The notes below the pieces were generated by a model that had not been told where the DNA came from, ran no database searches, and saw nothing but the letters and a program-made list of their open reading frames with translations. From Bacteroidota bacterium (GTDB lineage: Bacteria > Bacteroidota > Bacteroidia > Bacteroidales > Paludibacteraceae): a DNA stretch of 38,210 nt. Below, one piece after another: positions 1-38,210 of this stretch. Within the stretch, counting starts at the first letter, position 1. Every line of letters begins with the position of its first letter. The stretch spans positions 1-38,210 of the forward strand of contig JAFNAV010000046.1 in the NCBI GenBank assembly GCA_017860345.1, read 5' to 3'. The translations under genes and the position numbers were made by a program.

Positions 1-735
1 TGATTTGCTTTCAATTTTTGGTATCTTTGACATCACTAACAGCATTATCAAGCCGTTTCAAATAATCTCCATTGTTGTGATTTGCTTTCAATTTTTGGTA
101 TCTTTGACATCACTAACAGCATAAATGTTTAGAAAAATATATCATTGGTGTTGTGATTTGCTTTCAATTTTTGGTATCTTTGACATCACTAACAGCAGAC
201 CCAGACAAATGGTGGACTGACGGTATGTTGTGATTTGCTTTCAATTTTTGGTATCTTTGACATCACTAACAGCTTGTTTAGATTGTTATAAATTAATACA
301 GGAGTTGTGATTTGCTTTCAATTTTTGGTATCTTTGACATCACTAACAGCATCAGGTTCGATGCATGCTTTGAAAAATCTGTTGTGATTTGCTTTCAATT
401 TTTGGTATCTTTGACATCACTAACAGCTCGTCGGAAATAGCTCCTGCCTCGTAATTTGTTGTGATTTGCTTTCAATTTTTGGTATCTTTGACATCACTAA
501 CAGCTGGCTCCGGGGACATTAGTGCCGTTCATGGGTTGTGATTTGCTTTCAATTTTTGGTATCTTTGACATCACTAACAGCAAAAAATGATAGTGTAGAG
601 GGAGAAACCATGTTGTGATTTGCTTTCAATTTTTGGTATCTTTGACATCACTAACAGCAAAAAGACCACATACATATAGAGTGGGAACGTTGTGATTTGC
701 TTTCAATTTTTGGTATCTTTGACATCACTAACAGC
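1..735 (+). CRISPR. Type II-C CRISPR array, 10 repeats and 9 spacers, left end cut
   Basis: Ten near-identical copies of a 47-nt repeat that begins GTTGTGATTTGCTTTCAATT and ends ATCACTAACAGC. The copies start at -3 (only 43 nt visible, 1-43), 74, 150, 227, 304, 381, 458, 535, 612 and 689. Spacers are 30 nt except the one at 121-149, which is 29 nt. The array continues beyond the left edge. crRNA orientation is plus, because repeat positions 2-21 are perfectly complementary to the tracrRNA anti-repeat at 9060-9079. All full repeats look identical, including the last one next to cas2, so no degenerate terminal repeat is seen at this end. Each repeat contains TATCTTTG at repeat positions 26-33, a match to the Bacteroidota -7 box. 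Confidence 0.98.
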
Positions 736-812
736 ACGATTGGTGTAATTGATAGTTATTCAATGATTTATCGCAACTTTTAGGATTTGAAAATGAACTG
801 TTAGCTGAAAGG

Positions 813-840
813 AAATCCCGTCTTATGGACGGGATTTTTT
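813..840 (+). terminator. Rho-independent terminator downstream of the CRISPR array
   Basis: A 10-bp perfect stem (AAATCCCGTC 813-822 with GACGGGATTT 828-837) and a 5-nt loop, followed by a T run to 840. It lies 78 nt beyond the last repeat and faces the array, so array transcripts probably end here, before they run into convergent cas2. Confidence 0.8.
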
Positions 841-883
841 ATTGTATGAAAAACTGAATCAGCTATAAAGGATATAAAAATGC

Positions 884-1222
<339 letters not shown>

Positions 1223-1237
1223 TCAGTTTTAGTCGGA

Positions 1238-1258
1238 GGGCGATCTCAGGTCGCACCC
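1238..1258. repeat. Small imperfect hairpin between cas1 and cas2
   Basis: GGG and CGATCT (1238-1246) pair with AGGTCG and CCC (1248-1258), with one G-T pair and a 2-nt bulge. It sits in the 45-nt cas1-cas2 gap. It may be a REP-like element or a processing signal; no role can be assigned. Confidence 0.35.
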
Positions 1259-1261
1259 CAA

Positions 1262-2266
1262 CTAGAAAGTAGGATATGAAATTTTACGACTTTCTCCAAG
1301 ATAGCATTTGGCCAGCGAGGCTGTGGTTTGCCCTATGGCTATCATCAGTGGGCTACGCTGACCATTTATATTGACATCCAGCACCGGAATGCTGAGTAGT
1401 TTTGCTTTAATTTCTTTGGTCAGTTCCATTTCAAATTCGTCGTTTTTGCTGTAAAAAGGCACTTCTTCGGCAGCAATTGATTGTTTAATAGCTAACTTAT
1501 TGTTTATATTGTCTGTCTGCTTAAGATACGCTTCGTCGAATATTTCTACTACAAGTTTATCCACAAACGGGCGATATGGTTCCATAATATCGTCGGCCAG
1601 GCAATATGCGTTGTAGCGGTTGTGGTGATGTATGCCCAGCGTGGGGAGCAATCCGCTGCCAACCAGCGAGCGAGCCATAACAGCCCGCAAGATGGCATAT
1701 CCGTAATTCAACAGGTTGTTGGGCGGAGACCCTTCGCGCCCTCTGCGAAATCCCGGAAGCATCGGAAACATATTAGCCCAGTAATAGGCGGCAGCACGTC
1801 CTTCAAGATTCTCACTATCACCGCTTTTTACATCGCTTGCCCATGCCAGCATATTTTTTACGGTTTCGCCCCGTTTGGTATTTAATACATAAGCCTGATT
1901 GGCAATTTTAGCTTGAATGGTTTGTTGCCAAAGTTGTTTGCGGAGTGGGAGAGAGGAGTCTATTTGCGCCTGAAAACGTTCACTTTGTACCGTATTGCCA
2001 CTTAGTGGGAGTAGCAGCCCAACCGGCATCCTACTGCTATCGCAGGTAATCACGGCACTGTTGTTGGCCAATAGTGCCTCCATAAGTCCGTGGGTTATGG
2101 TAATTTGCTTATGATCTAATATAACCACTCCGATATCTTCTACCGGTATGGTATTGTTGCCGGTACGGTCGTCCATGCCGTTGGCGTCGGGTAAGTGTAT
2201 AACTAACTGGGAATTACGAAGGCTCAGATAAGCGGGATTCCCGAAATAAAGAGTGCGTTTAATCAT
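1262..2266 (-). CDS. cas1: CRISPR-associated endonuclease Cas1 (type II)
   Basis: A 334-aa Cas1, the integrase of new spacers. The N-terminal beta domain (about 1-95) contains the typical strand-turn GVVILDHKQITITHGLMEALLANNSAVITCD. The C-terminal helical domain carries the metal ligands: Glu155 in ENLEGRAAAYYW, the His cluster 213-215 in LGIHHHNRYNAYCLADD, and the acidic group around 225-229. GIHHHNRYN is the type II form of the GxHH motif. The gene starts 23 nt after the ATPase gene and runs directly into cas2, so the three probably share a transcript. No csn2 or cas4 is present, which fits type II-C. Confidence 0.96.
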   Translation of the reverse strand: MIKRTLYFGNPAYLSLRNSQLVIHLPDANGMDDRTGNNTIPVEDIGVVILDHKQITITHGLMEALLANNSAVITCDSSRMPVGLLLPLSGNTVQSERFQAQIDSSLPLRKQLWQQTIQAKIANQAYVLNTKRGETVKNMLAWASDVKSGDSENLEGRAAAYYWANMFPMLPGFRRGREGSPPNNLLNYGYAILRAVMARSLVGSGLLPTLGIHHHNRYNAYCLADDIMEPYRPFVDKLVVEIFDEAYLKQTDNINNKLAIKQSIAAEEVPFYSKNDEFEMELTKEIKAKLLSIPVLDVNINGQRSPLMIAIGQTTASLAKCYLGESRKISYPTF

Positions 2267-2289
2267 AGTGGCTATAATATAAGTTAGTA

Positions 2290-3423
2290 TTATGGATATG
2301 TTCTTTGTAACCAGCGCATTAAAAATATATCGTACACCCGGTAGGTGGTTTCGGTGGTTGAGTTTTCCTCCAAAATCATTTCTTTTTCCAGCAATGCATC
2401 AACCATTCGTTTGATGGTGGAAGAATTTCCAAGCTTATATTTTGTCATAAAGTCTTTAGAATAGAACTGATTAAGCTTTTCTTCTTTAGCCAAAGCTACA
2501 AGTAAATTCCACTGTTTGGCCGTAAGTAATTTACGGTATTGAAGAAAAACAGATTCCTGCTCATTTAAAATAATGGCACATTCCCGCTTTACAACTTCTA
2601 CAGTTACTTTTTTATGAAGATACGCCCGGTTGCAAACAAACTGCGTGTAAAAGGTATATGTGTTTGTCCAGTTTAAAATATAGTTGATGGCTTCTTCTTC
2701 AATAGTTCGTTTCCCTTTTTCGAAATTTAAGCGTATAAAATGTCGATATTTTTCTTTATCAATGCTTTTTAAAGTCAGAAATTGGGTGCTCGCATAAAAA
2801 GGGCGTTTCGCATTGGCGAAAATTTCTGTCAACGTATGTTTTTTACTTCCGCTGAAAATAAACTGGACGTTTTTTAATTGTTGAATTTGCGTGCGCAACA
2901 AGGCTTCGATGTTTTTTTCAGGATACTCTGCAATCTGCTGAAACTCGTCAATCGCCACCACTACGCGAAGTGGTTGCGTATCAAGAAACTGAAGCAATCT
3001 TTGTAAGGTGTATTCTTTGTCATTCACAGTTTGATAATTGAATTGCACCTGAGGCGTTCCGCTTATATCGTCGTAAGTAAATACAGCTCTGAATCCTTTG
3101 AGGATTTTTATAAATTGTTTCCCTATTGGTGTTTTTTCAGTGAATTTTCTTAATATCCCATCTGCCAAAAGATGAATAAAATCATCGATATTGCGCGATG
3201 AATAAACATCAATATACACTGTTGCAATACGTTTTTCTTCGTGTAAATGCTCAAAAAAACGGCATATTAAGCCGGTTTTACCCAATCTTCTCGACGAAAT
3301 AAGCGTAGTATTTGCATTGTTCTCTACATTCCTGAGTAGTTGTTGAAGCTCATCTTCTCTATCGCAAAAATATTCTTTCGACTCGTAATTGCTTATTAAA
3401 AAAGGATTTGATAAAGTGCTCAT
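2290..3423 (-). CDS. AAA+/STAND-like ATPase (archaeal-type ATPase family) next to cas1
   Basis: A 377-aa P-loop protein. It has a Walker A motif ISSRRLGKTG (about 42-51), a Walker B VVVAIDEF (about 154-161), a sensor-like strand QFIFSGSKKH (about 187-196) and a C-terminal winged-helix-like region (about 290-377). This layout matches the ATPase_2/'archaeal ATPase' family (PF01637-like). An upstream in-frame ATG at 3450 would overlap the -7 box (3448-3455), so I take the start at 3423, about 20 nt after the expected transcription start. The family is widespread and usually not CRISPR-linked. Its position, promoter-proximal in a unit with cas1-cas2, is unusual. The function is unknown; it could be an accessory to adaptation or an unrelated insertion. 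Confidence 0.8.
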   Translation of the reverse strand: MSTLSNPFLISNYESKEYFCDREDELQQLLRNVENNANTTLISSRRLGKTGLICRFFEHLHEEKRIATVYIDVYSSRNIDDFIHLLADGILRKFTEKTPIGKQFIKILKGFRAVFTYDDISGTPQVQFNYQTVNDKEYTLQRLLQFLDTQPLRVVVAIDEFQQIAEYPEKNIEALLRTQIQQLKNVQFIFSGSKKHTLTEIFANAKRPFYASTQFLTLKSIDKEKYRHFIRLNFEKGKRTIEEEAINYILNWTNTYTFYTQFVCNRAYLHKKVTVEVVKRECAIILNEQESVFLQYRKLLTAKQWNLLVALAKEEKLNQFYSKDFMTKYKLGNSSTIKRMVDALLEKEMILEENSTTETTYRVYDIFLMRWLQRTYP

Positions 3424-3447
3424 TGCGCTTATAATTGAATTGTTACA

Positions 3448-3499
3448 CAAATATACAACTATTTTTTATTTCGCAAAATGTATAACGCATTATGCGAAA
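3448..3499 (-). promoter_or_regulatory. Promoter of ATPase-cas1-cas2 with operator-like dyad
   Basis: Read on the minus strand: a -7 box TATATTTG (complement of 3448-3455) and a -33 TTTG (complement of 3474-3477), 18 nt apart. Over the -33 side lies a dyad: TTTCGCA (3469-3475) with TGCGAAA (3493-3499), and a nested CGCAT-T-ATGCG (3486-3496). The dyad would suit binding by a dimeric regulator; no regulator gene is visible nearby. Confidence 0.6.
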
Positions 3500-3624
3500 T
3501 TTAGCTTTGCGCGGATTTTTCAATCAGACGGCTGATTGCCCTCAACTGCTCATCACTTTTTTTTGCTAAATAAGCTCCATTGCAGGAACAAAGTATGCAC
3601 GTCAATCAAAAACTACGATTGATT

Positions 3625-4146
3625 TCACTCTTGATAATAATGATAGTAAACATCAGCAATATCATCAGCAAAACCATATCCACATACCGATGCCCAGTCC
3701 ACGCATTGCTCCGCACGCAGTTTGAACTTATCCAACAAGCCTTTTTTCTCCATAAACGCCAATGCAGCCTTGTAGTTGTTCCATGTCGAATCATAAAACT
3801 GTTCGGAATAATCGCCGTAACAATAAGTTAGTTCGCAAGCACTTTCAGGTAAATAAAGCATCACATCTGCCAACGCTTCGGGCGAAGGTTGTAAGCCTTT
3901 AAATTCTGATATAGCCTTTTTGGCTACAGAGAACTTTTCGGTGCTACGCTCCGGTTTTTCTACATTGAACTCTTTGCGAATCAATTTTTTATACTTTTCC
4001 ACCAATTCTTTTTCGTTGTGCGGGTTGAGGTAAAAGTCATAAAATTCTTTCACCGCCTTGTTTTTATCATACAAGTCGAGAATTTGCTCCACCAACTGCT
4101 CTTTAGTCAGTTTCAGAAGCTCTTTTTTGAGGGCTGGTTTGGACAT
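3625..4146 (-). CDS. DUF6155-type hypothetical protein between cas9 and the cas1 unit
   Basis: A 173-aa soluble, charged and largely helical protein. It starts with lysine-rich helices (SKPALKKELLKLTKEQLVEQ) and ends with a Trp/Tyr/Cys-rich tail (CVDWASVCGYGF, then ADVYYHYYQE). From memory it resembles the DUF6155 family of Bacteroidota; its activity is unknown. There are no membrane segments or nuclease motifs I can recognise. It is read in the cas direction, but gaps of 307 nt to cas9 and 201 nt to the ATPase start suggest its own transcript. Its upstream region contains the 11-nt protospacer-like site at 4235-4245, so it is one candidate for regulation by the crRNA-like RNA. Confidence 0.7.
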   Translation of the reverse strand: MSKPALKKELLKLTKEQLVEQILDLYDKNKAVKEFYDFYLNPHNEKELVEKYKKLIRKEFNVEKPERSTEKFSVAKKAISEFKGLQPSPEALADVMLYLPESACELTYCYGDYSEQFYDSTWNNYKAALAFMEKKGLLDKFKLRAEQCVDWASVCGYGFADDIADVYYHYYQE

Positions 4147-4234
4147 GTTTTTTTTGAACTTATGTTTTTTTAAAACAGGTGATTAATAAATAAATAACAC
4201 ATTATTAAAAAAAATCAGCATAAAATAAATTTTA

Positions 4235-4269
4235 CCATTCTATATATTCAATATTTTTTATTACCTTTG
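4235..4269 (+). promoter_or_regulatory. Promoter of the crRNA-like RNA, overlapped by its 11-nt seed target
   Basis: TACCTTTG at 4262-4269 is an exact TAnnTTTG -7 box, giving an expected start near 4275 on the plus strand. No good TTTG is seen 19 nt upstream. The -33 area instead holds CCATTCTATAT (4235-4245), the exact reverse complement of the last 11 nt of the spacer-like segment at 4393-4403. On the protospacer strand the flanking 3' bases, where a Cas9 PAM would lie, read TAAAATTT. The promoter call rests on one box only; the sequence match is directly visible. Confidence 0.5.
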
Positions 4270-4274
4270 TAGTG

Positions 4275-4430
4275 CTTAATCTTATGAGTAATGGCGAATA
4301 AATGTCATCACCATTTATTTTGTGGTTCTTATTTCCTCTCATAAGGGAATATAAGTAAACAAAAGGCATTCCAAAACAGAGAAATTATTGAAATATAGAA
4401 TGGGTTGTGATTTGCTTTCTTAATTTTTGT
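4275..4430 (+). ncRNA. Candidate crRNA-like regulatory RNA (spacer-like segment plus lone degenerate repeat)
   Basis: Positions 4404-4429 reproduce CRISPR repeat positions 1-24 with a 2-nt TT insertion at 4420-4421. The 3' half of the repeat, which carries the promoter box, is missing. The orientation is that of crRNAs, so bases 4405-4419 can pair perfectly with the tracrRNA anti-repeat. The 30 nt before it (4374-4403) act like a spacer; its PAM-proximal 11 nt match 4235-4245 exactly. The predicted 5' part forms a nested hairpin (CTTATGAG 4281-4288 with CTCATAAG 4338-4345; AATAAATG 4297-4304 with CATTTATT 4312-4319). The 3' end is not clear and may run into the cas9 end. The likely role is guiding Cas9-tracrRNA to a promoter for repression; this is inference. 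Confidence 0.55.
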
Positions 4431-4476
4431 CTAACAAATCCATATATTTTAAACTACATTTCTATGGAATGCCTTT
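4362..4476. repeat. 12-bp perfect inverted repeat around the lone repeat
   Basis: AAAGGCATTCCA (4362-4373) and TGGAATGCCTTT (4465-4476) are perfect inverse complements. The right arm is part of the last codons of cas9. In a plus-strand RNA the stem would close a 91-nt loop holding the spacer-like segment and degenerate repeat. In the cas9 mRNA it would fold at the stop codon. Confidence 0.6.
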
Positions 4477-7400
4477 CTATTTTTCCCAATCTATTAACTA
4501 TTAGTTTAGCGCAAACCTCCTTAATCATCGTCCCATCTATAGCTCTTTCCATTTTATTTAAAGTCGAAAATTCTGCTTTATTAATTATTGACGTAGCTAT
4601 TTCGTTGCGGACAAAGAAAATTTGATTTCCACTAAAACTCACCACTTTGTAGATATTCTGTCTTTTCTCTTTAGTTAATTCGATTTGTTTGTTTACGGAG
4701 ATATTTACTCTTTCATCTTCATTGGGTACATATACCAAATCATTTGGTGTTAAATAGAAATCGTTTTCACCTTTAAGTTCTACCGGTGGTAAACCCTGTT
4801 TTTGTCTTTCTATAACTACATTCAAGGGAATAGTTTCATAACTGCGTTTGCCGTTTTTGTCCTCGTAAACAGCAAAAAAGAGGTTCGTCCCCTTTGCGGC
4901 TTCCACGTATTTGTCTTTCTTATTCCCGTTTTCTCCCAATGAGAATTTACTCCCCAATTCAAATATACGAACTTTCCGAATGGGTTGGTGGGTACTACCG
5001 TCATTGTATTGCTTGATATTGGCATTCATTTCTTCCAATCCTTCAGGCGTAAAAGCAATCTCAGGATTATTGTTTTTGTATGCCAGATAGTTTTTGAGAA
5101 TTTTCTGAATGCCTGTATCGGTAATTGCAGCAATGGTTTTCAAATCGAAAGTGGTATCCACACTCTTTCGGGTAGCTGTGAGAATCTTTCCTTTAGGTAC
5201 TTTCACCCACGGCAAATCCACTTTGCCGGAAACGGTCTCTTTGTGCATCGGTTTTCGTATCGCCCAGTTCGTTCCTTCTTGCTTTACCTTGGCTTTAATT
5301 TTCTTACCGTCTTTTTCTGTCCATTTTTCGTAATTATTGGTTGCTTTGTTGATTACCCGAAGATTTTGCTTGAAACTTATCACAATGGTTTCCAATTCAC
5401 CTTTTGCATCAATAGTAAAATCATTATCAGCTATAACAAGAACTTCTTTTTCAATCTTGCCCCAAGGTTTTTTAAATTGCCATTGATAATTGCCTTTATC
5501 ATCGGGTTTGGTTTTAAAACAAAGTTTGTTTTTCAAATCATACCGAAACCCTTTTTCATCATTAGTACCTTTTTCGTGAGCATTTTTATTATTCAGGTAA
5601 TTAACGTGGTCTCTCGTCATACAGGCAATTACCAATGCATCCATTGCGTGGTGGCGGTGGTCAATCCGCTTCTTTTCAATTTTCACCTGTTTAGAATCAA
5701 TATTTACGTTATCTATCGGTAAATATTTTTGATATTGCTCATTCCAATAGGTAAATGCATCGCTATTGGTCAATTGATTCATCCGTTCAAAGCGTGGCAA
5801 AATCAAATCGCTCCAAACAGCGTCCATTCCCCAATCTTTTTTAAGTACGGTGGTAATTCTTCCATTTCCCGGAATCAGGTTTTTTGAATTGACTCCATCG
5901 TCTTCTTTATCGGCACGAACAATATTGGAAAGCAACGACGAAATAAACTTACTAATATAGCGGGTGTCGTTCATTTGCCGGGCAATCATTTTTTCGGGAA
6001 TTTCTTCCAATAACAGGTTTTGCCGCTTGGTTTTGCTTTTGGCATAATGCTCTTTTACAAAAGTTTGATATGCTTCTTCGGAAAAAATCTCAACCACTTT
6101 GCCCATTCCGCATTCCACTTTTGTGCCGTGGTGGTTTTTGATAAACTCCAGACCAAGTTGCTTGTCTTTCAACTGATTTACAGCAGCTTCGCAAATAACT
6201 TTATTGTTGAAACTATCATCGAAATAGCGAGATTTCGGGATAACGTGTTCTATTTGATAATCTTCGGTAAACAGCCGTCCGAGCGGGATTACACTTCCGG
6301 TGTAAGGAGAACGATATTTTTGTTCGAGCCACAGTTTGTAGCGTTGCAACTCTGATTTGCTGGGTTGCGACGATTTGCTGATTTTGACAATATCTTCGGG
6401 CAATTCAATCGTAGAGTTCAACACTCCATCTTCGTAAATTCTCAAGGCATCTTGCTGCATTGGAGAGAATGGACGAACATTTTCAACCGGAAGTTTCCCG
6501 TCAGAATTTTCTTTCAATTCTGCTAATAGTGCTTTTATCCGCAGGTTTGTAGCTTCGTTGTTGGTCACTTGTTCGGTTAGATACTTTCGGTCATCGGCAG
6601 TGTTTTTCATTTCACGGCCCAACTCAACGTGAATCTCGCTGAAAAAATCTTTTGCGCCTTGCCCGTATTGTTTCCAAATATCTCGAACCACCCGTAATGT
6701 TTCGGTAATTACCTGTTCAACAATGGGGTTGCGCAGAGAATGTTGTTTGAAATCTTCGAGGTATTGTTCAAGATCTGCGACAGAATTCCATTTTCCGGCA
6801 ATGTCGGCTTCCGAATGTCTGTCGTAAATCACATAGCCTGCCAACCAAATAGGCAACCCTTGAAAATGATTATTGCCGGTAAGATTAATTGACTTTTCAC
6901 GGACACGGGTTTTAATGCTCTCATCGTATTCTCCTGAAATTATCTTGTCAACTCGGCTTTGCGTTTTAGCATCAATAGCATCCCAACTCCAATACTTGCC
7001 GAGTCTCATTAATGGCAGAAGTTTTTTGATAGCCTTTTCGGAGTACGCCCCGTATTCGCTTGGGAATGGGGGAAACTTCTTGAATTCTTCTACAAAAGAG
7101 TTTTCATCCAACTTATATTTGTTGGCAAATGATTTCAATGCTGTTTCATATTCCTTTTTGTCGGTTACCGAATAGATAATGTGCCACAAATGCTGTTCTG
7201 TTTCGGCGGTCAGAAACTCAGTAGGGATATTTGCCACTTTATCCAACCTCCGACTGATTTCATAACCGGTTGTATTGCAAGGATATTTCTTCGATTTATC
7301 TTCTTCCTTTTCTTTTGAATCGTCAAAAACATAGTTCCAACGATATTTTGCAATCTCTTTTTCAACTTCTTTATTGAAGGCGGCAGGTTTTGCATTGGGA

Positions 7401-8953
7401 AATCTCTCTTTCAATGCGGGGCTAACCAAATGTTTCAAAATGTCTTTATGCCCAACCTCCTTTTGTGCCATCAAAAACTCAAATAGATTGACAACATCTT
7501 CTGTATTTTTCAAAAATTCAGAAGTAACATCTGCATCATCTCCTTTTCGGTATATTTTGAGATTCGATAGCCATTGCCACACACGAAATTCCTGGTAAAG
7601 TGGGTGTGATTTGGGAATGGCCTTCAGGTATTCCTTCACCTCATTGCCTTCTTTATCTTTATGAATTCTGTATTCCAACGAACAATTGCCAATGGAAGAT
7701 TTTTGGCTTCGCAGCGGACGTTGGTAGAAAATAATATCTTCAACAAACAAATGCACAAAGTCGCGTTTACTCAACGTGAGCTGTTGAGCTTCGTTGTTTC
7801 GATAAAGCTCACGTACGCAATCGTTATACAAATCATTGGTAAATAACTCCGGTTGCAATTCAAACTGTTTTTTCAGAATGGCGACTAATTCTTCCTTGTA
7901 GAATTTTCGTTCAATGGTGCGAACCAACTTGCCTCTAATTTTTTGCGAAGGATTTTGCAATAGGTTTTCGTAAATATAGGTGCCAACTGTTGTATTGCTG
8001 TTTTTTATCGTTATCTCTGTCCGTGCTTTTATTTTTTTATAAATCTTATCTTGATCTTTTTTACTCATCAAATTAATTTCATCAAAGGACGGTAAAGGCG
8101 TAATTTTACGTTTTTCTTTTCCAAGTGTATCTGTCCTTCTGTCCTTTACAATTTTAATGTTACCATCTTCATCAAATTCTTCTGTTATTAGAAATTCCTT
8201 TTCTGTATTAAGCCAATTTGGTTCAGCAGTAAAGGTTGCAGAGTATTCCCATCCATTCTCAAATATGACTTTATACCAAGTTTTCTTATCATTTTTTTTA
8301 TCTATATTCCCTTTCTCAATAAATACAATTTTCAATAAAGCACAGTATTCAATAATATCGGTTCTATCTTCTTCTTCACCCCTCAACTGGTAATATCCCC
8401 GCTTTTGGTTGAAATTAAGGATTATCCACGCCAATTCTTCTTTTGCAATCTTTTGGCTTAGTGCTTTCTTTCGCAGATAATAAATCGTCCAATCATAAGG
8501 GATTTTAGTCTCTTTTCCATTTGGTTTGGTGTAAAACAATTGAGGCTGCGATTGCTTGAAATCGCTCAACATTTCTTCAAAGGAGTTTATAAATATGAAA
8601 TCCCTATTATTGTAAGTTAACTTTGGTTCGGATTCATCCACAAACTGTCCGAAATGCTTTTCGAAATCAATTTCTTTGGCATAATGCTCAGGTAAAAACC
8701 CCAATACATTCAATACACGGTGCAACCGTTCACGACGAAGCAAATGACGCTCCCGAATGCGGCGAATTCCCCGATAACTTGTTCTGGCAGCAGTTTGTGT
8801 TTCTAAGGGCTTTCCACCACTAAAGGTGTCTAAAACATCCTGAGTCATCGGTATAATCCTACTTCCCATCCCCAGGATTTTCTTTTCATCTGTATCCACT
8901 AATGCCCACCCAATACTATTTGTTCCTAAATCGAGTCCTAGTATATTTTTCAT
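4454..8953 (-). CDS. cas9: CRISPR-associated endonuclease Cas9, type II-C, long form
   Basis: A 1499-aa RNA-guided DNA endonuclease. RuvC-I is at 1-20 (ILGLDLGTNSIGWALVD, catalytic Asp8). The Arg-rich bridge helix is at about 55-85 (RGIRRIRERHLLRRERLHR). RuvC-II is near 774 (EIHVELGREM), HNH at about 860-930 (YQIEHVIPKS, catalytic His near 901), and RuvC-III near 1100 (DHRHHAMDALV). About 400 C-terminal residues form the wedge and PAM-interacting region. All catalytic residues are present, so it should cut. The length is well above the roughly 1000-1100 aa of compact II-C enzymes but is usual for Bacteroidota. Its promoter is divergent from the tracrRNA. Its 3' end overlaps one arm of the inverted repeat around the crRNA-like element. 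Confidence 0.98.
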   Translation of the reverse strand: MKNILGLDLGTNSIGWALVDTDEKKILGMGSRIIPMTQDVLDTFSGGKPLETQTAARTSYRGIRRIRERHLLRRERLHRVLNVLGFLPEHYAKEIDFEKHFGQFVDESEPKLTYNNRDFIFINSFEEMLSDFKQSQPQLFYTKPNGKETKIPYDWTIYYLRKKALSQKIAKEELAWIILNFNQKRGYYQLRGEEEDRTDIIEYCALLKIVFIEKGNIDKKNDKKTWYKVIFENGWEYSATFTAEPNWLNTEKEFLITEEFDEDGNIKIVKDRRTDTLGKEKRKITPLPSFDEINLMSKKDQDKIYKKIKARTEITIKNSNTTVGTYIYENLLQNPSQKIRGKLVRTIERKFYKEELVAILKKQFELQPELFTNDLYNDCVRELYRNNEAQQLTLSKRDFVHLFVEDIIFYQRPLRSQKSSIGNCSLEYRIHKDKEGNEVKEYLKAIPKSHPLYQEFRVWQWLSNLKIYRKGDDADVTSEFLKNTEDVVNLFEFLMAQKEVGHKDILKHLVSPALKERFPNAKPAAFNKEVEKEIAKYRWNYVFDDSKEKEEDKSKKYPCNTTGYEISRRLDKVANIPTEFLTAETEQHLWHIIYSVTDKKEYETALKSFANKYKLDENSFVEEFKKFPPFPSEYGAYSEKAIKKLLPLMRLGKYWSWDAIDAKTQSRVDKIISGEYDESIKTRVREKSINLTGNNHFQGLPIWLAGYVIYDRHSEADIAGKWNSVADLEQYLEDFKQHSLRNPIVEQVITETLRVVRDIWKQYGQGAKDFFSEIHVELGREMKNTADDRKYLTEQVTNNEATNLRIKALLAELKENSDGKLPVENVRPFSPMQQDALRIYEDGVLNSTIELPEDIVKISKSSQPSKSELQRYKLWLEQKYRSPYTGSVIPLGRLFTEDYQIEHVIPKSRYFDDSFNNKVICEAAVNQLKDKQLGLEFIKNHHGTKVECGMGKVVEIFSEEAYQTFVKEHYAKSKTKRQNLLLEEIPEKMIARQMNDTRYISKFISSLLSNIVRADKEDDGVNSKNLIPGNGRITTVLKKDWGMDAVWSDLILPRFERMNQLTNSDAFTYWNEQYQKYLPIDNVNIDSKQVKIEKKRIDHRHHAMDALVIACMTRDHVNYLNNKNAHEKGTNDEKGFRYDLKNKLCFKTKPDDKGNYQWQFKKPWGKIEKEVLVIADNDFTIDAKGELETIVISFKQNLRVINKATNNYEKWTEKDGKKIKAKVKQEGTNWAIRKPMHKETVSGKVDLPWVKVPKGKILTATRKSVDTTFDLKTIAAITDTGIQKILKNYLAYKNNNPEIAFTPEGLEEMNANIKQYNDGSTHQPIRKVRIFELGSKFSLGENGNKKDKYVEAAKGTNLFFAVYEDKNGKRSYETIPLNVVIERQKQGLPPVELKGENDFYLTPNDLVYVPNEDERVNISVNKQIELTKEKRQNIYKVVSFSGNQIFFVRNEIATSIINKAEFSTLNKMERAIDGTMIKEVCAKLIVNRLGKIERHSIEM

Positions 8954-8990
8954 AATTGATGACGTTTTGCAATATTTAAATTATCGGCTA

Positions 8991-9021
8991 TAAAGTTAAA
9001 TATATAATTTTAATTTGCAAA
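8991..9021 (-). promoter_or_regulatory. cas9 promoter
   Basis: On the minus strand, -33 TTTG (complement of 9018-9021), 19 nt, then -7 TAACTTTA (complement of 8991-8998, one mismatch to TAnnTTTG). The start site is expected near 8985, leaving a leader of about 32 nt before the ATG at 8953. The -33 box is only 3 bp from that of the tracrRNA promoter. Confidence 0.7.
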
Positions 9022-9024
9022 ATG

Positions 9025-9055
9025 TTTGCTTAAATAAATTATTGTTGTATATTTG
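9025..9055 (+). promoter_or_regulatory. tracrRNA promoter
   Basis: TTTG (9025-9028), exactly 19 nt, then TATATTTG (9048-9055), a perfect Bacteroidota -33/-7 pair. The expected start at about 9060-9062 coincides with the first base of the anti-repeat. Confidence 0.85.
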
Positions 9056-9059
9056 CCTC

Positions 9060-9132
9060 AAATTGAAAGCAAATCACAATAAGGATTATTCCGTTGTGAA
9101 AACATTTAAGGCGGGGCAACTCGCCTTTTTTT
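9060..9132 (+). ncRNA. tracrRNA
   Basis: The anti-repeat at 9060-9079 is a 20-nt perfect complement of CRISPR repeat positions 2-21. Next comes a nexus-like segment AAGGATTATTCCGTTGTG. A rho-independent terminator hairpin follows (AAGGCG 9108-9113 with CGCCTT 9122-9127) with a T run to 9132. Size (about 73 nt), layout and position upstream of and divergent from cas9 are typical for II-C. Its promoter is one of the best in the window. Confidence 0.95.
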
Positions 9133-9160
9133 ATGTGAATATGTTTCTATTGTAAGATAT

Positions 9161-9202
9161 AAAAAAAAGGACAGCTTGCTTTTTTATGGCAAGATGTCCT
9201 TT
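9161..9202 (-). terminator. Terminator of the pectinesterase gene
   Basis: A hairpin of AAAGGACAGCTTGC (9166-9179) with GCAAGATGTCCTTT (9189-9202), broken by one small internal mismatch. On the minus strand it is followed by a U run from 9161-9168. It lies 28 nt beyond the stop codon. Confidence 0.8.
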
Positions 9203-9229
9203 GCTGTTTTTGTATGAAAAATAACTTGC

Positions 9230-12200
9230 TTACGGAATCAGGGTTTTGAGTATGGTTTGGTTTTCCGGGTTTGTTACTTTGATTATCCACAGGCCTTGGG
9301 GCAATGTTATTTGCGAATCTGCTGCAATGTTTGTACTGCTTTGTAATTTGCCAACGGCATTATATACATATACGCGGGTTGGAGATTCTATGCCGGATAT
9401 ACTGACGGTATTGCCTTGCAGCGATATACTTACATTACCTGTAACGGGTTGTTGTAGGCCGGTGTTGGTGTCGTTCAGAATGAGCTCTGCCAACGGATCC
9501 CAATTGTCGTTGCCTTTGGTGAAATTTAAGGCGGTTATGGCTGTTCCATCGGTGAGTGTGGGTGTAGTAAGCTGGGTTGCCCAGGTGGCCCGTGAGGCAG
9601 CGTTGCTGGTACCTGAAGTTTCGGTTGTTCCGTACTCGTACATTCCTGCCGATTGTCCTCCCAATGAGTTGTTCCATCCTACGGGAAGTATTAATGACTG
9701 TCCGTTGTTGTCGGGGAAATTGGTTGTACCTATAGTGGTGTTGTAGAAAACCACTTCGCTGGTATTGGCTTGCCATGGGCGTCCAAAGTATCCGGGTTTT
9801 GAAAGATACTGCGATGCAGTTTCGGTGCCGGGCTGTGCCGAAGTTATTTTACACTCATACATCAGGTAACCGCGACCGCTGTTTTGTTGTGCTGCTGTAA
9901 TGTACGAAACATCGGTATTCACTTCGCTGGTATTCATAGCCAGATCGGTTTTGTAGAACACGGCAGTCATGGGACCAAAAATATAGTCGGTGCCACCCAT
10001 GGCTACACCTTTGTACATAACCATACGCACTCCCGAGCCACCATAAAACGAATCCTGACGTCCGGTTACGCGGCATTTGTTCAATATTACTTTGTCGGCA
10101 TTATTGGCTATAGCCAAAGCAGCTGCGCGCTCTACAAAACTTTTGTTCTGTACTGCCGTATTTCCGGCATCGGTAGGGCGTAAGCCTTTGCTTCCGGAGG
10201 CCCATTCTACCACTACATCCTGCGACTCTTTGAGCGATATGTATTGGTTGAACGAGTTTTCAAAAATTATATCGCTGGCTATAAAACCACTTGCAGTAAC
10301 CAGCACAGTAGCATTCCAGTAGGAGCCATTGGTGGTAACGCCACCCGTATTGGTATAACTTGGGTATCCGTTTTCTTTATTTACGGCAAGCAGGTCGGCG
10401 TGCCATTTTTGGTCGGTTCCCATGCTGTAATAATTGTACCCATGTCCGTAATAAGAAGTGATGCGTACTGCATTTTCGTCAATATCTACTCCTTTGTTTT
10501 TCAGAGCTATTGATGGCGATGCGGCAGCATTTTTAAGCGTAACGTTGGGCTGACTTACCACTAACATTTCTTCGTAGTTGCCCGGATCAATCATTACTGT
10601 TACTCTATCGGCAGCAGTACGGTTCATATTGCTGATAGCGCTCAGAGCTTCGTTGATGGTTTTGTATGCTTTATCAGCGCCCACGTAAATGGTCGAAACA
10701 AAATCAACTACTTTAAGCGTGGTGATGTCGGTAATATACGTAGTGGCAGCAGAACTACCTATGGTAATTGTGACATAACCATCGGCGGTACCGGTGTATG
10801 TATAGCTGGTGGTTTCAAATGTACTTGTGCTATTCGATGCGGTAGTTACGGCTGTGCCTCCTTCAATCGAAAAATCGGCTGCGTAGTAGTAGGTTACCAC
10901 AACTTTTTCACCTACAGCCACAGGTACTTTAATAGTAGCTCCTGATTTGCCCAAAAGGTGGCCTTTGCTCTGCTCATTGCTAATGTTTCCGGTAAATTGC
11001 ATTCCTTTATAATTAGCTGTGGCGGTGGTAATAGCTTTGTCGTCGAACGACCAGTTGGTTACTTTACCAAAAGATATGGCTTTGCTTGTGGCGGCATCCT
11101 GAACAGTAACATTGGATGTAAGTAGTTGCTTGAGAGGATATTCGTCGAGCCCCGATGTGGTGACTGAATAAGTGCCGTTGCGCAGAGCAATACCGTTAAT
11201 ACTACTGAAAGAATAGCTGTAGCCGGACTCGTTCAGGTTGTTGAAAACAAACTGGAGTTTACTTTGCTGTTCTGCAGTAAGTCCGGGTGTGGTAATGGTT
11301 AGTGCATAAGTTGATTTCAGAGCAAAGCTCAGATTTTTAGTAACAGGCGCTCCTGAAACAGACAGGCTGTTGTCGGTTAATGCATAATCGTTAATTCCTG
11401 TAGCTGAGATAGTATAGGTGAAACCATTTTCAAGGTTAACACTGTAGGTGGCAGCTTGCTTGTCGATGCTAATTTCGGGAACATAAACCGAACTGGTTGC
11501 GGGAGTAAATACAAGTCCCAGTTTGGATATATCGGTACCTAATCCGCTAATGCTGCCACTAACCGTATAGAGATCCACTTTTTTCAGCGAAAGATTGAAT
11601 GTGTTGGTCGATGAGCTTACTTCCACCGTTTTAGCCGTAGTTATTATATATCCGTTGGCATCCTGTATGCTTACCGAGTAGGTGAAGCCAACCGGCAGAG
11701 CGGCTGTATAGGTATTGGAAGTAGTAGCGCAAACCCATGATTTGCCATTGGCAGTAAATACTACTTTGTAACCGGAAGGTATATCGGCAGCTTGGGTTAT
11801 ATCCACTGTTCCGCTGATTGACTGATAAGTGGCTGCTTTGCGAAGAATACGATAGTAAAAAGGCTTATCCAAGGAGTCGTATATTTTAAAATTGCCGGCT
11901 TTTTGAGCGTAAAATTTTAAAACCGATCCACTGTTTGAGCTGGCCAGTATGTCGGCCTGACCGGTGGTAGTTTGATTTATGAAATTGATGGAGCCGGCTG
12001 CATTTTGCGATTTTACAAAGATTGTAATTTCGTCGTCTTCGTTGGCAGTAAGGGTGAAATATCTGTTGGCGGCAGCCGTAGAGTTTACGTACAAGGCTCC
12101 GGTAAGTGTTTCATTACCAAACGTAGTAGGAGCGCCGCTGGAATCGTAGCGAGTGAGATTAGTGTTGGAGGTACGCAGGCGGTCGCTGGTGGCTGATGCG

Positions 12201-12433
12201 CTTGTCCACGTTAGTGCACCGGCTGTCCATGTAGCGGGCACATTTTTGCCTGTCGACCCTGCGGTAATACCTGAATACCACGCGTTTATAACGGCTTCAG
12301 TAAGATTGTTGTTGTATGTAGCTTCGTCGAGTTGAGCAGCTCCAAAGTCCCATACCTCAGTTTTTTGAGCATCGGCTAATAAACCCGTGCAAATGAACAT
12401 AAAGACTGATAATAATAAAGTAATTTTCTTCAT
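9230..12433 (-). CDS. Secreted pectinesterase with type IX secretion sorting domain
   Basis: A 1067-aa exported protein. It has a signal peptide at 1-22 (KKITLLLSVFMFICTGLLADA). Beta-rich regions of unknown role at about 25-570 contain several similar short units (for example GYKVVFTANGKSW and SKLGLVFTPATSS). A right-handed beta-helix pectin methylesterase domain spans about 578-960. Its signature motifs are present: GRQDSFYG near 796, GTDYIFG near 814 (catalytic Asp) and YFGRPWQ near 883. The last 70 residues form a T9SS type A sorting domain with VYVYNAVGKL and a final ITLPQGLWIIKVTN...ILKTLIP pattern. The enzyme removes methyl esters from pectin at the cell surface or outside. No SusC/D or lyase genes adjoin it, so it is not in a visible polysaccharide utilisation locus. 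A possible -7 box TATTTTTG is at 12477-12484. Confidence 0.9.
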   Translation of the reverse strand: MKKITLLLSVFMFICTGLLADAQKTEVWDFGAAQLDEATYNNNLTEAVINAWYSGITAGSTGKNVPATWTAGALTWTSASATSDRLRTSNTNLTRYDSSGAPTTFGNETLTGALYVNSTAAANRYFTLTANEDDEITIFVKSQNAAGSINFINQTTTGQADILASSNSGSVLKFYAQKAGNFKIYDSLDKPFYYRILRKAATYQSISGTVDITQAADIPSGYKVVFTANGKSWVCATTSNTYTAALPVGFTYSVSIQDANGYIITTAKTVEVSSSTNTFNLSLKKVDLYTVSGSISGLGTDISKLGLVFTPATSSVYVPEISIDKQAATYSVNLENGFTYTISATGINDYALTDNSLSVSGAPVTKNLSFALKSTYALTITTPGLTAEQQSKLQFVFNNLNESGYSYSFSSINGIALRNGTYSVTTSGLDEYPLKQLLTSNVTVQDAATSKAISFGKVTNWSFDDKAITTATANYKGMQFTGNISNEQSKGHLLGKSGATIKVPVAVGEKVVVTYYYAADFSIEGGTAVTTASNSTSTFETTSYTYTGTADGYVTITIGSSAATTYITDITTLKVVDFVSTIYVGADKAYKTINEALSAISNMNRTAADRVTVMIDPGNYEEMLVVSQPNVTLKNAAASPSIALKNKGVDIDENAVRITSYYGHGYNYYSMGTDQKWHADLLAVNKENGYPSYTNTGGVTTNGSYWNATVLVTASGFIASDIIFENSFNQYISLKESQDVVVEWASGSKGLRPTDAGNTAVQNKSFVERAAALAIANNADKVILNKCRVTGRQDSFYGGSGVRMVMYKGVAMGGTDYIFGPMTAVFYKTDLAMNTSEVNTDVSYITAAQQNSGRGYLMYECKITSAQPGTETASQYLSKPGYFGRPWQANTSEVVFYNTTIGTTNFPDNNGQSLILPVGWNNSLGGQSAGMYEYGTTETSGTSNAASRATWATQLTTPTLTDGTAITALNFTKGNDNWDPLAELILNDTNTGLQQPVTGNVSISLQGNTVSISGIESPTRVYVYNAVGKLQSSTNIAADSQITLPQGLWIIKVTNPENQTILKTLIP

Positions 12434-12563
12434 AAATATTTGCTTTTAAGATTAACGATATTGATTGTAACAGGAGCAAAAATAGATGAATCTTAAAAAC
12501 CTGATGTGGAAATTTTATCGGATTATGTTATTGCTTTGACATTAATTCAATTATATAGCATAA

Positions 12564-12611
12564 AAAAACAGTGAATCAGCATTTAGTCAGAAATGCTGAT
12601 TCACTGTTTTT
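12564..12611. terminator. Strong bidirectional terminator
   Basis: A 21-bp perfect stem (12564-12584 with 12591-12611), loop AGTCAG, with A and T tracts at the ends. It lies downstream of the PAP2 gene (minus) and upstream of the pectinesterase gene, so it separates the two units. Confidence 0.85.
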
Positions 12612-12708
12612 AGTTTTTATATGTTTGGCGATATGAATCACCTTCTTTTTCATTGTCGTACCCGCGAAAGATTTGAACTTAAATTCCTTCTGCAGAGATA
12701 TATCATGG

Positions 12709-13332
12709 TTATGCGCGGAGCTTTGGAGGCATTTTTTTTTCGAGATATACAGCAATAGTTCCTGATAATATTCCTACAGCAATGCCGGCCAGTACATCGG
12801 ATAAAAAATGTTGCCCGAGATAAATTCTTGAGTAACCTACCATGATTGTTAGAAATAATATTGCCCATTTTAGCCCTGTATGTTTTACTAACAATATAAA
12901 TGTAAACAACATGGCAAATGCAGTTGCGGTGTGTCCTGATGGGAAACTATGGTGACCTGATACCGTAACGCCATCAATAAAATGCTGATACAAGCCATCA
13001 TTGAACACAATTTTAGGTCTGGGCATCGAAAAAATACGCTTGAGTATCTGAGCTAAAATACCTGATAAAAGAAAGGAAATTAAAATAGCAACGGCCATTG
13101 TCTTTTTTTTCAAAATAAATAAAATTAAAAAAACAACTACCGAAAACAACCCATTGCCAAGATAGGTGTAATAGGTGAAAAAATCGTCCAACCAATGGCG
13201 GTGATAGCCATTCAATAATATGAAACTTTGTTCTTTGCCCAATATTAAAAGAACGAATAAACCAACAGTAAGCACTGTCAGGATGGCAATGATGAAAATG
13301 ATGTTTTTGCGAAATTCGTTTTTAATACTCAT
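12709..13332 (-). CDS. PAP2-family membrane lipid phosphatase
   Basis: A 207-aa integral membrane protein with about five or six hydrophobic segments (10-33, 60-75, 78-97, 137-150, 156-167, 180-197). All three signature motifs are present: K98 with RP105-106, PSGH 131-134 (following SGHHSF), and SR168-169 with His175 and Asp179. Members dephosphorylate phosphatidic acid, undecaprenyl pyrophosphate or similar lipids at the outer face of the inner membrane. The exact substrate cannot be told from sequence. It is a single gene; the next gene upstream (ilvC) is separated by its own terminator. Confidence 0.9.
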   Translation of the reverse strand: MSIKNEFRKNIIFIIAILTVLTVGLFVLLILGKEQSFILLNGYHRHWLDDFFTYYTYLGNGLFSVVVFLILFILKKKTMAVAILISFLLSGILAQILKRIFSMPRPKIVFNDGLYQHFIDGVTVSGHHSFPSGHTATAFAMLFTFILLVKHTGLKWAILFLTIMVGYSRIYLGQHFLSDVLAGIAVGILSGTIAVYLEKKMPPKLRA

Positions 13333-13471
13333 AGTTTTAATTGATTAGAGAATACAGTTCTTTAGAGTTTTATACCGAGTTGTTTGTTAAGTGCCTAAAA
13401 AATTTGATAGTTATATAACACTAATAGAACATGTTTATATTTTTTTTATTCGACATAATGTCCATTTAACT

Positions 13472-13518
13472 AAAAAAAGATACCAAAGCATTTTTACGAT
13501 GCGAAGGTATCTTTTTTT
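13472..13518. terminator. Terminator at the end of the ilv operon
   Basis: A hairpin with A7-GATACC (13472-13484) pairing GGTATC-T7 (13506-13518) and an inner GCAT/ATGC pairing. It is 31 nt downstream of ilvC and would work in both directions. Confidence 0.85.
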
Positions 13519-13549
13519 ATTTTCTCTTTTGTGTAACAGGGATTAAATT

Positions 13550-15025
13550 TTAAACAATTTTCTTCATAGCAGTCATCGCTGCGCGAAGTTGTGCTCCAAT
13601 TACTTCAATAGAATGTGTGCGTAATTCAGCATTGATTTTTACAAGCTCAAAATTATCAACATGTGCATCAATTCCCGTATTAAAATTTTTACCGATAATG
13701 TTGGTGTCAACAGTTTTCATAAAATCGGCCAATAATGGCTTACATGCATGGTCGAAAAGGTAACAGCCATATTCGGCGGTATCGGAAATTACGCGGTTCA
13801 TTTCATATAGCTTTTTACGAGCTATAGTATTGGCAATAAGGGGAGTTTCGTGTAACGACTCGTAATAAGCCGATTCGGGTTTAATTCCTGAGCTAACCAT
13901 GGTTTCGTAAGCTAACTCAACGCCCGATTTTACGAAAGCTACCATTAAGGTTGCGTTATCGAAATATTCCTGTTCACTGATTTCAATATCGCCGGCAGCA
14001 GTTTTTTCAAAAGCAGTTTCAGCTGTAGCCGCACGCCAGGTAAGCAAGTTTTTGTCGCCGGCAGCCCAGTCTTCCATCATTGTTTTTGAAAATTCTCCGG
14101 ATAAAATATCGTCCATGTGTTTGATAAACAAAGGACGCATAATATCTTTGAGTTGTTCAGATATTTTATACGCTTCAACTTTTGCTGGGTTGGACAACCG
14201 ATCCATCATATGAGTGATACCTCCGATTTTCAGCGCTTCTGTGATAACCTCCCAGCCGTATTGTACCAGTTTGGCGGCATATCCGGCCTCAATTCCCTTT
14301 TCAATCATTTTGTCGAACGAAAGGATAGAGCCTGTTTGAAGTAATCCGCAAAGTATTGTTTGTTCGCCCATGAGGTCTGATTTTACTTCGGCCACAAACG
14401 ACGAAAGTAATACGCCGGCCTTGTGTCCACCAGTACCTACGCAGTAAGCTTTGGCTATTTCAAGACCATCGCCGTTGGGGTCGTTGTCGCGGTGAACGGC
14501 AATAAGCGTAGGCACACCAAAACCGCGCAGATATTCAGCACGTACTTCCGATGCAGGTGATTTTGGGGCAATCATTACTACAGTTATGTCTTTTCGGATT
14601 TGCGTACCTTCTTCTACGATGTTGAAACCGTGCGAATACGACAGGCAAGCACCTTGTTTCATCAGAGGCACAACGCTTTTTACAACGCTTGTATGTTGTT
14701 TATCAGGTGCAAGGTTCGATACTAAATCGGCTGTTGGAACCAACTCTTCGAAGGTTCCCACTTTGAACCCGTTTTCAGTTGCTTTTTTCCACGATTCGCG
14801 TTTTTGGTCAATAGCTTCCTGACGAAGTGCGTAAGATACATCAAGACCGCTATCGCGTAAGTTTTGACCTTGAGCTAAACCTTGTGCACCGCATCCGATG
14901 ATGACGATTTTTTTTCCAATCAGTTTTTTTACACCATCAGCGAATTCGCTGTTTTCCATAAAATCACATTTCCCTAATTCCTGAACTTTCAGGCGATGGG
15001 GAAGTGAACTGAAATAATTTGCCAT
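13550..15025 (-). CDS. ilvC: Ketol-acid reductoisomerase, class II (long form)
   Basis: This 491-aa enzyme converts acetolactate or acetohydroxybutyrate to the dihydroxy acid with NADPH and Mg2+. The Rossmann motif [20 protein letters not shown] is at about 41-60. The length equals that of the E. coli class II enzyme, which has a duplicated C-terminal knotted domain, unlike the roughly 330-aa class I. The C-terminal part carries conserved acidic helices such as [10 protein letters not shown] and [15 protein letters not shown]. It is the last gene of the operon, 28 nt after the thioesterase gene, and is followed by a terminator. Confidence 0.97.
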
Positions 15026-15053
15026 TTTTTTTATTGTTTATTTAGATGATTTC

Positions 15054-15782
15054 TTAGTTGTAGTTCTCGAATATTATTTTTGCTCTGCAAGCGGGCGATT
15101 CGTTTTTACGAATTTCAAAACCATATACCCCGGGTTCAGTTTCATTATAAAACACAGATACGTTTTCGCCGTAAAGTATTTCGTTCAAATAATTAACTTC
15201 AAAACGTTTTATTTTGTAATTCTGATAATAATCAAGCGATAAACAGTCGCAAACCCATTCAAGATAGCGCATGCTACTTACATGTCCGTTGATGTCGATA
15301 TGGCTATATTTAACGTCAAAAGTCTGACATATTCCGGTTGAAACAGCTGCTAATTTGGTTGGGTCGTTTATATCAATACTTTGCCCCGTGGCATACCGAT
15401 GAATGCCTTCCAGCGCTGATAAGTCCTGCGCTTTACGGGTGTGTATGTTAATCATAGCCCAGTTCGAAACAGCTTTTCCTATTTCATTGCCCTGATTATC
15501 CCTAATAATAAAATTACGTTTTGTAGAGGCACGACCTACTGTCTCCACCCAGGTTTCAACCGACACTTCATCATATTGCTGCGGAAACTTATTCATTTCC
15601 ACGGCAAGCCGCAGAAGCACCCACGAACATTCGTTTTGATTTAATACACGAATACCAAATCCATTTTCGTCGGCATTATAACCAGCAGTTGTCAGCAAAA
15701 TATTGGTGAGCGATGCCAAGGTTATGTTATACCTGAAATCAACCTCCTGAGGTTGAACCTTAAATGAATATGTTTTGTTCAT
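15054..15782 (-). CDS. Acyl-ACP thioesterase (FatA/FatB-like)
   Basis: A 242-aa double hot-dog protein of the acyl-ACP thioesterase family (PF01643). The first hot-dog domain includes VDFRYNITLASLTNILL and WVETVGRASTKRNFII. The second has the Asn-x-His motif NGH at 165-167 in SHIDINGHVSSMRYLEW, which supplies catalytic residues in plant enzymes. It releases fatty acids from acyl carrier protein. It sits between ilvN and ilvC, as in many Bacteroidota, possibly because branched-chain keto acids prime branched fatty acids; that link is inference. It is 82 nt from ilvN, so probably co-transcribed. Confidence 0.88.
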   Translation of the reverse strand: MNKTYSFKVQPQEVDFRYNITLASLTNILLTTAGYNADENGFGIRVLNQNECSWVLLRLAVEMNKFPQQYDEVSVETWVETVGRASTKRNFIIRDNQGNEIGKAVSNWAMINIHTRKAQDLSALEGIHRYATGQSIDINDPTKLAAVSTGICQTFDVKYSHIDINGHVSSMRYLEWVCDCLSLDYYQNYKIKRFEVNYLNEILYGENVSVFYNETEPGVYGFEIRKNESPACRAKIIFENYN

Positions 15783-15864
15783 GCAAAATCTGATATTTGA
15801 TAATGAAATCTGATTTCAGAGTACAAAATTAATAAATTAATGCTATGTTTTACTTACAATATCG

Positions 15865-16416
15865 TTATTTTAATTGTTCTGTTTCGTGTTTTTTGCGGGC
15901 ATTGAGCATATCGGTCAACCGTTCCACCTTGGAACGTGTGATGGCAACCCTGCCCGAACGTATAAACTGTAGTACTCCAATTGAATCACTTAACTCTTCG
16001 AACATCTGCTGCGTTTCCTCGTAATGACCAGCTTTTTGTAATACCACAAAGCTTTCGTTCATTTCGAGGATACGAATGTGGTATTTGCGAATTAAGCCTT
16101 CAATAGATTCCTGCTGAAGTAGTTTGTCTGTCGCAATTTTATAAAGCGCTATTTCCTGATAAATAAGGTCGTCATCGGTGTTGTAATATGCTTTCAGAAT
16201 ATCTACGCGTTTATCAATCTGTTTCACCACTTTTTCCACAACATCCTCTGTGGCAAAAATGGTAATTGTGAATTTATGTATTCCTTTAATTGCTGAAGGC
16301 GATACCGAAAGTGTTTCAATATTAATGGCTCTGCGCGTGAAGATAATTGTTATCTGGTTGAGTAAGCCAACTGTGTTTTCAGAAAAAACTGTAATTGTAT
16401 ATAATTTATTTTCCAT
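15865..16416 (-). CDS. ilvN: Acetolactate synthase small (regulatory) subunit
   Basis: A 183-aa protein with an N-terminal ACT domain (about 4-75; YTITVFSENTVGLLNQITII, then RRAINIETLSVSPS). The C-terminal domain matches the family (about 85-170; SFVVLQKAGHYEETQQMFEEL, GVLQFIRSGRVAITRS). It binds valine and activates the catalytic subunit. The start is 3 nt after the ilvB stop, so translational coupling is likely. Confidence 0.95.
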   Translation of the reverse strand: MENKLYTITVFSENTVGLLNQITIIFTRRAINIETLSVSPSAIKGIHKFTITIFATEDVVEKVVKQIDKRVDILKAYYNTDDDLIYQEIALYKIATDKLLQQESIEGLIRKYHIRILEMNESFVVLQKAGHYEETQQMFEELSDSIGVLQFIRSGRVAITRSKVERLTDMLNARKKHETEQLK

Positions 16417-16419
16417 GAT

Positions 16420-18129
16420 TTATTCTCCTAATATAATGTTAGTTACACTTCCACCAGCTGGAATCATCGGATATACCATACCTTTCATCTCTACATTTAC
16501 AACCAATAAATATGGTTTGTCGTCTTTCAACATATCTGCTATAGTTTTATCCAGATCGCTCCTTTCGCTAATTTCTTTACCGTCGATATTATATGCTTTG
16601 GCAATAGCCACAAAATCGGGGTTTTTCATTTTTGTAAACGAATAACGTTCTTCAAAAAACATTTCCTGCCATTGGCGTACCATGCCCAGAAAATGGTTAT
16701 TCAGAATAATCATCTTTATACCTATTTGCTCCTGCATAATTGTACCGAGCTCCTGTATGGTCATTTGAAAACCGCCATCGCCACTATACATCAGTACTGT
16801 ACGCTCAGGTGCTCCCATTTTAGCTCCCATGGCAGCCGGTATGCCAAATCCCATGGTGCCTAAGCCTCCCGATGTAACCAAACTGCGTGTTTGACTGTAA
16901 TTTGAGTAACGTGCTGCCATCATTTGGTTCTGGCCAACGTCTGTTACTACTATTGCCTTATTTTGGGTAGCTTCAGATATTTTGTGAATTACCTCTCCCA
17001 TAGTAAGTTCACCTGTTTCGGGAAATACTTCACGTTTGATTACTTTGTCGTACTCTTCTGTCTCAAATTCTTTAAAAGTGTCAATCCACTCCGTATGTTT
17101 TGAGGTGTTTAATTGAGCTGTAATCGCGGGAAGCGTTTCTTTGGCGGTACCAATTACTGCAACATCTACCATTACGTTTTTATTTATTTCGGCAATATCT
17201 ATATCGAGATGAATTATTTTAGCCTGTTTTGCATAGGTAGCTAAATCTCCGGTTACTCGGTCGTCGAATCGCATCCCTATGGCTATAAGTACATCACACT
17301 CATTGGTTTTCATGTTTGGAGCCACATTGCCGTGCATCCCCAGAAAACCTTTGTTGAGTCTGAATTCAGTTGGCATAGCCGAAGCACCAAGCAGAGTCCA
17401 GGCTGCCGGAATATCCGCTTTTTCAAGAAACGCTTTTAACTCAGCTTCGGCGTTGGCTAATACCACGCCCTGCCCAACAAGTGCAAAAGGTTTCTTAGCC
17501 CCGTTAATCAGTTTGGCGGCATCACTTATCTGTGTTGGGTTTATTTCAGGTATCGGAATATAGCTCCGAATAAAATTGCATGGCTTGTAATTAAACTCAA
17601 CTTCCTGTACCTGTGCGCTTTTTGCTATGTCGAGCACTACAGGTCCGGGTCGTCCGCTACGGGCAATGTAGAAAGCACGTGCTACTGCCCAGGCTATATC
17701 ATCGGCCTTTCTTATCTGATAAGCCCACTTTGTAATAGGCTGGCTGATACCTACAACATCAATTTCCTGAAAAGCGTCGGTACCCAAAAGTGCAGCTCCT
17801 ACCTGTCCGGTAATTACTACCATAGGAGTACTGTCGAGCATTGCATCGGCTATTCCGGTAATAGCATTGGTGGCAGCAGGGCCGGATGTTACAAGGCATA
17901 CACCAACTTTACCCGAAACGCGTGCATAACCCTGTGCGGCATGCGTAGCACCCTGTTCATGGCGGGTAAGGATGTGGTTTATTTTTTTGTCATAATCATA
18001 CAGAGCGTCAAATGTTGGCATTATGGCTCCTCCGGGATAACCGAAAATGGTCTCAACTCCTTCGTGTATCAAGGACTCTATCAGCGCCTTAGCGCCGGAT
18101 ATTTTAGTTTTTGTTTCCATGTTTTTCAA
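16420..18129 (-). CDS. ilvB: Acetolactate synthase large (catalytic) subunit
   Basis: This 569-aa thiamine-diphosphate enzyme catalyses the first common step of valine, leucine and isoleucine synthesis. The N-terminal Pyr domain has FGYPGGAIMPTFDAL and the catalytic Glu in HEQGATHAAQGYARVSG. A central domain binds FAD. The C-terminal PP domain has the ThDP motif GDGGFQMTIQELGTI ending in LNN. The ATG at 18129 overlaps the gtrA-like stop by 4 nt. A second in-frame Met three codons later could also be the start. The length is normal and no lesion is seen. Confidence 0.97.
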   Translation of the reverse strand: MKNMETKTKISGAKALIESLIHEGVETIFGYPGGAIMPTFDALYDYDKKINHILTRHEQGATHAAQGYARVSGKVGVCLVTSGPAATNAITGIADAMLDSTPMVVITGQVGAALLGTDAFQEIDVVGISQPITKWAYQIRKADDIAWAVARAFYIARSGRPGPVVLDIAKSAQVQEVEFNYKPCNFIRSYIPIPEINPTQISDAAKLINGAKKPFALVGQGVVLANAEAELKAFLEKADIPAAWTLLGASAMPTEFRLNKGFLGMHGNVAPNMKTNECDVLIAIGMRFDDRVTGDLATYAKQAKIIHLDIDIAEINKNVMVDVAVIGTAKETLPAITAQLNTSKHTEWIDTFKEFETEEYDKVIKREVFPETGELTMGEVIHKISEATQNKAIVVTDVGQNQMMAARYSNYSQTRSLVTSGGLGTMGFGIPAAMGAKMGAPERTVLMYSGDGGFQMTIQELGTIMQEQIGIKMIILNNHFLGMVRQWQEMFFEERYSFTKMKNPDFVAIAKAYNIDGKEISERSDLDKTIADMLKDDKPYLLVVNVEMKGMVYPMIPAGGSVTNIILGE

Positions 18130-18548
18130 TTCATTTTTTTAGTGAAAAGAATCTTTTTTTTAGCAATAAAATTCCAAATAAATACAATAACGGTTGTAAT
18201 TATTTTTGAATACAAGTAATAGAACAACAGAACAGAGGTGAACAACCACATGAAAAATGAGGTAAGTATTAATCCAACTCCGCCAATTATTCCGAAAATT
18301 ATTATTTCAATAGTTTTGTTTTTAATCCGTTTTTCGTCAAAAACCCACAATATGCTAATTAAGTAGCTGGTTATTAATCCAATGATAAAACTAATTGTTG
18401 ACGATACAAGGTAATAAATGTGCAGATGTTCAGTTAAGAGCCACAATATTGCCACGTCAATCGCAAATGCTATACCTCCAGCAACAATGTATCTTAATAG
18501 CTGGATATACAGATTGCCTGTTTTGCCAATAATCAGTTTTTTTATCAT
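18126..18548 (-). CDS. GtrA-family membrane protein
   Basis: A 140-aa protein with four predicted membrane helices (about 18-36, 42-66, 80-106 and 110-130) and the family opening RYIVAGGIAFAIDVAILWLL. GtrA-like proteins are thought to help flip or present lipid-linked sugars. It overlaps the GT2 gene upstream and ilvB downstream by 4 nt each, so this trio is tightly coupled with the ilv genes. Confidence 0.88.
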   Translation of the reverse strand: MIKKLIIGKTGNLYIQLLRYIVAGGIAFAIDVAILWLLTEHLHIYYLVSSTISFIIGLITSYLISILWVFDEKRIKNKTIEIIIFGIIGGVGLILTSFFMWLFTSVLLFYYLYSKIITTVIVFIWNFIAKKKILFTKKMN

Positions 18549-19285
18549 GCGTAAAGCTTAGATTTCATTAATCCCCATTTGCATAAACGATGTACCACCG
18601 AGACTCGAAGAACTCCCAACCCATATACAGAGCTTCTGTATAAGTTTATCGACGAGGCTTCTTCAAAATATTTGGTAGGGCAGGTAATTTCTCCTATTTG
18701 GTAATCTGCATAGAAAATCTGCGATAACATTTCGTTGTCGAATACAAAATCGTCGGAATTTGCATTATAGTTGATTTTACGCAATACTTCTGCCGAAAAA
18801 GCTCTGTAACCGGTATGATATTCAGAAAGCTTTTGTTTAAGCAAAATATTCTGAATGGCAGTTAAGCCTCTGTTTGCTATGTATTTAATTATGGGCATGC
18901 CGCCCTTTAAAGCCCCTTTTCCTAAAATTCGCGATGCACAAACTACAGGGTACAAATCATTGGCTATGACATACGATATTGAATGAATTAGCTTTGGAGT
19001 GTACTGGTAATCAGGATGTAACATAATTACTATGTCGGCTCCAAGTTCCAATGCCCGGTTGTAACAGGTTTTTTGATTCCCTCCGTAACCTTTGTTGCGT
19101 TCGTGAATTTGAATTTCTTTGATACCAAGTTCTTTTGCTTTTTCAATGGTATGGTCGGTACTTTTATCGTCCGTTAAAATCACTTCGTCAACAATGTCAA
19201 AAGGTATTTCGTTGTAAGTTTGTTCCAGCGTTTTTTCTGCATTATAGGCTGGCATTACCACTATAATTTTTTTTCCGTTTATCAT
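18545..19285 (-). CDS. Family 2 glycosyltransferase (polyprenyl-phosphate sugar transferase-like)
   Basis: A 246-aa cytoplasmic GT-A enzyme. The nucleotide-sugar binding start is IIVVMPAYNAEKTLEQTY (about 7-24), followed by DEVILTDDKSTDHT, the second acidic motif MLHPDYQYTP (about 92-101) and the acceptor region YHTGYRAFS. It lacks C-terminal membrane helices; the adjacent GtrA protein may provide them, as split dolichol-phosphate mannose synthase-like pairs do. The likely product is a polyprenyl-phosphate sugar for the neighbouring GT83-like transferase. The sugar is unknown. Confidence 0.85.
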   Translation of the reverse strand: MINGKKIIVVMPAYNAEKTLEQTYNEIPFDIVDEVILTDDKSTDHTIEKAKELGIKEIQIHERNKGYGGNQKTCYNRALELGADIVIMLHPDYQYTPKLIHSISYVIANDLYPVVCASRILGKGALKGGMPIIKYIANRGLTAIQNILLKQKLSEYHTGYRAFSAEVLRKINYNANSDDFVFDNEMLSQIFYADYQIGEITCPTKYFEEASSINLYRSSVYGLGVLRVSVVHRLCKWGLMKSKLYA

Positions 19286-19302
19286 ATTGATATTATACTT
19301 AT

Positions 19303-20970
19303 TTATTTCTTACTAACTGCATTTCTTATAAAAAAGGAAAACCCGTTTTTGGAGTACAATAAACGCGCATCAGGAACTTCCGATTTGAATTTATTCATTT
19401 TTTTCTCTGTGTTTTTCACCACAAAATAGCATGGTTTATCTATAACGCCGCGCTTTAATAAAGTGTCATTTGCGCAATTGTTGGCTGGCTGCCTGTCAGA
19501 GTAAAAGTAATGGGCATAGCTTTTAAAAGTTGGGTAAATATAACAATCTTCGCCAACCTTACTTTGATAAAACTCAATAGCTGCCACCTGACTGTATTTT
19601 TCGACCTGAGGTACTACAAACAACATGGTAGAGAAAATAAAAAATAACGAGCCGCCAAACAGATAGTGAAAACCTGTGAGCTTTACAGCTTTGTTGGTTT
19701 TAACGATAAAAAATACGGTGGTGACAATTAATAAAATTCCAAATACCGGCTCGAAACCGTACCATGTGCTGGTAGCCTGCATATTACCTAAAGCAAATTC
19801 GTCTTTCACATAGGGAAATAGCGACTGCTTAAATTTATCAAATAGCGTAATGGCAGTAACCGCCAAGCCGTAAATTACGGCTAAGGCTACGAGCAAAAAC
19901 TTCAGATATTCAGGAAACTTTAATTGCTTGCTAAGCAACTTATCCACATACCAGGCTGCTATAAATGATAGCGGAAAATAGGTCATGGACGAGTAGTGTA
20001 CAATTTTTGTTTTTACTATGGTAAACAGAACTATAACTACCCAGAACAAAATCATCATCCACTGGTAAAAATGTTTGGTTGAGGGGTTCGTCTCAGTTTT
20101 TATAGCTTTAACGGAAAATGCCGGAAGTGCCAGAATTGATGCCGGAAAAACACCCATTAGTACTATTACGAAATGGTACAGCAAGAATCCACCATGTCCT
20201 GCATCTTTTGTTTGGAATAGCCTGATTTGATAAACAATAAAATCCTGAATGATGGTATAATTTCCATGAATTATCTGGAGAATAAACCAGGTGCTGCCTA
20301 CCAAACCAAGAACAGCGAAAAACAATAATACCTGTTTCCACGTATAGCTAATCCTGAATTTTTTGAAGATAAGATAGACGCCAAAAGTGAGCAGGAATAT
20401 TAAAAATCCTACAGGTCCTTTTGTAAGTATGGCTAAACCTAAAAACAGACCCGAAGTTGCTACCTGTAAATATTTGTTACCTTTATTTTCGGGATTGGTA
20501 AAAAGCACAAAAAAATATGTTCCCAGAAAAATAAAGAGATTGAACCAGGGGTCGATAATACCGGATTTAAAATAAAAAAATGGTAATAACGAGCCTGCGT
20601 AAACCATTACCCAGATATAACCAAAACGCGTATCTTTTAATTTTCGTCCAATATTGAATAAAACCAACAAGGTTACGATACCGGCAATTACATTGGGAAA
20701 GCGAGCTGCAAATTCGTTAACCCCGAATATTTTCATTGATGCTGCCTGCATCCAGATAAATAATGGTGGTTTTTCCCAAAAAGGCTCAAAATTTACGCGA
20801 ACAGTCAGGAAATCGCCTGTAGCAAGCATTTCACGAGCCGATTCGGCAAAATTAATTTCATCCCAATCGAATAAATGAACTGATCCTAAGCCGGGTATGA
20901 ATAACAAAATTGCAAATACAACAATGGCAACCTGGTGAAATAAACGGGAGTTTTTAAGATTCTGTATCAT
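19303..20970 (-). CDS. ArnT-like (GT83/PMT family) membrane glycosyltransferase
   Basis: A 555-aa polytopic inner-membrane protein with about a dozen hydrophobic segments. The first periplasmic loop holds the catalytic acidic motif LFDWDEINFAESAREML (about 33-49), then FEPFWEKPPLFIWM (about 61-74), the hallmark of ArnT and related PMT-like enzymes. These move a sugar from a polyprenyl-phosphate donor to lipid A or protein. A soluble domain of about 95 residues ends the protein. It lies between ilvD (18 nt) and the GT2 gene (17 nt), within the ilv transcript. The acceptor cannot be predicted. Confidence 0.88.
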   Translation of the reverse strand: MIQNLKNSRLFHQVAIVVFAILLFIPGLGSVHLFDWDEINFAESAREMLATGDFLTVRVNFEPFWEKPPLFIWMQAASMKIFGVNEFAARFPNVIAGIVTLLVLFNIGRKLKDTRFGYIWVMVYAGSLLPFFYFKSGIIDPWFNLFIFLGTYFFVLFTNPENKGNKYLQVATSGLFLGLAILTKGPVGFLIFLLTFGVYLIFKKFRISYTWKQVLLFFAVLGLVGSTWFILQIIHGNYTIIQDFIVYQIRLFQTKDAGHGGFLLYHFVIVLMGVFPASILALPAFSVKAIKTETNPSTKHFYQWMMILFWVVIVLFTIVKTKIVHYSSMTYFPLSFIAAWYVDKLLSKQLKFPEYLKFLLVALAVIYGLAVTAITLFDKFKQSLFPYVKDEFALGNMQATSTWYGFEPVFGILLIVTTVFFIVKTNKAVKLTGFHYLFGGSLFFIFSTMLFVVPQVEKYSQVAAIEFYQSKVGEDCYIYPTFKSYAHYFYSDRQPANNCANDTLLKRGVIDKPCYFVVKNTEKKMNKFKSEVPDARLLYSKNGFSFFIRNAVSKK

Positions 20971-20988
20971 AAAAAATCAGGACAATTA

Positions 20989-22700
20989 TTAATCAATCAG
21001 TCTTACCGCTCCCATATCGGCCGAGCTTACCATCGAAGCATAGGCTTTCAGCGCTTTGGATATCTGCCTATCCCGGTCTTTCGGTTTGAAGGCATCTTTA
21101 CCGCGGGCTATTTCAGCTTCGCGACGCGCGTTCAGTTCCTCATCGCTCAGTTTTACGTTTATCGAGCGATTAGGTATATCTATTTCAATAATATCTCCAT
21201 CCTGAATCAGGCCTATATTTCCCCCGGCTGCTGCTTCGGGCGATATGTGCCCGATTGATAATCCTGAGGTACCTCCCGAGAAACGGCCATCAGTAATCAG
21301 TGCACACTCTTTGCCCAGATGGCGCGATTTGATATAGGAAGTAGGGTAGAGCATTTCCTGCATTCCGGGGCCTCCTTTGGGTCCTTCGTGGGTGATTACC
21401 ACCACATCGCCCGACACAACTTTGCCGCTCAGAATACCTTCGCAAGCCGAATCCTGCGAGGTGTAAACTTTAGCCGGACCAGAAAATTTCCAGATACTTT
21501 CGTCAACACCAGCGGTTTTAATAACGCATCCGGCCTGTGCTATGTTCCCTTTCAGGATGCCCAAACCTCCATCTTTTGTATAAGCATGAGCTATGTCGCG
21601 TATACAACCTTCGGTACGGTCGGTGTCAAGTTCTTTGTACTGAGTGTTTTGCGAGCCCATAACCAGATTGAACCGATGTGCCGGAGCACTTTTATATAAG
21701 CCAACAACTTCCTCGGTCACTCCGGGTTTGGTGATGTCGTATTTCGATAAGGCTTCTCCAAGCGTCAGGCCGTCAACCCTGTAAGTTGATGTATCAAGTA
21801 GTCCTCCGCGGCTAAGTTCGGCCAGAATACCTAATATACCTCCGGCCCGGTTTACATCCTGAATATGGTATTTGGGTGAGTTAGGCGCTACTTTAGCCAA
21901 GCAGGGAGTTTTACGCGAAAGAGCGTCAATATCGTCCATCGTAAAATCTACTTCAGCCTCGTGAGCTATGGCAAGCGTGTGTAATACCGTGTTTGTTGAT
22001 CCGCCCATAGCTATGTCGAGCGTCATGGCGTTGAGAAACGAAGCACGTGTGCCTATAGAACGCGGGAGAACGGTTTCGTCGCCATCGCGGTAATATTTGT
22101 AAGCGTTTTCCACGATAACCTTAGCTGCATCCACAAATAGTTTTTCGCGGTTAGCATGGGTGGCTACAATGGTACCGTTGCCCGGTAGCGCCAGCCCGAT
22201 AGCTTCGTTGAGGCAGTTCATTGAGTTGGCTGTAAACATGCCCGAACACGAACCGCAAGTAGGGCAGGCTGCATTTTCAACTTTAGATACCTGTTCGTCC
22301 GAGATATTATCGTCGGCAGCCTGTACCATAGCATCAATCAGGTCGAGTTGTTTGCCATCCAGTTCACCGGCTTCCATTGGCCCTCCCGATACGAATACGG
22401 CAGGAATGTTCAAACGCATGGCAGCCATCAGCATACCCGGAGTAATTTTATCGCAGTTGCTGATACATACCATCGCATCAGCTTTATGGGCATTTACCAT
22501 ATATTCTACACTATCGGCAATAATGTCGCGCGATGGTAGTGAATAAAGCATTCCGTCGTGCCCCATGGCTATACCATCGTCGATGGCTATGGTGTTAAAT
22601 TCGGCTGTTCGTTTTTCATCCCGTTGGCTTTCCACAAAGCTCTGGCGCCTGCCATTCTGCGGCCACCCGTACTGGTAAGACTTCTTAATTCGTGTTTCAT
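20989..22700 (-). pseudogene. ilvD: Dihydroxy-acid dehydratase with a 5' frameshifting deletion
   Basis: The expected ATG at 22700 opens a typical N terminus ([20 protein letters not shown], then [12 protein letters not shown]) that hits a stop at 22587 after 37 codons. The rest of the enzyme continues in another frame from [16 protein letters not shown] and is intact to the end (548 codons open from a GTG at 22635). Against known IlvD proteins, the block FGKPIIA...NSFTQFVPGHVHL and what follows, about 40 residues, is missing at about 22603-22606. The loss is near 120 nt and not a multiple of three. Cysteine motifs SNCDKITPG and [18 protein letters not shown] remain. Without the lost segment near the active site, activity is doubtful. 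An assembly error is the main alternative. Confidence 0.85.
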
Positions 22701-22801
22701 AAATGACCCAAACTCCTTAATTAAGGAATAAAATGATAGATAGTTTATACTCGTATTTTATCAAAAAACCCTTTTCCCTTTGTATATGGATTAGGGGTAA
22801 T

Positions 22802-22836
22802 AAAAAAACCTTTCTCCTGCTGAGGTGAGAAAGGTT
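22802..22836 (-). terminator. Attenuator terminator of the ilv operon
   Basis: A 10-bp perfect stem (22807-22816 with 22827-22836) and a 10-nt loop, followed on the minus strand by a U run from 22802-22806. It lies between the leader peptide and ilvD, about 100 nt before the ilvD start. Its upstream arm and loop (22822-22829) can instead pair with 22882-22889. Confidence 0.9.
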
Positions 22837-22861
22837 CTAATGCTTTTATAAATACATATGG

Positions 22862-22936
22862 GTTTATACTACGCAACCATCCTCACCTCTGATTCTTGAC
22901 CAAAAGTAGCACGACGTTGACAATAATAGTATAAAC
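22862..22936 (-). promoter_or_regulatory. Alternative pairing segments of the ilv attenuator
   Basis: Two pairings compete with the terminator. Leader codons 6-8 (22927-22936) pair perfectly over 10 nt with 22862-22871, enclosing the Ile/Val/Leu codons. The segment around the leader stop codon (22882-22889) pairs over 8 nt with terminator bases 22822-22829. A ribosome reaching the stop at 22883 would cover the second element and let the terminator form. One stalled at the Ile/Val/Leu codons would leave it free to act as antiterminator. Confidence 0.75.
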
Positions 22937-22951
22937 TCTTTGAGAAATCAT
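22883..22951 (-). CDS. ilv operon leader peptide (22 aa)
   Basis: ATG at 22951 and TGA at 22883-22885. The 22 residues include a run TIIVNVVLLLV. Half of all residues are Ile, Val or Leu, the three end products of the pathway. The stop codon lies within the antiterminator segment. Size, content and position between promoter and terminator are those of a transcription-attenuation leader. Confidence 0.88.
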   Translation of the reverse strand: MISQRVYTIIVNVVLLLVKNQR

Positions 22952-22972
22952 TGTTTTTTATGTTTTATGATG

Positions 22973-23003
22973 CAAAGATATAGCTTTATTTGATTCTGAC
23001 AAA
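22973..23003 (-). promoter_or_regulatory. Promoter of the ilv operon
   Basis: On the minus strand, TTTG (complement of 23000-23003), exactly 19 nt, then TATCTTTG (complement of 22973-22980), both perfect. The start is expected near 22967, about 16 nt before the leader ATG. Confidence 0.88.
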
Positions 23004-23343
23004 TAGTTTAGAAGAATTTATTCATTTTTTCATTTAAATTGAAAGAGAAACAACGATAAAACCATTAAAAAATAGTTTTGAGTGTTAATTGTATATATTG
23101 AAAAGATAAATGGAATAGCAGGATAGGGGAGCAAGCGGTTTTAAATGTATGTAGATAGTACACAAGTGGCAGTTAAGCCGGCAATTTTTGATGTTTATTT
23201 TTTCAAAATCTGTTCCATAATACATATATCTGCTATATGAACCATGCTGTCCGAAAAGTTGTTATATTGAGGCTGTTGAGCAGGGAATTAAATATTTTGC
23301 AGAGTAATCGGCAATGAAGTAAAGATGACAGCAAAATTTTGTT
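23004..23343. other. Intergenic region between ilv and dxs promoters, no gene seen
   Basis: About 340 nt of A/T-rich sequence separate the divergent ilv and dxs units. I find no ORF with family character, no strong hairpin and no repeat. Sites for regulators cannot be named. Confidence 0.5.
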
Positions 23344-23351
23344 TATTTTTG
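23344..23351 (+). promoter_or_regulatory. Probable -7 box of dxs
   Basis: TATTTTTG fits TAnnTTTG and lies 21 nt before the dxs ATG. No convincing TTTG is found 19 nt upstream. Confidence 0.45.
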
Positions 23352-23372
23352 CACGCTATTTCCATTTAAAAA

Positions 23373-25286
23373 ATGACTAAAGAATCCTATAAATATCTAT
23401 ACAATATAAATTCTCCCATCGATTTAAAGGCTGTGCCTAAAAGTGAGCTGAAAATTGTGTGTGACGAATTGAGGCAGTTTATTATTGATGAAGTTTCGCA
23501 GAATCCCGGCCATTTGGGATCTAATTTAGGTGTAGTAGAGCTTACTGTGGCGCTTCATTACGTATTTAATACTCCTTACGACAGAATAGTTTGGGATGTG
23601 GGACATCAGGCTTACGGACATAAAATACTGACCGGCCGACGGGATGTTTTTAGTACCAACCGTCAGTTTAAAGGAATCAGTGGTTTTCCTAAACCTGCCG
23701 AGAGCGAATATGACGCCTTTGGTGTAGGGCACTCTTCTACCTCTATATCGGCTGCTTTGGGTATGTCGGTGGCTTCGCTTATGAAAGAGGAGTCCAAAAG
23801 GCAGGTAGTGGCCGTAATTGGCGATGGAGCGATGACCGGAGGTTTGGCTTTTGAGGGCTTAAACAATACCTCGATGGATAAAAACAATCTGCTTATTATT
23901 CTTAATGATAACCAGATGGCCATTGACCCTATTCATGGGGGATTTACGCAATATCTGATTGATATAACCACATCGCAAACATATAACAGACTCCGGTTCA
24001 AAGCATATAACCTGCTTAAAAAATTAGGACTGATTAGCGATAAAGGCAAAAACCGGATTATCAGTTTTAATAACACTGTAAAAGCAGCGCTTACCCGACA
24101 GCATAATATCTTTGAAGGACTGAATATCCGTTATTTCGGACCTATTGATGGCCACGATGTGGATAATATGGTGAAGGTGCTGAATGATATAAAAGATTTT
24201 AAAGGCCCTAAGGTTTTACATTGTATTACCAAAAAAGGAAAGGGTTACGAGCCTGCCGAAAAATCGATGACCGAGTGGCATGCCCCCGGAAAGTTTTGTG
24301 TAGAAACGGGCGAGCGCAAGGTGGTGAATCCTACTGAGCCTGTACCGCCGTTATTTCAGGATGTGTTTGGCGAAACTCTCCTTGAAATGGCTTACGAGAA
24401 CAAGAATATTGTGGCCATAACTCCGGCTATGCCTTCGGGATGTTCTATGACCATTATGCAAAAGGAATTGCCTCACAGGGTGTTTGATGTGGGTATTGCC
24501 GAGGGACATGCTGTAACTTTTTCGGCCGGACTGGCCAAAGATGGTATGATTCCGTTTTGCAATATCTATTCGTCCTTTATGCAGCGGGCTTACGATAATA
24601 TTATTCATGATGTGGCTTTGCAGAAGTTACCGGTGATTTTTTGTATAGACAGAGCCGGACTTGTAGGCTCCGATGGAGCTACGCATCATGGAGCGTTTGA
24701 TATGGCTTACCTACGGTGCATCCCAAATATGACCATAGCTGCTCCGCGCAACGAGGTGGAACTGAGAAATATGATGTTCACTGCGCTGAACTACAGGCAG
24801 GGACCTTTTGCCATTCGGTATCCAAGGGGTAAGGGTTATATTGTGGACTGGAAAAAACCTCTGGAAACCATTGCAGTAGGTAAGGGCGTTCTACTTAAAG
24901 ATGGTAATGATGCTGCTGTGATAACCATAGGTGCTATGGCTAATACTGCTTCCAAGGCCATTGAACTTTTTGAAAAGGAAAACGCCGCTTTATCTGTAGC
25001 ACATTATGATATGCGATTTCTTAAACCTATAGATGAGGAATTGTTGCATAAAATATGTAAGCGTTTCAAGAAAATTATCACCATAGAGGATGGTGCTGTA
25101 AAAGGTGGATTTGGAAGTGCTGTTCTTGAATTTTTGGCAGATAACACATATCAGATTGCGGTAAAACGTATAGGAATACCGGATAAATTTGTTGAGCATG
25201 GAACCCCCGAAGAACTATACCAAATGCTGGGAATGGACGCAGTGGGTATCCGAAACAGTATACATGAATTTATCGGCAATAAATAA
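23373..25286 (+). CDS. dxs: 1-deoxy-D-xylulose-5-phosphate synthase
   Basis: This 637-aa thiamine-diphosphate enzyme joins pyruvate and glyceraldehyde 3-phosphate in the first step of the MEP isoprenoid pathway. Motifs seen: [15 protein letters not shown] (about 46-60), [16 protein letters not shown], the ThDP motif [16 protein letters not shown] (about 149-164), the catalytic Glu in [17 protein letters not shown] (near 376), and [15 protein letters not shown]. The length is normal and the C-terminal transketolase-like domain is complete. In Bacteroidota dxs often precedes trkA and trkH, as here; the 175-nt gap to trkA leaves co-transcription open. Confidence 0.97.
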
Positions 25287-25461
25287 CTTATAACGCTATC
25301 GATAACTATCTGTAGGTGCAAAAACTTAAAATTGGAGATTGAAATCTCACAACTTGTTAGCCGGCTACTGCTTTGTAAATTACTACTTTATATATATGCG
25401 AATTTGATTTTTATTTTTTATAATAGAATAATTAAAGGGAATTTTTAAAAAAATAATTAAA

Positions 25462-26796
25462 ATGAAAATTATTATTGCCGGTGCAGGCGAAGTAGGAACC
25501 CACTTGGCTAAATTATTAGCAAGAGAAAATTTCGATATCATGTTAGTAGACGAAGAACCAGCCAAACTTAAAGATCTGGAGTCGTCGTATGATTTGATAA
25601 CCTATGCAGGCTCACCAACTTCTATCAATGATTTGAAAGAAGCTGGTATAAACGGAGCCGATTTGTTTGTTGCGGTTACACCCTACGAGAGCGTGAACAT
25701 GACCGCTTGTATGCTGGCTACTAATCTGGGTGCTAAAAAAACATTAGCCCGGATTGATAACTATGAATACCTGTTACCCAAAAATAAAGATTTTTTTAAG
25801 GGTCTGGGCGTGGATTATCTGATTTATCCGGAAATGTTGGCTGCCCGCGAAATAGCCGAATCGCTGAGCACGAGCTGGTTGCGCCAGAATCTCAGCTTTT
25901 GCGAAGGTGCACTTGTGCTTGTAGGTATTAAAGTGAGAGCCAATGCCATTATTGTAAATAAAAAATTCAGTACCGGCTATTTCGATCACGATAAATATCG
26001 CGTAGTGGCTATTAAGCGAAATAATAAAACCATTATTCCACTGGGTTCTGATCAAATTGAATCCAATGATATTGTTTACTTTATCACAACGAATGAAAAT
26101 CTTGACTTTGTTAGGGAACAAGCTGGTAAAGAAGATTTCCCGATACGCAACATCATGGTGATGGGAGGGAGCCGTATTGCGCAAAAAACGGTTCAGACTT
26201 TGCCCGATAATGTCAATGTAAAAGTGCTTGAACGGGATAAAACCAAAAGTTTTAGCTTGGCCGAAAAGCTTGGCAACTCCATGATTATTAACTGCGATGG
26301 CCGAAATATTGAACTTCTTAAAGAAGAAGGCATTCAGGAAATGGATGCTTTTGTGGCGGTTACTGCTAACTCCGAAGCTAATATTCTGGCTTGTTTGGCT
26401 GCTAAGCGTCTTGGCGTAAAAAAAACAGTGGCCGAAGTGGAAAACAACGACTATATAATGTTGGCCGAAAGTATGGACATTGGTACTGTAATTAATAAAA
26501 AAATGATTGCGGCAGGATATATCTATCAAATTACGCTCGATGCCAATGTGCTTAATGTTAGGAGTTTAACAGCGGCCGATGCTGAAGTGGTGGAATTTGT
26601 TGCCAAGCCAGGCTCAAAAATTACTCGCTCAAAAATTAAAGACTTACGATTGCCCGATCAGGTTAATATCGGAGGATATGTACGCGATGGTAAGGGCAGT
26701 ATTGTTAATGGTAATACTGTGATAATGCCTAACGACCACGTTATTGTTTTTTGTGTTTCGTCGGCCATTCGTAAACTTGAGAATTATTTTAAATAA
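25462..26796 (+). CDS. trkA: Trk potassium uptake system, NAD-binding subunit
   Basis: A 444-aa cytoplasmic regulator that gates the TrkH channel. Two RCK modules follow each other. The first nucleotide-binding motif is IIIAGAGEVGTHLAKLL (about 2-18); the second is degenerate, IMVMGGSRIAQKTVQTL (about 230-246). Each is followed by a TrkA-C domain. The second module keeps NCDGRN and the acidic residue that binds the ribose. The stop lies 15 nt before trkH, so the two are clearly an operon. Confidence 0.95.
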   Translation: MKIIIAGAGEVGTHLAKLLARENFDIMLVDEEPAKLKDLESSYDLITYAGSPTSINDLKEAGINGADLFVAVTPYESVNMTACMLATNLGAKKTLARIDNYEYLLPKNKDFFKGLGVDYLIYPEMLAAREIAESLSTSWLRQNLSFCEGALVLVGIKVRANAIIVNKKFSTGYFDHDKYRVVAIKRNNKTIIPLGSDQIESNDIVYFITTNENLDFVREQAGKEDFPIRNIMVMGGSRIAQKTVQTLPDNVNVKVLERDKTKSFSLAEKLGNSMIINCDGRNIELLKEEGIQEMDAFVAVTANSEANILACLAAKRLGVKKTVAEVENNDYIMLAESMDIGTVINKKMIAAGYIYQITLDANVLNVRSLTAADAEVVEFVAKPGSKITRSKIKDLRLPDQVNIGGYVRDGKGSIVNGNTVIMPNDHVIVFCVSSAIRKLENYFK

Positions 26797-26811
26797 TATC
26801 TGTCCTATGCC

Positions 26812-28278
26812 ATGACGAAAGAGTTCAACATCAGGCTTATTGCCAAAATTTTGGGTAGTTTGCTCGTTATCGAAGGGTTTTTCTTCGTTTTGTGCATGGC
26901 TGTAGACTTGTATTATGGCGAAAATATCTGGATTTATTTTCTGCAATCGGCCGGTATAGCGCTGGTTCTTGGTTTTGTGGGAGTACTTTTGGGACGTAAG
27001 GCCTCGCCCCAGATTGGTAAGCGCGAGGGGTCAGTTATTGTTACCATGACCTGGCTTTTGTTCTCATGCGTAGGTATGATGCCTTTTGTTTTAAGCGGAA
27101 GTATACCCAGTGTGACCGATGCTTTTTTTGAAACCATGTCGGGCTTTACTACCACCGGTGCTTCGGTACTCAACAATATCGAGGAGTTGCCCCATTCAAT
27201 CTTATTTTGGCGAAGTACTACGCACTGGATTGGGGGATTGGGCATTATTGTAATCTCTATGGCTTTACTCCCGGTTTTTGGTTTTTCGGGAATGTATATT
27301 TTTTCGGCCGAAGCTACCGGCCCTACAAAAGATAAAATTCACCCTAAAATAAGCGAAACAGCCAAGCGCCTGTTAGGGATATATGTTGTACTTACTTTGT
27401 CGGAAACTATTTTGCTTAAAGTGGCCGGCATGTCGTGGTTCGATGCTGTCTGTCATTCGTTTGCCACTATTGCTACGGGTGGCTTTTCAACCCGTCAGTC
27501 CAGTATCGGGGCTTATAACTCTCCGGCCATCGAATACATCGTTATTTTCTTTATGATATTTTCGGGGATTAATTTCAGTCTTTACTACTTTTTGTTCAAA
27601 CAAAAAATAGCCAAGGTGTTTCATAACGAAGAATTTCGTGTTTACCTGTTAATTATTGGAGTCTTTACTGTATTGCTTACTCTCACTCATTTATACAAAC
27701 TCGATTTCTCGTTCAGTAGTTTTGAAGATACGCTCAGGAACAGCTTGTTTGTAGTAAGTTCTACCATTTCTACTACCGGATTTGTAACCGTTGATTACGG
27801 TATTTGGCCTACTTATACGTGGATTATGGTAATCGTACTTATGCTTATCGGTTCGTCGGCAGGTTCCACTGCTGGTGGGATGAAAGTGGTACGTGTACTG
27901 CTTACATTTAAATACAGTTATTATGAGTTTAAAAGGCTGATTCATCCCAATGCTGTTTTTCCGGTTAGATACAACGACCATGTTATGGAAGATGGTGTTA
28001 TCACCCGCATTTTATCTTTTGTTATCGTATATATAATGCTCATTGTAGTAGGTTCGTTGTTGTTAAGTTTTGCCGGGATGGATTTTGTAGAGGCTTTAAC
28101 CGGACAAATAACCTGTTTGAGCAATGTGGGGCCCGGACTCGGAAAAATTGGTCCCGCCTTTAGCTTTTCGGAGCTATCTGTAGCATCAAAATGGATATTA
28201 TCAGCCAGTATGATGATAGGTCGTTTAGAATTATTTACGGTGCTTGTAATATTTACTCCTGTTTTTTGGAAAAAATAG
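26812..28278 (+). CDS. trkH: Trk potassium uptake channel subunit, copy 1
   Basis: A 488-aa integral membrane protein of the TrkH/KtrB family. Four pore-loop repeats carry the selectivity-filter glycines: SGFTTTGASVL (about 105-115), ATGGFSTRQ (about 222-230), STTGFVTVDYG (about 321-331) and SNVGPGLGKIGP (about 438-449). IGGLGIIVISMALLP is the conserved helix after the first filter. It transports K+ with Na+ or H+ under TrkA control. It follows trkA by 15 nt. Confidence 0.95.
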   Translation: MTKEFNIRLIAKILGSLLVIEGFFFVLCMAVDLYYGENIWIYFLQSAGIALVLGFVGVLLGRKASPQIGKREGSVIVTMTWLLFSCVGMMPFVLSGSIPSVTDAFFETMSGFTTTGASVLNNIEELPHSILFWRSTTHWIGGLGIIVISMALLPVFGFSGMYIFSAEATGPTKDKIHPKISETAKRLLGIYVVLTLSETILLKVAGMSWFDAVCHSFATIATGGFSTRQSSIGAYNSPAIEYIVIFFMIFSGINFSLYYFLFKQKIAKVFHNEEFRVYLLIIGVFTVLLTLTHLYKLDFSFSSFEDTLRNSLFVVSSTISTTGFVTVDYGIWPTYTWIMVIVLMLIGSSAGSTAGGMKVVRVLLTFKYSYYEFKRLIHPNAVFPVRYNDHVMEDGVITRILSFVIVYIMLIVVGSLLLSFAGMDFVEALTGQITCLSNVGPGLGKIGPAFSFSELSVASKWILSASMMIGRLELFTVLVIFTPVFWKK

Positions 28279-28299
28279 TTTTTTTCTGATAAAAAGTAT

Positions 28300-28307
28300 T
28301 AATTTTG
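28300..28307 (+). promoter_or_regulatory. Possible -7 box before the second trkH
   Basis: TAATTTTG fits TAnnTTTG and lies in the 201-nt gap between the trkH copies. The second copy may therefore have its own promoter. No clear -33 box is seen, so this is weak. Confidence 0.3.
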
Positions 28308-28479
28308 CGCCGCTTAAGAAAATCATCCAATTCAATATTTACTTTGTAACAGGCTGAATATCCAAAGCAATTAACCTTTAATCTGTTTTTGCCCGCCTGA
28401 GTGTTTGTTAGAATACTTTTTCCGGACAAACCACATACTATTCGTATTGTAAAGAAATATTATCTTAATTTTCGGATCA

Positions 28480-29949
28480 ATGAATAAAGAATTCAATTAT
28501 CGACTGGTATTCAGGGTTATGGGAAGCCTGGCTTTTGTCGAGAGTGTAGTATTATTGGTTGTTTGCCTTGTTCCGCTGTTTTACGGCGAGGATGATGCAG
28601 TTTATTTTCTGATTTCATCTTTAATAAGTCTGGCCTTTTCGGGTGTAGCCTTATTGCTCGGTCGTAAACCTTCTGCCTCTATAGGCAAACGCGAAGGATC
28701 TGTTATCGTGACTTTTACCTGGATTGTTTTTTCGTTTATTGGTCTGTTGCCTTTCTGGCTAAGCGGAAGCATTCCCTCATTCACCGATGCTTTTTTTGAA
28801 ACAATTTCGGGTTTTACCACTACCGGAGCCTCTATCCTGAATAATATCGAAGAGCTTTCGCACGGCATGTTGTTTTGGCGTAGCCTCACACACTGGATAG
28901 GTGGTTTAGGAATCATCGTTATTTCGCTGGCCATTCTGCCAGTTTTCAGTACCAGTGGTACGCAACTTTTTGCTGCCGAAACTACAGGACCTACCAAAGA
29001 TAAAATTCACCCCAAAATTAATGAAACGGCTAAACGCTTGTTTATTATTTACATAATTCTTACGTCGGCCGAAACTGTGCTGTTGCGTATAGGAGGTATG
29101 GGGTGGTTCGATGCTATATGTCAGTCGTTTGCAACTATAGCTACAGGTGGTTTCTCTACTAAGCAAGCCAGTATAGCATACTGGAATTCGCCTTATATCC
29201 AGTATATTATTATTTTGTTTATGATTCTTTCGGGCGTCAACTTCAGTCTTTATTATTTTGGGTTTAAAAATAAATTTGAAAAAATTAAAGAAAACGAAGA
29301 ATTGCGCTATTATCTGCTGGCTTTGTTTGTCTTTTCACTTATTATTGCCATTTCGTTGATAGATTTTTCAAAAGTGAATAGCTTTGCTACTTTTGAACAG
29401 GCTTGGCGAGATTCGCTCTTTACTGTTTCATCGCTGATGACAACCACCGGCTTTTGCACGGCCGATTATATGTATTGGAAGCCGCTTACCTGGGTTATTT
29501 TGTTACTTGTGATGCTTACCGGTGCATCGGCAGGCTCTACCAGCGGTGGTATTAAGATGATCAGGGTTGTAATATCGGCCAAAACCTGCTATTACGAGTT
29601 TAAGCGCTTACTACATCCCAATGCTGTAATACCGGTGCGTTATAATGGGCATCTGGTGCGCGAAGATATTCTCACCCGTGTGCTGGCGTTTACATTGTTG
29701 TATCTTGTAGTGGCGGGATTCGGAATTTTGGTATTGGCCATTTCGGGTATGGGTTTTTTGGAGTCGGTAGGGGGTATGATTACCTGTTTGGGAGGCGTAG
29801 GTCCTGGTCTCGGGTTGGTTGGTCCGGCTGGTAATTTTCATGATATACCTGAATTCAGCAAATGGTTTCTTTCGCTTATGATGCTTGCCGGACGTTTGGA
29901 ACTTTATACGGTGCTGTTGCTTTTTACTCCGGCTTTTTGGAAAAGGTAA
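28480..29949 (+). CDS. trkH: Trk potassium uptake channel subunit, copy 2
   Basis: A 489-aa paralogue of the preceding gene, similar along its whole length. It keeps SGFTTTGASIL, ATGGFSTKQ, TTTGFCTADYM and LGGVGPGLGLVGP at matching places. All four filter glycines are present, so it should be functional. It differs mainly in the linker after the second filter and in the N-terminal helix. It may use the same TrkA, giving two channels with different affinity or regulation; this is inference. Confidence 0.93.
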   Translation: MNKEFNYRLVFRVMGSLAFVESVVLLVVCLVPLFYGEDDAVYFLISSLISLAFSGVALLLGRKPSASIGKREGSVIVTFTWIVFSFIGLLPFWLSGSIPSFTDAFFETISGFTTTGASILNNIEELSHGMLFWRSLTHWIGGLGIIVISLAILPVFSTSGTQLFAAETTGPTKDKIHPKINETAKRLFIIYIILTSAETVLLRIGGMGWFDAICQSFATIATGGFSTKQASIAYWNSPYIQYIIILFMILSGVNFSLYYFGFKNKFEKIKENEELRYYLLALFVFSLIIAISLIDFSKVNSFATFEQAWRDSLFTVSSLMTTTGFCTADYMYWKPLTWVILLLVMLTGASAGSTSGGIKMIRVVISAKTCYYEFKRLLHPNAVIPVRYNGHLVREDILTRVLAFTLLYLVVAGFGILVLAISGMGFLESVGGMITCLGGVGPGLGLVGPAGNFHDIPEFSKWFLSLMMLAGRLELYTVLLLFTPAFWKR

Positions 29950-29974
29950 TTTTTTATCATTCAGAGATATTTCA

Positions 29975-30018
29975 AAAAACCGTCGCCTTCATTTGCTAAC
30001 GAAGGCGACGTTTTTTTT
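29975..30018. terminator. Bidirectional terminator between trkH and the 1516-aa gene
   Basis: A perfect stem CGTCGCCTTC (29981-29990) with GAAGGCGACG (30001-30010), A tract before and T8 after. It closes the plus-strand trk unit and the minus-strand gene that ends at 30022. Confidence 0.92.
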
Positions 30019-30021
30019 GTC

Positions 30022-33000
30022 CTACATAACAGGATTTGTCAGGATTGTTTTTTGCGAACTTCCCGCTTTGCCATCGGGCAGTACATACTTGTAAAGCGCC
30101 CGGTAGTTACCTCCTCTCATGCGAGGGAATGCGCTGGTCATGATGCGCAAAGCCCGATTATTAATTGCTGACGGTTGCTTAATGTATGTGTTGGCAATTT
30201 TATTTTGTAACTCCCTGAAATCTTTGTTGTAATAACTGGCTGCATTGTACCGATAGGGCATATAGGTGCTAAGACTCTGATCGTTAGGCGAGCTGGCAAG
30301 ATAGTTTGTATACCATGTCAGTATTTCCATTGTACGCACCGGAGGAACGCCTGCAATAGCTGTATCGCGCGATAATGCAATTCCTCCCATTTGCGAATAC
30401 CCACTATAAATCAATGGGTTAATATCGGAAGTAAACCACTCGTCATCGGGTATGGCTTCGGCATATAGCAATGGTTTGTTGCCTGTAAAAGCATTTCCCA
30501 GTAACTCTACAGCGTCAAACGCTTCGCCGGATGTAACTTCGGCATGCAGAGCTCCTACATCGCCTGTGATAATCTCGTAGTGGGTTTTTACTGTTTTTTT
30601 TGCTTCTATTTTTTCACTCAGACTGTTGTACTTACTGGTCGAAAACTTATAAGTGAGATAGTTTCGCGGTTTGTCCGAACTACTCACACCATTTGCTTTG
30701 TTTTCTGCAATACTGATACTATTGCCTTCGGCTGATGCTACTGTACTGCTCTGCCTGTTGACACCATCTGACCCGCCTACCGGTATGCCCCATAATGCAA
30801 GTTCATACTCGCTGCTGGTTTTCAAAGTGGGCATACTTATCATTACACTCTTTTCAGCTTCGTTGTAGGTAAATGCAGCTTCTTCGGTTTGCTTGCCATT
30901 GGTAAGGCTTAGTTTGTGTTTATACAACGCATTGGTAAACAGATATGCCTGTCCCCGTTTTAGTTGTATAAAACTGCGGTTGCTCTCAGCCTGATAATAA
31001 TACTTCTGTCCGAGTACCGGATACATCAGGGCAATATTGCTAAGTGGAATATTTTCCGGGGCACTACCGGTTTTGAAAGTAACAGTTTTTGTTTGCACTG
31101 CTCTCTGACCATTTTCGTATACCGCAGTCCAACGGCTGTTCTTTTGTTCTTCAAAGCTTACTTTCACTTCAGCTTTCAGCTCTGTCTGAGGAGGTAGTAT
31201 TTCATCGCTTTCAAATTCCACGGCGTCTCCTTTATCATTCCATTTCAGTTTTCCTGCAACAGGTTTGCCATTGGCCAGTATAGTATAGTTATCCAGATTA
31301 ATTCTGTAGTATGAACTGCTTCCATTTTCATTTTCTACTTTAAATGGTTTGTTTACAGCCATATTGAATACCGCTTTGGGCGATACAAATACATCCACCT
31401 CTTTTTCCTGATCGGCAGGGGCAAAGTCTGATATGATGTTAATGCCATCCAAAGCGCTACTACCACTGGCTATTTCGCATTCCTGCCCCAGAGTTACTTT
31501 AAAGTTGCACTCGCCCTTAACCAATCCTCCCAAGGCACTGAAGCGCCCGCCAACATACCCTCTGAACCATGAAGGATTAGGAAACTTAGCCTGAAGCAAT
31601 GTGGCTGCCGCTATATTCAGTATTGATATATTTTTCTTAACCATAAATAGTTTTACCCTGATGCCTATATCTCCCTGAAAATATGCGTAAGCTTGCCCGT
31701 TGGCAAACCAGCCATTAACGCCAATAGGTTCCGAACTACCTACGCAGTGGGCATTGCCGTAGTTTTTCAGCATAAAATCAAAGCCCATACCTGCCGAAAA
31801 ATTAGCATAAAACATCAGAAAAGCCAGATTGCCGGTTTTTACCGAAAATGATGAACCGAAAGCAAAACCTTTGCCTTCGCCCAAAGCGTTGAGGTCGCCC
31901 ATATAGTCGAGCTCACTTTGGCTCACCTTAAGTAACGATGCTACCTCGGCCGGAGGAGCCGGACTTCCGGGTATTTTGCTACCCATCATTACATAAGAAT
32001 CGGCTCGTGCGGCTATGTCGCCTATACCCATTTGTAAGCCTATACGGTTTTCGGGAGTTCCTATATACACATACCATTTTTCCTGACTAAAGTGCATGCG
32101 CGCCCAACCTGCATTATTGTCGGGGCCTATACCGCGTATAGTCCCATCCAGCAGCGATACGTACACATCCAGATTGCCATCAAGACTGTTATTCTGAAAA
32201 TCGAAATTAAAACCGGCCAGGGCAGTAATCGAACCCTTTTCTTCAATTTTTGTCTCGGTTGGATAAGTCTTGGCCATATCGGTAAATTTACCCGAGAGGG
32301 CATTTTTGTTAAACGATGCTTCGTTTATTCCCGTCATATTCTGGGTAAGTCCGGTAAGGCTTTTTTGCATTTTAGCTTTCAAACCGGCAGGATTTAGTTT
32401 TCCCAGCAGATTATCCGATGGCATGATGTAGGCTTTACCAAACAAGCCGGCATTAAGCAGTCCCCAACTGTTGCTGAATACCATTTCGAGTCCTGCTTCA
32501 CCTTTACACGACTTCTCGGAGCCAACATAAAACATAACAGCAGCTCTGAAGCTCATCCCTGTTTTGTCGTCAGGTACAAAGCTGAGCATATTGGCAGTAG
32601 GGCTGCCTGATGCAGAGCCCGGCACAGCTCTTTTCATATGGTACGATGCTCCACCACAGAAACCGTTGAGTGAGATGCCCGAAAATACAGGTACCGTAAA
32701 CCCGCTTGCCAGCGCATCTACACACCAGTAACGATACGATTTTTCGGCATTGTCAGCGTATGCTTTGCTGCCAAATGCTGCGGCTGCTTCCACATCGAAG
32801 CTTTTACCTAAATTAAGAGTCATTTTCAGATTACCCTGAAAACCACTGCCCATTACCGGGTCGTTTCGGTTGAATCTTACAGCTCCGGCTAAGGTCATTT
32901 TAGGAAAGTTGGCATTTATACTGACATCATCAATTTCAACTTTTTTGAATACGTAAGCCTGTTCGCCATCAGTATCGCGTATACCACCGATAATTTTCAG

Positions 33001-34572
33001 GTGCGTTTGTCCACTGAACTTATTTTCCATCAGGTTTACCTTTACGCCAAACCCAAGCCATATTTCATCGCCATTAGCTGCCATGCCTATATCGCTGAGT
33101 GTAACGGGGAAACCACCCAAACTTACATCGCCTTTATATCCACAATATTTTACACCAAAATAGGGACGTACGCTGTTGAGTGTAAGCTCCTGAAACTCGA
33201 TGTTTTTAACGCTAAGAAGTGGTTTTTCGTTAGGATTATCTTTATCACCGGCCGTCTGTTTGGTGGCGCTTATGGTCATTACACCGTTTAATACTGCTTT
33301 AGGGCAAAACCGATGGTTTACTACGTTGATATCAATATATGAACCGGGGAAAATATATGCTTTTGCCGCAAAAACATTAAAATCAATCGTATCCATACTG
33401 GCCACATTCATCAGATAATTGCCTTCATCGTCTATCAAACCTTTATAGGCATATCCTGTATTTTTGCCTTTTGATACGGGAATTTGAATTTTTCCATTGA
33501 AACCACACTCCGTCATGTGTCCGGAGTTTAAGCTCAGATAAGCCTTGTCAACACTAAAACCCCAGCCCGAAGCATTCCCTTTTTTCAAAATATCGTTGCC
33601 GGCAAAAGTCCCGCTTATACCGCTATTGTCAATAATCAGATTTTCAGCCATAAAACTGGTTCTCTGGGTAGTGTCTTTCCCGGCAAACTCTTTGGGCAAT
33701 ACCACTTTAATGAGGTTGGCATATACGCCCCGCCATAGTTTTTCGTTGCCGGGCACCACATTGGCGTAGTTTTGTGGGAAAATCACACTGGAGGAGTTGC
33801 GCGTATCGCTGAAATCGAACACGGCTTTGTCCACCACAAAAGCAAAGTCCTTAACGCCACTCACTTCAAAAGGACTGAGCGATATTTCGGCCAGGATGTC
33901 GTTCCAGTCGGTTACCACAGTTTTAAAAGCAGCCTTAACTTTTTGGTTTGTGTCGGCTATCGGCGTATAGTCGGCATTCAGGGGAATAAGCATATCGCGC
34001 GAGAACGAAACTTCGGCCGACAATCCTATCTCACTGATGCCATCGCAGGTAAGTTTGGCATAAGTAAGGCTTTGAGGATTAGGCATATTGGCCTGCTCGG
34101 CACCTTTGAGGGTAAGTACTGTTTTACCGCCCTCAAAAGGAATATCCACATCGCCCAGCAGCATCAGCGTAGCATCGCCGGTAAGGCCGCCGGAGTGAGA
34201 ATACTTCACGTGCTGAGCCCCAAAATAGAGCGTTTTTCCCTGTGGTATATCCACTTTGCAAAACACAGAAAATTCATAATGATCAAGCGTGTCCTTCCTG
34301 TCGGAAAAAGCCACGGTAACCAACACACTACCAAATTGTTGAGCAAGTCCTACCGGCATTTCTTTCGGGGTAGTGGGGTCGAAACGCGAAACAAAGTTGT
34401 CGAGTTTTTTAATATCATCCAGACATTTTACGCCGCTATCAATAAACTTGTCAGCTTTCTTGTCAGTTTTGTTATCCTGATTTAGCGTACTGGAAGTTTG
34501 TCCATGTGTAATGCCACTTACAAACAAAAGCATTACTGATAGCCATAAGGCTAAGTTAAGATTATTTTTCAT
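30022..34572 (-). CDS. Large secreted protein of unknown function (1516 aa)
   Basis: I do not recognise this protein. It begins with a clear signal peptide (KNNLNLALWLSVMLLFVSGITHG). About 1000 residues of beta-rich sequence follow, with recurring Gly/Asn/Asp turns and units such as NLIIDNSGISGTFAGNDI and KPLLSVKNIEFQELTLNSV. The region at about 1040-1290 resembles bacterial Ig-like domains (LKWNDKGDAVEFESDEILPP, then VTFKTGSAPE). The last 150 residues are more helical and basic and end ILTNPVM, without a T9SS sorting motif. No membrane helix follows the signal peptide. It faces the same way as the toxin cluster but is 131 nt beyond the zinc-ribbon ORF. A surface or toxin-export role is possible but unsupported. 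Confidence 0.8.
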   Translation of the reverse strand: MKNNLNLALWLSVMLLFVSGITHGQTSSTLNQDNKTDKKADKFIDSGVKCLDDIKKLDNFVSRFDPTTPKEMPVGLAQQFGSVLVTVAFSDRKDTLDHYEFSVFCKVDIPQGKTLYFGAQHVKYSHSGGLTGDATLMLLGDVDIPFEGGKTVLTLKGAEQANMPNPQSLTYAKLTCDGISEIGLSAEVSFSRDMLIPLNADYTPIADTNQKVKAAFKTVVTDWNDILAEISLSPFEVSGVKDFAFVVDKAVFDFSDTRNSSSVIFPQNYANVVPGNEKLWRGVYANLIKVVLPKEFAGKDTTQRTSFMAENLIIDNSGISGTFAGNDILKKGNASGWGFSVDKAYLSLNSGHMTECGFNGKIQIPVSKGKNTGYAYKGLIDDEGNYLMNVASMDTIDFNVFAAKAYIFPGSYIDINVVNHRFCPKAVLNGVMTISATKQTAGDKDNPNEKPLLSVKNIEFQELTLNSVRPYFGVKYCGYKGDVSLGGFPVTLSDIGMAANGDEIWLGFGVKVNLMENKFSGQTHLKIIGGIRDTDGEQAYVFKKVEIDDVSINANFPKMTLAGAVRFNRNDPVMGSGFQGNLKMTLNLGKSFDVEAAAAFGSKAYADNAEKSYRYWCVDALASGFTVPVFSGISLNGFCGGASYHMKRAVPGSASGSPTANMLSFVPDDKTGMSFRAAVMFYVGSEKSCKGEAGLEMVFSNSWGLLNAGLFGKAYIMPSDNLLGKLNPAGLKAKMQKSLTGLTQNMTGINEASFNKNALSGKFTDMAKTYPTETKIEEKGSITALAGFNFDFQNNSLDGNLDVYVSLLDGTIRGIGPDNNAGWARMHFSQEKWYVYIGTPENRIGLQMGIGDIAARADSYVMMGSKIPGSPAPPAEVASLLKVSQSELDYMGDLNALGEGKGFAFGSSFSVKTGNLAFLMFYANFSAGMGFDFMLKNYGNAHCVGSSEPIGVNGWFANGQAYAYFQGDIGIRVKLFMVKKNISILNIAAATLLQAKFPNPSWFRGYVGGRFSALGGLVKGECNFKVTLGQECEIASGSSALDGINIISDFAPADQEKEVDVFVSPKAVFNMAVNKPFKVENENGSSSYYRINLDNYTILANGKPVAGKLKWNDKGDAVEFESDEILPPQTELKAEVKVSFEEQKNSRWTAVYENGQRAVQTKTVTFKTGSAPENIPLSNIALMYPVLGQKYYYQAESNRSFIQLKRGQAYLFTNALYKHKLSLTNGKQTEEAAFTYNEAEKSVMISMPTLKTSSEYELALWGIPVGGSDGVNRQSSTVASAEGNSISIAENKANGVSSSDKPRNYLTYKFSTSKYNSLSEKIEAKKTVKTHYEIITGDVGALHAEVTSGEAFDAVELLGNAFTGNKPLLYAEAIPDDEWFTSDINPLIYSGYSQMGGIALSRDTAIAGVPPVRTMEILTWYTNYLASSPNDQSLSTYMPYRYNAASYYNKDFRELQNKIANTYIKQPSAINNRALRIMTSAFPRMRGGNYRALYKYVLPDGKAGSSQKTILTNPVM

Positions 34573-34653
34573 ACGTAAATTATTGTTTTGGTAAAGGCGT
34601 TTAGGTCGCCCGAGTTAATATGTTGCTTATAAATGTATAGCTACTTTTTTTAT

Positions 34654-34700
34654 CTACTACGCCACGATGATGCTACCCCGCGCCGGCAAGGCGATAGTAG
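34654..34700. repeat. Imperfect palindrome
   Basis: CTACTACGCC (34654-34663) pairs with GGCGATAGTAG (34690-34700), 10 bp with one bulge, around a GC-rich loop containing GCGCCGGC. It stands out in an A/T-rich gap and is REP-like. Confidence 0.5.
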
Positions 34701-34702
34701 AG

Positions 34703-34864
34703 CTATCTAAATGATATCCCACATTCTGGACAAGTATCCATCTTGTCGTTAATATTAGCTCCACAGGCTGGACACACATTTTCTATTGCTTGTTTATTTT
34801 TATCATATTTTGTATCTAAATCATTTTTTATAACATCCCACCCCCCGCTGCCGCACGATTGCAT
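34703..34864 (-). CDS. Small zinc-ribbon ORF (53 aa), possible gene remnant
   Basis: The open frame encodes 53 residues. Two CPxCG knuckles, VCPACGANI (30-38) and TCPECGISF (44-52), form a treble-clef or rubredoxin-like zinc ribbon at the C terminus. The only ATG lies inside the strong palindrome 34841-34883, and the first eight residues (MQSCGSGG) are encoded by it. The ribbon is therefore more likely the end of a longer gene cut by the repeat than a native small protein. No promoter is seen. Confidence 0.4.
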   Translation of the reverse strand: MQSCGSGGWDVIKNDLDTKYDKNKQAIENVCPACGANINDKMDTCPECGISFR

Positions 34865-34883
34865 CGTGTGGCAGCAGGGGGGG
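34841..34883. repeat. REP-like 20-bp GC-rich palindrome
   Basis: CCCCCCGCTGCCGCACGAT (34841-34859) pairs with ATCGTG-T-GGCAG-C and a G run (34863-34883), with one G-T pair, one bulged A and loop TGC. It is far more GC-rich than its surroundings. It fits a repetitive extragenic palindrome. Confidence 0.75.
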
Positions 34884-34989
34884 TATCAATTAGCTTTTTT
34901 TGCAGATTTTAAATCCTTATAGTACAACAGCTTCGGATTACAAATACTCGCAACTAATACAAATCCATTTCTACAGATAATCATCAAAA

Positions 34990-35484
34990 TTAATAACGAA
35001 AACACCCTAACAATCTTTCACGTATCACATTCATCCCATATTTATATTTGGTAAGGCTTAAAAAACTATTGCCTTTATAGCCGTTGTCTTCGGGTATTTG
35101 CATTCCGGGAAAGTTATTAGGATGTGGGTCGTTCAGCCATTCATCGAAATTGGAATGAGTGCGACGATCGAAATAACCAGTTTCCCATAACACTGCGATA
35201 CATTTTAATACATCATCGTCCAAAGGATAATTTTTTGATTTTAATTCTTCATAAAATTGTTTCATCTCTTTGTAGTGAAAATAACGCATACGATGAGCAT
35301 CTATGAACCTCTGATAATCTTCTTCTGTTTCAATACTAAATGCCCAATTCACATAATCGTTGATATACTTTGCCCAACGCTCTACAATATGCGAATGCTC
35401 CGAATAATACAAATTCAGATATTCTTGATAAGGAAGATTATCTTCATCATCCCACCTGTTTCTACCTTTAATATATTCTACCAT
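34990..35484 (-). CDS. Probable immunity protein, paralogue 2
   Basis: A 164-aa acidic, aromatic-rich soluble protein. It is clearly related to the protein encoded at 35626-36111: YPLDDDVLKCIAVLWETGYF matches LPFDDDIIKFIAFLYGTSYF, and SLTKYKYGMNVIRERLL matches SLIEAVKYEYGQNAVRAMLL, at equal places. Its ATG overlaps the TGG-TAG end of an orphan toxin tip, exactly as its paralogue overlaps a longer toxin cassette. I know no named family. The immunity role is inferred from this context. Confidence 0.7.
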   Translation of the reverse strand: MVEYIKGRNRWDDEDNLPYQEYLNLYYSEHSHIVERWAKYINDYVNWAFSIETEEDYQRFIDAHRMRYFHYKEMKQFYEELKSKNYPLDDDVLKCIAVLWETGYFDRRTHSNFDEWLNDPHPNNFPGMQIPEDNGYKGNSFLSLTKYKYGMNVIRERLLGCFRY

Positions 35485-35624
35485 TTTACGTCTTTAAAGT
35501 TTTTAAATGTGTCGTTTAATGCATCTTTAAATATCACGTAATTAGTATATCTTGCAGATCCACCTCTTGCTCCGTAATATTTTATACCGTTGTATCCATT
35601 GTCTTTTGCCCATTTGGCTATTAC
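35478..35624 (-). pseudogene. Orphan C-terminal tip of a RES-like toxin
   Basis: A 48-residue frame without its own start, beginning VIAKWAKDNGYNGIKYYGAR and ending in KW-stop. It aligns with the end of the toxin cassette at 36105 (IIADWAKSKGYSGIKFYGAQ). The homology starts directly at the stop codon of the upstream immunity gene (35626-35628). The fragment is thus the recombined tail of a second toxin variant that travelled with its immunity gene. Confidence 0.75.
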
Positions 35625-35625
35625 C

Positions 35626-36111
35626 TTATCCTCCTTGTGGACCAATCCATTTTAATGTGGATAATAGCATTGCTCTTACTGCATTTTGTCCATATTCATA
35701 TTTAACAGCTTCTATCAAGCTAAATCCTTCGTTAATATCAATATTTTTTTCAAATGGATGGTTTATATCTTTTGCATTTAACCAGACATCTAAATCAGGA
35801 TAACCTATTCTGATAAAATAACTTGTACCATATAAAAACGCAATAAATTTAATTATATCGTCATCAAAAGGCAAAGTCATTTTTGCAAGTTCATCATATT
35901 TTATTAATACCCTATGATAATTAAAATCAATCCATAAGAAATCATATATATTTTTATAATCATCAACATTTTTTATTTCATATATTTTTGATATTGTTTC
36001 AAAAATAGTCATTGATTCTTTTGGTAACTCTCTATAATACTCTTTAAAATAATCTATTATTGAGATATACATATATTTATTATTGCGATATACTTTAATT
36101 TTATTTACCAT
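35626..36111 (-). CDS. Probable immunity protein, paralogue 1
   Basis: A 161-aa soluble protein rich in Tyr, Ile and Asp (opening VNKIKVYRNNKYMYISIIDY; central LPFDDDIIKFIAFLYGTSYF). The ATG overlaps the end of the toxin cassette (TGG-TAA shares ATGGTAA), so the pair is translationally coupled. This is the classical layout of a polymorphic toxin and its cognate immunity protein. A second homologue lies downstream. The family is not recognised. Confidence 0.75.
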   Translation of the reverse strand: MVNKIKVYRNNKYMYISIIDYFKEYYRELPKESMTIFETISKIYEIKNVDDYKNIYDFLWIDFNYHRVLIKYDELAKMTLPFDDDIIKFIAFLYGTSYFIRIGYPDLDVWLNAKDINHPFEKNIDINEGFSLIEAVKYEYGQNAVRAMLLSTLKWIGPQGG

Positions 36112-37178
36112 TTTGTCGGTGTTGCTGATTTTATTAATGAATTATCTACTGTTGTTTGTTCGAAAACCACGAAATTAACATAATCTGTAGAACCTTGAGC
36201 CCCATAAAATTTAATACCTGAATATCCTTTTGATTTTGCCCAATCTGCAATAATATGAGTGTATTCATATTTATTTGCAACACCAGACAATTTCATTTGA
36301 TCAAAGGATGTTCCTAATTTTTGTATTGTTGCATCATCTGTCAAATCTAATAAATTTTCCAAATCCACTTCAAATTCATATTGAGTTTTCCCTGTTGTAC
36401 CCCCAAAAGCATCTACTTCTATTTTATTTCCAGTAGTAGTTTCACTTGTATATAATCCTTTTTTATATCTGTTTTTTAGAGGATCCATAGTTGGATTTAT
36501 ACTTGTTACTTCATAAGTAGCTGCTGTCTCTTTATATCGATACATTTTTCCTTTATAAGATATACCTTTAGGAATATCAGCATCAGGAATGCTTTTTAAG
36601 AATACTTCTAATTCTTTCCCTGTTTTGGCAATAAAGCGTGTTACCCCAACCCCTCTCAACTTATTCCACACTCCCATCAACTCACCGTTGAAGTCGAAGT
36701 CCTTCATCTTGGTGTAGAAGGTCTTTGTGGCATTTACCAAATTGACTTTCCGCAGGTTATTGGCAAGGCTGTATACGCCAGCCCCTGCATCTGCCAAAAG
36801 TACTGAATTGTAGAAAATATCCCAAACATCGTAGTACGATTGGTATTTGGCTTTAAAATCAGCATCGCTGTTTAGTTTCAGTCGGTCGTTTTTCAACGCA
36901 ATATCAACCGATGCAACTACTCCTCTGGCCACTGTTAGGTAAGCTGCATAAGAACCTCCTGCTGTTTCGGGAGCTGCAATAAGAGCTGCGATAAGAGCAA
37001 CGCCATTGCCGGCAGAACGTAAGCTTTCTTGCGATGAACGATCCAGAACAAACTGCTCGTAAGCAGCAGCCAAAAACGCCGGTACAACATATTCTTTGTC
37101 CTTTTCTATCCCTAAATCCTGATAGTTGCGCGAAGCGCCAGCGAGGGATATCGCTCGTATTCCGTTAACAAGATAGAT
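36105..37178 (-). pseudogene. Start-less toxin cassette with RES-like C-terminal domain
   Basis: The frame is open from a stop at 37179-37181 and has no ATG near its 5' end; only a TTG at 37073 could start it. Its first part (NYQDLGIEKDKEYVVPAFLA, then a Gly/Ala-rich segment) reads like the interior of a large toxin. The last 140 residues look like a RES domain: YRY Arg, GLYTSETTTGNKIEV with its Glu, YEFEVDLENLLDLTD, and GAQGSTDYVNFVVF with its Ser. RES toxins degrade NAD+. An ADP-ribosyltransferase-like fold is the alternative. It is probably a silent cassette displaced from a full-length toxin gene, kept with its immunity gene. Confidence 0.6.
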
Positions 37179-37310
37179 TCAAACAATTATCTATCAAAAA
37201 TAACTATATCAAAGAACGCTTATGACGGCAATATATCAATCTTCCGAACACTCGTAATTTGTAATCCGTACCAGTCGGAGGTTTTCAATAAACTATTTTT
37301 TCTTTATTTA

Positions 37311-37610
37311 CTAGTACTTCTTTAAATCATTTTCCAAAAATCCTTTCAAATCCTTTAAAAAATTCACAGCTTCTTCTTCTGTGTCAAATGAAATACCTGA
37401 GGCATCTTCACCATACTCATTTAATTTTTGAAAAATAAAACCTGATCTTTCCTTGGATAAAATATTTATATCATTTAAAAGAGCATGTATTGTATCATAT
37501 TTTTCATTCCTAATGAAATCTACCCACACATCTTTGTTAGAGATAAAAAAATCCCAAACACTCTGATAATAGTAACATGCAAATAGATATTTAATAAATT
37601 TTAGTTCCAT
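37311..37610 (-). CDS. Probable CdiI-type immunity protein to the RNase A-like toxin
   Basis: A 99-aa acidic protein that starts 2 nt after the stop of the RNase A-like toxin. The opening KYLFACYYYQSVWDFF resembles the YFHQDW-type motif of small CdiI immunity proteins (PF18593-like), from memory. It should bind and block the toxin's active site in the producing cell. Family assignment is moderate; the immunity role is well supported by position. Confidence 0.7.
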   Translation of the reverse strand: MELKFIKYLFACYYYQSVWDFFISNKDVWVDFIRNEKYDTIHALLNDINILSKERSGFIFQKLNEYGEDASGISFDTEEEAVNFLKDLKGFLENDLKKY

Positions 37611-37612
37611 AA

Positions 37613-38210
37613 TTATTGTGGAAATGATGTTAAAATATAATATTTTTGCCCATCATTAGTTCTCTTTAAAACTACTTTAGCTTTATAAAGGTTCTTACAA
37701 ACTGGGTTTGTACTATTTTGAAGGGCATTTAAATACTCTTGTTTTGTAATTCCTCGTCCTAATATTTCATTATTTGACCCTATATATTCAGGAAATTCAA
37801 ACTTCCCAAGATTTGAATTTTTCATCCAGGCCTTTACTGCATCTCTATTTTCACTAAACAATTTTGAAACAACTTTTTGCGCTGTTTGTACATCCTTAAA
37901 TGAGCTTGATGCTGATATTGTTATCTTTCCTTTTTGTGTAAATTCATCTGCTAAGCGTTGTATTAATTCTGCATCAGTTTTACCAACATGATTTGTAATG
38001 GTATGTCCTAATACTTGGTCGGAAAGTTTCATCAGTTCATCCTCGTGATATCGCAACCAATTATCGACATCATCAATATCGTCAATTAAATCATCGTCAA
38101 TTATCCTCTCAGCTTTTCCTTTTGCAATCAGTTTTTCGGTCAGTTCGTCTATCTGGCTCTGGCTTAGTTCCTCTATGCTTTTGAGAACAGTTTTAGTTTT
38201 GGTTGTTTTG
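37613..38210 (-). CDS. C-terminal part of a polymorphic toxin with CdiA-CT RNase A-like domain
   Basis: The frame is open to the right edge, so the gene starts outside the window. A charged helical linker (SIEELSQSQIDELTEKLIAK, then DDDLIDDIDDVDNWL) leads into a domain that matches bacterial CdiA-CT RNase A (PF18431) in pattern. It has GHTITNHVGKTDAELIQRL, a SASSSF turn, AVKAWMKNSN and the end VVLKRTNDGQKYYILTSFP. This domain cleaves RNA in a target cell. The conserved His of HTI/HVGKT is present. The delivery part (for example RHS/YD or T9SS-exported) is not visible. The immunity gene follows by 2 nt. Confidence 0.85.
   Translation of the reverse strand, partial: KTTKTKTVLKSIEELSQSQIDELTEKLIAKGKAERIIDDDLIDDIDDVDNWLRYHEDELMKLSDQVLGHTITNHVGKTDAELIQRLADEFTQKGKITISASSSFKDVQTAQKVVSKLFSENRDAVKAWMKNSNLGKFEFPEYIGSNNEILGRGITKQEYLNALQNSTNPVCKNLYKAKVVLKRTNDGQKYYILTSFPQ

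What the first reader, a model, noticed from the sequence alone, without database searches (positions are those of the whole stretch)
4235..4429. A lone crRNA-like element in a II-C locus whose 11-nt seed matches the promoter region beside it
Seen: a degenerate CRISPR repeat (4404-4429) far from the array, in crRNA orientation and still able to pair with the tracrRNA. The 11 nt directly before it (4393-4403) are the exact reverse complement of 4235-4245. The match stops exactly at the repeat junction and at the 12th base, so it is anchored at the Cas9 seed. The target overlaps the -33 area of a plus-strand promoter with a perfect -7 box, and lies in the 5' region of the DUF6155 gene. Known: S. 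pyogenes tracr-L uses an 11-nt match to repress the cas promoter without cleavage, and F. novicida scaRNA uses a degenerate repeat. Inferred: Cas9-tracrRNA binds here and represses the RNA itself (feedback sensor of free Cas9), the DUF6155 gene, or both. I know of no described II-C case.
Basis: partly seen in the sequence, partly recalled or inferred. Interest (0 to 1): 0.9.

Follow-up and report, generated by a model that had tools for sequence, protein, structure and literature searches.

The report
Self-silencing guide RNA beside Cas9
Between two CRISPR genes of a bacterium lies a tiny operon that seems to make a guide RNA which tells Cas9 to sit on, and switch off, that operon's own promoter; a second, distantly related bacterium has the same design written in different letters, which suggests that some Cas9 systems of this type carry a built-in self-control or guard element.

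Summary
Window 4404-4419 is an exact copy of the first 16 nt of the CRISPR repeat, outside the array, in crRNA orientation. The 11 nt before it are the exact reverse complement of 4235-4245, 27 nt before a perfect -7 box. Shuffles reach this in 6 of 5000 tries. Spacings are nearly equal: target to repeat 169/175 nt, -7 box to repeat 142/146, terminator arm to repeat 31/32. The modules have no sequence similarity. Over 97,985 non-coding positions in 142 Cas9 loci, the seed-plus-box geometry (limits set afterwards) occurs only at these two lone repeats.

Best reading: a crRNA-like RNA that directs Cas9-tracrRNA to repress its own operon's promoter without cutting. Closest are CreTA/CreR of type I, tracr-L of II-A and scaRNA; the searches made here listed no II-C case. 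Both modules hold a mini-ORF ending 2 nt before the terminator stem, so a CreTA-like guard module is possible. Transcription, Cas9 binding, PAM and target gene are untested.

The parts
4235..4245 (+). target of the seed (operator candidate); looser complementarity to 4256
   Evidence: exact reverse complement of 4393-4403; 77% ungapped over 4235-4256/4382-4403
4226..4234 (-). PAM-side flank, read on minus strand TAAAATTTA
   Evidence: sequence; L106 counterpart TGAAATAAA
4262..4269 (+). -7 box TACCTTTG of the module promoter (Bacteroidota consensus TAnnTTTG, recalled); start of transcription near 4275 is inferred
4302..4358 (+). mini-ORF, 18 aa, MSSPFILWFLFPLIREYK; stop ends 2 nt before the stem; alternative 17-aa ORF 4291-4344
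   Evidence: shuffles reach >=18 aa in 151 of 2000
4361..4373 (+). 5' arm of the closing stem / terminator
4374..4403 (+). spacer-like guide; seed 4393-4403
   Evidence: arm end to repeat 31 nt
4404..4429 (+). lone degenerate CRISPR repeat; 4404-4419 exact
4465..4476 (+). 3' arm of the closing stem, followed by CTATTTTT; lies inside the last codons of cas9
9048..9079 (+). tracrRNA: -7 box TATATTTG 9048-9055 and anti-repeat 9060-9079, then nexus AAGGATTATTCCG
4454..8953 (-). cas9 (1499 aa; II-C by locus layout) with RuvC-I GLDLGTNSIGWA and HNH EHVIP (motif names recalled); its tail ERHSIEM replaces the varied short ends of relatives
3625..4146 (-). DUF6155 gene, divergent from the module
   Evidence: PF19652, E 3.6e-26
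2290..3450 (-). AAA ATPase gene between DUF6155 and cas1
884..2266 (-). cas2 (884-1216) and cas1 (1262-2266)
1..736 (+). CRISPR array, 47-nt repeats, 29-30-nt spacers; another array with the same repeat lies on contig C54 of the same genome

Best explanation
The stretch 4235-4485 is a small self-repressing operon. A promoter with its -7 box at 4262 makes an RNA of about 200 nt: a short 5' part with a mini-ORF, then a spacer-like guide and a degenerate CRISPR repeat held inside a terminator stem. The repeat part pairs with tracrRNA, RNase III and Cas9 take it as an ordinary crRNA, and the 11-nt seed brings Cas9 to 4235-4245, over the -33 area of the same promoter. Eleven matched bases allow binding but not cutting, so Cas9 acts as a repressor. 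When Cas9 is scarce, busy with new crRNAs or blocked by an anti-CRISPR, the promoter opens. Shown here: repeat, seed match, box, stem, and a second locus with co-varied seed and target. Inferred: transcription, tracrRNA pairing in the cell, processing, Cas9 binding, repression, the purpose.
For: Second independent locus L106 with a different seed (13 nt) matching its own promoter region, same orientation and spacing. Of 97,985 non-coding AT-rich positions in 142 loci, 38 have the seed geometry and 4 have seed plus box; those 4 are the window element (1) and the L106 element (3 overlapping). Relaxed scan of 161 stretches without a coding mask: no other site with <=1 repeat mismatch and >=11 nt seed. 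Shuffles 6 and 3 of 5000. No sequence similarity between modules: alignment 116.5, shuffled mean 121.3, sd 7.5. The 5' half of the repeat, the part that pairs with tracrRNA, is kept; in L106 the lone repeat pairs with tracrRNA better (-32.7) than the array repeat does (-29.1). Precedent: S. pyogenes Cas9 with short-form tracrRNA and a crRNA with only 11 matching nt represses Pcas (PMC11417352, passages).
Against: Only 2 of 142 Cas9 loci carry it (120 of the 142 have both cas9 flanks in hand); no DNA match covering the module in the 35 other same-genus genomes searched. The geometric filter was set after both cases were known. No expression data. PAM unproven: real protospacers have A-T-A at positions 3-5, the self targets A-A-A. 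The guide is partly paired in the predicted fold. The -33 box is weak by eye. G000 is an 86% complete draft.
Confidence: 0.7

Rival explanations
1. CreTA-like guard: the same operon, but its purpose is to hold down a toxic mini-ORF or RNA in its 5' part. Losing or blocking Cas9 frees the toxin, so the cell is addicted to the II-C system. (A version of the best explanation, not exclusive with it.)
For: Both modules target their own promoter region and have about 90 nt of 5' RNA that a guide does not need; both hold a mini-ORF (18 and 22 aa) whose stop ends 2 nt before the stem. H. hubeiense creTA is one operon whose CreA seed (nt 1-5, 7-11) pairs to the operon's promoter, with a mini-ORF followed by a stem-loop (PMC8501985, section 12 and passages). 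The window peptide looks hydrophobic.
Against: Such ORFs arise in 151 and 67 of 2000 shuffles; the window has two competing ORFs; the peptides are unlike each other; the tandem rare codons described for known CreT are not clearly there (an ATA-AGG pair in the window ORF, of which only AGG is rare). Toxicity untested.
Confidence: 0.35
2. CreR- or tracr-L-like feedback: the site lies in a region shared with a divergent cas promoter, and the purpose is to set the level of Cas proteins.
For: L106 target is 23 nt from the cas9 start codon; window target is 89 nt from DUF6155-ATPase-cas1-cas2. In the window the stem also carries a T tract on the minus strand, so cas9 transcripts may stop there and the downstream genes would need their own promoter (inference).
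Against: In the window the cas9 start is 4.7 kb away. By eye no minus-strand TAnnTTTG near the target; only a one-mismatch box at L106 (sequence).
Confidence: 0.3
3. RNA sponge or decoy: the lone repeat ties up tracrRNA or Cas9, and the DNA match is incidental.
For: Repeat half that pairs with tracrRNA is preserved.
Against: Does not explain the seed-target match and its geometry in both loci.
Confidence: 0.1
4. Dead remnant: an old array end or inverted repeat, match by chance.
For: Lone or broken repeats without such a match exist in other loci; 2 of 142 is rare. Near miss: L194 has a 2-mismatch repeat-like site with an 11-nt reverse-complement match at -378, so single matches of that length do occur.
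Against: Two loci with the same three-part geometry; no other among 97,985 positions; no further copy found in the genome, so it does not look like a repetitive element.
Confidence: 0.12

Closest known systems
CreTA of type I-B, operon form (Haloarcula hubeiense; PMC8501985)
   Same: One promoter drives a short 5' part with mini-ORF, then a crRNA-like element with degenerate repeat; a ~10-nt seed next to a PAM targets that same promoter; sits beside the cas operon.
   Different: Cas9, tracrRNA and presumably RNase III instead of Cascade and Cas6; one repeat, after the guide; toxicity unknown.
CreR of type I and V-A (review PMC12737573)
   Same: crRNA-like RNA outside the array, repression of transcription through the loaded effector.
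   Different: CreR targets the cas operon promoter; here the sure target is the RNA's own promoter region; II-C is not named in the passages read.
tracr-L of S. pyogenes II-A (PMC8616872, PMC11417352)
   Same: Cas9, 11-nt match, promoter repression without cleavage.
   Different: tracr-L is one RNA joined to tracrRNA; here a separate RNA that needs tracrRNA in trans; the review says tracr-L is not found in other subtypes.
scaRNA of Francisella novicida (PMC9458426, PMC8616872)
   Same: Separate RNA with a degenerate repeat and a short match (15 bp), works with tracrRNA and Cas9.
   Different: Targets a lipoprotein operon, not itself.
scaRNA of Neisseria meningitidis, II-C (PMC13431127)
   Same: Small RNA of a II-C locus bound by Cas9.
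   Different: Acts on efeO mRNA; the authors' searches found no guide-like target.

Membership tests
crRNA-like Cas regulators (CreA/CreR/scaRNA class) | CRISPR repeat or degenerate repeat outside the array | tested here: met
crRNA-like Cas regulators (CreA/CreR/scaRNA class) | seed-anchored partial match to a promoter region | tested here: met
crRNA-like Cas regulators (CreA/CreR/scaRNA class) | functional PAM beside the target | tested here: inconclusive
   one protospacer family in 8 contigs gives A-T-A at 3-5; self targets A-A-A
crRNA-like Cas regulators (CreA/CreR/scaRNA class) | RNA is made and loaded into the effector; promoter repressed | not testable with these tools
   needs RNA-seq, RIP, reporter
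CreTA | operon promoter is the target of its own crRNA-like RNA | tested here: met
   (sequence geometry only; promoter predicted from one box)
CreTA | toxic creT RNA or mini-ORF | tested here: inconclusive
   mini-ORFs present, near chance singly; toxicity not testable
CreR | target in the cas operon promoter | tested here: inconclusive
   L106 next to cas9 start; window next to DUF6155-cas1-cas2 without a clear minus-strand promoter
tracr-L | guide, repeat and tracrRNA in one transcript | tested here: not met
   window: tracrRNA lies 4.6 kb away; L106: same strand, but a terminator-like stem lies between, so read-through is not excluded there

The most novel reading that the evidence does not exclude
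A CreTA-type addiction or guard operon in a Cas9 (type II-C) system: Cas9-tracrRNA loaded with the operon's own crRNA-like RNA represses a promoter that also drives a toxic mini-ORF, so that loss or inhibition of Cas9 is punished. [quoted passage not shown]
Probability: 0.3. Interest if true: 0.92.

Novelty: new variant of a known kind. Interest (0 to 1): 0.82.

Why it matters
If right, the use of degenerate-repeat RNAs to turn CRISPR effectors into self-repressors reaches type II-C, in a form that needs tracrRNA in trans. It would make testable whether Cas9 systems have guard or feedback modules that sense free Cas9 and anti-CRISPRs. The geometry (target, -7 box 27-29 nt on, terminator stem around guide and repeat) is a search rule for further cases.

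Tried and rejected
Homology of the module by DNA: of 60 genomes (own included), 9 had a match at E <= 0.001; those outside the own genome are short stretches (27-62 bases) and none covers the module. I read one of them (L005, an AT-rich promoter-like match) and saw that L009 is a CRISPR array; the rest were not read. Upstream regions of five DUF6155 relatives: by eye not homologous. Transposon or MITE: no further copy in the own genome, no target-site duplication by eye. Rfam: nothing at gathering score. A tracr-L-like pattern in 395 genomes gave 0, but this is uninformative: one search shows that its gap limit would have missed L106 itself (gap 64). Further cases: none in 54 loci of one family or in 19 stretches of the same genus (near miss L194, see rivals); L121 has lone repeats beside tracrRNA without a convincing target. 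The scan hid non-array sites under open frames of 100 aa and so did not list the window element itself; searches use no such mask, masks open frames of 120. PAM from phages and plasmids: no usable protospacer in the rows listed (one search listed 25 of 133 records). The guide region has no good phage match (best listed E 2). Of 8 viral-contig scans 6 gave nothing, one a partial 20-nt match, one eight contigs. First null was spoiled by arrays (its 21% is meaningless) and was redone with arrays masked. The tracrRNA nexus GGATTATTCC recurs in the cas9 coding strand (18 of 135 loci); taken as codon coincidence. Dropped before counts: duplicates noticed (L047, L039, L017, L142) and L052, which has no cas9. 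One search finds two further pairs of near relatives left in (L113/L229, L227/L228).

Full report
What is there. The window is contig C73 of an unnamed draft genome (G000, 86% complete). Same-genus contigs match records titled Bacteroidetes or Paludibacter (by equal contig lengths), so it is taken as a Bacteroidota genome. It holds a II-C-like locus: array 1-736 and, on the minus strand, cas2, cas1, an ATPase, a DUF6155 gene and cas9; the tracrRNA anti-repeat is on the plus strand at 9060-9079. Cas9 looks intact in its RuvC-I and HNH motifs (motif names recalled). In the 307-nt gap between cas9 and DUF6155 lies a copy of the first 16 nt of the repeat (4404-4419). The 11 nt before it are the exact reverse complement of 4235-4245. 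In the same-genus relative L038 only 7 nt separate cas9 from DUF6155, so the gap looks like an added cassette. The end of cas9 in the window also differs from that of relatives, just where the right arm of a 12-bp inverted repeat begins.

Anatomy. Reading the plus strand: target 4235-4245; -7 box TACCTTTG at 4262; mini-ORF 4302-4358; stem arm 4361-4373; guide to 4403; lone repeat from 4404; second arm 4465-4476; T tract. On the minus strand the same stem is followed by TTTTGTTT, so it may end cas9 transcripts as well (inference). The lone repeat can form 16 bp with tracrRNA at -23.1 kcal/mol.

Chance. Shuffles of 4147-4403 that keep dinucleotides reach an 11-nt junction match in 6 of 5000. That alone is suggestive, not decisive.

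A second case. I collected loci by Cas9 similarity. Named genome contigs gave 22. After removing duplicates that I noticed, 88 + 54 = 142 loci with a Cas9 match were scanned, the window among them; 120 of them have at least 600 nt after and 400 nt before cas9. Nineteen further stretches of the window's genus were added. One other locus has the same thing: L106 (G111, another family of the order; Cas9 52.7% identical over the best segment). There the lone repeat (10875) lies between cas9 and tracrRNA. The 13 nt before it equal the reverse complement of 10700-10712, and a perfect -7 box TATATTTG starts at 10729. Shuffles reach this in 3 of 5000. Spacings, window against L106: target to repeat 169/175; target to box 27/29; box to repeat 142/146; stem arm to repeat 31/32; repeat to second arm 61/30. 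The two modules show no sequence similarity. The seed and its target thus differ together while the layout stays.

Specificity. A filter that ignores the repeat (reverse-complement match of 11 nt at -200 to -140, TAnnTTTG 20-34 nt after the target start) was run over 97,985 non-coding, AT-rich, array-masked positions on both strands. Of these, 38 have the seed match, 198 the stem, 2128 a box at the right distance from the junction. Four have seed plus box: one in the window and three overlapping ones in L106; all four have the stem and lie at the lone repeats. The limits were chosen after both cases were known, so this is a statement of rarity, not a clean test. The relaxed scan of 161 stretches gave 296 hits and no other with <=1 repeat mismatch and >=11 nt; its range (-320 to -60) leaves out a near miss in L194 (2 mismatches, 11 nt at -378).

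PAM. A spacer from the C54 array has exact 28-nt matches in 8 viral contigs. The flanks are GTATAGAT (3), GTATAATA (3), ACATAGAT (1) and GTATAAAT (1). Positions 3-5 are A-T-A there; the self targets have A-A-A (TAAAATTTA, TGAAATAAA). One related protospacer family cannot define a PAM; NNAWA is compatible, and a need for T at position 4 is not excluded.

Mechanism. The parts fit a crRNA-like RNA that uses tracrRNA and Cas9 to cover the -33 area of its own promoter. Passages of PMC11417352 report that S. pyogenes Cas9 with the short tracrRNA and a crRNA with 11 matching nucleotides represses Pcas, a direct precedent for a separate guide. What the loop is for is open. In L106 the target is 23 nt from the cas9 start; in the window it is 89 nt from DUF6155-ATPase-cas1-cas2, while the cas9 start is 4.7 kb away. 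Self-targeting with an otherwise needless 5' part and a mini-ORF recalls the CreTA operon of H. hubeiense (PMC8501985, section 12 and passages). The mini-ORFs (18 aa MSSPFILWFLFPLIREYK; 22 aa in L106) both stop 2 nt before the stem, but ORFs of that length occur in 151 and 67 of 2000 shuffles. I hold guard and feedback as about equally likely.

Literature. Seven searches of the open library listed no II-C case of a crRNA-like RNA that represses a cas promoter or its own; subscription papers are missing from it. Passages seen: PMC12737573 (CreR in type I and V-A; CreTA clarified only in I-B), PMC13431127 (meningococcal scaRNA, no guide-like target found by its authors), PMC8616872 (tracr-L in some II-A, not found in other subtypes), PMC11417352, PMC9458426 (ectopic repeats). 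Of PMC8501985 I saw the abstract, passages and section 12. The original tracr-L, CreR and scaRNA papers were not read.

Verdict. It remains a prediction from sequence.

Noticed in passing
window 1-736: Each CRISPR repeat contains TATCTTTG, a perfect TAnnTTTG -7 box, so every crRNA may have its own promoter, as recalled for Neisseria II-C; the lone repeat has lost this half.
   Followed up: no
L121:11823-11990 (G107), cas9-minus orientation: Two degenerate repeats just downstream of tracrRNA; the second is followed at once by a strong hairpin and preceded by TAAATTTG, a possible further crRNA-like RNA without a convincing target (10-nt match at +213).
   Followed up: partly
L273 and L274 (Riemerella phages RAP44 and CRP19): Phages carry II-C type repeat-spacer mini-arrays, one full repeat in L273 and three in L274, ending near a terminator-like hairpin; possibly phage mini-CRISPRs or RNA anti-CRISPRs.
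   Followed up: partly
L101, L031, L098, L149, L141, L196, L198, in or near arrays: By eye, CRISPR repeats broken after GTTGTGA[AT]TTGCT by short, partly palindromic inserts (REP-like), several times in L101.
   Followed up: no
L015 and L018, between cas9 and cas1: A 225-aa gene right after cas9 resembles REP-associated tyrosine transposases (motif recalled, the family search failed); palindromes follow cas9 in L048-L050.
   Followed up: no
window 2290-4146; L038; G001:C4 (L191): DUF6155 follows cas9 at 7 nt in a same-genus relative and lies between array and tracrRNA in G001; it may be a II-C accessory gene of this genus.
   Followed up: partly
tracrRNA nexus and cas9 5' coding region: GGATTATTCC of the tracrRNA nexus recurs in the cas9 coding strand near its start in 18 of 135 loci (codons of the RIIP motif); probably coincidence.
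   Followed up: partly
window contig start; G000:C54:1-770: The array runs off the contig start; an array with the same repeat begins contig C54, probably the other half.
   Followed up: partly
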